From the NCBI RefSeq assembly GCF_029872155.1, contig NZ_JARXLA010000008.1:808501-872500 (forward strand): a stretch of 64,000 nt of DNA, in the 5' to 3' direction. Each line of letters begins with the position of its first letter. Within the stretch, counting starts at the first letter, position 1. This DNA is from Hyphomicrobium sp. D-2 (GTDB lineage: Bacteria > Pseudomonadota > Alphaproteobacteria > Rhizobiales > Hyphomicrobiaceae). Positions 1-64,000 of this stretch are shown one piece after another. The translations under genes and the position numbers were made by a program. The notes below the pieces were generated by a model. The model ran no database searches, was not told where the DNA came from, and was given only the letters and a program-made list of their open reading frames with translations.

Positions 1-63
1 CGGCTAAGGCGGCCAGTTCGGCCGTCGCATGTCGCATCGCGTTTGCGATCTGCGCGCTCAGCT

Positions 64-384
64 TTATGCGTTGGATGAGTACTTCATCAGCACGATGCCG
101 CTGACGATAAGCCCGGCGGCCAGCATGCGCGTGGCGCTGGCGTCTTCGCCCAGCACGACAATCCCAACGATGAACGCACCTACCGCGCCGATGCCGGTCC
201 ATACCGTGTAGGCTGTGCCTAGCGGCAGCAGGCGCATCGCGTATGCCAGCAAAGCAAACGACGCAAACATCGCGACAAAGGTGATGATTGAAGGCGTAAG
301 CCGGGTGAAGCCGTCGGACTGCTTCATGTAGAAGGCCCAGACGACCTCGAGCAAACCGGCGATGAAAAGCGAAATCCAGGCCAT
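64..384 (-). CDS. gdx: Small multidrug resistance family exporter, Gdx/SugE type
   Basis: A 106-aa, four-helix inner-membrane protein of the SMR family. The sequence follows SugE/Gdx closely: the first helix carries the essential Glu at residue 13 (AGLLEVVWA), the middle has [14 protein letters not shown], and the last helix has [11 protein letters not shown]. Gdx proteins export guanidinium in exchange for protons as an antiparallel dimer. The reading frame stays open upstream, but the ATG at 384 is chosen because GGAGGG lies just before it and the length then equals the family's usual 105-106 aa. Hairpins upstream may form a guanidine-sensing leader (see the regulatory entry). A broader quaternary-ammonium exporter is the alternative, but the motifs favour Gdx. 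Confidence 0.9.
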
Positions 385-399
385 GATCGGCCCTCCTTT

Positions 400-467
400 T
401 TTGAGAGCCGGGCCGTCCCGACGTGGAAACCCGCACACTTATTTGCGGGGCGAGGACGTTGCCTCAC
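400..467 (-). promoter_or_regulatory. Hairpin leader upstream of gdx, possible guanidine-II (mini-ykkC) riboswitch
   Basis: On the minus strand three hairpins precede the gdx ribosome-binding site: 467-450 (6-bp stem, loop CAACGU), 449-430 (stem CCCGCA/TGCGGG) and 422-407 (stem GTCGGG/CCCGGC, loop ACGG). The last has the ACGR tetraloop typical of guanidine-II aptamers, which control Gdx genes. The first loop is not a clean ACGR, and a hairpin in the linker is unusual, so the assignment is tentative. Confidence 0.3.
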
Positions 468-581
468 GCATAAATCTAGCGCGGTTGTCGTGCGGGTCAA
501 TCAGGCGCCAGACGCGCAGCGGCCAGATGTCTCCAGCCGTTGCGCGTTGCATGGTAATCGCCGGGTTAAGCGCGCGGCGCC

Positions 582-1163
582 TCAGGCGCGTGGATCGTCG
601 GGTTTGTTCGGCTCGCTGAAACGCAGCCGGTTTCCGAACGGGTCAGACACCTGCATCATCTGCGCATCCCATACCGCCTCTTCGAGGCCGGGCCGGTAGT
701 ATTTGTAATTCTTGCCCAGCAGTTCCTGATGATAGGCGGCGATGCCACGCATCCATATGAACACGGTTGAGCCGGGGCTCGCGTCGCCATGATGCTCGGA
801 GAGATGCAGTTTTATGCCAGCGCGGGAGACTTGCGCGTAGAGCGGGAAGTTGTCGCCGAACCGGTGCTCCCAATCGATCGTGAAGCCGAGAAAATCGACA
901 TAGAACTCCATCGCCTTCTCGACCGAGAAGATGCGCAGGATTGGGATTGTCGAGCTGAACCGTATTGGGGTTGCGGGCGCAGCGTTGGCGGATGCTGTGT
1001 TCTCCGCCGCTGCAATCTTCGCCGCCAGTACGTTCCAATCGGGTAGGCCAAACTGCCTGGCGACAATCTCCAGGCATTCGCTATGGGATAGATCGGTCTG
1101 ATGATTGGCCATCGCATCACGCAGAGCGCGCGCCATGGCTTTGGCGTCCATGAAAGTACGCAT
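582..1163 (-). CDS. Glyoxalase/bleomycin-resistance (VOC) family protein with N-terminal helical domain
   Basis: 193 aa. Residues about 70-185 form a vicinal-oxygen-chelate fold: VEKAMEFYVDFLGF near the start and SDPFGNRLRF near the end are the usual bleomycin-resistance-like signatures. The first about 55 residues (MDAKAMARALRDAM, CLEIVARQFG) are an extra helical segment seen in some glyoxalase-superfamily proteins. The substrate cannot be told from sequence. The start is supported by AAAGGA a few bases before the ATG. The gene stands alone between gdx and the MBL-fold hydrolase. It could be a metal-dependent lyase/isomerase or an antibiotic-binding protein. Confidence 0.8.
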   Translation of the reverse strand: MRTFMDAKAMARALRDAMANHQTDLSHSECLEIVARQFGLPDWNVLAAKIAAAENTASANAAPATPIRFSSTIPILRIFSVEKAMEFYVDFLGFTIDWEHRFGDNFPLYAQVSRAGIKLHLSEHHGDASPGSTVFIWMRGIAAYHQELLGKNYKYYRPGLEEAVWDAQMMQVSDPFGNRLRFSEPNKPDDPRA

Positions 1164-1369
1164 CGTTGATCCTTTCGCGTTGCGTGCGAACGGAAGCGAT
1201 CAGCGCCTGCATTGCCGATCCGTTCGCAGCAAAAGCGAATGGGATCATTGCTGTATCTGGATGCTTTCACCGTACCCTTGCGGGTGCAGGCGGCAGGCTG
1301 CATCGGTCCGCCGCCACGCTAGTCCTGAGTGAGGCTGCCCGTCAATCAGGCACGATCAGGCGCGCACGA

Positions 1370-2401
1370 TCAGGGCAGATTAAGCTGGCAGGTGTGCGCC
1401 AGCCAGCGATAGCCACCGGCAGGATCGCGCTCGACGTATCCAACTGATGGGAACGGCATGTGATAACCGGCGACGGCAATTTTCTCCGTCGCGGCCATGT
1501 CGAACACGCGCTTGCGTGTCGCCGCTGCCTGCTCACGATCGGCGTCGAACACGCAGTGCCAGTCCGGGCGAGCGAGGGATGCCACCTGATGGTGCGCGCA
1601 GTCGCCCCACAGCAGCAGGCGATTGCCGTTGCTCTCGATGTGGAAGGCCAGATGGCCCGGCGTGTGGCCATAGGCTTCGATAGCGCGCACGCCGGCAACA
1701 ACATCATCGCCGGGCTTGATGAAGCTGATGCGCTCGGCCAGCGGTACGACGTTGGAGCGGAACACGGCCGCCATCTTTTCAGCATCGCCGGAGTGCTTTC
1801 CGGCCGGTGCCCAGAAATCATATTCGGTTGCTGAGATGACGTAGCGGGCGTTCGGGAACGCGGGTTTGCCGTTTTCCAGCAGGCCGCCGACATGGTCGGA
1901 GTGGCCGTGCGTGATGACGACCACGTCGATCTGTTCGGGCTTGTATCCGGCCGCGGCCAGATTGTTCGCCATCCAGCCACCGTTGGGCCGCGCAACGAAG
2001 CCGTTGCTGCCATTGCCGGCGTCAAACAGCACCAGTTCCTTGCCGGTGTTGAGCAGCGTTGGCGTGAAGCCGGGCTGATACTTGTCCGGCGGCAGCAGAT
2101 TGTCGCCCATCAGCTTGGCCACCTCATCAGCGGTCGCGTTGCCGCCAATCAGCGGAAACGGCCCGTCGATGAAGATGTCACTGTCGGCAAGCGTGGTGAA
2201 CTCGAATCCTCCGAGCTTGAAGCGGGCCCAGTCGGGCTTGCGCAGTCCTAGCTGCGGGGCGGCGGCGTGCGCGGCGCTGGAGAATAGACCGCCCAGCGGC
2301 ATGGCGCCTGCAACCAGCGGCAACGCGCAGGCGCTGGCTGAGGCCAGAAAGCCCCTGCGGCTGACTGTGCTGGAATTTGCTTTATTATCAATCGTTGCCA
2401 C
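1370..2401 (-). CDS. Tat-exported metallo-beta-lactamase-fold hydrolase
   Basis: A 343-aa protein starting with a twin-arginine signal (SRRGFLAS, Arg 15-16) and a hydrophobic stretch ending near AHA at about residue 47, so the mature enzyme should be periplasmic. The zinc-binding motif HGHSDH is at 165-170, followed later by GHTPGH and GDCAHH, the usual metal ligands of the MBL fold. Substrate is unknown; lactonase and arylsulfatase-like relatives exist. The GTG at 2401 is preferred over an upstream start (2491) because AGAGGA lies 8 nt before it and the Tat motif is then correctly placed. It is divergent from the AraC-type regulator, with about 95 bp between the two starts, suggesting a regulator/target pair. 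Confidence 0.85.
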   Translation of the reverse strand: MATIDNKANSSTVSRRGFLASASACALPLVAGAMPLGGLFSSAAHAAAPQLGLRKPDWARFKLGGFEFTTLADSDIFIDGPFPLIGGNATADEVAKLMGDNLLPPDKYQPGFTPTLLNTGKELVLFDAGNGSNGFVARPNGGWMANNLAAAGYKPEQIDVVVITHGHSDHVGGLLENGKPAFPNARYVISATEYDFWAPAGKHSGDAEKMAAVFRSNVVPLAERISFIKPGDDVVAGVRAIEAYGHTPGHLAFHIESNGNRLLLWGDCAHHQVASLARPDWHCVFDADREQAAATRKRVFDMAATEKIAVAGYHMPFPSVGYVERDPAGGYRWLAHTCQLNLP

Positions 2402-2497
2402 GCTGTTCGTCCTCTGCAACCTTGCGGGTGTTTGGGCCGCACAATAGGAAAGGCTGGCGGTTTGCGCTTGAACAAACGTGCTGCGGAGCAATGGGCG

Positions 2498-3280
2498 ATG
2501 GGTAGCGTTTCAGAGGGTGTGGCGACCGAGCCCGGCGGTGTCCGCGCCAGTCGTTCCGACGCGCTGTGGCATGTCGACGACGGCTGGGCGATGTTCGCCG
2601 GTTCGCTCAATCGCAATGCGCCGCATGCCCATTCAACGGCGGTTTATCTGGCGGGACTCTATGGCACGTTCCGGCTTCGCGTCGGCGGGGGAGAGTGGTT
2701 CTCGTGCCGCAGCGCCGTCATCCGCCCCGGCACCGTCTACGAGTTCGATGTCGGCGGCGATCCGTTGGGCGTGATGTATCTGGAGCCCAATCTCGCCGGG
2801 CCTGATGCGCTGGCCGCTTTCAGCAAAACGGGCCACGAAATCGGTGGCGCGCTTATCGGTCGGATTGATCACTCGATCATGCGTCCGTGCTTTGAAGCGC
2901 GGCGAACAACACCGGAAGTCGCCTCCAGCGTCAGCGATCTGGTTCGGCATGCCGAGGGGCGTGCTTATCGCCGGATGGATGATCGGATCGTCCGCGCTGT
3001 CGCCGAATTGCAGTTCAATCTCGCGGCCGCGCCTTCAGTCTCGATAGCGGCCGCGGCTGCCGGGATTTCCGCCACGCGGTTCCAGCATCTCTTTACCCGC
3101 GAAGTGGGGGTTCCCTTCCGGCGCTACCGGCAATGGCAGCGGCTGCGCATGGCGATCCGGTCCGCTGCGGCTGGAGCCAGTCTGACCGATGCCGCCCACA
3201 CTGCAGGCTTTGCCGATCAGGCGCATTTTTCGCGGGTGTTCAAAGCGACGTTCGGTGCGCCACCCTCGCGGGGGCTGTGA
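2498..3280 (+). CDS. AraC family transcriptional regulator
   Basis: 260 aa from the chosen ATG. The N-terminal about 130 residues look like an AraC cupin sensor (HAHSTAVYLAGLYG, VIRPGTVYEF). The C-terminal 100 residues hold the two helix-turn-helix motifs (SIAAAAAGISATRFQHLFTR and DAAHTAGFADQAHFSRVFK, ending FGAPPS). The ATG at 2498 has GGAG nine bases upstream; an in-frame TTG at 2432 would add 22 residues. It is transcribed away from the MBL-fold hydrolase gene, its most likely target. The effector is unknown. Confidence 0.88.
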   Translation: MGSVSEGVATEPGGVRASRSDALWHVDDGWAMFAGSLNRNAPHAHSTAVYLAGLYGTFRLRVGGGEWFSCRSAVIRPGTVYEFDVGGDPLGVMYLEPNLAGPDALAAFSKTGHEIGGALIGRIDHSIMRPCFEARRTTPEVASSVSDLVRHAEGRAYRRMDDRIVRAVAELQFNLAAAPSVSIAAAAAGISATRFQHLFTREVGVPFRRYRQWQRLRMAIRSAAAGASLTDAAHTAGFADQAHFSRVFKATFGAPPSRGL

Positions 3281-3436
3281 GGCTGACGTATGCCAGCTGT
3301 GTGTAACTTGTGTGCAACATGTGCATAACCGGCGTGCAGCAACTCGTCTGATGACGGATGTTCAGGCGCTGCGAATCAATTGATTAACGAATCCTTAAAC
3401 AGGGCCGATCGCTGATTTCGTGTGCTGACCGCGAAG

Positions 3437-3457
3437 GCTTTGTCGATAGACAAAAGC
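3437..3457 (+). promoter_or_regulatory. Leader hairpin with T-run just upstream of the first autotransporter gene
   Basis: GCTTTGTC-GATA-GACAAAAGC forms an 8-bp stem followed directly by a run of T and then the GAGG ribosome-binding site. The second copy keeps the stem with a different loop. It could be an attenuator-like structure, a 5'-stabilising hairpin or a protein-binding site. Confidence 0.4.
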
Positions 3458-3474
3458 TTTTTTGAGGTCATTTC

Positions 3475-5079
3475 ATGCACAGCATTTCCGGGAGCCTCCG
3501 AGCTCCGCTTATGATTGCGGCTTTGGCCGCCATCTTCTCCGCCAGTTTCACACCAGGCGCGCACGCTGCGGCGTCCAATCATGGATGTTCCGATGTTAAC
3601 GCGGGCGCCTTCAACGTCACCGCTCTGACGCCTGGCGGTTCGGGAGTTCTCGCTACGATCTCGGGATTTCAGGTCGGTGATGTGATCACCTTCTCTGTCT
3701 CTGGCCTCACGGGGAGTAGCTTTCAGCTCATCAATGGCAGCTTGAATACGGTGCTGCTGTCCAATCCGCTCACGCCTAGTCCGGCGACCCTCAACTACAC
3801 TGTTACAGGGGCCAACAACGACACCACAATCAACACCTACATGCTCGTTCAAGCGATGCCGTATGAGATTACGATCGCGGCAACCTGCGTGGGATCGCCT
3901 TCACCGCCCGGTCCGAGCGGATCGAATCCCGCCTCCGCACTGGTGACAGGATTTCTTTCTTCCCGCGTTAGCGGCATGCTGATAAGCGCTCCGAGCAGCA
4001 CCAGCATTATGAACCGTGGCTTGCAGTCTGCCCCCTTCGGCAGTAGCGCTACGAACGTCGCGTCCGTTCCGGGATTTGCGCCGCCAATGGCTCTGGGCGC
4101 TGGAGCGGGATCGAGCGCTGCAATCGGCCGTGGCGCCAGCCGCTTTGACGATGCCGACGAAAGCACGCTCGGCAGCAGGAACGTCCAGTTCCGTAATTCG
4201 CTTTCGCAGATGCGGCGTGATGCAAGCGCGGCGCAGATGGAAAAGCATCGCATGGCGCTGGGCGCCGGTGATGGTGGCGCGCTGCCGCTGGCCTATGAAA
4301 CGGCATCGCCATGGGACATCTGGGTCGAGGGCCGCTACTCTGCTTTCGATGACGATACCGCCAACTTCAACCGCAGCGGCCATGTCGGTTTGCTCTATGT
4401 CGGCGGCGACTACCGCGTGACCGAGAACATGATTGTCGGCGTGCTGGCCCAGTTCGACTGGGCGAAGGATGAGATCGGCGCGCTGCAGTCGAAGATCGAC
4501 GGCAACGGCTGGATGATTGGCCCCTACATGTCGGCGCGGGTGCACCAGAACATCTATCTCGATGTCCGCGCGGCGTGGGGCCGTTCATCGAACGACCTTG
4601 CGCTGGCCGGCACCACCGGGGCGTTCGATACTTCGCGCTGGCTGGTTCAGGGTACGCTGGCGGGCAACTGGGCCTATGATGCCTGGCGCATTACGCCATC
4701 GGCCGATCTTGCCTACGCTTCCGAGAACGCCGATGGCTTCACCGACTCAACGGGCACGTTCATTGCGGGCCAGAAGGTGTCGCTGGGGCGGCTGCAGTTC
4801 GGTCCTGAGATCGGCTACCGCATCCGGCACACCGCCGATGCCTTCATCGAGCCGTTCGCCGCCATCAAGGGCGTGTGGGACTTCGACGATACGCGGGCCG
4901 CGTTTGTCAACGGCGTGGTTGTCGGCCCGGGCGAGTTCTGGGGCAGGCTGCAGGGCGGTCTCAACGTCGTGACAGCCAGCGGTGTCTACGTGCGCGGTCT
5001 GGCATCGTGGGACGGCGTGGGCGCTGGCGACTACAACGGCTACACGCTGCAGGGCACGGTGAACGTACCGCTGAACTGA
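3475..5079 (+). CDS. Autotransporter-like outer-membrane beta-barrel protein, copy 1
   Basis: 534 aa. A signal peptide (ALAAIFSASFTPGAHA, cleavage near residue 32) is followed by a small domain of about 120 residues with one Cys at each end (HGCSDVNAG and AATCVGS), rich in Val/Thr/Gly/Asn and likely a beta-sandwich. After a Ser/Pro/Ala-rich linker, residues about 270-534 form an autotransporter-type barrel (SPWDIWVEGRYSAF, VGLLYVGGDYRVTENM, GYRIRHTADAFIEPF, ending LQGTVNVPLN). The start is supported by GAGG seven bases before the ATG. Its near twin follows directly. The small passenger suggests a surface or adhesin-like protein; no protease motif is seen. The role is inferred from fold only. 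Confidence 0.85.
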   Translation: MHSISGSLRAPLMIAALAAIFSASFTPGAHAAASNHGCSDVNAGAFNVTALTPGGSGVLATISGFQVGDVITFSVSGLTGSSFQLINGSLNTVLLSNPLTPSPATLNYTVTGANNDTTINTYMLVQAMPYEITIAATCVGSPSPPGPSGSNPASALVTGFLSSRVSGMLISAPSSTSIMNRGLQSAPFGSSATNVASVPGFAPPMALGAGAGSSAAIGRGASRFDDADESTLGSRNVQFRNSLSQMRRDASAAQMEKHRMALGAGDGGALPLAYETASPWDIWVEGRYSAFDDDTANFNRSGHVGLLYVGGDYRVTENMIVGVLAQFDWAKDEIGALQSKIDGNGWMIGPYMSARVHQNIYLDVRAAWGRSSNDLALAGTTGAFDTSRWLVQGTLAGNWAYDAWRITPSADLAYASENADGFTDSTGTFIAGQKVSLGRLQFGPEIGYRIRHTADAFIEPFAAIKGVWDFDDTRAAFVNGVVVGPGEFWGRLQGGLNVVTASGVYVRGLASWDGVGAGDYNGYTLQGTVNVPLN

Positions 5080-5105
5080 GCAACGGCTCCATAGTTTGAG
5101 ATGCC

Positions 5106-5140
5106 AAATGCGCGGGTTCCGAAAGGGGCCCGCGCATTTT
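5106..5140 (+). terminator. Rho-independent terminator after autotransporter copy 1
   Basis: An 11-bp stem (AAATGCGCGGG paired with CCCGCGCATTT) with a purine-rich loop, ending in a short T-run, 27 bp after the stop codon. An equivalent hairpin follows copy 2. Confidence 0.75.
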
Positions 5141-5358
5141 GCTATTGGCTATGCACTGAAGCGCGCTTGCACTGACGCTCACAGGCTCATTTCTCGCGCA
5201 TGCTCTAACAGACATCGGACTGTGTGTAACTTGTGCGCAACATGCGTATAAGCTGTGAGTAGTCATCATCGCAATGAGCGATGTTCAGACGCTGCGAATC
5301 ACCTGATTAAAGAATCTCTTGCAGGGCCGATCGCTGATTTCGCGTGCTGACCGTGAAG

Positions 5359-5379
5359 GCTTTGTCCACCGACAAATGC
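5359..5379 (+). promoter_or_regulatory. Leader hairpin upstream of the second autotransporter gene
   Basis: GCTTTGTC-CACC-GACAAATGC followed by TTTTT and GAGG. The stem matches that of copy 1 while the loop differs (GATA versus CACC), so the stem has been kept since duplication. Confidence 0.4.
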
Positions 5380-5395
5380 TTTTTGAGGTCTATTT

Positions 5396-7000
5396 ATGCA
5401 CAGCATCGCCAGAAGCTTTCGTGCCGCGCGGATCGCTGCGGCGCTGGCCGCCGTCACCCTCTCCGCTAGTCTCACGCCACATGCCTACGCCGCGTCGGGT
5501 TATGAAGCGTGCTCGGATGTGAATGCCGGCCTTTTCAACCTAACCAATCACGGCAGTTCGGGCGGCCCCTTGATCACCGTTTCTGGCTTCCGAGTCGGCG
5601 ATACGATTACATTCTGGGTAACCAGCACGGCGCCCCCAAACCAGTCCAGCTTTGTGCTGAAAAACGGCGCCGGGGTGGACCGTATGTACGTGACTTTAAA
5701 CGGTGCTCATCATCTACAGGTCAGTTACAAGGTTGCTGGCGGCGCAGCCAACGATGGTACGCTTCAGACGTTTTTCGGTGTTGTTGCGGGAACGTATAAC
5801 ATTTCGGTCACGGCAACCTGCACTCCAGCATCCGCGCAGACTGATGCTGCTGCGGCCACCGCGATAGTGGCATCGTTCGTTGACGCCCGCGTCAGTGGCA
5901 TTCTGATGAGCGCCCCAAGCAGCACCAGCATCATGAACCGCGGATTGCAGTCTGCCCCCATCGGCGGGACTACGGACGTCGCGTCCGTTCCGGGATTTGC
6001 GCCGCCAATGGCTCTGGGCGCTGGAGCGGGATCGAGCGCTGCAATCGGCCGTGGCGCCAGCCGCTTTGACGATGCCGACGAAAGCACGCTCGGCAGCAGG
6101 AACGTCCAGTTCCGCAATTCGCTGTCGCAGATGCGGCGTGATGCAAGCGCAGCGCAGATGGAAAAGCATCGCATGGCGCTGGGCGCCGGTGATGGTGGCG
6201 CGCTGCCGCTGGCCTATGAAACAGCTTCGCCGTGGGACATCTGGGTTGAGGGCCGCTACTCCGCTTTCGACGACGATACTGCCAACTTGGGCCGCAGCGG
6301 CCATGTCGGCTTGCTTTACGTCGGCGGCGACTACCGCGTGACCGAGAACATGATCGTCGGTGTGCTGGCCCAGTTCGACTGGGCGAAGGATGAGACCGGC
6401 GCGCTGCAGTCGAAGATCGACGGCAACGGCTGGATGATTGGCCCCTACATGTCCGCGCGTGTGCACCAGAACATCTATCTCGATGTACGCGCGGCGTGGG
6501 GCCGTTCGTCGAATGACCTTGCTCTGGCCGGTGCCACCGGTGCGTTCGACACCTCGCGCTGGCTTGTCCAGGGCACGCTGGCGGGTAACTGGGCCTATGA
6601 TGCCTGGCGCATCACGCCATCGGCTGATCTGGCCTACGCTTCCGAAAACGCCGATGGGTTCACGGATTCAACGGGCACGTTCATTGCGGGCCAGAAGGTG
6701 TCGCTGGGACGGCTGCAGTTCGGTCCTGAGATCGGCTATCGCATCCGGCACACCGCCGATGCCTTCATCGAGCCATTCGCCGCCATCAAGGGCGTGTGGG
6801 ACTTCGACGATACGCGGGCTGCATTCGTCAACGGTGTGGTCGTTGGCCCGGGCGAGTTCTGGGGGCGTTTGCAGGGCGGTCTCAACGTCGTGACGGCCGG
6901 CGGTGTTTATGTGCGTGGCATGGCGTCGTGGGATGGCATGGGCGCTGGCGACTACAACGGCTACACGCTGCAGGGCACGGTCAACGTACCGCTGAACTGA
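5396..7000 (+). CDS. Autotransporter-like outer-membrane beta-barrel protein, copy 2
   Basis: 534 aa, the same length as copy 1. The signal peptide (ALAAVTLSASLTPHAYA) is similar. The small N-terminal domain keeps the two Cys (YEACSDVNAG and TATCTPAS) but otherwise differs at most positions. From SAPSSTSIMNRGLQSAP (about residue 165) to the end only about ten residues differ. The barrel begins near SPWDIWVEGRYSAF and ends LQGTVNVPLN. The GAGG site and leader hairpin are duplicated too, so both copies are probably expressed by the same mechanism. The pattern fits duplication followed by passenger divergence, with homogenisation or strong selection on the barrel. Confidence 0.85.
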   Translation: MHSIARSFRAARIAAALAAVTLSASLTPHAYAASGYEACSDVNAGLFNLTNHGSSGGPLITVSGFRVGDTITFWVTSTAPPNQSSFVLKNGAGVDRMYVTLNGAHHLQVSYKVAGGAANDGTLQTFFGVVAGTYNISVTATCTPASAQTDAAAATAIVASFVDARVSGILMSAPSSTSIMNRGLQSAPIGGTTDVASVPGFAPPMALGAGAGSSAAIGRGASRFDDADESTLGSRNVQFRNSLSQMRRDASAAQMEKHRMALGAGDGGALPLAYETASPWDIWVEGRYSAFDDDTANLGRSGHVGLLYVGGDYRVTENMIVGVLAQFDWAKDETGALQSKIDGNGWMIGPYMSARVHQNIYLDVRAAWGRSSNDLALAGATGAFDTSRWLVQGTLAGNWAYDAWRITPSADLAYASENADGFTDSTGTFIAGQKVSLGRLQFGPEIGYRIRHTADAFIEPFAAIKGVWDFDDTRAAFVNGVVVGPGEFWGRLQGGLNVVTAGGVYVRGMASWDGMGAGDYNGYTLQGTVNVPLN

Positions 7001-7027
7001 GCAACGGCTCCATAGATTGAGATGCAA

Positions 7028-7063
7028 GATGCGCGCGGGTTCTGAAAGGGCCCCGCGCATTTT
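7028..7063 (+). terminator. Rho-independent terminator after autotransporter copy 2
   Basis: GCGCGGG pairs with CCCGCGC, followed by ATTTTGCTTTT. It is the duplicated counterpart of the hairpin at 5106-5140. Confidence 0.7.
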
Positions 7064-7166
7064 GCTTTTCGGTGCCTTCCGATGCGCGGCCATTTCGCCC
7101 GTGGGATAGCCCGCGAAGTGTTCCTATATCAGCGGCAACGCTTTTGAATTGTCGTCAGGTTCCGCC

Positions 7167-7826
7167 GTGTCGCCCACGTTCACCGTTCTCACATCAGGCA
7201 ACGATCTGCGCTTCGATGCCGCCATGCGCATCTACCGCGAGGCCATCGACCCGTCCGAGCAGAAGCCGCAAGAGCGTCTGCGGACGCTGGTAAGCAATAG
7301 TCGTTACAGCTTTCTGATCGCGGAAATCGCTGGCGAAGTCGTCGGCTTTGCCAGCGTTTACATCCCGCCGACGCGTGAGTTCTGGCTGTTGGAGTATCTG
7401 GCTGTCGATGCGGGGCTACGCTCGTCCGGGCTTGGGTCGAAGCTGTTCGCGGCGACAATTGCGTTTGCCGACGAGCGCACGGGCGATGCCCCTGGCATCC
7501 TCGAAGTGGAGAAGCCCGGTGCGGGAATCGGCGCTGATGATCCGATGCTGCGTCGGCTCGCGTTCTACAATCGCACCGGCTGCCGCCTGATGACCGGGCT
7601 CGACTACATTTTGCCGCCGCAGCAGGGGGAAATACCGCCGCCGATGCTGCTGTTGGTCCACGGCGCGCCGCAACTGGCCACCGTTGAGCGATCTGCTCTG
7701 CACCGCTGGCTGATCGCCATCTATGGCGATGTCTATGATCTGCCGCCCGAGGATGCTCGCATCGCACGGATGCTGGCGGCGCTGCCGGAGCGGGTTCCGC
7801 TTGTTAGCTTGGCGGCATTACTTTAG
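7167..7826 (+). CDS. GNAT family N-acetyltransferase
   Basis: About 219 aa. A GNAT fold is indicated by FLIAEIAGEVVGFASVYI, then LLEYLAVDAGLRSSGLGSKLF, which carries the acetyl-CoA pyrophosphate-binding pattern (R/Q-x-x-G-x-G). The C-terminal 60 residues are an extension without a recognised motif. Substrate unknown. The GTG at 7167 has AGG seven bases upstream; a TTG at 7149 is also possible. It stands alone ahead of glyQ, separated by about 70 bp, and is not obviously co-regulated with it. Confidence 0.75.
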   Translation: MSPTFTVLTSGNDLRFDAAMRIYREAIDPSEQKPQERLRTLVSNSRYSFLIAEIAGEVVGFASVYIPPTREFWLLEYLAVDAGLRSSGLGSKLFAATIAFADERTGDAPGILEVEKPGAGIGADDPMLRRLAFYNRTGCRLMTGLDYILPPQQGEIPPPMLLLVHGAPQLATVERSALHRWLIAIYGDVYDLPPEDARIARMLAALPERVPLVSLAALL

Positions 7827-7897
7827 TCGCGCCCGGTCCAGGCGTGACAGCGCGTCCGTGGTGCGTATAGTGCGGCCAACTCAGCCAGGGCCATACC

Positions 7898-8860
7898 ATG
7901 TCGAACAGCCAATCCACCCATGTAGCCGATAGTGCGCCGGGCATTCCGGTTGCGCCGCTGCATCCGGCTAACTCCTTTCAGGATCTTATTTTTGCCCTCC
8001 AGCGCTTCTGGGCCGAGCAGGGCTGCGTGATCCTGCAGCCGTACGACATGGAAGTGGGCGCTGGTACGTTCCATCCGGCGACGACGCTGCGCACCCTGGG
8101 GCCCAAGCCGTGGAATGCCTGCTATGTGCAGCCCTCGCGCCGTCCCAAGGACGGCCGCTACGGCGAAAACCCCAATCGCATGCAGCACTATTATCAGCTG
8201 CAGGCGATCATGAAGCCGGCGCCGGAGAACATTCAGGAACTCTATCTTGAGAGCCTGCGCCGCATCGGGCTGGTGCCGGAACTGCACGACATCCGCTTCG
8301 TCGAGGACGACTGGGAAAGCCCGACGCTGGGTGCCTGGGGGCTTGGCTGGGAGGTCTGGTGCGATGGCATGGAGGTGACGCAGTTCACCTATTTCCAGCA
8401 GGTCGGCGGTTTTGACTGCGAGGTGGTCGCGGCTGAAATCACCTATGGTCTGGAACGGCTTGCCATGTACGTGCAGGGCGTTGACCGCGTGTTCGACCTC
8501 TCCTTCAACGGGCGCACCGATGCGCGCGCGCTGTCCTATGGCGATGTGTTTCTGCAGGCGGAGCAGGAATTTTCGCGCTTCAATTTCGAGCACGCCGACA
8601 CCGCGCTTCTGTTGCAGCACTTCAACGACGCCGAGCGCGAGTGCAAGTCATTGCTGCAAAAGGGCGAGACGCCTGAGGGGCGGCATCTGATGGCGCTGCC
8701 GGCCTATGATCAGTGCATCAAGGCCTCGCACGTTTTCAATCTGCTGGATGCACGCGGGGTTATTTCCGTCACCGAACGGCAGAGCTATATTCTTCGTGTT
8801 CGCGAGTTGGCGAAGGCCTGCTGCGCGGCATGGCTCAAGACCGCTGGAGGTGGTGCATGA
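7898..8860 (+). CDS. glyQ: Glycyl-tRNA synthetase alpha subunit
   Basis: 320 aa, the catalytic class II core of the alpha2beta2 bacterial glycyl-tRNA synthetase. Typical stretches include [56 protein letters not shown], and the C-terminal [19 protein letters not shown]. The first 25 residues are an unconserved extension. It activates glycine with ATP; tRNA recognition and transfer need the beta subunit encoded downstream (glyS). It is followed with a 4-bp ATGA overlap by a small membrane-protein gene, so at least these two are translationally coupled. Confidence 0.97.
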
Positions 8861-9090
8861 TCCCGTCGGCTGTACTCGGTGCTCTCATTCTGGGTGTGCC
8901 CGCTACATTGATCGCCTATTGGGCGCTTTATCGTCAGCCGCGCGGTATCTTCTGGTTTGCCTTCGCGCTCATTCTGGTCGGGCTCGGCTATCTGGGCGGC
9001 ACGGGCGCGCTGTCGGACATCGCCAATACGGTGGCAGGCGAGACCGGGCTGGCCGTTGCACCGGGCGAACCTTCCATCATCGAGCCTTAG
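8857..9090 (+). CDS. Small two-helix membrane protein between glyQ and glyS
   Basis: 77 aa. Its ATG overlaps the glyQ stop codon (ATGA) and GGAGGT lies in the end of glyQ as ribosome-binding site. It contains two membrane segments ([19 protein letters not shown] and [18 protein letters not shown]) and a short tail. No family is recognised. The overlap says it is made together with GlyQ; whether it acts in tRNA charging is unknown. Confidence 0.7.
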
Positions 9091-9125
9091 ATCCCGACGC
9101 GCGCAACTGGCGGGTGGAGCCTCCA

Positions 9126-9608
9126 ATGACGCTGGTGCCCTATGCTGGATCGAGCGCTCCGGCGAGCGCTTCAGTCGCGGAGCTCCGGCCGCGTCCAAGA
9201 TCGTATGTTTCCCGCATCTGGCGACATGGCCCGAATGACGGCGTGCCGCTGTTCCGGATCGATACTGCGATCGATCCGGCGACGATAGAGGATCGCGCGC
9301 TCAGCGCTGCGCTCGCGCCATTCGCCGCGCAACTTCAGGATCTGTCGATCTACGTACTGCACGCCGAGGAAGTGAAACCGTTGGCGCCTTGGGCGGTCGG
9401 GCGTCTGGATGTGGACGAAAAGAGCGCCCACGTCTTTCTGCACGGCTACCTTGCCGCTCCCAACGGAATGCTGATGCTCAATCTGTTTCAGGCCCCGGGC
9501 GCTGTCGTCGATATTGTCATGGGGGTCGCGCCTATGGTGGTCGAGCCACGAAGCATCCATTTTGCCATCACCGATTACGACATTGGCATACGGGCCTCTA
9601 TCGGCTGA
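9126..9608 (+). CDS. Hypothetical protein between glyQ and glyS
   Basis: 160 aa, soluble, no recognised domain. Contains WRHGPNDGVPLFRIDTAI and a C-terminal half rich in beta-strand-like segments (SAHVFLHGYLAAPNGMLML, SIHFAITDYDIGIRASIG). GGTGGAG six bases before the ATG supports the start. It lies 35 bp after the small membrane-protein gene and 114 bp before glyS on the same strand, so it is likely part of the same transcript. Confidence 0.65.
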   Translation: MTLVPYAGSSAPASASVAELRPRPRSYVSRIWRHGPNDGVPLFRIDTAIDPATIEDRALSAALAPFAAQLQDLSIYVLHAEEVKPLAPWAVGRLDVDEKSAHVFLHGYLAAPNGMLMLNLFQAPGAVVDIVMGVAPMVVEPRSIHFAITDYDIGIRASIG

Positions 9609-9722
9609 CAGTAATCCGAGCGCGCCTGGCCTGACGCATGTGCCCATGCGGGATGACAGCACTGCGCCGATCACGTATGAGTGCGGCAAGCCATTTACCG
9701 CCAAAAATATCCGGAAAAACCA

Positions 9723-11963
9723 ATGTCTGAGCTGCTGCTTGAGCTGTTCTGTGAAGAGATCCCCGCCCGCTTGCAGGTTCGCGCGGCGGATGATCTGCGC
9801 CGGCTCATGGTCGATGGCCTGAAGGCGCGCGGTCTGGATGTGGGGGCGGCGCGCAGCTGCGTGACACCCCGTCGGATGACACTTGTCGTCGCCGACGTGC
9901 CGGAGATGTCGCCGGCCATTTCCGATGAGCGTAAAGGCCCGCGTATCGATGCTCCGGAAAAGGCGCTGCAAGGCTTTCTGAAGGCGGCCGGGTTGGCGTC
10001 TGTCGATGAGGCGGAAGTCGTCAAGGACGAGAAAAAGGGCGATTACTACGTCGCGCGCATCGAGAAGCCGGGCCGTTCTGCGGCTGAGATCATCGCCGAG
10101 GCTCTGCGCGAGACGATCCTCAATTTCCCGTGGGCCAAGGCCATGCGCTTCAACGCCAAGCTGGCCAGCGGTGGTGAGCTGCGCTGGATCCGGCCGCTGC
10201 ACTCCATCGTGCTGTTGCTCGATGGCGCGGTGGTGCCGTTCGAGATCGCCGGCATTGCAAGCGGCAACGTCACGCGCGGCCACCGCTTCATGGGCGGCGA
10301 ACCGTTCACGGTTTCGGGCTTTGACGATTACGTCGCCAAGCTGCGCGATCGCAAGGTCATCCTTGATTTCGCCGAGCGTGTTGCTGCTATCAACGAAGGT
10401 GCAAATGCGCTCGCCAAGGATGCCAAGCTGACGCTGGTCGAGGATGAAGGTCTAGCCGCGGAGAACGCGGGCCTCACCGAGTGGCCAACGGTGCTGATGG
10501 GCACGTTCGACAAGTCGTTTCTCGATGTGCCGGCCGAGTGTCTGACCAGCGCCATGCGCATGCATCAGAAGTGTTTCTCGCTACGGCAGGGCAAGAAGCT
10601 GGCCAACCGCTTTCTGCTGGTGACGAACCTTGAGGCCGAGGATGGCGGCAAGGTTATCGTCGCGGGCAATGAGAAGGTGATCGCGGCGCGCCTTTCGGAT
10701 GCGAAGTTCTTCTGGGAGACCGATCTCAAGAAGACGCTGGACGATATGCGCGACGAGCTGAAGGGCATCACCTTCCACGAAAAGCTTGGCACGCAGTTCG
10801 AGCGCACCGAGCGCATCAAGGAGCTAGCCGACACCATTGCCGAGGAGCAGGAGCTTTGCGAGGCGGCATTGGCGCTGCGCGCGGGCGAGCTTTCCAAGGC
10901 AGATCTTGTCTCCGGCATGGTGGGTGAGTTCCCTGAACTGCAAGGCCTGATGGGGCGCTATTACGCTGAAGCGGAGCGCATGAACCCTGAGATCGCGCGC
11001 GCCATCGAGCTGCATTACAAGCCGAAGGGCCCGACGGATTCTTTGCCGCTGGAAAGCGAGGGCGATGGGGCAGCTGTTGCCGTGGCGTTGGCCGATAAGC
11101 TCGACATGCTGGTCGGCTTCTGGACCATCGGTGAAAAGCCGACTGGTTCGGGCGATCCCTATCAGCTCCGCCGTGCGGCGCTGGGCGTCATCCGCATCGT
11201 GCTTGAGAACGATCTGCGCTTGCCCCTGCTGCGTTACACGGTGCCTGCGCTTGCGTTCATGCATGGCAACATCGGCGGCCGTAACGCTTCGAAGGAACGC
11301 GCCGACATTCAGGAACAGTTGCTGGCATCGCCGGTTTCAATCGCCACCAAGCTGCAGGTTGTCAGCGAACTGGGGCAGATGAATGCGCCGTCGCAGAGCG
11401 TTGTCGAGCAGATCGTTTACGAGGCACACACAAAGGCCGTCGACCTGCTCAGCTTCTTCGCCGACCGGCTGAAAGTTTATCTGCGCGACAAGGGTGCGCG
11501 GCACGATCTCATCGACGCGATCTTTTCACTGCCGGGGCAGGACGATCTGGCGCTGATTGTGAAGCGTGTTGAGGCGCTGAGCGAACTGCTGGCGACGGAC
11601 GACGGTGTCAATCTGCTGGCAGGCGTCAAGCGCGCGCAGAACATCCTCTCCATCGAGGAGAAGAAGGACAAGACCAGCCACGCGGGTGACTACGACGCTG
11701 CGTTGTTGCAGGCGGATGAGGAGAAGGTGCTCGCTGCGGCCATCGACAAAGTGAAGGACGACACCGCAGCGGCGCTTGGCGTAGAGAATTTTGCTGGTGC
11801 TATGCGTGCTCTGGCCGAGCTGCGCGCACCGGTCGATGCGTTCTTCGACAAGGTGACGGTGAATGCCGACGATCCGGCCTTGCGTCAGAACCGGCTGCAT
11901 CTGCTGTCGCAGATCCGCGCTGCAACTCTAAACGTCGCCGACTTCACGAAGATTGCTTCTTAG
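9723..11963 (+). CDS. glyS: Glycyl-tRNA synthetase beta subunit
   Basis: 746 aa. It starts at the family-typical MSELLLELFCEEIPARLQ and contains GGELRWIRPLHSIVLLLDG, the HD-like region (SGMVGEFPELQGLMGRYYA) and a C-terminal tRNA-binding domain (FFDKVTVNADDPALRQNRL). It provides tRNA(Gly) binding for the alpha2beta2 enzyme. The frame is open 14 codons upstream, but the ATG at 9723 matches the family start and has GGA nearby. A structured palindromic repeat follows the stop codon by 4 bp. Confidence 0.97.
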   Translation: MSELLLELFCEEIPARLQVRAADDLRRLMVDGLKARGLDVGAARSCVTPRRMTLVVADVPEMSPAISDERKGPRIDAPEKALQGFLKAAGLASVDEAEVVKDEKKGDYYVARIEKPGRSAAEIIAEALRETILNFPWAKAMRFNAKLASGGELRWIRPLHSIVLLLDGAVVPFEIAGIASGNVTRGHRFMGGEPFTVSGFDDYVAKLRDRKVILDFAERVAAINEGANALAKDAKLTLVEDEGLAAENAGLTEWPTVLMGTFDKSFLDVPAECLTSAMRMHQKCFSLRQGKKLANRFLLVTNLEAEDGGKVIVAGNEKVIAARLSDAKFFWETDLKKTLDDMRDELKGITFHEKLGTQFERTERIKELADTIAEEQELCEAALALRAGELSKADLVSGMVGEFPELQGLMGRYYAEAERMNPEIARAIELHYKPKGPTDSLPLESEGDGAAVAVALADKLDMLVGFWTIGEKPTGSGDPYQLRRAALGVIRIVLENDLRLPLLRYTVPALAFMHGNIGGRNASKERADIQEQLLASPVSIATKLQVVSELGQMNAPSQSVVEQIVYEAHTKAVDLLSFFADRLKVYLRDKGARHDLIDAIFSLPGQDDLALIVKRVEALSELLATDDGVNLLAGVKRAQNILSIEEKKDKTSHAGDYDAALLQADEEKVLAAAIDKVKDDTAAALGVENFAGAMRALAELRAPVDAFFDKVTVNADDPALRQNRLHLLSQIRAATLNVADFTKIAS

Positions 11964-11967
11964 TGGC

Positions 11968-12004
11968 GCCTTGCGACTCCGCTACGCGGAGCCGGCCGCA
12001 AGGC
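11968..12004 (-). repeat. Structured palindromic repeat, copy A (GCCGG-bulge family)
   Basis: Read on the minus strand: stem GCCTTGCG, bulge GCCGG, inner hairpin CTCCGC-GTA-GCGGAG, single T, closing CGCAAGGC. It starts 4 bp after the glyS stop. It shares the bulge and the T with copies B-E. Confidence 0.85.
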
Positions 12005-12087
12005 ACAAGCCCTTCGGGCAGCCCGCTGCCAGACGCGTAGAGGCGGCGCTGACGAAACGCTAACCGGGCTGTGTTAGACCGGAGCGC

Positions 12088-12528
12088 ATGAGCGCACACG
12101 ACACCCGTTATCTGTTCGTCTATGGCACGCTGATGAGTGGCGCGCGCACGCGCCTCGGAGCGGCCGAACGTCTGCGTCTTGCCGAGCAGTCCGACAGTCT
12201 CGGTCCCGCATCGCTGCCGCACGCGAAACTTTATGATCTTGGCCGCTATCCCGGTGTCGATTGCACCGGCGGTCCGGACGATATCGTGCATGGCGAAGCA
12301 GTGCTGCTCGCCGACGCTGCAGCAACATTCGCGTGGCTCGATGTCTATGAAGATTGCGCGCCTGCGGATCAAACCTCAGCGACACACGCTGCGGAATACG
12401 AGCGCGTTGTGCAGCAGGTCCGGCTGGCCGGCGGCGAGACGTTCGATGCTTGGGTTTATGTGTTGTGTCGCACGCCGGAGAATGCGCACCGCATCGACAG
12501 TGGGCGCTGGAACGACGGCAGCGCCTGA
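12088..12528 (+). CDS. Gamma-glutamylcyclotransferase-like (AIG2/GGCT) family protein
   Basis: 146 aa. The N-terminus has the family signature LFVYGTLM, followed by LGPASLPHAKLYDLGRYPG and HGEAVLLADAAATFAWLDVYE. The Glu of that last segment is near the usual catalytic Glu of GGCT folds. Related enzymes release 5-oxoproline from gamma-glutamyl amines; the exact substrate is unknown. GGAG before the ATG supports the start. It stands alone downstream of glyS. Confidence 0.8.
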   Translation: MSAHDTRYLFVYGTLMSGARTRLGAAERLRLAEQSDSLGPASLPHAKLYDLGRYPGVDCTGGPDDIVHGEAVLLADAAATFAWLDVYEDCAPADQTSATHAAEYERVVQQVRLAGGETFDAWVYVLCRTPENAHRIDSGRWNDGSA

Positions 12529-12937
12529 ACAAGCAGCGCGTACAAGTGCGCAGTCATGCAACGTGCAAACTGCATCGCGCTCAGTATCAAAATTGAAGGT
12601 GATGTATGTTGAGAGCTGGCTCGCGACCCTGCTTGGCCCTCACCTCGCAGGCACAGTTCCCGCTAAAGACTGTGGCGGCCAGCTCCCAGACACCTGTTCA
12701 TACACCGGCCACGCTTCGACCACTATTAGGGCAGTCGAAAACAATTTTAATGTGCATATCGCGTCGATTTAAGTTGATGCGCAATCGCTGCGTGATTGCA
12801 GGGCGTTAGCAGGAACTATGCATTGCACATCGTTTTTTGTGTGCAGCGCGAAGCAAAATAAATTTCTTGCATCAGTTCTAAGCTTGCGCATCACGCACAT
12901 TAGATGCGTGCGCAGCGTGATGCAGAACCTGCATCAC
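12529..12937. other. Intergenic region, 409 bp, with an inverted repeat and TGCAT-rich tract
   Basis: No convincing gene. The right part is AT-richer than its surroundings and contains many TGCAT/ATGCA words. GCATCACGC (12888-12896) and GCGTGATGC (12915-12923) can form a 9-bp stem downstream of the convergent ABC-F gene, but there is no clear T-run. Confidence 0.5.
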
Positions 12938-14857
12938 TCATGCATCCGCTTCGTCTTCTGCTGCTGCGCTTGCTGTTTCATAAGCTTCACTCGCAAGCAG
13001 CCATTCTTCTTCCGCTTCCGCGAGACGCTTGGCGCATAAGCCGCGCTCGATCGATGCATTCTGTGCAGCTTGAGGATCGCGCGTGTAGATTTCCGTGTCT
13101 TCGAGCAGCTTATCGAGACGCGCTATTTCCGCACTGATCGAGTCAACTTTTCGTTCAGTAACCTGCATAGCTTTTTTCAATGGGGCCAATGCTGCGCGTC
13201 GATCTGCGGCTGCGCGGCGTTGGTCTGCACGCGCTGCGCGGGGTGCTTCCGTCTTTGCGACTGCAGCCGCTTTCGCGCGCACACTCGCACCTCGCTCGGC
13301 GAGCAGATCAGCGCGATAGGAATCCATATCGCCGTCGTAGGATTTGACTGTGCCGCCGCGCACAATCCAAAGCCGATCGGCACATGCTTCAATCAGATGA
13401 CGATCATGGCTGATGAGGATGACAGCGCCTTCGAATTCTGCCACCGCTTGCACGAGTGCCTGTCGGCTGTCGATGTCGAGATGGTTGGTCGGCTCGTCGA
13501 GTATGAGAAGATGCGGCGCATGAAACGCTGCAAGCGCCAGCAGCAGACGCGCTTTCTCACCGCCGGAAAGATTATCGCATTTGGTATCGGCCTTGTCGGC
13601 CGAGAACCCGTAGGTGCCGAGGCGCGTGCGCCGCTGCGCTTCAGTCGCGTCCGGCATCAGATCGAGGATGTGGTCGTAAGGCGATTTCCCTGATGCAAGT
13701 TCGTCAAGCTGATGCTGGGCGAAGTAACCGACGTCGACCTTCTTGGCGCCGGCCACGTTGCCCGTCAGCGGCGCCAGTTTGCCGGCGATGAGTTTTGCAA
13801 ACGTCGATTTGCCGTTACCGTTCTGGCCTAGCAACGCGATGCGGTCATCCTGATCGATACGCAGGTTCAGCCCGGTCAGCACCGGAGTGTCGGGCGCGTA
13901 TCCGATCGAGACGTTTTCGAATCGCATCAGCGGTGAAGCCAGCGCCTTCTGCGGGTTCGGCAAATGGAACGGGCTTACCCGGTCGTCGAGTTGAGCGGCG
14001 ATCGGTTTCATCTTGGCCAGAGCCTTGGCGCGACTCTGCGCCTGCTTGGCCTTGGTAGCCTTGGCCTTGAAGCGATCGATAAACGCCTGGATGCGTCGGC
14101 GCTCGTCGTCCTGCTTTTTCTTCAGCTTCAGTTCGAGCTGTTGCTTCTCGCGGCGCGCGTCCTCGAAATCGTCATAGCCGCCGGAATAGAAAACCAGCCT
14201 GCCGCGATCGAGATGCAAGATCGCCGTTACCGCCCGGTTGAGCAGGTCGCGGTCATGGCTGACGATGATGACCGTGTGCGGGTAGCTGCGCAGATAGTTC
14301 TCAAGCCAGAGCGCGCCTTCAAGGTCGAGGTAGTTCGTTGGCTCGTCGAGCAGCAATATTTCCGGTTCGAGAAACAGCACAGCCGCCAACGCAACACGCA
14401 TGCGCCAGCCACCTGACAGCGATCCACATGGGCGTTGCTGTGCATCCTCATCGAAGCCGAGGCCGGAAAGAATTTGCGCCGCCCGGGCCGGGGCCGAATG
14501 CGCGTTGATGTCGGCGAGGCGTTCGTGAATTTCGCCGATGCGGTGCGGGTCGGTTGCCGTCTCGGCCTCGGCCAGCAGCTGTGCGCGCTCGGTATCAGCG
14601 GCCAGAACCCATTCGATGATGGGTTCCTTGCCGCCCGGCGCTTCCTGCGCGACATGCCCGATGCGGGCCGTGCGCGGCATGGTGATCGTTCCCATGTCCG
14701 GAGCAAGTTCGCCGGAGAGGATCTTCAGCAGTGTGGTTTTGCCCGCACCGTTGCGGCCGACCAGACCAACCTTGTGGCCAGTGGGGATGGCGGCGGTTGC
14801 GCCCTCGAAAATCGGGCGTCCTTCGATGCGATAGCTCAGATCATTGATGTGCAGCAT
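12938..14857 (-). CDS. ABC-F family ATP-binding protein (Uup/YheS-like)
   Basis: 639 aa with two ABC ATPase domains and no membrane segments. Walker A motifs are GRNGAGKT (34-41) and GQNGNGKS (about 345); signature motifs are LSGGWRMR and LSGGEKAR; both Walker B regions read LLLDEPTNYLDL and LILDEPTNHLDI. A charged linker between the domains (EKQQLELKLKKKQDDERRR) is the ribosome-directed P-site linker of ABC-F proteins. A coiled-coil tail follows domain 2. Family members act on ribosomes rather than in transport. No clear Shine-Dalgarno site precedes the start. Close relatives are housekeeping factors rather than resistance determinants, but this is not certain here. Confidence 0.92.
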   Translation of the reverse strand: MLHINDLSYRIEGRPIFEGATAAIPTGHKVGLVGRNGAGKTTLLKILSGELAPDMGTITMPRTARIGHVAQEAPGGKEPIIEWVLAADTERAQLLAEAETATDPHRIGEIHERLADINAHSAPARAAQILSGLGFDEDAQQRPCGSLSGGWRMRVALAAVLFLEPEILLLDEPTNYLDLEGALWLENYLRSYPHTVIIVSHDRDLLNRAVTAILHLDRGRLVFYSGGYDDFEDARREKQQLELKLKKKQDDERRRIQAFIDRFKAKATKAKQAQSRAKALAKMKPIAAQLDDRVSPFHLPNPQKALASPLMRFENVSIGYAPDTPVLTGLNLRIDQDDRIALLGQNGNGKSTFAKLIAGKLAPLTGNVAGAKKVDVGYFAQHQLDELASGKSPYDHILDLMPDATEAQRRTRLGTYGFSADKADTKCDNLSGGEKARLLLALAAFHAPHLLILDEPTNHLDIDSRQALVQAVAEFEGAVILISHDRHLIEACADRLWIVRGGTVKSYDGDMDSYRADLLAERGASVRAKAAAVAKTEAPRAARADQRRAAADRRAALAPLKKAMQVTERKVDSISAEIARLDKLLEDTEIYTRDPQAAQNASIERGLCAKRLAEAEEEWLLASEAYETASAAAEDEADA

Positions 14858-14950
14858 GACGTCAGCACATAGCCGCTTGCAGGCACGCTGTCACCGGGCG
14901 CGATGGTGGGCTCGCGAGGGAGTGGCATTTCACCTTCCCCTCAAAGACAA

Positions 14951-14979
14951 CAGGCAGGCCGCGTTTTGCAGCCTGCCTG
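14951..14979 (-). terminator. Probable terminator after the GYF_2 protein gene
   Basis: On the minus strand CAGGCAGGC pairs perfectly with GCCTGCCTG (9 bp) and is followed by TTGTCTTT. It lies 38 bp past the stop of the gene at 15018-16274. Confidence 0.5.
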
Positions 14980-15017
14980 ATACTTGCATCGTTAAACCTG
15001 CGCGATGGGGCGATCGA

Positions 15018-16274
15018 TCAGCCGGAAACCACGGGTTTCAGGGTTTCAACCAGCAGCCGTTCCTGAACTGCCGCGTCGGGCACGGACAGATGCGCCAGGA
15101 ACCAGTCCTGCACCATCTGGCAGACCCGCTGTGGCGGCTCCTTGCCGAGCAGGGAAGGGTTCGAGAACACCTGCAGATCGTTGGGCTGCCAGCCCAGCTT
15201 GGTCAGCTCCTGCACCAGCACGTCGTAGTCTTCCTTGACGGCCTTGTCGTGCGCGGTCGGCGAGCGGCGGCCATCGGCAATCGCCTCGAAGATGGAGGCA
15301 ACCTGCGCCTGCACCGGCGCACCCGCTTCCGGAGACTGCAACACTTCCAGCACCGCAGCCGATGTCTCACCCTGCGAGATGAAGCTGTAGCAGGCGTCCA
15401 TGCTCTTCTCGGACAGCGCCTTCAGGTTCTGGAGGAATGCCGCTGCAACCTGCTTCAGATGCGGCGTGCTTGAGGCCAGAGCATCGTTGGCGTGTTCACG
15501 GCGGAGCGCTACCAGCGATTCCGCGAAGAACTGATCGATCTCGGCTTCGGTCTTGTTCTCGGCTTTCAGATTGGCGGCTTCATTGAGCTTCTGGGCATAC
15601 CAGTCCGGAAACTCACGCTTCACGACAACCCAGGCGGCCAGCTGGCCGATTTTTGCGTCGAGTTCCTGCGCGCTGGCGTTCAGCTCAGCAGCGGGTGCTG
15701 CGTTCTGAGCCGACAGCGGTGTGTCTGGAGTGGTGGCGTCCGGTGCGCGGACTGTTGGAACTTCGCCATCTGCGGAAGAGATGCTGTCCTGCAGCGAGCT
15801 GACGGCGCCGCTTTGCCAGAAGTACCAGCCACCGCCACCGAGCAGCGCAATCAAGGTCAGCGCGCCGACGATGCGGCGCAGATTGGAGCCGCGTCCTTCG
15901 TCGAAACCGTCTGTTGTCCGGATGCGTTCAGGGTCGAACGATGGCTGGTTGTCGCCACCGTAGGATTCGCCCATGCCGCCCTGGTGCCCGCCGCCGCCGT
16001 AGTTCTGCGCATGCTGCGATGGACCCGATTCGGGCCAGCGTGCAGCCGGGGCTGCAGGCGCGGCCGGCGGAGGTGGCGGCGCCGCATCGGGCTGCGGAAA
16101 CGGAAACACTGCCGGCGCTGGTCGCCAGTCGGCAAACCCCGCGCGCCAGATAAGATCGGTGGGCTTCAGGTGTCCCTGCGCCACGAAGGTGCGCATCTCC
16201 GCATCGGAGAGAGGACCGTGCTGTTTGCCCTCACGGGCGATATACCACTGAATATCAGCCTGCTGGCCAGTCAT
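15018..16274 (-). CDS. GYF_2 (DUF4339) domain membrane protein
   Basis: 418 aa. Residues about 8-52 are a GYF_2/DUF4339 domain (QWYIAREGKQHGPLSDAEM, GHLKPTDLIWRAGFADWRPA). A Pro/Ala/Gly-rich stretch and an acidic/polar linker follow, then one membrane segment (LTLIALLGGGGWYFW, about residue 135). The C-terminal about 220 residues are helical and probably extracytoplasmic, with no known domain. GYF_2 domains are thought to bind proline-rich peptides. Function unknown. It is followed by its own terminator. Confidence 0.8.
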   Translation of the reverse strand: MTGQQADIQWYIAREGKQHGPLSDAEMRTFVAQGHLKPTDLIWRAGFADWRPAPAVFPFPQPDAAPPPPPAAPAAPAARWPESGPSQHAQNYGGGGHQGGMGESYGGDNQPSFDPERIRTTDGFDEGRGSNLRRIVGALTLIALLGGGGWYFWQSGAVSSLQDSISSADGEVPTVRAPDATTPDTPLSAQNAAPAAELNASAQELDAKIGQLAAWVVVKREFPDWYAQKLNEAANLKAENKTEAEIDQFFAESLVALRREHANDALASSTPHLKQVAAAFLQNLKALSEKSMDACYSFISQGETSAAVLEVLQSPEAGAPVQAQVASIFEAIADGRRSPTAHDKAVKEDYDVLVQELTKLGWQPNDLQVFSNPSLLGKEPPQRVCQMVQDWFLAHLSVPDAAVQERLLVETLKPVVSG

Positions 16275-16434
16275 ATAGAGGTCTCATGTCGTTGTAGGGC
16301 GACGAACCGGAATTGGGATGGCATAGCCGTAAGACTGGCCGTTTTGCGTGGCGCCAATGTGGTTCTCCGTGCCGTCACTCGTCAATTGGCCGCACTATCG
16401 CATGTGTAGATAGTCCACCGTACGCACTTGTTTT

Positions 16435-16463
16435 CTTGCTGCGCTTACGTTGCCCCGCTATGA
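16435..16463 (+). promoter_or_regulatory. Candidate housekeeping promoter for ndk
   Basis: CTTGCT (16435-16440), a 17-bp spacer, and CTATGA (16458-16463) resemble the alphaproteobacterial sigma-70 pattern CTTGAC-N17-CTATAT. It lies about 50 bp before the ndk start. Confidence 0.4.
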
Positions 16464-16511
16464 AGGCGCGGAAATCCATACAATTCCTATCCGAGATTCA
16501 GAGATCTAGGT

Positions 16512-16934
16512 ATGACCATCGAGAGAACTTTCTCCATTATCAAACCGGATGCAACCGGACGCAACCTCACTGGCGCAATCAACACCCTGATTGAGAACGC
16601 TGGCCTGCGGATTGTTGCACAGAAGCGCGTGCGCTGGACCAAGACCCAGGCCCGTGAATTCTATGCCGAGCACAAGGCACGTCCTTTTTTCGCTGAGCTT
16701 GTCGAGACCATGACGTCCGGTCCGATCGTTGTTCAGGTGCTTGAGGGCGAAGATGCGATCGCGAGCTATCGCGCGCTGATGGGTGCGACTGACCCGGCAG
16801 AAGCAAAGCGTGGCACGCTGCGCAAGCGTTTCGCTGAGTCCAAGGGCCAGAACTCTGTTCACGGCTCGGACAGCGCCGCTTCGGCCAAGCGCGAAATCGC
16901 GCTGAACTTCACGACCAAGGAAATCGTGGGCTAA
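16512..16934 (+). CDS. ndk: Nucleoside diphosphate kinase
   Basis: 140 aa, full length. It begins [18 protein letters not shown] and contains the catalytic His in NSVHGSDS (about 117). The enzyme transfers the gamma phosphate between nucleoside di- and triphosphates through a phosphohistidine. [14 protein letters not shown] replaces the more common RGxxRxxFA block in the usual way for alphaproteobacteria. A promoter-like pair lies upstream and a GC-rich hairpin follows, so it appears monocistronic. Confidence 0.97.
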
Positions 16935-16951
16935 TCTTCCAGTCCACCTGA

Positions 16952-16979
16952 GCGCCGCCCTTCACCGGGCGTGCGCTTT
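16952..16979 (+). terminator. Probable terminator after ndk
   Basis: GCGC-CGCCC and GGGCG-T-GCGC pair around the loop TTCACC, followed by TTTC, 17 bp after the ndk stop. Confidence 0.6.
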
Positions 16980-17215
16980 CGGTGGTGAGCAGTGTCCAGA
17001 ACCCGCTCACGCCAAGAAATACGCTCCCCAAGCACTCTTCATCCTCTGCATCGCCTCATCCGGCCGTCGCGTGCGAACATTCGCCCGATGCTTTGTCGGC
17101 CGTAGGGTAATGGCGTTCACCATTTTCGCGCGCTGCGGCGGCCGGGTTCGGGCATACTGTCCGACGGCTGCTTCTCGCGGGAAGTGGGGCGAGGCGGAAC
17201 TGGGGGGACGCAGGG

Positions 17216-17752
17216 ATGTCACGCGTCAGGCTTTATATTGCCACCAGTGTCGATGGCTTCATCGCTGACCGCGACGGCAGCGTGGACTGGCTCGCGCCCT
17301 TCGATGCGCGCCAATATGGCTACGGCAATTTCATCTCGCAGGTCGGCGCGCTCATCATGGGGCGGCGCACTTTCGATGCCATCGACGCGTTCGGCGATGG
17401 CTGGCCGTATGCGGGCATGCACGTCTTCGTGCTGTCGTCCTCCTCGCCCGGTGATGTTCCGAACGGCGTCGCCATAGTGCCGCGCGGGCTGGAAGCTGCG
17501 CTCGAACGGGCGCGCCACGCGGTTTTGAACACGTCTCACAAGGATATCTGGATCGTTGGCGGCGCCGTTACTGCGCAATCGGCGCTTGAAGCGGGCGTTG
17601 TCGATCTGATCGAAGTGTTTCTGGTGCCGGTGCTGCTGGGCGCCGGCTTGAACCTGCTCAACGATTTGCGCGCCCACCAGACCCTTACGCTGGAAGGCGC
17701 CGAGACCTATCCCGATGGCGTCGTGCGGCTACAGTATTCGGTGCAGCGGTAG
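17216..17752 (+). CDS. RibD C-terminal/dihydrofolate reductase-like protein
   Basis: 178 aa. It begins RLYIATSVDGFIADRDGSVDW, the usual start of DHFR-like RibD_C proteins, and has ALIMGRRTFD and DIWIVGGAVTAQSAL, the two NADPH-binding segments. Such proteins are NAD(P)H-dependent reductases whose substrates are often unknown; it is unlikely to be the essential folate enzyme. A GGGGGG tract just before the ATG is the ribosome-binding site. It stands alone. Confidence 0.85.
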   Translation: MSRVRLYIATSVDGFIADRDGSVDWLAPFDARQYGYGNFISQVGALIMGRRTFDAIDAFGDGWPYAGMHVFVLSSSSPGDVPNGVAIVPRGLEAALERARHAVLNTSHKDIWIVGGAVTAQSALEAGVVDLIEVFLVPVLLGAGLNLLNDLRAHQTLTLEGAETYPDGVVRLQYSVQR

Positions 17753-17807
17753 ATGCCCGGCTGCCGAGGCCCGGGATAGCTGGCAGCAGGCCAGCGGTTG
17801 GCGATCC

Positions 17808-18164
17808 TTAGCGCCGGTTCTTGAGCGACATGATGTAGGCCGCGACGTTATTCACCTCCTCGCGCGAGAGGTTGGTGTTCGGCATCGGCGGATGCGGAAT
17901 GAGGATTGCGCCGACAACCGTATCGACGGTTTGCCCGGGGCGGTTGGCGATGGTCTGAAATGCCGGAATGTCCGCCGACACGGTGGAGTTCGGTGGGTCC
18001 GGCATCACGATGTGGCAACCGACGCAAAGCTTCTCAGCGACCTGCCGGCCCGCTTTCACGTTGGGCGGCATCTGGGCAGCGACCGGCGCAAGCGAGGCGG
18101 CTGCGATAACAGACGCGGTTGCGAACATCAGACAGATCGAACGGCTGGATGGCATCAGCGGCAT
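17808..18164 (-). CDS. Class I cytochrome c, periplasmic
   Basis: 118 aa. Signal peptide SVIAAASLAPVAAQ, then a single haem-binding motif CVGCH and a downstream Met in IPHPPMPNTNLSREE as probable sixth ligand. It ends VAAYIMSLKN, typical of small cytochromes c. The ATG at 18164 is chosen over an upstream extension because GGAG lies seven bases before it and it gives a standard signal peptide. The electron partner is unknown; no oxidase gene is adjacent. Confidence 0.85.
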   Translation of the reverse strand: MPLMPSSRSICLMFATASVIAAASLAPVAAQMPPNVKAGRQVAEKLCVGCHIVMPDPPNSTVSADIPAFQTIANRPGQTVDTVVGAILIPHPPMPNTNLSREEVNNVAAYIMSLKNRR

Positions 18165-18278
18165 CGGCAGTCTCCATGGCACCCGGAGAGTAGAACCGAT
18201 ACAAAGTATTCCGACTTTGCGCGTGGTCAACGGCGTGCAATTTTTCGAGCGGCGCATTTGCGGATGTGAGATCTGGCG

Positions 18279-18854
18279 GTGGAGCAGCTTTATAAAAATT
18301 ATTGGGCCGATGAGACGTGCTTGGGTTCAGCACTGCAGGTGATGGGCCTTTCCGCGTTGATTTTCGCCGCTGTGCTGGGCGTGCTCGGGGTTCTGAGCTG
18401 GCTCATGGTGCGGCGTCGGGCGGAGTCGGAGCGGCGTGCAACGATGCGCGTGCTGCAACTGGTGGCGGCTGGAATCATACCACTGCTATTGGTGGCCGCT
18501 TACGCCACTTTCTTCACGACGTCGGTACGCAGCATTCATGTCGCGGATGGTGGCTTCGTCGTCCGCATGTGCCAAGGGCCGCGTGAAGTGGCGCTGGATC
18601 TTGCTTCGGTTGATGTCACGGGCATCGATTACCGCTGGCGCCGCGCGGGCGGCAAAACCAACGAGCCGGTCGATGAGATGGTGATCTCGCGCATCGGTGG
18701 CGAGCCCATTGTGATGCAGCTCTCGACTGACCCGCAGGCGCTGAACTTTCCGTTGCTGAAAACGGTCGTGCCGCAGCGGGTTATTGCGCAGTGGATCGCG
18801 GAGCGCCGCAAGCGCGGCTGGACCATCCCGCCCGAGCTGGCCGCAATCGAATAG
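18279..18854 (+). CDS. Hypothetical two-helix membrane protein
   Basis: 191 aa starting at GTG. Two membrane segments (SALIFAAVLGVLGVLSWLMV and LQLVAAGIIPLLLVAAYATFF) are followed by a soluble about 110-residue domain with strand-like segments (SIHVADGGFVVRMC, PIVMQLSTDP) and a basic end (IAERRKRGWTIPPEL). No family is recognised. It starts 115 bp from the divergent cytochrome c gene. Its 3' end faces the cytochrome P450 gene across two palindromic repeats. Confidence 0.65.
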   Translation: MEQLYKNYWADETCLGSALQVMGLSALIFAAVLGVLGVLSWLMVRRRAESERRATMRVLQLVAAGIIPLLLVAAYATFFTTSVRSIHVADGGFVVRMCQGPREVALDLASVDVTGIDYRWRRAGGKTNEPVDEMVISRIGGEPIVMQLSTDPQALNFPLLKTVVPQRVIAQWIAERRKRGWTIPPELAAIE

Positions 18855-18868
18855 AAGCTGGTTCCCAC

Positions 18869-18909
18869 GCGCCTTGCGGCCGGCTCCGCGCAGCGGAGTC
18901 GCAAGGCGC
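18869..18909 (+). repeat. Structured palindromic repeat, copy B
   Basis: Stem GCGCCTTGCG, bulge GCCGG, inner hairpin CTCCGC/GCGGAG, single T, closing CGCAAGGCGC. Same outer stem sequence as copy A, in the opposite orientation. Confidence 0.85.
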
Positions 18910-18917
18910 AACTAAAA

Positions 18918-18959
18918 CTGCTCGGCGGCCGGCTCCCCGAAAGGGGAGTCGCCGAGCAG
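18918..18959 (+). repeat. Structured palindromic repeat, copy C
   Basis: Stem CTGCTCGGCG, bulge GCCGG, inner hairpin CTCCCC-GAAA-GGGGAG, single T, closing CGCCGAGCAG. The 10-bp outer stem is perfect but differs in sequence from copies A and B. It ends 5 bp before the stop codon of the convergent P450 gene. Confidence 0.88.
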
Positions 18960-18964
18960 AATTA

Positions 18965-20362
18965 TCAAGACAACTCTCTGATCTTGAAGTGCAGGCCGCC
19001 CTTTGGCGTCAGCGTCACGGTGGCGTTGATGCCAGCGGGATCGGAGCCAACATATTCCGGACGGAAGCGGCGCAGCAGCAGCGACAGCGCCAGCGTGTTC
19101 TCGACCTGGCTCATGGCGCCGCCGATGCACGAACGCTTGCCACCGCCAAACGGCAGGTAGGAATACTTGACCTGCTTCTTGGCAGCGCCTGCCATCCAGC
19201 GCTCGGGGCGGAACTCTTCCGGGTCTTCCCAGAAGCGCGGATTGTGATGCGCGCCATAGGAGAAGATGACGACGCGGTCGCCGGGACGAATAGCCTTGCC
19301 CGCGATTTCGTCGTGCTCGGTCGCAACGCGGATCAGGCCCCAGACCGGTGGATAGAGACGCATCGTCTCCTGGATGATGGCGCGGGTGTAGGCCAGCGCC
19401 GAATAATCGGCAGCGGTCGGCTCGCGGTCGCCATAAACGGCCTCGCCTTCCTTGCGGATGCGCTCGGCGGCTTCCGGATTGCGGGCGGTTTCATACAGCG
19501 CCCAGGCCAGCGTCAGGGCGGTCGTCTCAGTGCCAGCCCACAGATATTGCTTGATCTCGTCAACCGCCTGCTGCTGGTCGAACTCCGGCATGCTGGGGTC
19601 GGCGACGGCTGCTTCGATCATCTTCAGCAGCGTGCGCTCGCGTTCCTCACGCGGGTTGGCGGCCATGACGAGCGGGGGAACCGAAGCCCATGCTTCCATG
19701 GCCTTCGCGGGATCCTCCTCGGTGACCTCAAAGAGCTCACCGGCCTGCTTCTTGAGGCGGATCTCCTTGTGGTTCATCACGTCGGTGTAGGTCTTCACGC
19801 ACTTGAAAACGAAGTGCGGATTGAACGGCATGTCGCGATCGAACAGCGCCTTGCAGATCATGTCGGCGGCCAGCGTCCAGGTCTGCTCGACCATCTCGAC
19901 GCTTTCGCCCGACTTCGCGATGTCGGACCAGATGTCCATCTTGGTGCGGATGGCGGCCAGGAAGTACGGGATATATTCGGCGAACATATCCGGATGGAAC
20001 GCCGGCTGTTGCGGCATCCGGATCTTCTGCCAGAGCGCGCCGTCGTTGGTGATCATTGACTTGCCGAAGATCGGCTTCAGGCCGTCGAAATACTTGATGT
20101 AGGAATCGGCCTTGTTGACGAGCACGTACTTGAAGTGCTCGGGCTCGGACAGCAGCACGATGCGCTGGTTGGCGAGATTAATAGGAATGACCGGGCCGTA
20201 GCGTTCCGCCATTTCCATCAGAAGATGCATAGGGTTATCGCGCTTGCCCTTCAGCAGCGGCGATAGCTGGAACCAGATGCTGGATTCATCGCCTAGCCCC
20301 TGAGCGTGGGCTGGCGCTTCCACTTCCGAAGTTGGCGTGGGCTGTTTTGCCGTCGCGGTCAT
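18965..20362 (-). CDS. Cytochrome P450
   Basis: 465 aa, full length and soluble. The haem-thiolate loop is FGGGKRSCIGG with Cys about 412; the K-helix E-x-x-R is in ETMRLYPP; the I-helix oxygen-binding motif is WAGTETTALT. It is a haem monooxygenase that needs an electron-donor system; no ferredoxin or reductase gene is adjacent. The first 20 residues are an unconserved tail. GGGAG nine bases before the ATG supports the start. The substrate cannot be inferred; the sequence type is close to bacterial fatty-acid/terpene-type P450s. Confidence 0.93.
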   Translation of the reverse strand: MTATAKQPTPTSEVEAPAHAQGLGDESSIWFQLSPLLKGKRDNPMHLLMEMAERYGPVIPINLANQRIVLLSEPEHFKYVLVNKADSYIKYFDGLKPIFGKSMITNDGALWQKIRMPQQPAFHPDMFAEYIPYFLAAIRTKMDIWSDIAKSGESVEMVEQTWTLAADMICKALFDRDMPFNPHFVFKCVKTYTDVMNHKEIRLKKQAGELFEVTEEDPAKAMEAWASVPPLVMAANPREERERTLLKMIEAAVADPSMPEFDQQQAVDEIKQYLWAGTETTALTLAWALYETARNPEAAERIRKEGEAVYGDREPTAADYSALAYTRAIIQETMRLYPPVWGLIRVATEHDEIAGKAIRPGDRVVIFSYGAHHNPRFWEDPEEFRPERWMAGAAKKQVKYSYLPFGGGKRSCIGGAMSQVENTLALSLLLRRFRPEYVGSDPAGINATVTLTPKGGLHFKIRELS

Positions 20363-20590
20363 GACGTCTCTCCCGGCGAGAAGGCCGTTGGAAAAGCACT
20401 TCTAAGCCTAATCGGCCAACGGGTTATAAACTGGGCGCGAGACTAGCCCGCGTATGCTTCTGCCCGGCCAAGCCAGACAGCCCCCTTAAGCCGCAGAATG
20501 AGTACCACCCGTTAATCGCAAGTGTCCATGCGACCACGCGTTTCCGCTTCATTTTGGCGCCCGGCCGCTGATCCGCGGCAACGCTCGGCA

Positions 20591-21250
20591 CTAATCAAGC
20601 GGCGGCCAGAACAATGGATCGGCCGGGTTAACTAAGCCTTGATCCGCCTCAACCCGCTCGCCGGAAATGACCGCGCCGCCGGAAGCGAACAGTTTGAGGG
20701 CGTGCGGGTAGAGCTTGTGCTCGGCGGCTAACACTCTGGCGCCCAAGGATTCTTCCGTGTCGCCATCCAGCACCGGCACCGCTGCCTGAGCAACGATTGG
20801 CCCGGAGTCCAACTCGGGTCGGACAACGTGCACAGTGCATCCTGCAAACTTCACCCCGGCCGCCAATGCGCGGGCATGCGTGTCCAGCCCCTTGAACGAA
20901 GGTAGAAGGGAAGGATGGATATTCAACATGGCGTCACGCCAGCTTTCCACGAAGCCAGCCGTCATTTTGCGCATGAAGCCGGCGCAAACGACGAGTTCAA
21001 CGCCCGCCCCGCGTAACGCGGCGTCCAACTCGGCCTCGAATGCTTCGCGGCTGGGGAGCAGCTTGTGATCGATGGCGATGGCGGGAATGCCCTCAGCGCG
21101 CGCGCGGTCCAGCCCCGCCGCATCCGGCCTGTTGGAGACCACGCAGGCAATCTCAACCGGATAGTCAGGGCGGCGAGCAGCCTCGATCAGCGACACCATG
21201 TTGGAGCCGCGGCCCGAGATAAGAATGCCTATGCGTTTTTTCGCTGCCAT
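20591..21250 (-). CDS. purN: Phosphoribosylglycinamide formyltransferase
   Basis: 219 aa. It begins KKRIGILISGRGSNMVSLIEA, the folate-dependent GAR transformylase start, with the active-site loop NIHPSLLPSFKGLDTHARAL (Asn, His) and the Asp in LDSGPIVAQAAVPV. It carries out the third step of purine synthesis using 10-formyl-THF. The ATG at 21250 fits family length although no clear ribosome-binding site precedes it. Usually purM directly precedes purN; here a His-rich protein gene on the other strand separates them, so purN needs its own promoter or reads through. Confidence 0.95.
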   Translation of the reverse strand: MAAKKRIGILISGRGSNMVSLIEAARRPDYPVEIACVVSNRPDAAGLDRARAEGIPAIAIDHKLLPSREAFEAELDAALRGAGVELVVCAGFMRKMTAGFVESWRDAMLNIHPSLLPSFKGLDTHARALAAGVKFAGCTVHVVRPELDSGPIVAQAAVPVLDGDTEESLGARVLAAEHKLYPHALKLFASGGAVISGERVEADQGLVNPADPLFWPPLD

Positions 21251-21485
21251 GACTTGGGGTGATCCGCGCGCCGTTGCTGCTGCCTGTGCCTGCAATACAT
21301 AGGCGCTTCCTTCGCTTCAATGCTCGTCGAAAGGGAAAGCACACCGGACGGAGCGCTGCCGCTATCGTGAAGGTTAGTTGGTGGCGGTTCATCTCAAAGC
21401 GCGTTAAGCTTTTCAGCGTCGATAATAACAACGCCGCAGATCGTCTGCTCCGCAGCGCGCTTTGCCGGGAAGCTGGAGGCCACCA

Positions 21486-21854
21486 ATGTCCGGATGTTCT
21501 CATCCCCATCATGCCAACCATTCTCACCAGCATGGACCGCAATGCGGTCACACGGCGGTTCGCCATGGCGACCATGTCGACTATCTGCACGATGGCCATC
21601 TGCACCACCCGCACGGCGATCACGTCGATGAGCACGTGATTGAGGTGTCAGAGAAGAATCCGAACGCCTGCACGCCTGCGCACAAGTGCACCGGGCATGA
21701 GCCGGGCCACGTTCACGGTCCGGGATGCGGCCACGAAGCTGTGCCGCACGGTGACCACGTTGATTATCTGGTCGACGGGCACCTGCATCACCCGCACGGC
21801 GACCATTGCGACGACCATGGTCCGCTGGAGCTGGTTTCAGCCGGAGAGCGCTGA
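21486..21854 (+). CDS. His-rich protein with two metal-binding-like repeats
   Basis: 122 aa. Two long repeats share the pattern CGH-x-AV-x-HGDHVDYL-x-DGHLHHPHGDH, one near residues 20-50 and one near 80-112, joined by a short charged segment with CTPAHKCTGH. More than a fifth of the residues are His, with several Cys and Asp, which suggests binding of zinc, nickel, copper or cobalt. No signal peptide, so probably cytoplasmic. Start: GGAGG seven bases before this ATG; an upstream in-frame ATG at 21462 lacks such a site. It lies between purN and purM on the opposite strand and ends in a strong terminator. The exact role (metal store, chaperone) is unproven. Confidence 0.8.
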   Translation: MSGCSHPHHANHSHQHGPQCGHTAVRHGDHVDYLHDGHLHHPHGDHVDEHVIEVSEKNPNACTPAHKCTGHEPGHVHGPGCGHEAVPHGDHVDYLVDGHLHHPHGDHCDDHGPLELVSAGER

Positions 21855-21887
21855 CGCAGCGAAGCGTTTGCCGGACTGGCGAATACA

Positions 21888-21925
21888 AAAGCGGCGCCTG
21901 ACGTTTCCGTCGGCGCCGTTTTTTA
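21888..21925 (+). terminator. Strong terminator, between convergent His-rich gene and purM
   Basis: CGGCGCC-TGACG pairs with CGTC-GGCGCCG around TTTC and is followed by TTTTTT; the other side starts AAAA, so it may act in both directions. Confidence 0.8.
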
Positions 21926-21958
21926 TTGACTGCGAGCGTGGCTCAGGAGGCCAGCGTT

Positions 21959-23083
21959 TCAATAGGTGAGCGCGCCGGTGTACTGGACGGCCCAGGCGTT
22001 GCCGCGGCCCTTGGCTTCCGAACGCTCGCCGCCCGGCGGCACAACTTCGCCAATGCGGGTCGGCTTTTCGCCAGCGGCTTCAAGAGCAGCCGTCACCGCA
22101 TCCGCATCCGCCGACGCGACGACAATCACCATGCCGATGCCGCAGTTGAAGGTTTTCAGCATCTCGGCGTCGTCGAGGCGGCCAATGTTCGCCATCCAGC
22201 CGAACACCGGCGGCACCGAAATGGCGCTCAGGTCGATGCGCGCGGCAACGTTTTCCGGCAGCACGCGCGGCACGTTCTCAGATAGGCCACCGCCGGTAAT
22301 GTGCGACAGCGCCTTGATCGCGCCGTCCTTGGCGCCGCCGGTCGCGCGGATGGCAGCCAGTAGCGGTTTCACATAAATGCGGGTCGGCGCCAGCAGGGCT
22401 TCGGCCAGTGTCTTGCCCGGTGCGAACGGAGCGGGGGCTTCCCACGAGAGACCGCTTTCCTTCACCAGACGGCGCACCAGCGAATAACCATTGGAGTGCA
22501 CGCCGGAGGAACTCAGGCCGATCAGCACGTCACCGACGGCGATGTCGTCCCGTGGCAGGATCTGCCCACGCTCGGCCGCGCCGACCGAGAAGCCGGCCAG
22601 ATCGTAGTCGCCAGGCTGATACATCCCAGGCATCTCGGCGGTTTCGCCGCCGATCAGGGCGCAGCCAGCCTGCTTGCAGCCATCGGCAATGCCGCCGACA
22701 ACCGCTTCGGCGGTGTCGACCTCAAGTTTGCCGCAGGCGAAATAATCAAGGAAAAACAGCGGCTCAGCGCCCTGCACGATCAGGTCGTTGACGCACATGG
22801 CAACGAGATCGATGCCGATGGTGCTGTGCAGCCCGGTATCGATGGCGATTTTGAGCTTGGTGCCCACGCCATCGGTGGCTGACACCAGCACGGGATCGTT
22901 GAAACCCGCACCCTTGAGATCGAATAGACCACCGAACCCGCCAAGATCACTATCCGCGCCCGCACGCCGGGTTGCGCGGGCCAAAGGCTTGATCCGCTCA
23001 ACGAGGCGATTTCCCGCGTCGATGTCGACGCCGGCGTCGCGATAGGTGATGGCCGGGTTGCGTTCGCGATCAGGCTCTGTCAT
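21959..23083 (-). CDS. purM: Phosphoribosylformylglycinamidine cyclo-ligase
   Basis: 374 aa, the AIR synthetase of purine synthesis. Recognisable segments: [70 protein letters not shown] and ISHITGGG-like [21 protein letters not shown] four bases before the ATG is the ribosome-binding site. It is divergent from the DUF2066 gene and convergent with the His-rich gene. Confidence 0.97.
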
Positions 23084-23215
23084 TTGACCTTGGAACCCAA
23101 CTTCTGCCTGTTTGAATGAAAAAGATGGCGCGTCCCTAGCAGCTTATGCAGGTGATGGGCAACTCGCGGTTTCACCGCGCCCTGGACAAAACCCGGGGAA
23201 TCCGGGGGTAGGAGA

Positions 23216-24370
23216 ATGCGCGTGCGGCTGTTTGGACGGGAATTTTCAGGTTTTCTGGGGCGCTGCCTCGCCGCTACGGCCGCTGTGGTCATGGTCGCCG
23301 GAGCTGCCTCCGCAGCCAGCGACGGGGTTTTCACCGTTGGCAATTATCCCGTCGATGCAACGGCTGAAAACGCTGTTACCGCCAAGCAAAAGGCTATGGC
23401 CGACGGGCAGGAGGCAGCGCTGAAATCGCTGCTCAAGCGTCTGGTTTCCGTCAACGACTATGGCCGCCTCAAGCGTCTCTCGGGGCTCAAGGCTTCGGAT
23501 TTTCTTGAGGGCGTTTCGGTCCGGTCGGAGCGCAACTCCAGAACCCGCTATATCGCCAGTCTCGATTTTTCCTTCCGCCCGGAAAGCGTGCGCTCGGTAC
23601 TGCAGCAGGAAGGCATTCCCTTCGTTGAGGATCAGGCGCGCGAGATCATCGTAGTGCCGGTGGTGCGCAAGGCGGATGGCTCGCTTGAAAAGGGCACCGC
23701 CGCCAAGGTGTGGTCGGACACCTGGAAAAGCCTTGATCTCGAACATTCGCTGACGCCGTTCTCGGTGCAGCCGCTGAAGGAAGCGATCCCTGCTGATGCG
23801 GTGACGCGCGCAGCCGAAGGCGGCAGTGGTGCGGAGCGGGTACTGGCGGGTGAATACGGCTCGCCCTACGTCGTGCTTGCTATCGCCGAGCCTGATCAAG
23901 CCGCGAAAAAGCTTGGCGTGACGCTGGCCGGCATCGATGCTGTTGGCGATATCAGCCTGAAGCGTAGTTATAAGGTGTTCGACGGCGACATGGCCTACTC
24001 GCTGGAACTGGCGGCGGTCATCGGGCTGGGCGTGCTTGAAGGCCGCTGGAAGGCGCGCAAGCTGCCGGCTCGCGGCGGCGGCGGTTCAGTCTATGCGGCG
24101 CCGGCCTACGCCACCACTTCATCCGGCATGGGCACGCCGGTGGCGCTGCGGGCGCAATATGGCAGCCTCGGCGAGTGGACCGAGATGCGGCGCCAGTTGC
24201 TCAGCCTGCCGGGTGTTGAAAACCTGCAGATCGAGGCGGAGTCGGCACGTGGAGCTGATCTCAGCATGAGTTATCCAGGTGGCGCGGAGGCTCTGTCCAG
24301 CGCTCTCTACGGCCGGGGCCTCATGTTGGAAAGCGGTGGAAACCGGCTGATTTTGCGCTCGGGCAATTAG
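23216..24370 (+). CDS. DUF2066 domain exported protein
   Basis: 384 aa. Signal peptide MVAGAASAA; the body starts FTVGNYPVDATAENAVTAKQ, typical of DUF2066 proteins, which lie beside purM and a CDP-alcohol phosphatidyltransferase gene in related genomes. A C-terminal segment compares LRAQYGSLGEWTEMRRQL, as in the family. Function unknown; periplasmic by the signal. AGGAGA sits directly before the ATG. Confidence 0.85.
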   Translation: MRVRLFGREFSGFLGRCLAATAAVVMVAGAASAASDGVFTVGNYPVDATAENAVTAKQKAMADGQEAALKSLLKRLVSVNDYGRLKRLSGLKASDFLEGVSVRSERNSRTRYIASLDFSFRPESVRSVLQQEGIPFVEDQAREIIVVPVVRKADGSLEKGTAAKVWSDTWKSLDLEHSLTPFSVQPLKEAIPADAVTRAAEGGSGAERVLAGEYGSPYVVLAIAEPDQAAKKLGVTLAGIDAVGDISLKRSYKVFDGDMAYSLELAAVIGLGVLEGRWKARKLPARGGGGSVYAAPAYATTSSGMGTPVALRAQYGSLGEWTEMRRQLLSLPGVENLQIEAESARGADLSMSYPGGAEALSSALYGRGLMLESGGNRLILRSGN

Positions 24371-24476
24371 CCGTTATTGAATGACGCCCGCCCCAGGCGC
24401 ACGCTTGGGCACGGCCCAGCTTTCCTTCGGGCTGGTGAAGCAGATCCGTGCCAGATCAAATACGGCATGACAGAAA

Positions 24477-25088
24477 ATGGCCGTCGCCCGAACGCGGCGC
24501 CGGATGGGAACACGCTTGGACCGGGCTTTGAACCTCCCCAACCTGATTACGCTGATGCGGGTGATCCTCGTGCCGGTGGTTTTCTGGTTGCTGATTACCG
24601 ACGAAACCCAGATCGCTTTCATGCTGTTCATCGTCGCCGGTGTGTCCGACGCGGTAGACGGCTATCTGGCCAAAACCTTTGGCTGGCAGACGGAGCTTGG
24701 CGCCTATCTCGATCCGCTGGCCGACAAGCTTTTGATCGTCAGTATTTTTCTGGCGCTGGGCGTCGATGGAAAACTGCCGCTGTGGCTGGTCGTTGCGGTG
24801 GTCTCGCGCGATATTCTCATCATCATGGCGGTGATGCTGTCGTGGGTGCTCAGCAATCCCGTGCGCATCAAGCCGCTGGTCGTATCCAAGGCCAACACCG
24901 TGGCGCAGATCGTGCTGGCGGCTACTGTGCTGGCCGACGAAGGGTTCGGGCTTGGGCTTGGCTGGGCGCGGTTCGCGCTGATCTGGATAACCGGCGCGCT
25001 TACCGTCGCTTCGCTGGCTGCCTACCTGCACAGTTGGCTGCTACATATGTCCGGCCACGATATTTCAGATCAGGACAGCAGTGCCTGA
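24477..25088 (+). CDS. CDP-alcohol phosphatidyltransferase family protein
   Basis: 203 aa with about five membrane segments. The catalytic signature D-x2-DG-x2-A-K/R-x8-G-x3-D-x3-D is present (SDAVDGYLAK, then GAYLDPLADKLL, about residues 60-85), with Lys in place of the common Arg. Such enzymes transfer a phosphatidyl group from CDP-diacylglycerol to an alcohol such as glycerol-3-phosphate (PgsA) or, in relatives, cardiolipin-type substrates. The short divergence from classic PgsA leaves the acceptor open. The start is uncertain (24477 or 24504). It is the second gene of a run 24-27 kb on the plus strand. Confidence 0.88.
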   Translation: MAVARTRRRMGTRLDRALNLPNLITLMRVILVPVVFWLLITDETQIAFMLFIVAGVSDAVDGYLAKTFGWQTELGAYLDPLADKLLIVSIFLALGVDGKLPLWLVVAVVSRDILIIMAVMLSWVLSNPVRIKPLVVSKANTVAQIVLAATVLADEGFGLGLGWARFALIWITGALTVASLAAYLHSWLLHMSGHDISDQDSSA

Positions 25089-25135
25089 ACCGTCTTAGCA
25101 TGGCGGACCATTGATGCAGCCGGGGGGCTTGAAGC

Positions 25136-26275
25136 ATGCGCGTCGAACGTCAGGTGCTGTTCTGGCTCGCGGCGGCCATCGTTCTGATACTGCTGATCGC
25201 GCTGTTGCGTGGTGTCATCCTGCCGTTCGTTGCCGGCATCGTGATCGCGTACTTTCTCAATCCGCTGGCAGACCGGCTCACCCATTGGGGGCTGCCGCGC
25301 GGGATAGCGGCAACGCTGATCGTCGCCGCATTTGCGTGTGTGCTTGCCGCCGCAATCATTTTTCTGGTGCCGCTGCTGGTCAGCCAGGCGCAGCAGTTTG
25401 CGGCTGCTCTGCCCGATGAAATACGCCGCCTCCGCGCCCTGATTGAAACCTGGGCGCGTGAGCAGCTTGGCTCCAGCTATCCGGAGTTCGAGGCCGGCAT
25501 GGATCGCTCGGCGCAGGCCTTGACGGAAAATATGTCCAGCTTCGCGGGCTATATCGCTTCGTCGTTGTGGAGCCAGGGCCGGGCGCTGTTTGATTTCCTC
25601 TCGCTGCTGCTGGTGACGCCACTGGTGGTTTTCTATGTGCTGATCGACTGGCATCCGATGTTGGCCAAGCTCGATTCCTGGTTGCCGCGCGCCCATGCGC
25701 CCACCATCCGCAAGCTCGCCAGCGAAGTGAACGGGGCCGTTTCAGCCTTCATTCGCGGGCAGGGTACCGTCTGTCTCGTGTTGGCGGTCTATTATGCGGT
25801 GGCACTGGCTGGCATGGGCCTGCGCTATGGTTTGCTGGTTGGTCTCGCCACCGGTCTGATGAGCTTCGTGCCGTTTGTCGGCTGGGCGCTAGGGCTCATC
25901 ACCGCGACGACGATCGCTTTCGTACAGTTCTGGCCCGAGACGGTGCCGATCCTCACCGTGGTGGCGATCTTCGGTTTCGCTCAGGTGCTGGATGCCGGCT
26001 TTCTGGGGCCGAAGATCGTCGGCTCCAAGATCGGGCTGCATCCGGTCTGGCTGATCTTCTCGCTGTTTGTGTTCAGCTACCTGTTCGGCTTTGTGGGTGT
26101 ACTTGTTGCAGTGCCGATCGCCGCTGCGACGGGTGTGCTGGTGCGTTTTGCGCTGCAGCTTTACCTCGCCAGCCCTGTGTATAGCGGGGTTGATTCTCCG
26201 CCCCCACTTGCGGGCAGCGGCGCTATCCCGGCATCTGCACAACAAGCTTCTGCGTCGAAAACAGTTTTGCCGTAA
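25136..26275 (+). CDS. AI-2E family (PerM-like) permease
   Basis: 379 aa with about eight membrane segments. Typical features are an N-terminal helix pair (FWLAAAIVLILLIALLRG, FVAGIVIAYFLNPLADRL), a large extracytoplasmic loop and the family's VPFVGWALG and LVAVPIAAATGVLVRF segments. Family members include transporters of quorum signals and ions; the substrate is not predictable. GGGGGG eight bases before the ATG supports the start. Immediately upstream of the hdaA-like gene, as in related genomes. Confidence 0.9.
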   Translation: MRVERQVLFWLAAAIVLILLIALLRGVILPFVAGIVIAYFLNPLADRLTHWGLPRGIAATLIVAAFACVLAAAIIFLVPLLVSQAQQFAAALPDEIRRLRALIETWAREQLGSSYPEFEAGMDRSAQALTENMSSFAGYIASSLWSQGRALFDFLSLLLVTPLVVFYVLIDWHPMLAKLDSWLPRAHAPTIRKLASEVNGAVSAFIRGQGTVCLVLAVYYAVALAGMGLRYGLLVGLATGLMSFVPFVGWALGLITATTIAFVQFWPETVPILTVVAIFGFAQVLDAGFLGPKIVGSKIGLHPVWLIFSLFVFSYLFGFVGVLVAVPIAAATGVLVRFALQLYLASPVYSGVDSPPPLAGSGAIPASAQQASASKTVLP

Positions 26276-26297
26276 TCATCCGCAATCACACGCCGGT

Positions 26298-26984
26298 ATG
26301 AACGCCTATCCAAGTCAGCTCGTATTTGATCTTTCGCACCGGCAAGCGCTGGGCGCGGAAGATTTTCTTGTCAGTCGCTCCAACGAGGCTGCGGTCGAAA
26401 CCATCGATCGCTGGCCTAACTGGCCGCATCCGGCTTCGCTGGTTGTCGGGCCGGAGGGGGCTGGAAAAAGTCATCTTGCCAATGTGTGGCGGCTGCGCTC
26501 GGGTGCATCTGTCGTCGCCGCGGCGGAACTGCACGATGACGCTGTAGCAGCCCTGCCGGACGGCGGAGCAATCGTCGTCGAGGACATCGATCGCGGCATT
26601 GCCGATGAAAAGGCATTTTTTCATCTGCTCAATCGTGCTCGCGAGAGCAAACTGGCGGTGCTCATAACGTCGCGGAAAGCGCCGGGCGAGCTGGAATTCA
26701 GCGTGCCGGATCTCAGGTCGCGCCTGCGTGCACTGCCGATGGCTGAGCTGCAACCGCCGGATGAAGCGCTACTGAAGGCTGTGCTTGTAAAGTTGTTTTC
26801 CGATCGCCAACTCAGCGTCGAACCGCCGGTCATTGATTATATGAGCGTTCGGATGGAGCGATCGATGGCTGCGGCAAATGCGATTGTCGCGGCGGTGGAT
26901 CGCCTGGCGCTTGCGAAGCACCGTAAGGTTACCCGGCCACTGGCGGCCGAGGTGCTTCTCGGTTTCGGCGAAAGCCATGACTAA
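26298..26984 (+). CDS. hdaA: DnaA-related replication regulator, HdaA type
   Basis: 228 aa, an AAA+ protein related to the DnaA ATPase domain without its DNA-binding domain. It begins QLVFDLSHRQALGAEDFLVS, has Walker A GPEGAGKSHLA, Walker B-like VVEDIDRG and sensor region LITSRKAPGE. HdaA/Hda work with the sliding clamp to promote ATP hydrolysis by DnaA after initiation. The frame is open far upstream, inside the permease gene, but the ATG at 26298 fits the family. It follows the AI-2E gene by 22 bp and precedes ppk, the order usual in Hyphomicrobiales. Confidence 0.88.
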   Translation: MNAYPSQLVFDLSHRQALGAEDFLVSRSNEAAVETIDRWPNWPHPASLVVGPEGAGKSHLANVWRLRSGASVVAAAELHDDAVAALPDGGAIVVEDIDRGIADEKAFFHLLNRARESKLAVLITSRKAPGELEFSVPDLRSRLRALPMAELQPPDEALLKAVLVKLFSDRQLSVEPPVIDYMSVRMERSMAAANAIVAAVDRLALAKHRKVTRPLAAEVLLGFGESHD

Positions 26985-27071
26985 TTTCGTTTCAGTTTCG
27001 AGGCGTTTCCAGCGTGTCACGTTTGTGACGTAGGATGTCGTGCGGCGGGCGTGCGACGGAGAAGGACTGAT

Positions 27072-29264
27072 ATGGCGAGCGCGAGGAATAGGGTGCGCGA
27101 GAAGGCTGTCGTAGAGAAGCAGACGGATATGTCGCCGCCGGTGGGACCGGATCGGTTCTATAATCGCGAGCTGTCGTGGCTGCAGTTCAATCGCCGCGTT
27201 TTGGAAGAAGCGCGCAACGAAAACCATCCGTTGCTGGAGCGGCTGCGCTTTCTGTCGATTTCGGCGTCGAACCTCGATGAATTCTACATGGTGCGCGTCG
27301 CCGGCATTTACGGCCAGGTTGCCGCGCGCGTGCAGACGCTGTCACAGGATGGCGCCACACCCGCGCAGCAGCTGCGCGCGATCAATCGGTTTGCGGCCAG
27401 CCTGGTTGAAGAGAAACAGGCCATCTGGCGCACGCTCAAGGATGAATTGGCGGCGGCTGGCGTCCATATGCTGGGAGCGAGCGATCTCACCGCTGCCGAC
27501 AGGACATGGCTGCAGCGCCTGTTCCTGACGCACATCTTCCCAATCCTGACGCCCATCGCTGCCGATCCTGCGCATCCGTTCCCGTTCATCCTCAACAAGG
27601 GCCTCACCATCGCCGTTGAGATGCAACGCGAGAGCGACCAGAAGGCGATGAACGGCCTCATCCCCATTCCAGGCCAGCTTGATCGCTTCATCCGTCTTAG
27701 CGCGCAAAGTTCCGATGAAAAGGAACAGCGCTTCATCCGGCTGGAAACGGTGATTGGCCTCTTTATATCCGAGCTGTTCCCCGGCTTTCAGATCAACGCC
27801 CACGGCGCTTTCCGCGTGCTGCGCGACAGCGACATTGAAATCCAGGAAGAGGCGGAAGATCTCGTCAGGTCATATGAAACGGCGCTGAAGAAGCGTCGTC
27901 GCGGCCATGTGATCCGGCTTGAGCTGGAAGCGGCGATGCCGAACCGGCTGAAGAAGTTCGTCATCGAAGAGCTGGAGGTGGGCGAAGATTCCGTCTTCAT
28001 CAAGGATGGCGTGCTGGCGCTGGCCGATACATCGCAGGTCATCAACAACGACCGGCCGGATCTGCTGTTCAAGCCGTTCAACGGTCGCTTCCCTGAGCGC
28101 ATCCGCGAATTCAGCGGCGATTGTTTCGCGGCCATCCGCAAGAAGGATCTGGTGGTTCATCACCCGTATGAATCTTTCGACGTGGTGGTGAAGTTCCTGC
28201 GTCAGGCCGTGGCCGATCCCAACGTGATGGCGATCAAGTGGACGCTCTACCGCACTTCGCGTGACAGCCCGATCGTGCAGGCGCTGAAAGAGGCGGTGGA
28301 AGCGGGCAAGTCCGTCACCGCCGTCGTCGAGCTTAAGGCGCGTTTCGATGAAGCCGCCAACATTCGTTGGGCGCGCGATCTGGAAAACGCGGGCGTGCAT
28401 GTCGTCTATGGCTTCATCGAGCTGAAGACGCACGCCAAGCTCGGCATGGTCGTACGGCGCGAAGGCAGCGAGCTAACCAGCTACTGCCATATCGGCACCG
28501 GCAACTATCATCCGCAGACGGCGCGCGTTTACACTGACCTGTCACTGTTCACCACCGATCCGGCGATTGCCCGCGATGTGACGCGCATCATGAATTTCGT
28601 CACCGGCTACGGCGAGCCCGCCGAGCTGGAGGCGATGGCGGCCAGCCCGCACGGCATCCGCCAGCGAATCGTTGCGCACATCCGCGAGGAGATGGAGCAC
28701 GTGAAGGCGGGTCGCCCCGGCGCCATCTGGATGAAGATGAACGCCCTTGTGGATGGCCCGATCATCGAGGCGCTTTACGAGGCCAGTCAGGCAGGCGTCC
28801 AGATTGACCTGATCGTGCGCGGCGTGTGCTGCCTGAAGCCCGGAATTCCTGGCTTTTCGGAAAATATTCGCGTGAAGAGCGTCGTCGGGCGCTTCCTGGA
28901 ACACGCCCGAATTTACTGTTTTGGACGCGGTCGGGGGTTGCCATCCCCGAAGGCCGCCGTCTACATCAGCTCCGCCGACATGATGCCAAGGAATCTCGAC
29001 CGTCGGGTCGAGGCCATGGTGCCGATCATGAATCCAACCGTGCACGAACAGGTGCTCGATCAGATCATGGTTGCCAACCTCAAGGACAACCAGCAGAGCT
29101 GGAGCATAAAGCCGGATGGTTCGTCAGAGCGGATCGGCCCGGCTAAGGGAGAAGAGCCCTTTAACGCGCATCAGTACTTCCTCACCAACCCGTCGTTGTC
29201 GGGAAGAGGACAAGCGCTAAAGGAAAACTTCCCTCCCCGCTTTAGTCTGCTCAGCAAAGACTGA
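27072..29264 (+). CDS. ppk: Polyphosphate kinase 1
   Basis: 730 aa. Conserved blocks: [62 protein letters not shown], the catalytic His region [15 protein letters not shown] with [11 protein letters not shown], and [19 protein letters not shown]. It builds polyphosphate from ATP through a phosphohistidine. GAAGGA five bases before the ATG at 27072 decides the start over an earlier in-frame codon. It lies 20 bp before ppx, so the pair for making and degrading polyphosphate is one operon. Confidence 0.97.
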
Positions 29265-29284
29265 CGTCTGGAGCAGGTGCAGCT

Positions 29285-30820
29285 TTGACGAGCTTGGAGC
29301 GCCTTTTTGGCACAAACCGCCGTGCTCGCGAGACCGAGCCGGTCGGCGTCGTCGACATCGGATCGAACTCGGTTCGGCTCGTGGTCTATGAGGGCGCGGT
29401 GCGCTCTCCCACGCCGGTATGCAACGAAAAGGTGCTTTGCGGCCTGGGCCGTTCAATCGCATCTACCGGTCGTCTCGGAACCGAGGCCGTCGAGCGGACG
29501 ATTGCGGCGCTCGGCCGGTTCCGTGCCATCGCCCGCTTGCTGGGCGTCAAGCACCTGCATGCATTCGCCACCGCCGCGGTGCGTGAGGCTGAGGACGGCA
29601 AAGACTTCATCACCCGAGCCGAAAAAACGCTCGGCACATCCATCGAAGTGATCTCGGGCGAGCGTGAGGCTCGGCTGGTGGCGCAAGGCATCATCATGGG
29701 GTTCACCAACCCCGATGGTATTGCCGGCGACCTCGGCGGCGGTAGTCTTGAGCTGATCGATATTTCGGCCGAAGAGCTCAAACACGCGTCCACGCTGCCG
29801 ATTGGTGGTTTGCGTCTGATCGATGCGACCGGCAACAAGATCGAGAAAGCCCAGCCGCTGATCGATGCCGCAATCGCCGAGGTTCCCTGGCTCTCGGTCG
29901 GCGCGGGCCGCACCTTCTTCCCCGTCGGCGGAAGCTGGCGTGCCATTGCCCGCCTGCACATGGAGCAGACGCGCTATCCGCTGCACGTCACGCACGGTTA
30001 TGCGATCCCAACTGCTGAAGCGATCGCGTTTTGTGAGTTCCTGCGCAAAACCAAAAAGCTGACCGGTCTGGCCGGTTTCAGCCTGCTGCCGAAGATCCGG
30101 CGGGAAGTGCTGCCGTTCGCAGCGTTCGCGCTGGAGCGGCTGCTGCGCACACTCAACCCCAGCGAAGTGATGTTTTCTGCCTTCGGCGTTCGCGAAGGGC
30201 TGATTTATTCGCTGCTGCCCGCACACGAGCGCCAGCTTGATCCGCTGCTTTCGTTCTGCGCCGAATACGCCGGGCTGCGCTCGCGTTCGGTCGAACAGGC
30301 GTGGGAGCTGTGCAAGTGGACCGATCCGCTATTCGATCCGCCCGGTCCCAAGGAGACGCCGGAGGAGCGGCGCCTGCGCTATGCGGCGTGCCTGATCTCC
30401 GACATTGCCTGGCGGGAACATCCTGATTATCGCGGCGAGCAAAGCCTGAACCTGCTTGCACACGCAGGCCTTTCCGGTATCGACCATCAGGGTCGCGTGT
30501 TCTTGGCGCTGGCGATTTTCTTCCGCCATGTCGGCGCCAGCCAGGAGCATGCTGCCGATCTGTCGGAGCGGCTCAAGGCGCTGGCCAGCAAGCGATCCTT
30601 GAAGAGGGCGCGTATCGTGGCGGCGGCGATCCGTACGGCGCATACGCTGTCGATTGGCACGCCGGGCGTCATCGACAAGGCATCGCTCGCCTATGAGGAC
30701 GACAAGCTGGTGCTGACGATCCCGAAATCGTATGCCGCCCTTGATGGGGAGCGGCTGCGGCGGCGGTTTGAGGTTTTGGCGCAGCTCGTTGAGAAACAGC
30801 CCGAAATCCGCTTAAAGTAA
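29285..30820 (+). CDS. ppx: Exopolyphosphatase / pppGpp phosphohydrolase family
   Basis: 511 aa. The ASKHA ATP-binding fold is shown by VGVVDIGSNSVRLVVYE, the activation motif ATAAVREAEDGKDF and GDLGGGSLELIDI. The C-terminal about 200 residues are an HD-like extension (QEHAADLSERLKAL). It removes terminal phosphates from polyphosphate, and in relatives converts pppGpp. TTG start with AGG upstream. Same operon as ppk. Confidence 0.94.
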   Translation: MTSLERLFGTNRRARETEPVGVVDIGSNSVRLVVYEGAVRSPTPVCNEKVLCGLGRSIASTGRLGTEAVERTIAALGRFRAIARLLGVKHLHAFATAAVREAEDGKDFITRAEKTLGTSIEVISGEREARLVAQGIIMGFTNPDGIAGDLGGGSLELIDISAEELKHASTLPIGGLRLIDATGNKIEKAQPLIDAAIAEVPWLSVGAGRTFFPVGGSWRAIARLHMEQTRYPLHVTHGYAIPTAEAIAFCEFLRKTKKLTGLAGFSLLPKIRREVLPFAAFALERLLRTLNPSEVMFSAFGVREGLIYSLLPAHERQLDPLLSFCAEYAGLRSRSVEQAWELCKWTDPLFDPPGPKETPEERRLRYAACLISDIAWREHPDYRGEQSLNLLAHAGLSGIDHQGRVFLALAIFFRHVGASQEHAADLSERLKALASKRSLKRARIVAAAIRTAHTLSIGTPGVIDKASLAYEDDKLVLTIPKSYAALDGERLRRRFEVLAQLVEKQPEIRLK

Positions 30821-31029
30821 TGCGGCGGATTGATCGGGTTTCTGTCCGGGGCCCAAGGCTTGGCGCCGGATGAGGCTGCGGTCGCCGATGGGGCGGCGGC
30901 AATTCTCCGCACGCAAAGACGGCGCTTTGAAGTGGGCAACGCTTGCCTGCGGCCTGCCGCCGCCATATTTCCTGCTAAAGTTTAGCACCCGGCCCGATGG
31001 GGCCGCGATTGGGGACAGGACGCTCGCGA

Positions 31030-31938
31030 ATGGCCGATGATCCTTATGTCACCCTGGGCGTATCCAAGGGCGCCTCGGACGATGAGGTCAGGCGCGCTTT
31101 CCGCAAGCTCGCCAAGGAGCTGCATCCTGATATTTCCAAAGGCACCGAAGAACGCTTCAAGCAGGTGACCTCCGCTTACGAAATTCTGGGCGATCCGGAA
31201 AAGCGCAAGGCCTTCGACCGCGGCGAGATCAATGCCCGTGGCGAGCCGCGCCATTCAGGCTATCGCCAGTACGCTCGCGGCGCGCGCGCCAATGCGGGCG
31301 CAGGCGCTGGCCCCAATGGCGGCTTTGATGAGTTCGGCTTCAGCGACATCTTCTCCGATTTCTTCTCCGGTGCCGCTCGCGGTGGTGCGCGGTCCTCGAA
31401 CTTCTCCGCCCGTGGACAGGACGTTCGCTACACGCTGGAAGTCGATTTTCTTGAAGCTGCCCTCGGCGCCACCAAGCGTGTGACGTTGCCGAGCGGTGGC
31501 ACTCTGGATCTGAATGTTCCAGCTGGCGTGGGCGATCTGCAGGTGCTGCGCCTGAAGGGCAAAGGTCAGCGCGGTGTCGGCGCGGGCGAATCGGGCGATG
31601 CGCTGGTGGAAGTCCGCGTGCGTCCGCATCCGTTTTTCCGCCGCGAGGGCGAAGACATCATGCTCGAAGTTCCCATCGGCATCGATGAGGCGGTTCTGGG
31701 CGCGAAGGTTGAGGTGCCGACAATCAGCGGCCGTGTGCAGATCACTGTTCCCAAGGGCACCAGTTCGGGCCGCGTGTTCCGCCTGCGCGGCAAGGGCATC
31801 AAGCCATCGGGCAAGCAGGAAGCTGGCGACCAACTCGTGACGGTGCGCATCGTGTTGCCGGAAAAGATCGACGACACGCTAGCCTATTTCTTCTCGGAAT
31901 GGCGCCAGAAGAACAGTTACGATCCCGGCCGCAAGTAA
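31030..31938 (+). CDS. J-domain protein, DnaJ/CbpA type without zinc finger
   Basis: 302 aa. The N-terminal J domain (DPYVTLGVSKGASDDEVRRA, HPD in ELHPDISKG) is followed by a Gly/Ala/Phe-rich linker and a DnaJ C-terminal peptide-binding domain (DLNVPAGVGDLQVLRLKGKG, RVFRLRGKGI). The Cys-rich zinc finger of DnaJ is missing, as in CbpA. It stimulates DnaK ATPase. Start at 31030 supported by AGGAC upstream. Its end is followed by two structured palindromic repeats facing rnd. Confidence 0.92.
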   Translation: MADDPYVTLGVSKGASDDEVRRAFRKLAKELHPDISKGTEERFKQVTSAYEILGDPEKRKAFDRGEINARGEPRHSGYRQYARGARANAGAGAGPNGGFDEFGFSDIFSDFFSGAARGGARSSNFSARGQDVRYTLEVDFLEAALGATKRVTLPSGGTLDLNVPAGVGDLQVLRLKGKGQRGVGAGESGDALVEVRVRPHPFFRREGEDIMLEVPIGIDEAVLGAKVEVPTISGRVQITVPKGTSSGRVFRLRGKGIKPSGKQEAGDQLVTVRIVLPEKIDDTLAYFFSEWRQKNSYDPGRK

Positions 31939-31947
31939 TTGCCCTAC

Positions 31948-31988
31948 GCGCTCGGCGGCCGGCTCCCGGAACGGGAGTCGCCGAGCGC
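31948..31988 (+). repeat. Structured palindromic repeat, copy D
   Basis: Stem GCGCTCGGCG, bulge GCCGG, inner hairpin CTCCCG-GAA-CGGGAG, single T, closing CGCCGAGCGC. It begins 10 bp after the J-domain gene stop. Confidence 0.88.
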
Positions 31989-32000
31989 AGGTAAAAACCA

Positions 32001-32035
32001 CTCGGCGGCCGGCTCCCGGAACGGGAATCGCCGAG
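32001..32035 (+). repeat. Structured palindromic repeat, copy E
   Basis: Stem CTCGGCG, bulge GCCGG, inner hairpin CTCCCG-GAA-CGGGAA (one mismatch), single T, closing CGCCGAG. It is 12 bp after copy D, in the same orientation. Confidence 0.85.
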
Positions 32036-32160
32036 CGTCGGAAAGAACGCCGGGAACTACGCAAGTTTCAGCGTTCGCTGCAAATACGGGCCGACAAGAT
32101 TGTGGTCGCAGCGTGCATCCACCAAATGCGGGGGCGTTAGCAGCCTTGCGTTGCTTGCTT

Positions 32161-33333
32161 CTATTGCGCTGCCTGCGAGGCCTTGCCGGTTGCGATCGGC
32201 ACCACTTCGCTGCCGGACAGCGTGAGGGCAATTTCGCCGCGCTTCAGGCGCAGTGCATCTTCGCCGAACAGACGACGGCGCCAGCCTTTGAGCGCCGGAA
32301 TATCCGGCTCGGCTTCAACCGCGATGCGCTCCAGATCTTCCGAACCGGCGATCATCTTCGGGGCCACGCGATGGCGTGCGGCCGATGCCTTAAGCAGCAC
32401 GCGGAGCAGTTCGATCAAAGCCGTCGATTCGGCCGAAAGCTGAGTTCCGCGGTTGACCGGCGGCACGCTTTTGACATCCCGCGCCAGACCGAGCTTCACA
32501 GCTTCGATAATCTCCCGCGCGCGCGATGAGCGCGAGAAGCCTTCACTCAGCGTACGCAGATGGCTGAGCTGTTCCGGCGTGGTCGGCGCCTGATTGGCGA
32601 TGTCATAAAGGGCTTCATCACGCAGGATGCGCGAGCGCGGCACGTCCTGCGCCTGCGCCAGACGTTCCCGCCAGGCCGCAAGTTCCATCAGGACGGCAAG
32701 CGCCTTGCGGTTCTTGACGCGCAGTTTCAGCCGCTGCCAAGCCTCCTCCGGATTGGAGGCATAGGTGCGTGGGTCCGTCAGTATGCCCATCTCCTCGCTG
32801 AGCCAGTCCGACCGGCCTGCCTTGTCGATGTCAGCCTTCAGGTGCCGATAAACGTCGCGCAGGTGCGTGACGTCGCCCAGTGCATATTCAAGCTGGCGGT
32901 CGGAAAGCGGACGGCGGCTCCAGTCGGTGAAGCGCGATGACTTGTCGATGTCCGCGCCGGTCACGTTCTTGACGAGGTTAACGTAGGAGACGCTCTCGCC
33001 GAAACCGCAGACCATCGCCGCCACTTGCGTGTCAAACACGGGTCGCGGCACCAGGCCAGCGCGGGCGTACACGATTTCGATGTCCTGGCGGGCAGCGTGG
33101 AAGACCTTGGTCACCCGCTCATCGCCCATCAGCGCCCAGAATGGGGCGAGGTCGATACCCGGTGCCATGGGGTCGATAATCATTGCCTCATCAGGCGAGG
33201 CGATCTGGATCAGACATAGCTGCGGCCAGAAGGTCGATTCCCGCAAAAATTCCGTGTCAACAGTCACGAAATCGCTGGCTGAAAGGCGCCCTACGGCTTG
33301 GCTGAGTTCTTCGGAGGCGGTGACAATGCGCAT
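32161..33333 (-). CDS. rnd: Ribonuclease D
   Basis: 390 aa. The DEDDy exonuclease domain has VTVDTEFLRESTFWPQLCLI (Exo I), FHAARQDIEIVYAR (Exo II) and YALGDVTHLRDVYRHL (Exo III with the Tyr). A HRDC-type domain follows. The enzyme trims 3' ends of tRNA and other stable RNAs. The start at 33333 (MRIVTASEE) fits the family; earlier in-frame ATGs would add an unconserved tail. Gene order ppx / J-domain / rnd / aspS is usual in this group. Confidence 0.93.
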   Translation of the reverse strand: MRIVTASEELSQAVGRLSASDFVTVDTEFLRESTFWPQLCLIQIASPDEAMIIDPMAPGIDLAPFWALMGDERVTKVFHAARQDIEIVYARAGLVPRPVFDTQVAAMVCGFGESVSYVNLVKNVTGADIDKSSRFTDWSRRPLSDRQLEYALGDVTHLRDVYRHLKADIDKAGRSDWLSEEMGILTDPRTYASNPEEAWQRLKLRVKNRKALAVLMELAAWRERLAQAQDVPRSRILRDEALYDIANQAPTTPEQLSHLRTLSEGFSRSSRAREIIEAVKLGLARDVKSVPPVNRGTQLSAESTALIELLRVLLKASAARHRVAPKMIAGSEDLERIAVEAEPDIPALKGWRRRLFGEDALRLKRGEIALTLSGSEVVPIATGKASQAAQ

Positions 33334-33760
33334 GAGGCGCGCGGTATAGCGCATTCGATGGAATTTGTCGCGGGGGTAGCGACTGCAAAATAGCACCCCT
33401 ATGGCCGCACCGGCTGTCAGTTCCGGGCAGGGATCATAGCCTCGTGGCAGGCATCAACCATGCTGCGGTTGCGAATTGCCTTTGATCCATCTGGTGAAAA
33501 TTCGACCCGACCGATGTGCAACTTGCAGAGCTTGGGCCGCAATAACGCTTACACTTTTTTGGCGTCGATCTGCCGAGCCTCCCATCATGGTCGCCAGAAA
33601 AGCGCTTCGAACAGCGGCAGAAACGTACAAATGTGCCGTTTTGATCCGCGAATTGGTCTCAACTTATCCCTTTATTGCCCTGAATTTTAAGCAAAATATC
33701 TTCAATTTGATCGGGTCTTTTAGCGCGCCTTCAGCCGCTCCCAGCTTTTGAGGCCCCGTC
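33334..33760. other. Intergenic leader region upstream of the OmpA-like gene
   Basis: 427 bp between divergent rnd and the OmpA-like gene. The right 200 bp are clearly AT-richer than the surroundings and end TGAGG before the start codon. Promoters for both genes should lie here, but no clear element is seen and no gene is supported. Confidence 0.4.
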
Positions 33761-35428
33761 ATGCGTATGCGCACTTTTCTGCCGTTGTTAATGGCTCCCC
33801 TCGCCTGGCCTGGTGCCGCTGCCGCCGAAACCGGTGTCTGCGCCAATGCCGTTGACCGTATCGGTTGCCTGATGGCGTCTGTGGATGCCGCGTTCGAGCG
33901 GCACGTCCGTCCGGCAAAATCCAACAGCTCGATTTCCGTCGCGATGGCCCGCCAGGCCCGCGATCTGGCATTGAGCACCAGCTACTGCTCTGCTGAAACC
34001 GCGACCGCTTCAACGCCGCTGTGCGATCTGACGCGTGCTGATAGTTTTGCCGCGTATCAGGAAGTCCTGTTGAATGACACCGTGGCGCGGGCCGACAAAA
34101 TCCGCGCGCTCGATGCTTCACGCACAGCCGAACAGATTGCCATCATCGCCGCGTCGGCGATCGAATATCAGCCGCAGCTTGAAACGGCCCATCGGGTTTG
34201 GATCAAGGACGCGCTTGTTGCTGCCGCCAAGGAGCGCGTTCGTCGCTTCGCCATGCAGCAGAACGAACTGACCAAGCTGTCGATGGCGCGCATTGATGCG
34301 GAGCTTGATCGCCAGCGTGAAGCGCGCATGTCGCCGTGCAATGTCAGCAACGACACGCGCCAGCGTTGCGTTGAGCAGTATCAGCGCAATCACATGGAAC
34401 AGCGGGTTGCAGCGCTTGATGTAGCAACCGGATCCGTTGTCGGTCTGCGCCCCGTAAAGGCCCATCGGGATATCACCGCGGTGCTGGAGCAGTGCCGCTC
34501 GGCTGGATATTCCAGCTCCGGCTGCAATGTTAATGGTGCTGACCTTGCCTATCATGCGACGCGCGCTACGCATGTTGCGTCGATCGTCGAGGTGTGCCGT
34601 GCTGCCGGTTACTCTGCTTCCGGTTGCCGTTTCGATGCAGTCGATCAGAACTTCGTCGTCGCTGGCGTTTTGGCAGCGGATCGCGCGCACATGGCATCTG
34701 GATCGCGTGCTTCGGTTACCGTGATCGCAAGCTTCGATCCGTGCCGCACGGTTGGCTACTCGCAGTTCAACTGCCGCGTCGAACCTCGCGAGCAGCTTCT
34801 GATCGCAGAGGCCAACCCCAGCAGCAATGCGAACAGTGCCCGTGAAATTGCTCGCGGCGCTTACATGCTGCCGCCGGCGAATACGCCGTCGATTGAGACC
34901 GGTGCCATCTCCGTGCCGCAGCTGCAGTCGCCGCCGGCCTTTATCGAGCCCAACAACGGCCTGCGCGAAATCTCTGACGATGGCTGCGATCTTTCGGGCA
35001 AGCCTTTCGGACCGCTGCATTTCGCCCGCGGTGTTGTGATCGATCACGAGATGCATGACGAATTGGACCGCCTTGCCACGTTGGCCAAGTCGTGCCCTGG
35101 CATGCGGATCGAGATCCATGGTTTTTCGGATCGGACCGGAGCTTCCGCAGCGGTTCAGACTTCGCAGGATCGCGCCCAGGCCGTTGCCGACTATCTGATC
35201 GACAAGGGGCTTGCGCCGGGCCGTCTCGCTGCCGTTGGCCGCAGCACTGGCGCCAAGTACAACGCCCTCAGGCACCGTGGTCAGACCATTCGGTTCGCCG
35301 ATGACCGCCGCGTCGAGTTTGTGATTCGCGATCCGTCGATGGATGAAGTCGCCCGCCGGATCATGTGGGAGCTGGCCGATCTGCTCGATCCCACCTACAT
35401 CCCGCCGGTGGCTGGCCTCAGCCCGTGA
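33761..35428 (+). CDS. OmpA family protein with three Cys-containing repeats
   Basis: 555 aa. Signal peptide MAPLAWPGAAAA. A helical N-terminal domain (residues about 25-220) is followed by three short repeats with pattern C-R-x-x-GYS-x-x-x-C (QCRSAGYSSSGCNV, CRAAGYSASGCRF, CRTVGYSQFNCRV) around residues 245-345. The last 120 residues are an OmpA-type peptidoglycan-binding domain (RIEIHGFSDRTGASAAVQTS, LSxxRA-like SQDRAQAVADYLI). TGAGG before the ATG supports the start. A terminator follows. It probably links the envelope to peptidoglycan. The repeat module is not recognised. Confidence 0.82.
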   Translation: MRMRTFLPLLMAPLAWPGAAAAETGVCANAVDRIGCLMASVDAAFERHVRPAKSNSSISVAMARQARDLALSTSYCSAETATASTPLCDLTRADSFAAYQEVLLNDTVARADKIRALDASRTAEQIAIIAASAIEYQPQLETAHRVWIKDALVAAAKERVRRFAMQQNELTKLSMARIDAELDRQREARMSPCNVSNDTRQRCVEQYQRNHMEQRVAALDVATGSVVGLRPVKAHRDITAVLEQCRSAGYSSSGCNVNGADLAYHATRATHVASIVEVCRAAGYSASGCRFDAVDQNFVVAGVLAADRAHMASGSRASVTVIASFDPCRTVGYSQFNCRVEPREQLLIAEANPSSNANSAREIARGAYMLPPANTPSIETGAISVPQLQSPPAFIEPNNGLREISDDGCDLSGKPFGPLHFARGVVIDHEMHDELDRLATLAKSCPGMRIEIHGFSDRTGASAAVQTSQDRAQAVADYLIDKGLAPGRLAAVGRSTGAKYNALRHRGQTIRFADDRRVEFVIRDPSMDEVARRIMWELADLLDPTYIPPVAGLSP

Positions 35429-35466
35429 CCGGCGGAATTGAGGCGAGCTAAAGGCAACGTGAATTT

Positions 35467-35493
35467 AAAGGCCCTCTTCCGGGGGCCTTTTTG
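35467..35493 (+). terminator. Rho-independent terminator after the OmpA-like gene
   Basis: AAAGGCCC pairs with GGGGCCTTT around TCTTCC, followed by TTTT. Confidence 0.8.
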
Positions 35494-35592
35494 CGTTGGA
35501 GCCCCGAAACTTGGTGTCGGACATCCATGCGACTTGCTCGCTGTTGAAAATACCTGGATCGCATGGACAACTAGCTCGCCGGGCGTCAAACC

Positions 35593-36759
35593 ATGGGCGT
35601 GGCGGATACAAATGGGCAACCCGGGGCAGGCGGGCAAATGCACGCTGGAGAGACCGTGCAGGAAACGCCCGGCATAACAGTGCCGGAGCGAGATCGCGCG
35701 CCTTTGCTGCATCCGCAACGGGAGCGGGCGTTCTGGCTTGGGCTGTTCGTGGCGCTGCTGGCCCATTCGGCGTTGATGCTGGCGTTAACCTCGGCGGCCG
35801 AGCACGAACAGCGCCGCGTTGGCGTTGACGGCGGCGCTGAGGATTCCATCGCGGTTGAAATCGTTGATGGTGCGACGCTGCGCGATAGCATGGAGCCGCC
35901 CGCGCCACCTTCCCCGCCGCCGGCAATGCAACCGCAACAACCGATGGCACAGCCGGCGCAACAGCCGCAGCAGGCCGAGCCACCTGCTCCCCAGGAAGAG
36001 CAGCAGACGGCGATGGCCGAGCCCGAGCCGCCTCAGCCGCCGCCACCGCAGCCTGAAGTTTCCGATCCCGCTCCAGAACCGCCGCCCGCGCCTGAGCCGC
36101 CGGCGGAGCAGCCGCAGAACACGCAGGCTCTGAAGCCAGCGCTTGATGCTGCGCCGCCCGATCTGGTTGAGAAGGCGCTGGAGGACGCTCCGGCGCTGGC
36201 CGATGCGGCCGAAGCTGAAAAGGCGGAGGAGGCGAAAGAGCCGCCAGAGGAAGCCAAGCCGGTTGAGACACCGAAGGAAGCGCCGAAGGCGGAAACGAAG
36301 CCGCCTGAGGTGAAGCCGCCTGAGGTGAAGAAGGGAGCGCAGAAACAGAAGCCGCCGACGAAGCAGCAGCCCAAGAAGCGCAGTCAGCGCACGGCCGCGC
36401 TTGATCTCAGCATGCCTTCGGAAATGGGTGAGAGCTCATCGGATGCGGGTGGCGCGTCTTCGATGGTGCAACGGCCGCCGGGGATCACCCGCTCGGGCGA
36501 AAACGATGCATTTGCTCTTGATGTCATACGCGCGTTGCGGCGCTCGATGCCGCCAGCGACTGCGCGCGGGCGCGTAACGGTTCGTATTGTGCTGTCAGAA
36601 AACGGCTCGCGCGCGGATGTGAAGGTGGTCAACAGCGGCGGCAACCCGGACATGGATTTCAACATCGTGTTCGCAGCGCGTCAGACCGCCTATCCGTTTC
36701 CGCCGAAGAAATCGACGGTCGCCGATCGCACCTTTACGGTGACGTACATCTATCGCTGA
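35593..36759 (+). CDS. TonB-like energy transducer, proline-rich
   Basis: 388 aa. A cytoplasmic start is followed by one membrane helix (FWLGLFVALLAHSALMLAL, about residues 47-67). A long Pro/Gln/Ala/Glu-rich stretch spans the periplasm, then Lys-rich segments (PPEVKPPEVKKGAQKQK) and a C-terminal TonB-like domain with GRVTVRIVLSENGSRADVK and FPPKKSTVADRTFTVTY. TonB transmits proton-motive force to outer-membrane receptors. No exbB/exbD is adjacent. Start could also be the ATG at 35641. TolA-like function is an alternative. Confidence 0.8.
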   Translation: MGVADTNGQPGAGGQMHAGETVQETPGITVPERDRAPLLHPQRERAFWLGLFVALLAHSALMLALTSAAEHEQRRVGVDGGAEDSIAVEIVDGATLRDSMEPPAPPSPPPAMQPQQPMAQPAQQPQQAEPPAPQEEQQTAMAEPEPPQPPPPQPEVSDPAPEPPPAPEPPAEQPQNTQALKPALDAAPPDLVEKALEDAPALADAAEAEKAEEAKEPPEEAKPVETPKEAPKAETKPPEVKPPEVKKGAQKQKPPTKQQPKKRSQRTAALDLSMPSEMGESSSDAGGASSMVQRPPGITRSGENDAFALDVIRALRRSMPPATARGRVTVRIVLSENGSRADVKVVNSGGNPDMDFNIVFAARQTAYPFPPKKSTVADRTFTVTYIYR

Positions 36760-36910
36760 TCCCACAAATTGTTGCTGCGAGAGTGCCAATCGTTGCGTCG
36801 CTGGCCGCATCTTTAAACGTTGGTCACGCTTGATGGTGATGATGCCAGACATGCGCTGAACTCGGGCTTTCGCTCGCATGTTCGCACGGGATAACGATTG
36901 GGGCCGACAA

Positions 36911-37294
36911 ATGGATTTTTCGCTGCAAAACATGCTGGTCGCATTGGGTCAGCTTTTGCTTGGTGGTCTGTTTGTTTTCACCGGGCTCAATAATTTCGGC
37001 CCCCTCGGTGACAGGGCTGCGGCTGGATTGAAAGCGCGCGGCATCCCATCACCGCGCGAAGTGCTGAAGGTGGCAAGTGTATTCGAGGTGGTTGCCGGTG
37101 CGTGCCTTATGCTGGGTGCTATGGTCGCCCCGGCTGCGCTGGCTCTGGCGCTCTACACGCTGGTCGCTTCGTACGTGCTGTCGAACTTCTGGGAGCAGCC
37201 ACTGGGCGAAACGCGTGAAGTCATGCATCGCACATTCATCGCCAACATCGCGATCGTCGGCGGACTGTTGCTGGCTGCTGCGCAGGCGTTGTGA
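36911..37294 (+). CDS. DoxX family membrane protein
   Basis: 127 aa with four membrane segments. DoxX features are LGQLLLGGLFVFTGLNNFG, GLKARGIPSPREVLKVASV and a final TM region IANIAIVGGLLLAAAQA. DoxX-like proteins are found in redox-stress and quinone-related complexes, but their function is often unknown. The ATG at 36911 is chosen from GGGG seven bases upstream and the usual family length. Confidence 0.8.
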   Translation: MDFSLQNMLVALGQLLLGGLFVFTGLNNFGPLGDRAAAGLKARGIPSPREVLKVASVFEVVAGACLMLGAMVAPAALALALYTLVASYVLSNFWEQPLGETREVMHRTFIANIAIVGGLLLAAAQAL

Positions 37295-37365
37295 TGCGGC
37301 GGCGTTGATGGCGGCAGGCCGGGGCTGATCGGTCACGCGGAGCAGAACGCGACCGAACTGGCGCG

Positions 37366-37848
37366 TCACAAGGCCGGGATCGATGCCTGCCGGTTGATCT
37401 CGTCGGCCCAGATAAACAGTCCGAAATAGATAACGAGCGCCGCTAGCCACAGCCCAGTCACCCAATACACGCGATGCTGCATCTTGCGGGCATGATCGCC
37501 GTAGAGGCCTTTTTCGATCGCCTTGCCCAGCGACAGGCCGGTTGCAAATCCGGATAACGAGCCGGCGATCGGCGGAGTTAGCGCCTGTTGCCCCATCAAG
37601 CGGCGGCCGCCCTCGGTCTCCTTGATGTTGCGATGATACCAGATGCTGAGCGCTACCATCGGCAGGATCAATATTGCCATTCCGATCGTCAGCAGTATGG
37701 CGTGGGCGGTGGGGTCTTTCAGCAATTCGGCCAGCGCATTCACTGGTGTTTCCTCGAAATAAATGGGCAAAAAGAAAAGGCAGGCGGTGGCGAGAATATC
37801 GGAAGCAGTGGCCGGTGAAAGGCCATTCAATTCGCTTGCGATGCGCAT
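37366..37848 (-). CDS. Hypothetical membrane protein
   Basis: 160 aa with three or so membrane segments (LATACLFFLPIYF, ILLTIGMAILILPMVALSIW, YWVTGLWLAALVIYFGLFIW). Between them lies a conserved-looking polar loop (YHRNIKETEGGRRLMGQQ). No family recognised. The ATG at 37848 has AGG seven bases upstream; a TTG at 37932 would add 28 residues. Convergent with the DoxX gene. Confidence 0.6.
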   Translation of the reverse strand: MRIASELNGLSPATASDILATACLFFLPIYFEETPVNALAELLKDPTAHAILLTIGMAILILPMVALSIWYHRNIKETEGGRRLMGQQALTPPIAGSLSGFATGLSLGKAIEKGLYGDHARKMQHRVYWVTGLWLAALVIYFGLFIWADEINRQASIPAL

Positions 37849-38083
37849 TGGCGAGCCTGTTTTATAGCTAATGCGGCCGCCAAATTCCGTATTTTGGGCA
37901 ACAGGTTGCCCCGGGGCGATCAATTTGCCCAAACGACATCACCGGATGGCTGCGGTATTCATTTTGGGCACAGGGTGATGCAATTCTGCGATAAAGGCCG
38001 CTGCGGCCCTTGTTAGGCTGTACGGTTCAATTCACGATAAAGGCAGGCGCTTGACTTTGGCGGCCGGAGCCTTGGGGGCGGCG

Positions 38084-38446
38084 ATGAAAACTTTTCGAGC
38101 GACGGCGCTCACGGATACTGCGGTTTCGGAAGATCGACGCCGGGTTGAGTTTTCCTTCCGCGATGCGGACGGTCAGGAATATGCGATCAGCCTGCCAACG
38201 GCGATTGCAGCAAACTTGGTTCCTGTGCTGGAAACTCTGACGTCGGCCCATCCGCAGGCAGGTGAATTGACGCGGCTTCCGCGGACGTTTGCTGTCGGTC
38301 ACGCGAGTGGCGAGCGTCTGGTGCTGCTTCGCTTCGATGACGAAGCGCCCTACGCGATCGAGATGGAAATGGCGGAAGCGCTTGCCGAGCAGCTCCAGGA
38401 GCAGAGCGAAGAAGTCAGCGATATCGCGCGCCCGGCACTGCACTGA
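38084..38446 (+). CDS. Hypothetical protein
   Basis: 120 aa, soluble, mostly beta-strand-like with a helical acidic tail (MEMAEALAEQLQEQSEEV). No family recognised. GGGGGC before the ATG at 38084 supports the start; a TTG at 38051 is possible. It stands alone; a GC-rich hairpin (38474-38503) follows the stop. Confidence 0.55.
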   Translation: MKTFRATALTDTAVSEDRRRVEFSFRDADGQEYAISLPTAIAANLVPVLETLTSAHPQAGELTRLPRTFAVGHASGERLVLLRFDDEAPYAIEMEMAEALAEQLQEQSEEVSDIARPALH

Positions 38447-38473
38447 TCCGATCAAAGGTCGCATCGCACGCAC

Positions 38474-38503
38474 GCTCGCGCAGCGGCAATCGCTGCGCTG
38501 AGC
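38474..38503 (+). terminator. Possible terminator hairpin after the gene at 38084
   Basis: GCTC-G-CGCAGCG pairs with CGCTGCG-CT-GAGC around GCAAT. There is no immediate T-run, so it may only stabilise the RNA end. Confidence 0.35.
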
Positions 38504-38744
38504 AAGGCAAGTATTTTCCAATAGGCATGCGCCGCGTCATGGCGGCCGTCACAATTGCAGTTGTGACCATGGCAGCCTGGCATCGATGCCCGCGCCGTTC
38601 CTGCAATCGCCACCATAAATTAACGCCCCGGTGGGACGACTAGTGCAACGCCGTCGCGCGCTTCTGTGTGTGACGCGAAACGCTGAGCCGTTTTCCTTGC
38701 GAAGCTGAGAACGGCTCCAGCCATCTGCTTTGAAGGGGAAGACG

Positions 38745-39860
38745 ATGTGCACGTCGCTGATCTATCGCGATACAGCCGGCCGGGTTTATTTCGGACGCAC
38801 GCTCGAGCTCACGATGAACCTGCCGTATCGCGTGGTGTTCTTTCCTGTCGGGTTTGAAAACACGTCGCAGATCAATGGCGAGACGCCGCTAACCTACACC
38901 GCCAAGCATGCGTTCTTCGCCATCACGATGCCGGTGGTGTTGCCTGCTCCGGGTGCCCGCCCGACGGCCTCGGAACTGAAGCCTCTGGAAGGTCTGAACG
39001 ACAAGGGACTAACATTCAGCCTGCTGTCGTATCCGAATGCCAGCGGCAAGCAGCCGCCGGCACCGGCCGGCAGGGGTGTGCTGTCTGCTATCGATCTGGG
39101 CAGCTGGGCGCTGGGGCAATTCGCAACCGTTGCCCAGGTGAAGGCGGCGCTGCAAAGCCAGCCGGTGATGCTGGAAGCGCTGCCAATTCTGGGCGGTGCT
39201 GTCGCGCCGTTCCACTATGTGGTGCACGACGCCACGGGTGCGTCGCTCGTGATCGAGTTCCACAATGGTGAAATGCACCTCTATGACAATCCGGTCGGCG
39301 TGATGACCAACGGTCCGGAATTCAGTTGGCACCTGACCAATCTCGACAACTACACCTACCTCAGCAACGTCGACCGTTCGGTGTCGACGTTCGGCGGTTT
39401 GAAGGTGATGCAACCCGACAGCGGCATCGCAACCGAGGGGCTGCCCGCCTCCAACACGTCGGTGGGGCGCTTCGTGCGCGCGGTTTATTATGCGCAGTTC
39501 GCCGAGAAGGCGGCGTCGCCCGACCATGCGGTGACGACGCTGGGGCACATAATGAACAACTTCGACCGCCCGCGCGGCATCACCATCGACTATCCGGAGA
39601 GCGGTGGCGCGCAGATGGAAGTGCCGGGGCTGGATGATCGCAGCGGCCAGGCCTACGCGACCGAGTTTTCATGCTGGACCAGTCTGGCCGATCTCGATCG
39701 CCGGCTGATGTTCCTGCGCGACTATCGCAGCCTGAATTATGTGCGGCTGGATCTGGCGGCGTTTGCCGGTGTGCGCGAACCTAAGGTCCTGATGCTGGAC
39801 GGGCTGACGGGGGCAGCACTGGAGGGCACGCCAGCCTTAATGAACGCCCGCGCGGCGTGA
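38745..39860 (+). CDS. Linear amide C-N hydrolase, choloylglycine hydrolase family (Ntn-hydrolase)
   Basis: 371 aa. It begins MCTSLIYRDTAGRVYFGRTL: removal of Met exposes Cys2, the nucleophile of choloylglycine hydrolase/penicillin V acylase enzymes. Further family segments are EFHNGEMHLYDNPVGVMTNG and NLDNYTYLSNVDR. These enzymes hydrolyse amide bonds in bile salts, penicillin V or N-acyl-homoserine lactones; the substrate is open. No signal peptide, so probably cytoplasmic. GGGGAAG four bases before this ATG decides the start over one 15 bp upstream. Confidence 0.9.
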   Translation: MCTSLIYRDTAGRVYFGRTLELTMNLPYRVVFFPVGFENTSQINGETPLTYTAKHAFFAITMPVVLPAPGARPTASELKPLEGLNDKGLTFSLLSYPNASGKQPPAPAGRGVLSAIDLGSWALGQFATVAQVKAALQSQPVMLEALPILGGAVAPFHYVVHDATGASLVIEFHNGEMHLYDNPVGVMTNGPEFSWHLTNLDNYTYLSNVDRSVSTFGGLKVMQPDSGIATEGLPASNTSVGRFVRAVYYAQFAEKAASPDHAVTTLGHIMNNFDRPRGITIDYPESGGAQMEVPGLDDRSGQAYATEFSCWTSLADLDRRLMFLRDYRSLNYVRLDLAAFAGVREPKVLMLDGLTGAALEGTPALMNARAA

Positions 39861-40175
39861 ACGGCACGGGGTTCGGTCGGCGAACCCTTGGCTGCGCTGC
39901 TGAAGCACCACGCGCATACCGAATTGGGGGCGATGGCCGCTGAAATAGCGCCCCCATTGGCAATTATCTGCGGAGTTGACCTGCGCAGCCGGTAACGCGC
40001 CCCGTTGCCAGTTGACAACCCAGGGGGGGCATGCGCTTTTCCCGGCAAAATCGAAGCAGCAAGCGCTTTGCGAAGCCCCGCAGTCGGGGTGCTGGAGATG
40101 CACGATTGTCCGCCACTTGCTGGCAATCGGGTGCAGCTCCGACAGTCTGGGCGCTGGACGACGACGGGACCGAAA
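39861..40175. other. Intergenic region before aspS
   Basis: 315 bp. GGGGGCG and CGCCCCC (about 39926-39955) can pair into a GC-rich hairpin after the hydrolase gene, without a T-run. TTGACA at 40012 may be a -35 box but no good -10 follows. No gene supported. Confidence 0.4.
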
Positions 40176-41986
40176 ATGGCTGAACTGCACCGCTATCGCT
40201 CGCACACCTGCGGGGCCTTGCGCGCCTCCGACATTGGCAACAACGTGCGCCTTTCAGGCTGGGTGCACCGCGTGCGCGATCACGGCGGTGTGCTGTTCAT
40301 CGATCTGCGCGACCATTACGGCATCACGCAGGTTGTGGCCGATCCTGACAGCCCCGCGTTCAAGAACGCTGAGGCTGTGCGTTCCGAATGGGTCATCCGC
40401 ATCGACGGCACCGTGCGCAAGCGCCCGGACGGCACGACGAACGCCGATCTGCCGACGGGCGAGATCGAGCTGTTCGCCACCGAGATCGAAGTGCTGTCGC
40501 ACGGCAACAGGAGCTGCCCGTTCCAGTGTTCGGTGAGCCGGACTATCCGGAAGATCTGCGCCTGCAGTATCGCTTCCTTGATCTGCGCCGCGAGACGCTG
40601 CACCGGAACATCATGCAGCGCATGGCGATCATTGCCTCGCTCCGCAAGCGCATGACGGAAGGCGGCTTCTTCGAGTTTTCGACACCGATCCTGACAGCAT
40701 CATCGCCGGAAGGCGCGCGCGACTTCCTGGTGCCCTCGCGCATCCATGCCGGCAAGTTCTACGCGCTGCCGCAGGCGCCGCAGCAGTACAAGCAGCTGTT
40801 GATGGTGTCGGGCTTCGACCGTTACTTCCAGATCGCGCCGTGCTTCCGCGATGAAGATCCGCGCGCCGATCGCCTGCCGGGCGAGTTCTATCAGCTCGAT
40901 GTCGAGATGAGCTTCGTCACGCAGGATGACGTGTTCAACAAGATGGAACCCGTTATCACCGGCGTGTTCGAGGAATTCGCAGCCATCACCGGCAGCGAGA
41001 AGTCCGTCACCAACGGCTGGCCGCGCATTCCTTACAGCGAAGCCATCGCCAAGTACGGCAGCGACAAGCCCGATCTGCGCAACCCGATCGAGATGCAGGA
41101 TGTGACGGAGCACTTCCGCGGCTCCGGCTTCAAGATTTTCGCCGGCATGATCGACAAGGATCCGAAGGTGCGCGTGTGGGCCATTCCTGCACCGGGCGGC
41201 GGATCGCGCGCATTCTGCGACCGCATGAACTCGTGGGCGCAGGGCGAAGGCCAGCCGGGCCTCGCCTACATCTTCTTCCGCGAAGGCGAGGCGGCGGGTC
41301 CCGTTGGCAAAAACCTCGGGCCTGAGCGCGCGGATGCAATTCGCGAGCAGATGGGCCTGAAGGAAGGCGATGCTGTGTTCTTCGCGGCGGGCAACCCGGC
41401 CCGGTTCCATCGCTTCGCGGGCGATGCACGCACGCGCATCGGCGAAGAGCTGAAGCTGATCGACGAGAGCAAGTTCGCGCTCGCCTGGATTGTCGACTTC
41501 CCGTTTTATGAGTGGAACGACGACGACAAGAAGATCGACTTCTCGCACAATCCATTCTCGATGCCGCAGGGCGGGCTTGAGGCGCTTGAAGGCGCTGCCA
41601 ACGATGATGAGCGCCTGAACATCAAGGCGTATCAGTACGACATCGTCTGCAATGGCTTTGAAATTGCGTCCGGCTCAATCCGTAATCATCGCCCTGACAC
41701 GATGGTGAAGGCGTTCGAGATCACCGGCCTTACGCAGGCCGATGTCGAGGCGCGCTTCGGCGGTCTTTATCGCGCGTTCCAGTATGGTGCTCCGCCCCAT
41801 GGCGGCATGGCAGCGGGCATCGACCGCATCGTGATGCTGCTGGTTGGCGCCAAGAACCTGCGCGAGATCTCGCTGTTCCCGATGAACCAGCAGGCCAACG
41901 ATCTGCTGATGGGTGCGCCATCAGATGTTGCGCCGAAGCAGCTTCGCGAACTGCATATCCGCGTGGTTGCACCGGAGAAGCAATAA
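40176..41986 (+). CDS. aspS: Aspartyl-tRNA synthetase, split by an apparent frameshift
   Basis: Together the two frames encode a full-length class II AspRS of about 602 aa. Residues 1-110 ([19 protein letters not shown]... EIEVLSHG) are in one frame from the ATG at 40176. From GAG at 40511 the protein continues in another frame with [20 protein letters not shown] to the stop at 41986. Relatives read EVLSxxKELPLPVFGEP here, so two bases near 40508 (CA in GGCAACAGG) look inserted, or one base lost. Motif 2 ([19 protein letters not shown]) and motif 3 ([16 protein letters not shown]) are intact. As the gene is essential, a sequencing error or unusual frameshifting are the likely explanations. 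Confidence 0.9.
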
Positions 41987-42033
41987 AGCTAAAAGTAGAG
42001 CACGCGAGGCTCTGAGTGTGAGGCCCGGTGGTA

Positions 42034-42663
42034 ATGCATACGGGCCTTCTCTCCATCCAAGGCACTGCGATTGTCCGAGTTGAGCCGGACCTTGCCTTGA
42101 TAAGGCTCGCGGTTTCGCGCACGGCGCCCGCGCTAGCGGATGCGTTCTCCCGTGTGCGCACCGCCGCCCAGAACGTCCGCGCGTTTTTGATCGCGTCGGG
42201 CAATGGCGAGATCCGATCGTCCCGCATCGCGCTGCATCAGAGTGGCATTCGGCCTCCGCCTTACGCGATTGAGGGCGGCTACGTGGCGACCGTCAATTTC
42301 TCATGTGTGGTCGCCGACCTTGAGGCGGTCGAGAGCGTGCTGACGGGCGTTGTGTCATCCGGCGCGAACCGACTGACGGCGATCGAATTTCTCACATCGA
42401 AATTGCAGGCAGCGCGCACCGAAGCGCGTAGGCGCGCTGTGCTGGTCGCCCAAGAAAAAGCAAACTTCTATTGCGAGGCTCTCGGCGCCAGATTGGGCGA
42501 GGTGGTCAACATCAGCGAGAGCGATTTTGATGCCTCGCCGCGGCAGTCAGAGCATGGCCAGTTGACAGCGGCTTACGCCGACAGCGATGAGAAGCTAGGA
42601 ACGTTTTCGCCCAGTAGCATACCGGTCGGGGCAACGGTAAACCTGCAGTTCAGGCTTCTCTAA
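42034..42663 (+). CDS. SIMPL domain (DUF541) protein
   Basis: About 209 aa. It starts LLSIQGTAIVRVEPDLALI and has RTEARRRAVLVAQEKANFYCEALGARLGEVV, both characteristic of SIMPL/DUF541 proteins. No signal peptide is visible, although relatives are often exported. Function is not established for the family. The start may be GTG at 42028 or ATG at 42034. Confidence 0.8.
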   Translation: MHTGLLSIQGTAIVRVEPDLALIRLAVSRTAPALADAFSRVRTAAQNVRAFLIASGNGEIRSSRIALHQSGIRPPPYAIEGGYVATVNFSCVVADLEAVESVLTGVVSSGANRLTAIEFLTSKLQAARTEARRRAVLVAQEKANFYCEALGARLGEVVNISESDFDASPRQSEHGQLTAAYADSDEKLGTFSPSSIPVGATVNLQFRLL

Positions 42664-42720
42664 AACAAAGCGCTCCGTCTTCAGGTGTCAGCCGATGGAG
42701 CCATGGCCCACGGGTGCGCA

Positions 42721-43452
42721 ATGGATTGGCAGCAGAAAATCTTCCGCTATTGCGAGCGCGGCGGCGATGCCGCTTTCTGGGCTGAACCGCTCAACGCGAT
42801 TTCCAATGGCGCCTTCACCATTGCGGCTGTGGTGGCTGCGGTGCTGCTGTTGCGGCGTCCGGTGGGTGAACGCGGCGGCATAGCGGAATGGCTGCTGATC
42901 GCACTCACGTTTATCATCGGCGTCGGCAGCTTTCTGTTCCATACCTATGCAACGCTGTGGGCGGCGCGCGCGGATACAATTCCGATCGGCATCTTCATGT
43001 TCGCCTATGTGGCATATGCGTTGCGCCGCTATCTGGCGCTGCATTGGATTTTCGTGCTGCTTGGCCTGGGGCTGTTCTGGTTGAGCCTTCAGTTTGCCGG
43101 CAGCATTCAATGCCGCGCCGGATTGTTTGCCGTCGCGGGCAATGCGCGCCACTGTCTCAACGGGACGATGAACTATGCCCCCGCGCTGGTTGCCATGATT
43201 GTGATTGGAGCGCTGGCTGCATTCCGCCGCCAGGGCGCAGCGCCGTATCTGTTCGCGGCTGCCGGTGTGTTTTTTATCTCGATGCTGTTCCGCACCGTGG
43301 ACTGGGAGACCTGTTCGCGCTCCATCGTCGCCGGGCGCACGCTGGGCACGCATTTCCTGTGGCACGTGTTTAACGGGTTGGCGCTGTTCATCCTGCTGCT
43401 GGCTGCGCTCCGGCACGGGCAGGTGCGGCCTAAGGTAGGCGAGAAGGAATAG
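42721..43452 (+). CDS. Ceramidase-like (CREST superfamily) membrane protein
   Basis: 243 aa with seven membrane segments. Signature residues of alkaline ceramidase-like hydrolases are present: EPLNAISN, GVGSFLFHTYATLWAARAD (Ser, His, Asp) and GTHFLWHVFNGLALF (paired His). Metal-binding His/Asp triads of this kind make zinc-dependent lipid amidases; a ceramide substrate is inferred from the family only. Start at 42721 fits the family start (MDW...RYCERGGDAAFWAEPLN); GTG 42685 and ATG 42703 are also in frame. Confidence 0.8.
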   Translation: MDWQQKIFRYCERGGDAAFWAEPLNAISNGAFTIAAVVAAVLLLRRPVGERGGIAEWLLIALTFIIGVGSFLFHTYATLWAARADTIPIGIFMFAYVAYALRRYLALHWIFVLLGLGLFWLSLQFAGSIQCRAGLFAVAGNARHCLNGTMNYAPALVAMIVIGALAAFRRQGAAPYLFAAAGVFFISMLFRTVDWETCSRSIVAGRTLGTHFLWHVFNGLALFILLLAALRHGQVRPKVGEKE

Positions 43453-43542
43453 AATACCTGTTCGGGGAGCCACGGTTGCGGCGGAAAAACATGCCGATGA
43501 CCGATTGCGTGTAAGGCTTACTCGGCCCATAAACAGCCGATT

Positions 43543-43629
43543 GCGGGCGTGGCGGAACGGTAGACGCCAGAGACTTAAAATCTCTTGTCCTTCATGGACG
43601 TGCCGGTTCGAGTCCGGCCGCCCGCACCA
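43543..43629 (+). tRNA. tRNA-Leu (UAA)
   Basis: The 7-bp acceptor stem GCGGGCG/CGCCCGC, the D-arm (TGGCGGAACGGTAGACGC), anticodon loop ACTTAAAAT with TAA, a long class II variable arm, the TTCGAGTCC T-arm and an encoded CCA at 43627-43629 are all visible. The large variable arm and anticodon identify leucine. Confidence 0.96.
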
Positions 43630-43758
43630 CTCTTTCTGGCGCGCAGCCGCCACACCAATCCTGCGCGCTATGGTTTCGGTTCGCAACGGATGCCGGTTCA
43701 GGCGGGCGCTGGCTGGAACGCGCACTGCGCATTTCTGCTCCAGCCAGCATGCATCACC

Positions 43759-46026
43759 TCACCAATTCGTTGTGATCTTCGCCACCGCGCGACGGGGCTC
43801 ACCGTAGAAGCCACGCACGTCCGGATAAGGGAGGTAAACGGTGTCGAACATGTTCGTCACGTTGATCGACAATTCGCTGCGCTCATCCAGCTTGAAGCCA
43901 ATCCGGCCATCGACAACCGCATAGGCAGGTTGCGAGACGGTTGCCGGATAGGGGCTTGCGAAGGACGTTGAGCTTTCGCTGTAGGCGCGAACGCCTAACC
44001 CCAGCGAGGTGCCGGCAAGCATGCCATCGGCGAACGTATAGTTGGACCAGAACTTGAACGTGTGTTTAGGGAAGAACGAATTGAAGCGTGTGCCTACTTC
44101 CGCTGGTTGCCCGGCGGCGAAGGTTGTGTCGGTGTATGTGTAGCCGCTGGTGAACTCCCAGCCCGGCAGCGGCCGAGCAGCCAGTTCTATGTCGATGCCT
44201 TCGGACAGCACTTCGCCCGCAGCAATGTAATAGCCGGGATTCAGCGGATCGCGCAGCGCACGGCCGGTATCGCTGGCGCGGAACAGCGCGAAGCTTGGCA
44301 TCAGGCGTCCATCAAGCAGTGAGCCCTTCACGCCAACCTCGTATTGCTCACCGACGATCGGCGGCAGTGTCGCGTCGGAGGCGTCCGTGGTTGTGATCGA
44401 TTGCGGCCGGAAAATATCCGCGTAGCTCGCATATACGGCCCAGTCGCGCGTAACGTCGACAACCACGCCGCCATAGGGCGTGAAGACGTTGTCCTCGTCG
44501 TAAAGCACAGTGGTGATGCCGGTAGCGCTGGCCTGCGATTGCGATTTGTAATTGCTCAGCCGTGCGCCCGCGTGGAGGTGCAGCCAGGACATCACCTCGA
44601 AGCGCCCCTGCGCATATAACCCTTGTTGCGTAACGTCCGATATTGTCGATGCAGCCTTGCTGAGCTCCACATAGGGCACCTCCGGATTGCCCGCAGGCCA
44701 AAGGCCGACCGATGGCGCATTGCGTATCCAGCGTTCGTGACCGAAATCCTCGAAGTTCGCGCCGGCAACTATCTCGTGTCTGCGGCCGAGGAAGTTGAGG
44801 CGGCCTTTCACATGCATGTCTCCGGTCCAGTGCTCGCCTTCAAACCATGTGGCGCGGTTCAGCAGCGCCGACGTGCCGGTCTGATGAAAGTTTGGGTGCG
44901 GGTTGTGGAACGCGAAGCGCTTGTGATCGTCATAGTCGCGACGCGATAGATTGACGTTCAGCGACCAGTCTTCGTTGAAGCGATGCGCAAGCTCGGCTGT
45001 CAGCTCATTGCGCCGATAGTTGAACTCGCTCCAGCCTGCACCGAGAAACATTTTGCGCGGCGTGTAGGTGTTGGTGTCACGAATATGCATGGCGCCGAAG
45101 TAGGGGTTCACCGTGCTCTGCTGGGTCAGGGCGCTCACGGTCAGTGTTGTCTGGTCGGTAAGGTCGAACGCCAGACTGCCGAAGCCCAGCAGCTTTTCGG
45201 TGCCCGCGTAATCAACGAAGGAGTCGCGGGTTTCGGCCTGCACGACGAAGCGCCCGCGCACGGCTCCTGATGCAAGCAAGGGCGTCGATACGTCGATCAG
45301 GCCGCGAAACGCATCCCACTGCCCCGCCGAAAGCTCGGTTCTCACCTGACGCTGAGCCAACGGCGCTTTGCGGACCAGATTTATCGAACCTCCGAGTTGG
45401 CCCTGTCCCTGCATCAGTCCGTCCGGGCCGCGGATGATCTCGACGCGATCGTAAATCGCGGTGTCGAATCCTGATCCGTAGTAGGTCGTATCGAGCGGCA
45501 CGCCGTTTTCGGAAACGGACATGAGGAAGCCGCGCGCATAGAAGAACGGCCCGTCGTTCAGGTCGCCCTGATTGCGCACATAGACGCCCGTGGCGCGCGT
45601 GGCGGCCTCCTCAACGGTCGTCACATTTTCATCGTCCAGCCGTTTGCGCGTCAGCACTGAAATGGAACGCGGCGTTTCCTTGACCGGCAGAGCCAGCTTG
45701 CCGCCGATGGTGCTGACGGTCGGAATGTAACTGCCGCTATTCTCTGTTGTTGCGGCATCGGTATTTATGCTGTCGGAAGCGGGCAGCGCCGTTGCAGTCG
45801 GGGCAGGCGGAGCAGCACTGACACTGCCGGATCTTGCCTGCTTGGGTTTTGACTTCGCCTTGGGCTTTTTCTTTTTTGCGCCATCGACAACAAGCGCATC
45901 GAGCTCCGTCGCAGGCTCGCTGGTGGCGGTTTTTCCGCCGGATTCTTGCGCCACCGCCCATTGCGGCAACGCCACCGATGTGGCCAGCACGCAAGCAATC
46001 GTGCCCAGAGATACGCGAGCAAACAT
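43759..46026 (-). CDS. TonB-dependent siderophore-type outer-membrane receptor
   Basis: 755 aa. Signal peptide LATSVALPQWAVAQ, then a low-complexity Lys/Pro/Ala/Thr-rich segment (KKKKPKAKSKPKQ), the plug domain (SISVLTRKRLDDENVTTVEE, RGFLMSVSENGVPLDTTYYG, DRVEIIRGPDGLMQGQG, GGSINLVRKAP) and a 22-strand barrel ending in Trp (KITTNW). Sequence type is that of ferrioxamine/coprogen receptors. The ATG at 46026 is preferred because GGAG precedes it. A perfect palindrome lies about 60 bp upstream. No siderophore genes are nearby. Divergent from nhaA. Confidence 0.93.
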   Translation of the reverse strand: MFARVSLGTIACVLATSVALPQWAVAQESGGKTATSEPATELDALVVDGAKKKKPKAKSKPKQARSGSVSAAPPAPTATALPASDSINTDAATTENSGSYIPTVSTIGGKLALPVKETPRSISVLTRKRLDDENVTTVEEAATRATGVYVRNQGDLNDGPFFYARGFLMSVSENGVPLDTTYYGSGFDTAIYDRVEIIRGPDGLMQGQGQLGGSINLVRKAPLAQRQVRTELSAGQWDAFRGLIDVSTPLLASGAVRGRFVVQAETRDSFVDYAGTEKLLGFGSLAFDLTDQTTLTVSALTQQSTVNPYFGAMHIRDTNTYTPRKMFLGAGWSEFNYRRNELTAELAHRFNEDWSLNVNLSRRDYDDHKRFAFHNPHPNFHQTGTSALLNRATWFEGEHWTGDMHVKGRLNFLGRRHEIVAGANFEDFGHERWIRNAPSVGLWPAGNPEVPYVELSKAASTISDVTQQGLYAQGRFEVMSWLHLHAGARLSNYKSQSQASATGITTVLYDEDNVFTPYGGVVVDVTRDWAVYASYADIFRPQSITTTDASDATLPPIVGEQYEVGVKGSLLDGRLMPSFALFRASDTGRALRDPLNPGYYIAAGEVLSEGIDIELAARPLPGWEFTSGYTYTDTTFAAGQPAEVGTRFNSFFPKHTFKFWSNYTFADGMLAGTSLGLGVRAYSESSTSFASPYPATVSQPAYAVVDGRIGFKLDERSELSINVTNMFDTVYLPYPDVRGFYGEPRRAVAKITTNW

Positions 46027-46400
46027 ACACAACTCCACTTTACGCAACCGCCTACGCACCTCGATCGGCGACGTAGCAACACATATTGGATGTTATAACA
46101 TCCAGATTTAGTCGGTTAACACCGACCGTCGCTGTCGCGCAATCCGTTGCGGTGACGAAAACACGTTCTTCGTCACGCTGTATCGTTGCGGCAACTGTCG
46201 ATCCGGGCAGAGGAGGGCGGCGGATCGCAGTGCTGCCCAGGAGGTGCAGAGCTTTGCGTGCGCTCCGATGTGTCCGGGCACGTCGCACCGAGTTGTCATG
46301 CTGCGACGTGGGTGTATAACGGCGCCTTAGGGTGTCACGCTGTGCAGTGCGGCGGGCAGGAATGCGATGGTCGGGCCGCCACGCGGAGCACACGCACCCG
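46027..46400. other. Divergent intergenic region between the TonB receptor and nhaA
   Basis: 374 bp. Besides the palindromic operator at 46087-46104 no gene or clear promoter motif is seen. The nhaA start is not well marked, so part of this stretch may be coding. Confidence 0.4.
46087..46104. promoter_or_regulatory. Perfect 18-bp palindrome upstream of the TonB-dependent receptor, possible metalloregulator operator
   Basis: TGGATGTTATAACATCCA is a perfect inverted repeat starting 61 bp before the receptor ATG. The core ATGTTATAACAT resembles what I recall of alphaproteobacterial Zur boxes; Fur-family relatives (Fur, Irr, RirA) have different consensus. Its position fits repression of the receptor. 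Confidence 0.55.
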
Positions 46401-47792
46401 ATGCAGCAGTCCCATTCCGACCATTCGACATCCGCTATTCGTGAAATTCCGCGCGCCCATTTGCTGGCCCAGCGGGCATTCGATCGTCTTGAACGGTTTC
46501 TCCATATCGAAGCGGTTAGCGGCGTTGTGCTGCTGATTGCGGCTACCTTCGCGCTTATCTGGGCGAATTCTCAGTTCGCCGAAAGCTATCACCACCTTTG
46601 GCACATGCCGCTGTCGTTCGGACTAGGTGAGTTCGTATTCTCCCGTTCGCTCCATTTCTGGATCAACGATGGTCTGATGACCGTGTTCTTCCTTGTGGTC
46701 GGCATGGAAATCCGGCGCGAAATTCATGAAGGCGCGCTGAGCAAGTTCGATCAGGCGATGCTGCCGGTTGTGGCCGCAGCGGGCGGCGTGATCGTGCCGG
46801 CGTTGATCTATCTGGCTTTCAACGCTGATCCACTACGCGCGCACGGATGGGCAGTGCCAACCGCCACGGACATCGCGTTTGCGGTCGGTGTGCTGGCGCT
46901 ACTGGGGCGTTCCATTCCTGCGAACGTGCGCGTATTTCTGCTGGCGCTAGCGATCATCGATGATGTCATCGCGGTGCTCATCATCGCGTTCTTCTATTCC
47001 GGCGGTCTTGACATCACCGGTTTCTGGGTCGCGGGCGGCGGCATTTTGATGGTGCTGGCATTGCAGCGGATCGGCATTGGCGCGGCTTACGCCTATGTGC
47101 TGCCCGGCGCGATCATCTGGACAGGCCTGCTGATGACAGGCGCACACCCGACGCTGGCGGGTGTAGTTCTAGGCCTGATGACGCCCGTGCTGCCCGCGCC
47201 ATCGCGGGAGAGCCCGGTTGAGGTGATGACGCGCGTTGCGGGCCAGTTGCGCGATGGCGATGCTGACAGCGCGAAAGACGCGCATAGTTTGCAGCGGCCA
47301 CTACGTCAGCTCCGGCTGGCGAGGCGTGATCTGTTGCCGCCGGTGGTGCGGGTTCAGATGGCGCTGCACCCCTGGGTCGCGTTCGGCATCATGCCATTGT
47401 TTGCCCTTGCCAATGCTGGTGTCACGCTGGGCGGTGTCGATCTCAATGCCAACGGCGCTGCAGCGGTGATGCTTGGCGTGGCGGTTGCGCTGGTTCTTGG
47501 AAAGCCACTGGGTGTCGTCGGTGCCACCTGGCTGATGGTGCGCATGGAGTGGGCGCAGCTGCCGCCGGGCGTAAGCTGGGGCTCTGTTATGCTGATAGGC
47601 CTTTTGGCAGGCATCGGCTTCACCATGTCGATCTTCATCGCCATGCTTGCCTTCAACGACGAAAACCTGTTGGCAGCGGCCAAGCTTGGCGTCCTGCTGG
47701 GGTCAGTCACTGCTGCCGTTCTCGGGCTTGCGTTTGGTGCGATGGTTATCCGCCGCCAGCGGCGCCATTCGCAGCCTGGCTTGAGCGTGTAG
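46401..47792 (+). CDS. nhaA: Na+/H+ antiporter NhaA
   Basis: About 463 aa with 11-12 membrane segments. NhaA landmarks: [32 protein letters not shown] (the unwound helix) and the ion-binding pair in [19 protein letters not shown], plus [15 protein letters not shown] near the end. It exchanges internal sodium for protons to control pH and salt. The start is uncertain: ATG 46401 matches family length, but an earlier ATG (46362 or 46332) is open. A ~60-residue loop ([18 protein letters not shown]) lies in the middle. Confidence 0.92.
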
Positions 47793-48164
47793 TGTAGTCG
47801 GCTGTTGCGCAGCGCAAGCGTGCATCGATGCAGTCCGGCAATGCATTGTGATCCCCCGCGCAGGTGCTGCGCACCGATCTGAAGGCGGCAGATTTTGCCC
47901 AACGGTAAGACAGGAGAGGCCGGTGGAGTTACCAGCGCGGAATCGACGGGCGAAGGGCTTGGAATTTAGAGCCAATCAAATTGCTGCGATTGCACACATA
48001 AAAGGCCCAACCAATCCGGTCGCTTCCAGGTAAAAATGCTGCGCTGCACGCGTTCCGCGGAGCCAATTTTTCCTAATAATTCCCGGCAATTGGCTCTGCG
48101 GCCATCTGTCTTGGTCGACGGAGCTTAATTGACGTCATTGGCATCGGCTGCGTAGCATGGCGAA
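47793..48164. other. Intergenic region, 372 bp, with a strong inverted repeat
   Basis: No gene supported. It contains a 12-bp stem-loop (48057-48099) and, at 47968-47976, another copy of AGAGCCAAT. The surrounding sequence is AT-richer than the genes on both sides. Confidence 0.45.
48057..48099 (+). promoter_or_regulatory. Stem-loop upstream of the DUF2946-like gene
   Basis: GCGGAGCCAATT pairs with AATTGGCTCTGC (12 bp, one G-U), loop of 19 nt rich in T and A. It is not followed by a T-run. It could be an operator or RNA structure for the gene at 48165. Confidence 0.35.
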
Positions 48165-48536
48165 ATGCGGTCCATGAGGTACAAAAGCGCAGTCTGTCTG
48201 ATGCTCGCCGCCCTTTACGGGCTAGCGATGCTGACGCTGCCGCTTGCGCACGTGCCTATGAAGCCGACGCCTGACCTAACGGCGTTTGCGCTGCCGGATG
48301 GCACAGTTCCGCACCTCTGCGCCAAGGCGTCGATCAACGGCTCGGCGGAAGTCAAAAGCGCGATCTGCGAAGCCTGCCTGCTCGGTCCGGCCATTTGTCC
48401 GGTGCCGGAAATCGCGCTGGTTGTTCCCGAATTCCTGTTGCCAGTGCGGCTCTCGTTCGCACTCAAAGTATCCGAACTACCATCTCGGTTTGAAGCCCCT
48501 GCACAGCCGCGCGGGCCACCGCTCAACCTCGCCTAA
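48165..48536 (+). CDS. DUF2946-like small exported protein
   Basis: 123 aa. Signal-like N-terminus (AVCLMLAALYGLAMLTLPLAH), a middle with Cys residues (HLCAKASI, AICEACLLGPAICP), and the end PAQPRGPPLN, which resembles DUF2946 proteins (short, Cys/His-containing, often near copper genes). Assignment is tentative. It precedes a Crp/Fnr regulator by 75 bp. Confidence 0.55.
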   Translation: MRSMRYKSAVCLMLAALYGLAMLTLPLAHVPMKPTPDLTAFALPDGTVPHLCAKASINGSAEVKSAICEACLLGPAICPVPEIALVVPEFLLPVRLSFALKVSELPSRFEAPAQPRGPPLNLA

Positions 48537-48611
48537 TCGAAACATCATCCAACGGAAGACACCGGCCTTTCCCGCGTGGACGGCTGGGCAAGATTTGGCG
48601 AGATCTTATCA

Positions 48612-49325
48612 ATGACGAAAATGGATACTGCTGCGCGGATCATGTCCGCGCGCGCTGGCGATGCTGCCCATGTGCCTCACCGCTCAGCAACTGTGTTAAA
48701 CCCCGCTGCGCTGCGCGGCCTTGGCGACAAGGCAACAACCGTTGTCTACTCCAAGGGGCGCAAGGTTTTCGAGCAGGGGCAGCCGGCTGACGTTGTCTAT
48801 AAGGTTGTGTCCGGTGCGGTTGTTCTTTCTGCGCAAAACGATGCCGGCTACCGGCAGGCGATTGAAGTTGCCGGCGCAGGTTCGTTCCTCGGCTTCTCCT
48901 CCGCCCAGACATATCAGTCGTCGGCGGAGGCAATCTCGCGGACGATGCTCATGCGGATCAGCCGCGATGCCATAGAGCAGTCGCCAGCGCTGCAGCGTAT
49001 GATCGGTGATGCGCTCACCAGCAAGCTTGAAAAGCTGCAGCGGGAGGCGAGTGCACGCCTGCGCACCAATGCGGCTGGTGCGCTGGCTGGCTTTATACTT
49101 GCGCTGCCCAAGGCCGACGGCAATGGCGATTCCGGTGAACTGCGGATTGCGCCCGCGCAGCAGGATATCGCCTGCTGTCTGGGACTGGCGGCCGCTACCG
49201 TGGGCCGGGTGTTGCGGCGGCTGCGGACCGCTGGCGCAATCATGCCCTTGAGCAAGGATCGGATCGCGATCCTCGATCGCGACCTGATGGAGAAGATCTG
49301 CGTGGGCGAGGCGGCTGGCTTTTAA
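48612..49325 (+). CDS. Crp/Fnr family transcriptional regulator
   Basis: 237 aa. A cyclic-nucleotide-binding-like beta-roll (TTVVYSKGRKVFEQGQPADVV, GSFLGFSSAQ) is followed by a dimer helix and a Crp-type helix-turn-helix (APAQQDIACCLGLAAATVGRVLRRL). No N-terminal Cys cluster for an iron-sulfur sensor, so it resembles FixK-type members more than FNR. ATG 48612 chosen; 48576 is also open. Followed by a strong terminator and a di-heme peroxidase gene. Confidence 0.87.
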   Translation: MTKMDTAARIMSARAGDAAHVPHRSATVLNPAALRGLGDKATTVVYSKGRKVFEQGQPADVVYKVVSGAVVLSAQNDAGYRQAIEVAGAGSFLGFSSAQTYQSSAEAISRTMLMRISRDAIEQSPALQRMIGDALTSKLEKLQREASARLRTNAAGALAGFILALPKADGNGDSGELRIAPAQQDIACCLGLAAATVGRVLRRLRTAGAIMPLSKDRIAILDRDLMEKICVGEAAGF

Positions 49326-49356
49326 GCCGTCCCCGCATCTCCACCGAAAGTAGATC

Positions 49357-49398
49357 AAAAGCAGCCCGGTTTCATCGTTGTGCCGGGCTGCTTTTTTT
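49357..49398 (+). terminator. Rho-independent terminator after the Crp/Fnr gene
   Basis: AAAAGCAGCCCGG pairs with CCGGGCTGCTTTT, followed by further T residues; 31 bp after the stop codon. Confidence 0.88.
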
Positions 49399-49598
49399 GC
49401 ACCTGCGTACAGGATGAAAGCGGCCAGCCGCGCCGCGAATATGTAAGGAAGATGTAAAGGAAGGGGGGAGGCCAAAAGGCATCCCGCCGCCATATGCTGC
49501 CCGGCTGTGGGATCCGTCTCGGATGGCCGGCGAGATGTGTTGCTTACATCGTCAAGGCTACCGGACAGGATCGCAATTCCTGCAAGTCTGGTGACGAT

Positions 49599-50819
49599 AT
49601 GAAAGCTGAAACGGTCGCGCGTGGGGGCGCGGAACAAAACAACTGGAAACGGAGGATCGGCGTCATCATCCTGCCGGCGCTGGCGGTGCTGACCGCGCCG
49701 CTGTTCCTGAACGTTCCCACGTCCGCCAGCCAGAATGCGCAGCTTAAGCCGATAGAGCAGCTTGGCGCGCGCCTGTTCTTCGATACGAACCTGTCAAAGA
49801 ATCGCACGCAGTCCTGTGCGACCTGTCATAGCCCTGAACACGCATTCACCGACCCGCGTGAAACGGCCGCCGGGCGCGCTGTGTCTATGGGCGACGAAGC
49901 GGGCGCGATGGGCGATCGCAATACTCCGACGCTCATGTATTCTCACATGACGCCGCCACTGACGAAGCACGAGAACGGCAAGATCACCGGTGGTCTGTTC
50001 TGGGATGGGCGAGCCGACAATCTGCAAGAGCAGGCCAAAGGGCCGATGCTCAATCCGGTTGAGATGAACATGCCGGACGGCGCATCCGTGGCCGAGCGTA
50101 TCCGCGAGAATCCGGAATATGCCGTGCAGTTCAGGCAGCTTTTCGGTGATGATGTTTTCTCTGATCCCGAGAAGGTGTTTGACGCCGCTGCGCAGGCGCT
50201 GGCTGCATATCAGAGCACAGAAGAATTTTCGCCGTTCGATTCAAAGTACGATCGCGTGCTGCGTGGCGAGGAAAAATTCACGTCGCTGGAGGATTTCGGC
50301 CGGCAGGTGTTTCTGACGTGGAACTGTCAGCTATGTCATCGTCCGATACGCAGCGGTGGCGATCTCTCAACCGAGCTGTTCACGAGCTTCGAGTATCACA
50401 ACATCGGTTTGCCGGTGAATCCGAAGGCGCGTGAATTGAGCGGTAAGGGCAGTGACTATGTCGACACCGGATTGACCAGCGGCACGCACATTGCCGATCC
50501 CGCGCAGGCTGGAAAGTTCAAGGTGGCGACGCTGCGCAACGTAGCTGTCACCGGCCCCTACATGCATAACGGCGTCTTCGACAAGCTGCGGACGTCGATT
50601 GAGTTCTACAACAAGTACACCAGCTTGCAGCCAGCGGCGCAGATCAACCCAGAAACGGGCAAGCCATGGGGCGATGCGGAGGTGCCGGAGAACCTTTCCA
50701 CGTTCCAGCTCAAGACCGGACTAGCGCTGAGCGACTATCGCATCAAGGCGCTGGAAGCGTTTCTCAGAACGCTGACGGACAAGCGTTACGAGCACCTGAT
50801 GCCGGAGATGGGGCAGTAG
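49599..50819 (+). CDS. Di-heme cytochrome c peroxidase (CcpA/MauG family)
   Basis: 406 aa. One N-terminal membrane anchor (GVIILPALAVLTAPLFL), then two haem motifs: CATCH (73-77) and CQLCH (243-247). Other family blocks are LGARLFFDTNLSKNRTQSC, FWDGRADNLQEQAKGP and VATLRNVAVTGPYMHNGVF. It probably reduces hydrogen peroxide in the periplasm or acts as a MauG-type modifying enzyme. The ATG at 49599 is chosen; the frame is open to 49494. The Crp/Fnr regulator upstream may control it. Confidence 0.9.
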   Translation: MKAETVARGGAEQNNWKRRIGVIILPALAVLTAPLFLNVPTSASQNAQLKPIEQLGARLFFDTNLSKNRTQSCATCHSPEHAFTDPRETAAGRAVSMGDEAGAMGDRNTPTLMYSHMTPPLTKHENGKITGGLFWDGRADNLQEQAKGPMLNPVEMNMPDGASVAERIRENPEYAVQFRQLFGDDVFSDPEKVFDAAAQALAAYQSTEEFSPFDSKYDRVLRGEEKFTSLEDFGRQVFLTWNCQLCHRPIRSGGDLSTELFTSFEYHNIGLPVNPKARELSGKGSDYVDTGLTSGTHIADPAQAGKFKVATLRNVAVTGPYMHNGVFDKLRTSIEFYNKYTSLQPAAQINPETGKPWGDAEVPENLSTFQLKTGLALSDYRIKALEAFLRTLTDKRYEHLMPEMGQ

Positions 50820-50877
50820 TCAGATAACACCAAGCCCGGCGTGCGAGCTGCGAGGCTCGCGCGCTGGGGGCTCTCGA

Positions 50878-52338
50878 TCAGAGGGTGGGCAGCAGATAGG
50901 TCAGCGCGCCGTGGAACTGCTGCTGTCGGCGTTCGCCCGGCCGGTTCTCGGGGAACTGCACATCGGAATATATGAACATCAGATGCGTGTCGGCGAATGG
51001 ACCGGACTTCGGCAGATACTCAAGCTTGATGTCGAGTTCGCGCTGATCGGAACGCGGTGCTCCGGTTGCCGGATCAATTATTCCGTACGCATTGCCGTAC
51101 AGAACGGCAAACTTCAGCCCATCGGCGACAAGTTCCGAAAAGTCGTATGAGATGCCGCCGACAATCGCTGTTTGGCCAGCTTCGTTGAAGTGCATCTGGT
51201 CCATGTTGGTATAGGCAGGAAAGCTGCCGAACGGATTCACAAGGTCATCGCTTTTGCCGTTGCTTGAAATGGCAACATAGCCGGTTGCGTTAGCGTAGCT
51301 TGCCGCCGCCCGCGCGGAAACCTGTGACGCGGAGAAGTCACCGCCGCGTATCAGCTTGGAGCCGACCGATTGCTGGTTCGTGTAATTCACGCTGAGTCGG
51401 AAATCGATATCATGCATGATTGCGGGCAGCAGCCAGTCGGCCTCAACAAATGCCGTGTTGAGTACGTCCGGAATGAGATAGTTGAAGCCACCTATGGTTA
51501 GGCCATCGACGGGGGTCAGCTTGAGGCCACCGAACAACATGCCCCGGTCCTCGTGGATGCCAAGTTCGTTCGAGAACGAAACGAAATAGCTGGAATCGCG
51601 CGCTTTGAAGCCCCACAGATAGCCGCCGCCATAATCAAGCCAACTCAACTCATCGCGCTGCCGTGTAAGCACGACGCCTTCCACCGTGTTTGGGATCATG
51701 CGCGTGTCATATGGATTGACATATGGCGTCTTCAGAAGCTGCCGACCGGTTGTGAGTTCTTGTCCCAGAAATCGCATTCTGGCGTTTGCAACCGACAGTG
51801 CACTGACTTCGGCCTGCTGCTCAGTCAGCAACAGCGTGCCGCCTTCGCCGGAAGGCGCGTAGAGTGGCTGCGAAGTAGCGCCAACAATTTCAAATTGCAG
51901 GAAGTCGCGATAAAACCCGGTCCGCAGTGAAACTGCTCCGCCGCCGGCCCATGCCTGCTGGCGTGACAGGTTGGCATTGTCCTGCCGCAAGTAATGGGTG
52001 CGCGCGTAAAGGTCGACAACCATGTCGCGGAAGAAAGGGTCGGAATACTGCAGCCGCTGTTTCAGGTTTTGCAGCAACACCGGATGCGAATGGCTGTCGT
52101 CGTCTGCATCGCCACCTGTGCCGCGCGGGTTTTGATGCGGTCCGCCGGGAAGTGCAGCCTGCGGCTCGAATGATCTTTGCGATGGGCTGTAAAGATCGCG
52201 CGCGCTTGACGGGATACGCTGGGCGGAGTCGTCTTCATCGGCACGCAGAGGAGAGGTTGCCAAGTGAAGCGCGGCCGTGGCCAGAAGCAAAGCCTTGATG
52301 CGCAGAGCGGCGCTGTTTGAACCGGATAGTGACTGCAT
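50878..52338 (-). CDS. OprD-type outer-membrane porin
   Basis: 486 aa. Signal peptide LLLATAALHLATSPLRA, then an Asp/Ser/Pro-rich stretch and a barrel of the OprD type (DPFFRDMVVDLYARTHYLRQ, WAGGGAVSLRTGFYRDFLQFE, GRQLLKTPYVNPYDTRMIPNTVEGV). OprD porins are channels for small anionic or basic substrates. Alternative start: GTG at 52350. Directly downstream of the oxalate decarboxylase gene, though a terminator lies between. Confidence 0.85.
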   Translation of the reverse strand: MQSLSGSNSAALRIKALLLATAALHLATSPLRADEDDSAQRIPSSARDLYSPSQRSFEPQAALPGGPHQNPRGTGGDADDDSHSHPVLLQNLKQRLQYSDPFFRDMVVDLYARTHYLRQDNANLSRQQAWAGGGAVSLRTGFYRDFLQFEIVGATSQPLYAPSGEGGTLLLTEQQAEVSALSVANARMRFLGQELTTGRQLLKTPYVNPYDTRMIPNTVEGVVLTRQRDELSWLDYGGGYLWGFKARDSSYFVSFSNELGIHEDRGMLFGGLKLTPVDGLTIGGFNYLIPDVLNTAFVEADWLLPAIMHDIDFRLSVNYTNQQSVGSKLIRGGDFSASQVSARAAASYANATGYVAISSNGKSDDLVNPFGSFPAYTNMDQMHFNEAGQTAIVGGISYDFSELVADGLKFAVLYGNAYGIIDPATGAPRSDQRELDIKLEYLPKSGPFADTHLMFIYSDVQFPENRPGERRQQQFHGALTYLLPTL

Positions 52339-52453
52339 CGTGCCCGTCACCTCGAATCAGAATGTGATTCAGAATACCTCGGCGGTATCAAACCACCCAG
52401 AATTCGGCAACGGCTGCTTGCAGCGAGATGCGCGGCAACGGGAGCGGCTGAAA

Positions 52454-52488
52454 CAAAAATGGCGGTGTCAATGCTGGCACCGCCATTC
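52454..52488 (-). terminator. Rho-independent terminator after the oxalate decarboxylase gene
   Basis: On the minus strand AATGGCGGTG pairs with CACCGCCATT (10 bp) and is followed by TTTG. It lies 25 bp past the stop. Confidence 0.75.
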
Positions 52489-52512
52489 CACTATTGTTTG
52501 CAGGCTGAAGGA

Positions 52513-53661
52513 TTACTTCACGACCGGCTGATACGAGCGGCGTAGCGCACCCATAACCTTCTCGTTGAGGTTCAGCGTGCCCTTGACCATTTCCGGCGGT
52601 GTAAGTGCCATCCACTGGTTCAGCGAGATGTCGCGGTAGTCCTTCGTGTTGAACACGTTGATGACCTGCAACGGCTCATTGCCCGTATTCTCGATGTAGT
52701 GGCCCAGCGTTTTGGGAACGCATCCGACATCGCCCGCCTGGAAATCGAAAGTGCGAGCGTTTGACGTTGCGTCGAACACCGTCATGCGGCCCTTGCCCTT
52801 GGTGTAATACTGCAGCTCGTCGGCGTCGGGATGCCAATGAATTTCACGCAGCGCACCGGGCTCAAGGTCGATAATCAACGCCGAGAGCGTGGTTTCGGGA
52901 AAGTGCCGCACGTCGATGATTTTGGTCGACCCGCCTTCGAACTTTGTCGCCGGGACCTTTGAGGCGTGGAACACATACGGTTGCGGTGCAGGCACCTCAG
53001 TCAACTGTTTGCGCACAACATCAAGCGGCGGCGGCACCGGCAACGGGAAGATATACTTCTGCTGCTTCGGCAGACTGTCGAAGTCGGCTTCCGGCAGCCC
53101 GAAGTTTTTGGATACAACCTCGCGCGGCATGTGGGCCAGGAACTCGGTGATCAGCAGAGTCTGGTTTTCGGAAAACTGGGCGTCGTCAAACACCAGAACG
53201 AACTCGGTGCCTTCTTCCAATCCCTGGATGGAGTGGGGAACACCGGAAGGAATGAGCCATACGTCGCCGGGTTCGAGGTCATCCACATACGCGTGTCTAT
53301 CTGCGTCAACGACGGTGAGGCGCGCCTTTCCAGCCGTGATGTAGGCCCACTCGGCTTCCTTGTGCCAGTGCAATTCGCGCACGACGCCGGGCCCAAGGCG
53401 CATGTTGACGATGGCCATGGACGTGAGCGCAGGCAGCTCCCGTGCCGTGATTTCGCGAGCCCATCCGCCTTCCTCAAGACGGTTATGCGCGAACGCGAAT
53501 GGAAAATGCATATTCGGAAGCGAGCCGGAATCTGTCGGCGGCGGAGCAAACAGATCCGGCGCCATAAGCTCAAGCTCTACGTTGCGCGGGCCTGCCACTG
53601 TGGCGCCGCGCTTACCCTCGATCGGCTCTGGCGGACTGGTATTTGGAACACGCTCTTGCAT
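52513..53661 (-). CDS. oxdC: Oxalate decarboxylase family bicupin
   Basis: 382 aa with two cupin domains. Metal site 1: His98, His100, Glu104 (ELHWHKEAEWAY) and His143; site 2: His275, His277, Glu282 (EIHWHPDADELQYY) and His321. Spacing closely matches Bacillus OxdC. The lid between domain parts is SENQT (164-168), against SENST in OxdC; the Glu needed for decarboxylation is kept. The enzyme turns oxalate into formate and CO2 with manganese. Unlike some family members it shows no signal peptide. It is divergent from an AEC carrier gene. Confidence 0.9.
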   Translation of the reverse strand: MQERVPNTSPPEPIEGKRGATVAGPRNVELELMAPDLFAPPPTDSGSLPNMHFPFAFAHNRLEEGGWAREITARELPALTSMAIVNMRLGPGVVRELHWHKEAEWAYITAGKARLTVVDADRHAYVDDLEPGDVWLIPSGVPHSIQGLEEGTEFVLVFDDAQFSENQTLLITEFLAHMPREVVSKNFGLPEADFDSLPKQQKYIFPLPVPPPLDVVRKQLTEVPAPQPYVFHASKVPATKFEGGSTKIIDVRHFPETTLSALIIDLEPGALREIHWHPDADELQYYTKGKGRMTVFDATSNARTFDFQAGDVGCVPKTLGHYIENTGNEPLQVINVFNTKDYRDISLNQWMALTPPEMVKGTLNLNEKVMGALRRSYQPVVK

Positions 53662-53932
53662 GAATGAAGCTCCTGAACAGAGAACAGAACAACGCCCCCA
53701 GCTGTGCGTGCTGAGTACATCCCGTTGAATTTTTTACGCTTGGGATAATGCCTGTTCAGCTCTAACGGCCGCGTGAATTTCGCCATTTCAATTTAGAGCT
53801 TCTATTTCGCGCATGTTGCTTCTTAAGGTTATGCCTCACTCAGGATAATCCGTTCACTGCGTTGACGATGCGCATTGTTGCAGCCGTAATCCGACGCTGT
53901 GGTACTGCGGGCGCAAACAGGACGGGTGCGGA

Positions 53933-54856
53933 ATGACTGCGATTATCCAGGATATTGCATCAATATTTTTCGTTCTGGCGTTGGGTTATTTCTCAGGCAA
54001 GCGCAATTCGTTTTCACAGGTTCAAGCAGCGGGTTTCAATCACTTAGTGCTGAACTACGCGTTGCCTGCAACGCTGTTTGTGTCGATCGCCAATTCAACG
54101 CGTGAGGAGCTGTTCTCAGACACGCGATCGTTGCTCGTATCAACGGTCGTTCTGGTTGGCTGGTATGTCATCTCGTTTCTGGTGGCGATGTTCGGGTTCA
54201 AGCACAACAAGCAGGAATCGGGCATCGCGGGCTTGAGTGCGGCCGCACCGACGGTTGGCTTCCTGGGTATGGCGGTGTTGTCGCCACTGTTCGGCGGTCA
54301 GGCCGCGTTGAGCGTTGCAATCGTGGCGCTGGTGGTGAACGTGCTGCAGGTGCCGCTGGCAGTATTCTTCGTCGCGCCGGGCGGAACCAATCCGGTCAGT
54401 TCGCTCATCAACGCATTGAAGCAGCCGGTCGTGCTGGCACCGTTGATTGCAGTCATCATCGTCGCGATGGGCCTGCGCTTTCCGCCTCTGGCCGATCCGC
54501 CGCTCGAATTGATCGGACATGCAACATCAGGTGTTGCGGTGTTTGCTGCCGGGTTGGTTTTGTCAGCGCACAAGTTCCATCTCAATCTGGAAGTGATCTG
54601 GAACACGATCGTGAAACTGGTCTTCGTGCCGGCCTGCATGTTGGGCGGTGCGATGTGGCTGGGCATTTCCGGCATCAAGCTTGAAGAGCTTGTGCTGCTG
54701 GCGACACTGCCGCCCGCGTTTACCGGCATCGTGCTGGCTGGCCGATATCAGACGTATGTCGGCCTTGCCTCTTCGACCCTGATTGTCACGTCGTTCATGT
54801 TCGCTATCGCAGCGCCGGCATGGATTGCACTGGTGCGATATCTCGCGGCCAACTGA
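53933..54856 (+). CDS. AEC (auxin efflux carrier) family transporter
   Basis: 307 aa with ten membrane segments. Family features are IIQDIASIFFVLALGYFSGK, FNHLVLNYALPATLFVSIA and VLLATLPPAFTGIVLAGRY. Bacterial AEC members carry small carboxylates such as malonate or malate. Placement next to oxalate decarboxylase suggests an oxalate or related dicarboxylate substrate, by inference. CGGA five bases before the ATG is the only ribosome-binding hint. A terminator follows. Confidence 0.88.
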   Translation: MTAIIQDIASIFFVLALGYFSGKRNSFSQVQAAGFNHLVLNYALPATLFVSIANSTREELFSDTRSLLVSTVVLVGWYVISFLVAMFGFKHNKQESGIAGLSAAAPTVGFLGMAVLSPLFGGQAALSVAIVALVVNVLQVPLAVFFVAPGGTNPVSSLINALKQPVVLAPLIAVIIVAMGLRFPPLADPPLELIGHATSGVAVFAAGLVLSAHKFHLNLEVIWNTIVKLVFVPACMLGGAMWLGISGIKLEELVLLATLPPAFTGIVLAGRYQTYVGLASSTLIVTSFMFAIAAPAWIALVRYLAAN

Positions 54857-54876
54857 CGATTTGACAGCTATGCAAC

Positions 54877-54916
54877 GCGGCTCGAAGGCAAACGCTTTCG
54901 GGCCGTTTTGTTTTTC
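54877..54916 (+). terminator. Terminator after the AEC carrier gene
   Basis: CGGCtCGAAgGC and the downstream GC-TTTCGGGCCG half pair imperfectly and are followed by TTTTGTTTTT. Confidence 0.7.
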
Positions 54917-54945
54917 GCAGACGCTGCCGGTGCAAGCTTGCATAC

Positions 54946-55070
54946 GGAAAACGCCCCGGACCAAAGGTCCGGGGCTCGGCTGTCGAGGGAGGGCGCCCAT
55001 CGACCAACCGGGATGAAGCCGCGGGGGGATCGGCTTCGTCCACCAACAACGTCGCGCAGGCATGAGCGTT
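54946..55070 (-). ncRNA. Candidate small RNA, three consecutive hairpins
   Basis: Reading leftward: hairpin 55037-55015 (GAAGCCG/CGGCTTC, C-rich loop), hairpin 55004-54982 (GTCGA/TCGAC with GGG/CCC inner pairs) and hairpin 54975-54953 (GCCCCGGACC-TTT-GGTCCGGGGC, 10 bp) followed by GTTTTCC. The last looks like a terminator. No gene lies beyond it on this strand. Boundaries are estimates and no promoter is clear. Confidence 0.3.
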
Positions 55071-55194
55071 CCAATTTTTAGGGGCGGTGCTTGCCGCTGT
55101 GCCCGTGTTGGACGGGACCAATCGCGTACTTGGCAAATGGCCGGTTTAATCGGCTGCCCGAATTTGCTCCAGCGAATCAGGTATTTGCTGGCCA

Positions 55195-56451
55195 ATGCTC
55201 GAAAGACTGCAAAGCATCGATATCAATGAGGTTCGGCAGGCGCTGGAAAACGCCCTGGCCGATGTGCCGCAGATTGCATTTTATGCAATTGGCGGCGTGA
55301 TCGCGTTTGGCGCATTGGTGCTGCTGCTGCGCGCCATGGAACGCAGCAATCGGGCCCGAACCGACGCGGCTCATGCTGCCGCGCAGGAAGCCGCCCAGGT
55401 GGAGTTTGCCGAACTAAAGGGCCGCCTGTCCGCGATAGCCGAGTTCACTGCACAACAGAACGCGGAGCAGGTGCGCGCCCTGAATGATCGTCTGGATGGT
55501 ATGGCGCGCCATCTCGCACAAACGCTGGATGTGACTTCTGCGCGGCTGGGCGACAACCTCAACGAAGCCGGGCGTCGTACATCCGAAAGCCTTTCAACTC
55601 TGAACGAGCGTCTGGCGCTTATCGATCAGGCGAACCGTAGTCTTGCCGATCTCTCAAGCGAGGTCGTGTCGCTGCAAAGCGTGCTGGCGAACAAGCAGGC
55701 GCGCGGTGCGTTCGGTCAGATGCGCATGGAAACGATCGTGCGTGATGCGCTGCCAGCCCGCGCCTACGATTTCCAGCCGACGCTCTCCAACGGCAAACGC
55801 CCTGATTGCGTCATCCGGTTGCCGAATGCGGAAGCGCTGGTGGTCGATTCCAAATTTCCGCTGGAGGGGTTCGAGGCGTTGCGCGTGGCGCAATCTGCCG
55901 AGCAGAAGCGCCGGGCCTATGCCGCCATCCGCGAGGCTGTTGGGCGGCACATCGCGGCGATTTCCGAGAAATATCTGATCCCGGGCGAGACGCAGGAAAC
56001 GGCGCTCATGTTCGTGCCATCGGAATCCATCTGCGCCGAGCTGTTCGAAAAGTTTCCTGATCTCGTACAGGGGGCGCATCGCTCGCGCATCATGATCGTT
56101 GCGCCAAATACGCTTATGCTGGCCGTTCAAACGGTGCAGGCGTTGCTGAAGGATGCCAAGATGCGAGACCACGCCGATGTAATCCAGCGCGAGGTCGGCC
56201 TGCTGCTGGCGGATGTGGGGCAACTGGTGGAGCGGGTGTCGGATCTGGAGCGGCACTTCTCGCTGTCGCGTAAATCTCTCGACAGGGTGACTGCGGCGAC
56301 AGCCAAAATTCTTGGCCGTCGGGAGAGACTGTCATCGCTCGATCTGGAGGGTATGGAAGGCAGCGGCAGCAATGGTTCGGCAATGCCGGAGCTGCAGGCG
56401 CAGGCGGCGACGGTTGTGTCGGCGACGGATACTTCGACCGGCAATCATTGA
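55195..56451 (+). CDS. rmuC: RmuC family DNA recombination protein
   Basis: 418 aa. One N-terminal membrane helix (FYAIGGVIAFGALVLLLRA), a long coiled coil (residues about 55-165), then the RmuC nuclease-like domain (GAFGQMRMETIVRDALP, KRPDCVIRLPNAEALVVDSKFPLEGFEA, SRIMIVAPNTLMLAVQTVQAL). VVDSKFP carries the D-x-K part of a PD-(D/E)XK fold, with PDC earlier. RmuC limits DNA inversion at short repeats. Start ATG 55195; ribosome-binding site is weak. Confidence 0.93.
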   Translation: MLERLQSIDINEVRQALENALADVPQIAFYAIGGVIAFGALVLLLRAMERSNRARTDAAHAAAQEAAQVEFAELKGRLSAIAEFTAQQNAEQVRALNDRLDGMARHLAQTLDVTSARLGDNLNEAGRRTSESLSTLNERLALIDQANRSLADLSSEVVSLQSVLANKQARGAFGQMRMETIVRDALPARAYDFQPTLSNGKRPDCVIRLPNAEALVVDSKFPLEGFEALRVAQSAEQKRRAYAAIREAVGRHIAAISEKYLIPGETQETALMFVPSESICAELFEKFPDLVQGAHRSRIMIVAPNTLMLAVQTVQALLKDAKMRDHADVIQREVGLLLADVGQLVERVSDLERHFSLSRKSLDRVTAATAKILGRRERLSSLDLEGMEGSGSNGSAMPELQAQAATVVSATDTSTGNH

Positions 56452-56508
56452 TTGAATGACCGAGCGCACCTGACTGACGAGCGGGCGCAAATTAGCCGAC
56501 AGCGATGT

Positions 56509-57153
56509 TCAAGCCGGACGCATGCGATCAGGGTCGCGCGGGCCGAACGTCAACAGCAACGCAATAGCCAGCACGAAGCCGCCGATCACGTCAGTGGGGT
56601 AATGGACGCCCTGATAAATCCGCGCCAGGCCGATGCCCGCAATTAACGCGATGAACGGCGTCAGCACCACCGCGCGCATCCAGGCATCGGGCATTCGCGC
56701 CGTGACGAGCATGCCGATGAAGCCGAAGAAACATGCCGCCATTAGCGCGTGACCGCTGGGAAAGCTGAAGCTTTCGGGCGCTTCACCAAATACTGGCAGG
56801 GGGCGCGGCCGCGCCATCAGGTGCTTTACGAACAGGTTAGCGAGAAACGCAGCGCCCATCAGCAACGCCAGATTGATCGCCAGAAGCCTGTGACTGAGCA
56901 GGAGCAGCGCGAGCGCAACAACAGCGGCCATGCCATAGATCACCGGCGCTGATCCGATGTGGTTGAGCGTGTGTGTCAGCTCCGTCAGGCCCGGCGTCGC
57001 CCAGCTCTGCACGGCAAGCAGGCCGGTGCGGTCAAACTCTTCGGTCAAGCCGATGAAAATGGCGACGGCCAGCACAAAGAAAATGTTGAACCCCATGCGG
57101 GCGCCAGCAAGCGCGCTGCGTTTCGCAAGTGGCTGCTGCTTAATTTGCGTCAC
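56509..57153 (-). CDS. PAP2 family phosphatase
   Basis: 214 aa from GTG 57153, with six membrane segments. The three PAP2 motifs are present: KHLMARPRP (K-x6-RP), SFPSGHA and ARIYQGVHYPTDVIGG. It dephosphorylates a lipid phosphate at the membrane surface, such as phosphatidate or undecaprenyl pyrophosphate; the substrate is open. The GTG has GGGGA six bases upstream; ATG 57168 or GTG 57192 would add a short tail. Confidence 0.88.
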   Translation of the reverse strand: MTQIKQQPLAKRSALAGARMGFNIFFVLAVAIFIGLTEEFDRTGLLAVQSWATPGLTELTHTLNHIGSAPVIYGMAAVVALALLLLSHRLLAINLALLMGAAFLANLFVKHLMARPRPLPVFGEAPESFSFPSGHALMAACFFGFIGMLVTARMPDAWMRAVVLTPFIALIAGIGLARIYQGVHYPTDVIGGFVLAIALLLTFGPRDPDRMRPA

Positions 57154-57293
57154 TTCGCTTCCCCGCATGCGGTGCCGATGCTCTCTGAGCACGTCTATGC
57201 ACTACAGATCAGCGTGCGCATAGACAGTGCCGTCGAAGCAGTAAAAATGCGGGCGACGAGAAAAGCGATGTACCCATCCAAGTTGGTGCAGCG

Positions 57294-57647
57294 CTATTCC
57301 TTGATCCAGTCGCTGCACTTCACTGGCTCTGCGGTGCCCCACGGGCTGATCGGCACCGCGGCGGTCGCGCTTTCCGGGCTACCTTCGATCGGGCGGTCGG
57401 TGTAGGCGAGATAGACCAGCACGTTGCGCCCGGCATCGCAGCCGCGGACGATCTGCATGCGCTTGAAGATCAGCGAGCGCCGCTGGCTGAAGGCCTCATC
57501 GCCCTGCTTCAGCTTGCCCGTGAACTTGATCGGCCCAACCTGCTGGCACGCCAGTGACGCCTTCGGCAGCTCCTCGGCGAGCCCCAGCCATCCACTCCAG
57601 CCGCCCTTTTCCGGCACGGTGAAGTAGCAGGTGACGCCCTCTGGGCG
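57294..57647 (-). pseudogene. creA: creA, N-terminally truncated remnant
   Basis: The open frame encodes the C-terminal two thirds of CreA: EGVTCYFT, GLAEELPKASLACQQVGPIK, SLIFKRMQIVRGCDAGRNVL, YLAYTDRPIEGSPESAT. In intact CreA about 50 residues (signal peptide and start) precede VTCY. Here the frame meets a TAA at 57648-57650, and no matching N-terminus is found in any frame beyond. GTG at 57617 could still start a 107-aa product lacking a signal peptide. The break marks the edge of the accessory region to the right. Confidence 0.8.
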
Positions 57648-57693
57648 TTATCCTGACAGTCAGCCCTGCCCCCGAATCATCCCCTCTTCCTCT

Positions 57694-57715
57694 CTTCGCC
57701 CGTTTCCGGGCGAAG
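57694..57715. other. Perfect hairpin near the island boundary
   Basis: CTTCGCCCG-TTTC-CGGGCGAAG, a 9-bp stem, about 50 bp beyond the creA breakpoint. No T-run follows on either strand. Confidence 0.5.
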
Positions 57716-57854
57716 ATCAGCAAGGCGGGATGGTCGGAGACAAGGCTGTGGTCTTTCAGTCATCGGAAGATGAGCGTCGGGTCGACGTTAGGCGTTGCAG
57801 TGTAGCGGGTGCTGGCTTGATGAGATCGAGGCGGGCAAGGCCTCACTCCCTTTC

Positions 57855-58052
57855 TCAGAGGGGCTGGCCGTTTGCCCTTAGCCAAGCTTCTACTTCGGCC
57901 AGGTCGTAAACGACTTTCCCCCGGGCCCCTCCGAGTTTGAAGTAGTTTGGACCTCTGCTCTGCAGCCGCATTTCTTGAAGAGTGGAATGAGGAAGCCCCA
58001 TAAGCTGGGCCACTTCGATAGACGTTAGGAACGTTGAGTACGCCTTGGACAC
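57855..58052 (-). CDS. AlpA/excisionase-like helix-turn-helix protein
   Basis: 65 aa starting at GTG with GGGGGA seven bases upstream. The body TSIEVAQLMGLPHSTLQEMR and GGARGKVVYDLAEVEAWLRA is typical of MerR-type HTH proteins used as excisionases or AlpA-like regulators of mobile elements. It lies 57-58 kb beside the serine recombinase gene and is transcribed divergently from it. Confidence 0.75.
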   Translation of the reverse strand: MSKAYSTFLTSIEVAQLMGLPHSTLQEMRLQSRGPNYFKLGGARGKVVYDLAEVEAWLRANGQPL

Positions 58053-58077
58053 ACAATCCCCCGCACCAGCCTGAACT

Positions 58078-58093
58078 AAAAAGGTCCCTTTTT
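58078..58093. promoter_or_regulatory. Palindromic site 1 between HTH gene and recombinase gene
   Basis: AAAAAGG-TC-CCTTTTT, 7-bp arms. With site 2 it is an inverted copy of an AAGGGTCCCTTTT-type element. Candidate operator or recombination subsite. Confidence 0.5.
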
Positions 58094-58186
58094 GTGCAAC
58101 TTGATTGCGCGGTGTCTGCTGTCCGATAACGTGAGTTCACGTGCCGCCGCCAAGACGCTCGACCGCTGTGAGGTGGCACACGAACG

Positions 58187-58201
58187 AAAAGGGACCCTTT
58201 T
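58187..58201. promoter_or_regulatory. Palindromic site 2 between HTH gene and recombinase gene
   Basis: AAAAGGG-A-CCCTTTT, 7-bp arms, 109 bp from site 1. It lies about 63 bp before the recombinase start. Confidence 0.5.
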
Positions 58202-58263
58202 GATACTCACTACACCTGCCTTGGGTGCTTTCACGCGTTTGGTACCCGGCGCTTGGTGATGGA

Positions 58264-58821
58264 ATGATGATCGGATACGCCCGGGTCTCTACTGATGAGC
58301 AAAATCCAGATCTACAGTTTGACGCACTGGCGCGCGCAGGGTGCGGTCGCGTGTTTACGGACTATGCTTCCGGAGCCAGGGCAAACAGGCCGGCGCTCGA
58401 TGATGCGCTTGCGGTCTTGCGGAAGGGCGACACTCTGGTCACATGGAAACTCGACCGCCTCGGGCGAAGCTTATCCCACTTAATTAGCCTGATTGCGAAG
58501 CTTGAGAAGCGGGGCATCGCATTTCGGAGTTTGTCCGAGGCTATAGATACAGGGACTGCGGGCGGCCGTCTCCTGTTCCATGTTATGGGCGCACTGGCCG
58601 AGTTCGAACGCGCGCTTATTAGCGAGCGAACGCGGGCGGGTATGGCCGCAGCGCGCGTCCGTGGCGCCAAACTCGGGCGACCGCGGCGGTTAAGCCTGGA
58701 GGAGATCGAAGAGGCGCGCACAGCTCTGTTGGAGGATGGAGTCAACATGTCCGATCTTGCCCGGCGTATGCAGGTTCCTCGCCCGACGCTGGCAAGGGCT
58801 TTGAGGACAAGAGTGACGTAA
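58264..58821 (+). CDS. Serine recombinase, resolvase/invertase family
   Basis: 185 aa. The catalytic serine is in IGYARVSTDEQNPDLQ (about residue 9); further motifs are VTWKLDRLGRSLSHLISLI, LLFHVMGALAEFERALISERT and a C-terminal HTH (NMSDLARRMQVPRPTLARALR). Such enzymes cut and rejoin DNA at res- or inversion-type sites. ATG 58264 is preferred because the catalytic domain begins there; 58267 is also possible. No transposase gene is seen nearby. Confidence 0.92.
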   Translation: MMIGYARVSTDEQNPDLQFDALARAGCGRVFTDYASGARANRPALDDALAVLRKGDTLVTWKLDRLGRSLSHLISLIAKLEKRGIAFRSLSEAIDTGTAGGRLLFHVMGALAEFERALISERTRAGMAAARVRGAKLGRPRRLSLEEIEEARTALLEDGVNMSDLARRMQVPRPTLARALRTRVT

Positions 58822-58922
58822 CGGTAGATCGAGCGTCGCGTATAGGGCTCGCGTCTTCGACGGCTCCACGCGGGATCCGTACTTCTTTAGACGACAGGTC
58901 GGGGCACGAAGTGCGAGCCAAG

Positions 58923-60971
58923 CTACGATACCGCCTCTCTCAATCGCCACGCATTTGTGTGTCCTGCGTCCTCTCCAACGACATTGGTAATTCCAAGCTT
59001 GTCGAAGAACACGACATTCCGCTTGCGCGCATCGCGCAAGAGCTTTCCGTAAGGCAGGAGCTCTATGTACGCATTGGGGTTCTGCTGATAGCCGAAATAC
59101 CCTTCGCCATCTGGCGTTTTTTGCAGGCGGCCGATGATGCGCTCTTCCAGCTCGTCTGTAATGTCGCAGACAATGTAGCAATGGAAAGCGGTACCATCAT
59201 TTATGCCGCGAATGGCTTTGCCGCGGACGTCCTTCAGGCCCTTTGCCGACTTCAGCGTCTTAACGTAGTGCAGGACCTGTTGAACTGGATCTTTGCCCTT
59301 CGAGTAATCCTCGCGCATCGGCCGCTTGAACTCGACGATGACGACGGTGTCGGTGCCTTCCGCTTCGCGCCAAGCGACACAGGTGCTGAAGAAGAAAGCG
59401 AGATCTGGCCGCTCGGTGGACGCTACTTCACAGAACTTCCGCACCTCCAGGTCGGAGGAGAAGTAGTGCGAAAATGCCAGCCGGTCGTCGAGCATCCATA
59501 GATTGTGGTCGTCAATTTCCAGCGCGTGTGAATCAACTCGCATCGGACAGATGAGTTGATGGATGGCCTCTTCTTTCTTGTACCTTTCGGAATCGGCATC
59601 CTCGTACTCGAGAAAGGTCTCGAACAGGTCGAGCACAGCTTTACGCCTCACGACGTACTCGGCAAGTGCACCCTTTTTCTCGTCCCGGATATATTCCTGA
59701 TACTGAGATATTTTTTCATCCAAGGCCGCTCCGATGGTTCGCTTGGTTGCGATCTCCTTGCCCACATCGGCGAATTTTTTCTGCCGGCGGAACCGATTGC
59801 GTGCGAGCTCGACGAAAATGTCCTCTTTCTTGATGCAATTCGGCTGAAGAGCCTCGGTGAAGGAGCTGATCTGCGGCTCGACATACAAAAACTGCGGGTT
59901 CTCGGCGATAATTTCGCGGGCAACGTGTGCCTTGTGATCAAGGGAGGCCCTCACGTACTCGGTAAGATATTCGCGGGCGCCGCGTGCCACTGCTTTCTTG
60001 ATGACATCGAGTTCTTTCCCGTCGAACGCGAAGGCCGAGCGCTCTGCATTAACATGGCGATCGAGATAATCGCCGGATACGCAGCCAAGATACACGTACT
60101 CGCCATCAAGTGTTCTGAGCCCGAGTTGTTCATCGAGAGTGTACTCTACGACCGATCGGGTGTTGGCGGAGAGGAACGCGAAATTGTGCCCGCCGCTATG
60201 GAAACGCGCAACTTTCTTGCACTTGAGGTTCCAGAGTTCGAGAGTGTGGATCGTGCCGTCATCGTCCACCTGAACCGTCGTGGTTGTTTGGTCGACGATT
60301 GCTTCGGCAAACATGCTCTCAACGTTGAGGGTATCTTCTCCGTCGATGAGTGTGATTTTGGGGGCGTTGCCGGTGACGAAGAGGGGCACGAAGTGGGATA
60401 TGATCCGGTGAGCGATCGTTTCCCCCTTGGCGGGGCAGCGGCGGTCGAAGTCTGAGGTGAAACCCCTGAATGAGATGATAGTGCGCTGCCGTTGCCCGGT
60501 GGCGTCGCGAGGAGGCTTGTCGGGCACCTGATCGACTTCAGTCAGTTGGAAACTGAACTCGCGCTGCATCAGCTTTTGTTTGTCGCGGAAGGTGCTGTCG
60601 ACAGTGATCTGTTTAAAGACTTTCAGCCATGCGAGTCGGCCGACCCCCTTGCCGCCCTTCTTTTCTTTGAAGCGCGAGTCTGGAGTGAGGAAAGAAAGGT
60701 AATTGGCGGGCGTGAAGCCCGCGCCGTTGTCCTCGATATCGAAGCCGTGAACAGGATGGTCGTCCTGATCATCGGCTCGCGCAACGGTTACGGTGATGTG
60801 CCCCTTTTTTGCGGTGGCTGGTCCGTATTGCTCCGTCACGGAATGGATACTGTTACTGATGGCCTCCATGAGGGGCAGAAGAGCGCCCTTCTCCGAAGGC
60901 TTGACGGGTAACCGGTTCACGCGCCCAACGATGTCGCTTCGAAGATCCGCCATGCGCTCATCGACTCCCAT
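58923..60971 (-). CDS. GHKL-type ATPase with C-terminal PD-(D/E)XK nuclease-like domain
   Basis: 682 aa. The N-terminal GHKL ATPase has the N-box LMEAISNSIH (Glu36, Asn40), G1 DIEDNGAGF (81-86) and G2 GGKGVGRLAWL (106-116). A long middle region (about 120-500) includes LWMLDDRLAFSHYFSSD. The C-terminal part has ERPDLAFFF (Pro522-Asp523), VVIVEFKRP (Glu547, Lys549) and PVQQVLHYVK (Gln564), together matching a PD-(D/E)XK nuclease core. A start at 60953 is also possible. It follows the UvrD-like gene by about 187 bp in the same direction and is convergent with the recombinase gene. GHKL ATPases usually move domains on ATP binding; nuclease gating is the natural guess. Confidence 0.8.
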   Translation of the reverse strand: MGVDERMADLRSDIVGRVNRLPVKPSEKGALLPLMEAISNSIHSVTEQYGPATAKKGHITVTVARADDQDDHPVHGFDIEDNGAGFTPANYLSFLTPDSRFKEKKGGKGVGRLAWLKVFKQITVDSTFRDKQKLMQREFSFQLTEVDQVPDKPPRDATGQRQRTIISFRGFTSDFDRRCPAKGETIAHRIISHFVPLFVTGNAPKITLIDGEDTLNVESMFAEAIVDQTTTTVQVDDDGTIHTLELWNLKCKKVARFHSGGHNFAFLSANTRSVVEYTLDEQLGLRTLDGEYVYLGCVSGDYLDRHVNAERSAFAFDGKELDVIKKAVARGAREYLTEYVRASLDHKAHVAREIIAENPQFLYVEPQISSFTEALQPNCIKKEDIFVELARNRFRRQKKFADVGKEIATKRTIGAALDEKISQYQEYIRDEKKGALAEYVVRRKAVLDLFETFLEYEDADSERYKKEEAIHQLICPMRVDSHALEIDDHNLWMLDDRLAFSHYFSSDLEVRKFCEVASTERPDLAFFFSTCVAWREAEGTDTVVIVEFKRPMREDYSKGKDPVQQVLHYVKTLKSAKGLKDVRGKAIRGINDGTAFHCYIVCDITDELEERIIGRLQKTPDGEGYFGYQQNPNAYIELLPYGKLLRDARKRNVVFFDKLGITNVVGEDAGHTNAWRLREAVS

Positions 60972-61158
60972 CCGAGTGCTGCTCGAAGAACCTCACGATT
61001 AGAGTTGGGAGCGGCGCTAGTTCTTTCTGCCAGTTCTCCACCTAATTCACAGGCGTCAGCGCAGAAATACACGATTAGCCCAAGCCACGGCGCCGCCGGG
61101 CGTGGTCCAGCATCGCTACTACGCTTTCCATGGGTACGGTCTGAATTGATGATCAGCG

Positions 61159-63066
61159 CTAGACGCGGCCGTGGTCCGTTAGGTCGGTAATTACCTCGTC
61201 GGCAGCGAACCAATTGCTCGCGATGACGTGCGCACGTACTGCAGCGGGGGCAGCAGAATAAGCAACGAGCGCCAAGCTCGAGCGAGCGCGACTGCACGTT
61301 ACGTAGAAGAGGCGCCGAGTACGGTCGAGCGACGTTTCCTTGCCGCCTTGGGCGTTCTTAACATCCGCAGCAGATTGGGCTTTGGCGCCTAACAGCTTTT
61401 CATAGTCGAACAAGAAACCCCTAGACTCCTCGTCGTCCATAAGGACCATAACGCGCTCAAACTCTAGGCCTTTCACCCCCTGGTGAGTGTCAAAGGGTGC
61501 TTCATGAGCCACATATGCAGCATAGGGCGCGATTTGGGAGAATGGGCAATCAAGGAAGGCAATGAGTGCCGCAACCTGATCAGTTACCGGATCGGCCGCC
61601 TCATCGGATCGGGTTTCTGCAGGCGCAGCCTTAGCAGCTAGGGCGGCCTTCAGGCCATCAGGAACGGCAAATAGGTTGGTCCTGGCGATGTTCGCAGCTA
61701 TGGCACCACACGAAGGTTCGTTACTGGCCCATAGGCCCATGAGGCTGTCGATTGCGGTCTGGGCTATCCGAAGTTGGTCGATCGGCTTGTCCCGACCTTT
61801 CAACGTATCCTTACTCAGCAGCGGAGAGCCTTCGCGTACGATCTTGGTCGCTGCGAACTTGTCACCCTTCTGTTGCGCCGTGACGAGGGGAAGTACGTTG
61901 TGGGTGAAGAAGCGGGTCGGAGCAAAACTTCCGTCAAGAAAGGCGGTTCTGTACTCATCTACGGAAGCCAAAGCCTCGAACATCTGCAGGAAGCCCATCC
62001 TGCGCGCCGCCATATGATGCTCAAGAGTGAGAATCTTGCACTTTGAGGCATCGGACCAATCCTGATCTCCCGTAAGATTCGCCATATAGACACGGACAAG
62101 CTGTTCCATCGCTGGTTTGTCCGGTACCGCAGTTGGGAATACAAAAAACCTTACCCAACCTTCAGGGCGGTCGTCGCGCGGCTCCTGTTTGTGGGCGTCT
62201 GCGCCGCCACGGATCTGGTTGATGAGTCGAACAATACGTTTAGGGCAGCGGTGATTTAGTTTTTTCTCAGGTATGCCCCACCCCGCTGGTATCTCAGTCT
62301 CGATCCGTTCTTTTCCATCGGGATAGATACGCTGCATGGTATCGCCAATGAGACCTAGGCAAAACCGATTCGCGTGAGCCTTTTGAACCACGAACAAGGC
62401 GTCGATGAGCACGCGACTTGTGTCCTGGCTCTCGTCAATCAGGAGAAACGGATACCTCTCGACGAACATGCGCTGCATTAGCGGCTTGGTGAGCAGAAAG
62501 CTCGAGAAGATCTTTATTACCTCGCTGTGGTTGAGCGCGTTCCGTTCCCGGTTGTCGCCATTGGGATTGTAGGTGAAGACTTTGAACTCAGGCAGCCGGG
62601 CCAGCCGCCGCTGCTTGGACTCGAGTTGGGCTTGGCGAGCGGCGGATGCCTTCGTACCGGCACGACCCTTGGCCTCCTCGGCGTGAAGCTCAGAGATTTC
62701 GCGCTTGAGATTGTCTTTCAACCACACCCGAATGTCCGTGTTCAAGCCCTGTATTTGCATCCACGCAAAGCTATGAATGGTGCGCACAACGAAAAGCGGA
62801 TCATACTCGGTGCGGCGGGTGATCTCATCGCAGGCAGCATTCGTATAGGTGATGACCGCAACTTGGCGACCGCGCAGGCGGAGAACATCGCGGTAGGCGC
62901 TCGCCAAATATTTCAAAGCGTTTACCAGGGTACGCGTCTTGCCTGAACCAGCTCCGGCAAAGAGGAAAAAGCTGGTTGGGTTCTCCAAGTTCAAAAATCG
63001 AACCAGCTCATCCTCTACATGATCATCAACTTTGACGTTCAGCGGCGCGTTTTCAGGAGTCTTCAC
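61159..63066 (-). CDS. UvrD/Rep-like helicase, Gabija GajB-type partner
   Basis: 635 aa, SF1A helicase. Walker A AGAGSGKT (37-44), motif Ia ITYTNAACDEI, motif II DESQD (211-215), motif III LGLIGDTMQRIY, motif IV LNHRCPKRIVRL, motif V HQGVKGLEFERVMVL and motif VI RLFYVTCSRAR. A basic insertion (about 115-165) separates motifs Ia and II. It starts at GTG, overlapping the upstream nuclease stop by 4 bp (GTGA). It is longer than typical GajB (about 500 aa). The pairing with an OLD nuclease is the main functional clue. Confidence 0.88.
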   Translation of the reverse strand: MKTPENAPLNVKVDDHVEDELVRFLNLENPTSFFLFAGAGSGKTRTLVNALKYLASAYRDVLRLRGRQVAVITYTNAACDEITRRTEYDPLFVVRTIHSFAWMQIQGLNTDIRVWLKDNLKREISELHAEEAKGRAGTKASAARQAQLESKQRRLARLPEFKVFTYNPNGDNRERNALNHSEVIKIFSSFLLTKPLMQRMFVERYPFLLIDESQDTSRVLIDALFVVQKAHANRFCLGLIGDTMQRIYPDGKERIETEIPAGWGIPEKKLNHRCPKRIVRLINQIRGGADAHKQEPRDDRPEGWVRFFVFPTAVPDKPAMEQLVRVYMANLTGDQDWSDASKCKILTLEHHMAARRMGFLQMFEALASVDEYRTAFLDGSFAPTRFFTHNVLPLVTAQQKGDKFAATKIVREGSPLLSKDTLKGRDKPIDQLRIAQTAIDSLMGLWASNEPSCGAIAANIARTNLFAVPDGLKAALAAKAAPAETRSDEAADPVTDQVAALIAFLDCPFSQIAPYAAYVAHEAPFDTHQGVKGLEFERVMVLMDDEESRGFLFDYEKLLGAKAQSAADVKNAQGGKETSLDRTRRLFYVTCSRARSSLALVAYSAAPAAVRAHVIASNWFAADEVITDLTDHGRV

Positions 63067-64000
63067 GCTGCCACCTCCTCAGCAAGACCGAGTTCGACCT
63101 GGCGCTGTTCGAGCTGCCCGGCCAGCCAAAGTAAGCCAGCTGCAATGTAGGTGGGCGGGTTTAGGGAACGCGGGTTCTCAAGTTCGAGCAGATCAAGCGC
63201 AAACTCAGCCTTGCCTCCGCCTGCCAGCGCAGCTTTGAGCGCGGCACCCAACGCATTCAGATCTGCGCTATCGGTAATAGCGCTTCGGAATTTCGCAATG
63301 AGACCCGTTCCAGGCAGCGTCTCGAAGAGCACGAGATTTGCCATAACGACCGCGTCCTCGAGCGTGTAGGTAAGCGCCTCAGAGGTTTGGCCTTTGAACG
63401 TTGCTTGGTGGGGTGACTGGTACGCCACGCGCACGGAAAAACCCTCGTCTACATAGCTTTTGACCTTCTCCGCCTCGGGTTTGTCTAGCAGAGGGTCCAG
63501 CTCATTGATGATCGGCCACCATGTTCGCAACGTGGCGTTCCGGGTGGTGCAGTCAGTCCCGCGGACCGGGGGCGCACTGGCACCGGCAGCGTTGCACGAA
63601 TCGAGGTCAGTAATGACGAGTGTAGTGAGCCCGATCTTTTCAATGAGGCTCCTCAGCTTGTGGGCGTGACTGCCTCCGATTTCAAGCCAAGTGATGTAGC
63701 TCTCCGAGAGCTTCGCAAATTCTGGGTGAGAGTTCACGAAATGGGGCACGAGAATGCGCTCAGCTGGCCCTTCGATAAGGACGGCCGCATCTGCAAAGAA
63801 GAGATCGCAGTGGGTGACACGCAGATATCTGGTCACAAACCGTTTGGTATCTGCGTCTGCGCCAAATGCACTCTCGAGATTGACCACGCACGACGTAGGT
63901 ATCGCGTCTGCGTCACCTGGTAAGCGACGGAAATAACGGAGTGCGTCGAACTCGCACTCGTGAGCGATATGGCTGGAGTGCGTGCTTACCACCATCTGCG
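63063..64000 (-). CDS. OLD-family ATPase/TOPRIM nuclease, partial (continues past the window)
   Basis: At least 312 codons; the ATPase N-terminus is cut off at the window edge. The visible start QMVVSTHSSHIAHE is the end of an ABC-type ATPase core (D-loop/switch His). The TOPRIM domain follows: VLIEGPAERILVPHF (Glu75, Glu79 counted from the first Met), then LVITDLDSCN (Asp130, Asp132). Such class 2 OLD proteins accompany UvrD-like helicases and form the nuclease part of Gabija. Overlap with the helicase gene implies one operon. Confidence 0.82.
   Translation of the reverse strand, partial: QMVVSTHSSHIAHECEFDALRYFRRLPGDADAIPTSCVVNLESAFGADADTKRFVTRYLRVTHCDLFFADAAVLIEGPAERILVPHFVNSHPEFAKLSESYITWLEIGGSHAHKLRSLIEKIGLTTLVITDLDSCNAAGASAPPVRGTDCTTRNATLRTWWPIINELDPLLDKPEAEKVKSYVDEGFSVRVAYQSPHQATFKGQTSEALTYTLEDAVVMANLVLFETLPGTGLIAKFRSAITDSADLNALGAALKAALAGGGKAEFALDLLELENPRSLNPPTYIAAGLLWLAGQLEQRQVELGLAEEVAA

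Follow-up and report, generated by a model that had tools for sequence, protein, structure and literature searches.

A Gabija pair and a candidate single-gene GHKL-nuclease defence system share an element inserted in creA of Hyphomicrobium sp. D-2

An inserted element in Hyphomicrobium sp. D-2 very probably carries two independent anti-phage systems stacked side by side. The first is Gabija, a pair of genes. The second is a one-gene nuclease of the paraMORC3/VcSduA-like kind. Gene content, intact motifs, the GHKL fold of a structure model, the separability of the third gene from the pair and the insertion of the element are shown directly; the third gene would, by analogy, be a defence system acting alone.

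We analysed a window of 64,000 nucleotides (808501-872500 of a 1.035-Mb contig), extended to the right where a gene ran past its end. An initial annotation of the window had described three leftward genes in a row, beside a serine recombinase and an AlpA-like gene. All three open reading frames are present, the last of them open at the window's end, and so are both neighbours. Read leftward in the extended sequence, the order is GajA (761 amino acids, complete), GajB (635) and the GHKL gene (682). In window numbering, the features are:

57642..64000, continuing to 71110, no strand: the portion of the inserted element (13,469 bp) that falls in the window, with flanks that are contiguous in same-genus genomes
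57855..58052, minus strand: AlpA-like/HTH_17 small regulator, 65 amino acids (PF12728, 29 bits; PF05930, 15.5 bits, below the cut-off)
58225..58821, plus strand: serine recombinase of the resolvase family, 198 amino acids (PF00239, 154.7 bits)
58923..60971, minus strand: predicted GHKL ATPase with PD-(D/E)XK-type nuclease, 682 amino acids (HATPase_c_3, 26.3 bits; invariant motifs; structure model); candidate paraMORC3/VcSduA-like single-gene defence
61159..63066, minus strand: GajB, UvrD-like helicase of Gabija, 635 amino acids (PADLOC PDLC00111, 826.5 bits)
63063..64000, continuing to 65348, minus strand: GajA, class 2 OLD nuclease of Gabija (PADLOC PDLC00093, 912.6 bits; PF20469)

The GHKL gene may in truth start at an ATG six codons inward. 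It is separated from GajB by 187 bases that hold no promoter-like or terminator-like match. Since the genes share a strand and lie close together, with no terminator-like site in the gap, a joint transcript is possible, with GajB and the GHKL gene on one message.

The OLD nuclease and the UvrD-like helicase had been recognised as the Gabija pairing, and profile searches bear this out. The GajA reading frame, completed by the DNA to the right of the window, opens at 65498 and holds 811 codons; because most relatives align from about residue 50, its start is probably the GTG at 65348, giving 761 amino acids. Residues 52-803 of the 811-codon frame match nearly the whole PADLOC GajA model (913 bits), and Pfam finds the domains AAA_15 and OLD-like_TOPRIM (PF20469). 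GajB matches its PADLOC model (827 bits) over residues 12-626. The GajB start and the GajA stop overlap by four bases (GTGA). GajA contains the strings GANNSGKT, LIEEPEVHLH, LIEGPAE and ITDLDS, and GajB contains AGAGSGKT and LIDESQD; we take these to be Walker A, Walker B and TOPRIM motifs. Because they are intact in the completed sequence, the concern that the missing part of GajA might lack its ATPase residues does not apply to the pair. As judged from profiles and motifs, GajA (an OLD ATPase with a TOPRIM nuclease) and the adjoining GajB (a UvrD-like helicase) constitute ordinary Gabija. Both genes, their order, the GTGA overlap, the motifs and the near full-length profile matches are those of the known system, and no notable difference appears here except the extra defence-like gene next door. 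Nor is the helicase longer than usual, as had been suggested. The best 25 of 48 PADLOC rows include 24 GajB models, 369-685 positions long with a median of about 603. Seven of these have at least 635 positions and the two best-matching models have 625 and 632, so a GajB of 635 amino acids lies within the range.

The element (57642-71110, 13,469 bp) interrupts creA. In one same-genus genome (L106), its flanks (50000-57641 and 71111-75999) directly adjoin each other, and the gene spanning the uninterrupted site is creA (PF05981, 143.9 bits). Two further same-genus genomes, matched as DNA, also have the site uninterrupted: the flanks join at the identical point in one (L107) and within 1 base of it in the other (L108). 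Against these three genomes, no target-site duplication is evident at the element's ends. Besides the GHKL gene, GajB and GajA, the element contains the AlpA-like gene, the serine recombinase and three consecutive recombinase-like genes. The products of the last three have 508, 623 and 718 amino acids; only the 508-residue product passes the Pfam integrase cut-offs, the 623-residue product having a sub-threshold integrase match and the 718-residue product none. This recombinase-like trio is found again, its gene order kept, on plasmids of Mesorhizobium and Novosphingobium, and the annotation there names two of the three genes as integrases. The GC content of the three defence genes is 55-56%, against 61-62% for four flanking genes.

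The third gene had been read as a GHKL ATPase carrying a nuclease-like end. Its conserved motifs and the GHKL fold of its model agree with that description. Profile searches of the trio, which the initial annotation proposed, match GajA and GajB in PADLOC; for the GHKL gene product, PADLOC and NCBIfam scans at E <= 0.1 give nothing, and Pfam gives the GHKL domain alone (just above the cut-off of 25 bits). Scattered weak PADLOC matches occur among 13 relatives, to TmtA (E 0.0028, one relative), CARF5 (0.02, one) and PtuB (0.041, two). Nothing in PADLOC-DB 2.0.0 matches the protein convincingly, which makes the protein easy to mistake for a novelty.

The motifs are invariant in an alignment of 27 rows. 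They comprise E36/N40, D81-G83-G85 and G109-G111-R112 in the GHKL part, and E467/H471, D523, E547-x-K549 and Q565 toward the C-terminus. They are seen in a 13-row alignment as well. The 13-row alignment excluded one relative broken into two frames (L023) and two partial matches (L025 and L028). From the 34 viral loci, the 27-row alignment dropped four with internal stops, four near-duplicates and one partial; the count of neighbourhoods given below kept all 34.

An AlphaFold2 model of the whole product has a mean pLDDT of 83 and a pTM of 0.69, and its N-terminal part matches the folds of Hsp90, GyrB/ParE, MutL and SMCHD1. Modelled alone, the C-terminal domain has a pLDDT of 86. Its six best matches among solved structures (E 0.012-0.066) are chains of NucC, N.BspD6I/Nt.BspD6I and McrBC, which we take to be nucleases or nuclease complexes. 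Sequence searches of the PDB gave two phmmer matches at E 0.02, to GTP-binding proteins over about 65 residues in the C-terminal part. The 13-row profile matched eight sequences there (E 0.0012-0.26), histidine kinases and PMS2, in the GHKL part only, and the C-terminal profile matched none up to E 10. The motifs argue strongly for a PD-(D/E)XK nuclease at the C-terminus; the fold hints at the same.

What kind of protein is this? Iyer, Abhiman and Aravind (2008; PMC2292703) describe paraMORC3 as GHKL and S5 domains with a C-terminal RE-fold domain bearing E-D-ExK, and report some standalone paraMORC3 genes in proteobacteria and bacteroidetes. The third gene shares the N-terminal GHKL motifs, an S5-like alpha/beta region and a predicted C-terminal RE-fold domain with E-D-ExK. 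Both sets of motifs are plainly there and the RE fold is weakly suggested; against the published description we found no difference. A functional parallel is VcSduA, or Shedu type I-D, from VSP-II of V. cholerae WASA, which joins a GHKL ATPase to a PD-(D/E)XK nuclease. According to the VcSduA report (PMC12137116), it protects against phage as a single gene, the variants E27A and K557A each abolish defence, and homologues occur in about 1.2% of the genomes examined. It adjoins an independent two-gene system, GrwAB. The D-2 gene is alike in combining GHKL and PD-(D/E)XK in one gene and in adjoining a two-gene system, and a V. fluvialis relative has, at aligned places, E27 and K556 where VcSduA has its catalytic E27 and K557. 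The likeness is to the paper's description rather than to the sequence of VcSduA, and there is one difference: an SduA_C domain is reported in VcSduA (PMC12137116), whereas Pfam SduA_C (PF14082) matches none of the 13 rows of the GHKL-gene family at E <= 0.1. By its sequence features, the third gene appears to have the paraMORC3 architecture, the kind to which VcSduA belongs.

A kinship with Shedu proper (SduA_C) is weakly suggested by hhalign. Against eight proteins annotated as Shedu, one of them confirmed by Pfam as SduA_C, the ExK pairs with EIK and the downstream Q is paired too (E 1.3e-4, probability only 54%). A search for SduA_C in six genomes gave zero matches, as did its controls.

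Is the third gene a part of Gabija? The initial annotation had left the choice between a third component and a separate system. An accessory component, a 'GajC' modulating GajAB or extending its action, would account for a gene that is adjacent, on the same strand and across a short gap free of terminator-like sites. Related loci speak against it. In 15 related GajAB neighbourhoods the GHKL gene was found neither by tblastn (0/15) nor by profile (0/15), the profile search finding both of its controls. Its absence from 15 of 15 argues that it is no constant member of the Gabija operon. In the other direction, tblastn with GajA and GajB found nothing in 34 viral-contig loci or in 16 genome and plasmid loci of GHKL-gene relatives, neighbourhoods 4.7-22 kb long, of which 5 are under 10 kb and several are ended by contig ends. 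(The viral-contig relatives came from an alignment-based search; an earlier single-protein scan matched nothing.) A more sensitive profile search of these 50 loci gave three matches. One, in S. americanum (L015), is a remote Gabija-like pair (PADLOC GajA, 147 bits, then a GajB-like gene, 53 bits) lying 2.5 kb downstream of the GHKL gene; two genes separate them, and one of the two is on the opposite strand. This locus counts in favour of GajC. The GajA-profile match in L018 is instead a PDC-M01A/Septu-like ATPase, and the GajB-profile match in L025 a PcrA/UvrD-type helicase. Same-type GajAB occurs in 0 of the 50, and the gene trio recurs in neither set of loci. The initial annotation held that a joint system would be unlikely if the third gene occurred widely without the pair, which is the pattern found.

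Genome samples agree. Among 385 genomes of the class, the GHKL gene occurs in 7 (E <= 1e-5) and GajB in 8 (E <= 1e-20); among 103 genomes of the family, the numbers are 3 and 2. In both samples the overlap is Hyphomicrobium sp. D-2 alone, and seven same-genus genomes have no match to either gene. Plasmid records tell a similar story: none is common to the 56 with the GHKL gene and the best 40 of 84 with GajB. Non-overlapping records do not imply non-overlapping strains, because A. tumefaciens CFBP5877 has both, GajAB on its plasmid a and, on its plasmid b, a GHKL-nuclease (28% identical to that of D-2). The two can therefore share a cell while lying apart from each other. This strain could be cited for GajC, although its genes are on separate plasmids. 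The nearest relatives found lack the other half: no match to GajAB lies less than 10 kb from the closest relative of the GHKL gene (L005, 76%), and the nearest plasmid GajAB among the matches listed (GajB 81%) is flanked by transporter and regulator genes. Nor did the titles and abstract openings of open-licence literature yield a GajAB-GHKL system. We judge GajC very unlikely. Gabija does not regularly include the third gene, and the reading as a separate system is favoured.

Two pairs of plasmids carry either GajAB or the GHKL-nuclease at homologous integration sites. On pTi LBA4404, integrase, DUF1403 and ScpB genes are followed by the GHKL gene; on a Sulfitobacter plasmid, their homologues (63, 37 and 56% identity) precede GajAB. 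In Sphingomonas LK11, the GHKL gene comes after a block of VapC, AbrB, an unknown gene and an integrase; Sphingomonas AAP5 has the homologous block (85, 90, 54 and 72%) in front of GajAB. Within defence islands, the GHKL gene acts as an independent module.

Other neighbours of the relatives are varied. On a V. fluvialis plasmid (L020:7619-11013), a GHKL-nuclease gene shares four bases with a true Shedu (SduA_C) gene where a row of type I R-M genes ends, apparently placing two Shedu-like nucleases in one operon. On an Agrobacterium plasmid (L018:8809-13532), a GHKL-nuclease lies immediately ahead of a PDC-M01AB/Septu-like pair.

Could the third gene be an orphan here, as a restriction-type nuclease that works together with other genes, be they R-M, Septu-like or Shedu partners? 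The R-M and Shedu genes beside the V. fluvialis relative and the Septu-like pair beside the Agrobacterium one would fit, and paraMORCs are, according to Iyer et al. (PMC2292703), found mostly in R-M systems. But the partners vary from locus to locus, three relatives (L005, L021 and L022) have no recognised defence-like neighbour on the same strand, the same source reports standalone paraMORC3 genes, and VcSduA suffices alone, as its report states (PMC12137116). We think it improbable that the gene is such an orphan.

How might the two systems work? In Gabija, GajB activity on phage DNA and the depletion of nucleotides license cutting by GajA. The D-2 pair, with an ATPase and TOPRIM nuclease in GajA and a UvrD-like helicase in GajB, would presumably do the same. 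In the third protein, ATP most likely drives dimerisation of the GHKL domain. The S5-like region, together with a long helical linker, would then form a clamp that closes on invading DNA, and closure would switch on the C-terminal PD-(D/E)XK nuclease. This mechanism is borrowed by analogy from the work on VcSduA (PMC12137116). Were the GHKL-nuclease instead recruited to Gabija, its ATP-driven clamp might hold or nick phage DNA and feed ends to GajAB; we hold this to be a long shot. Equally doubtful is its corollary, a three-gene GajAB-GHKL variant found so far only in the D-2 element.

The preferred reading remains that of two separate systems. A recombinase-bearing element in this Hyphomicrobium would stack two unrelated anti-phage systems, and the locus carries a caution that neighbours on one strand need not form one system, as GrwAB and VcSduA illustrate in V. 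cholerae (PMC12137116).
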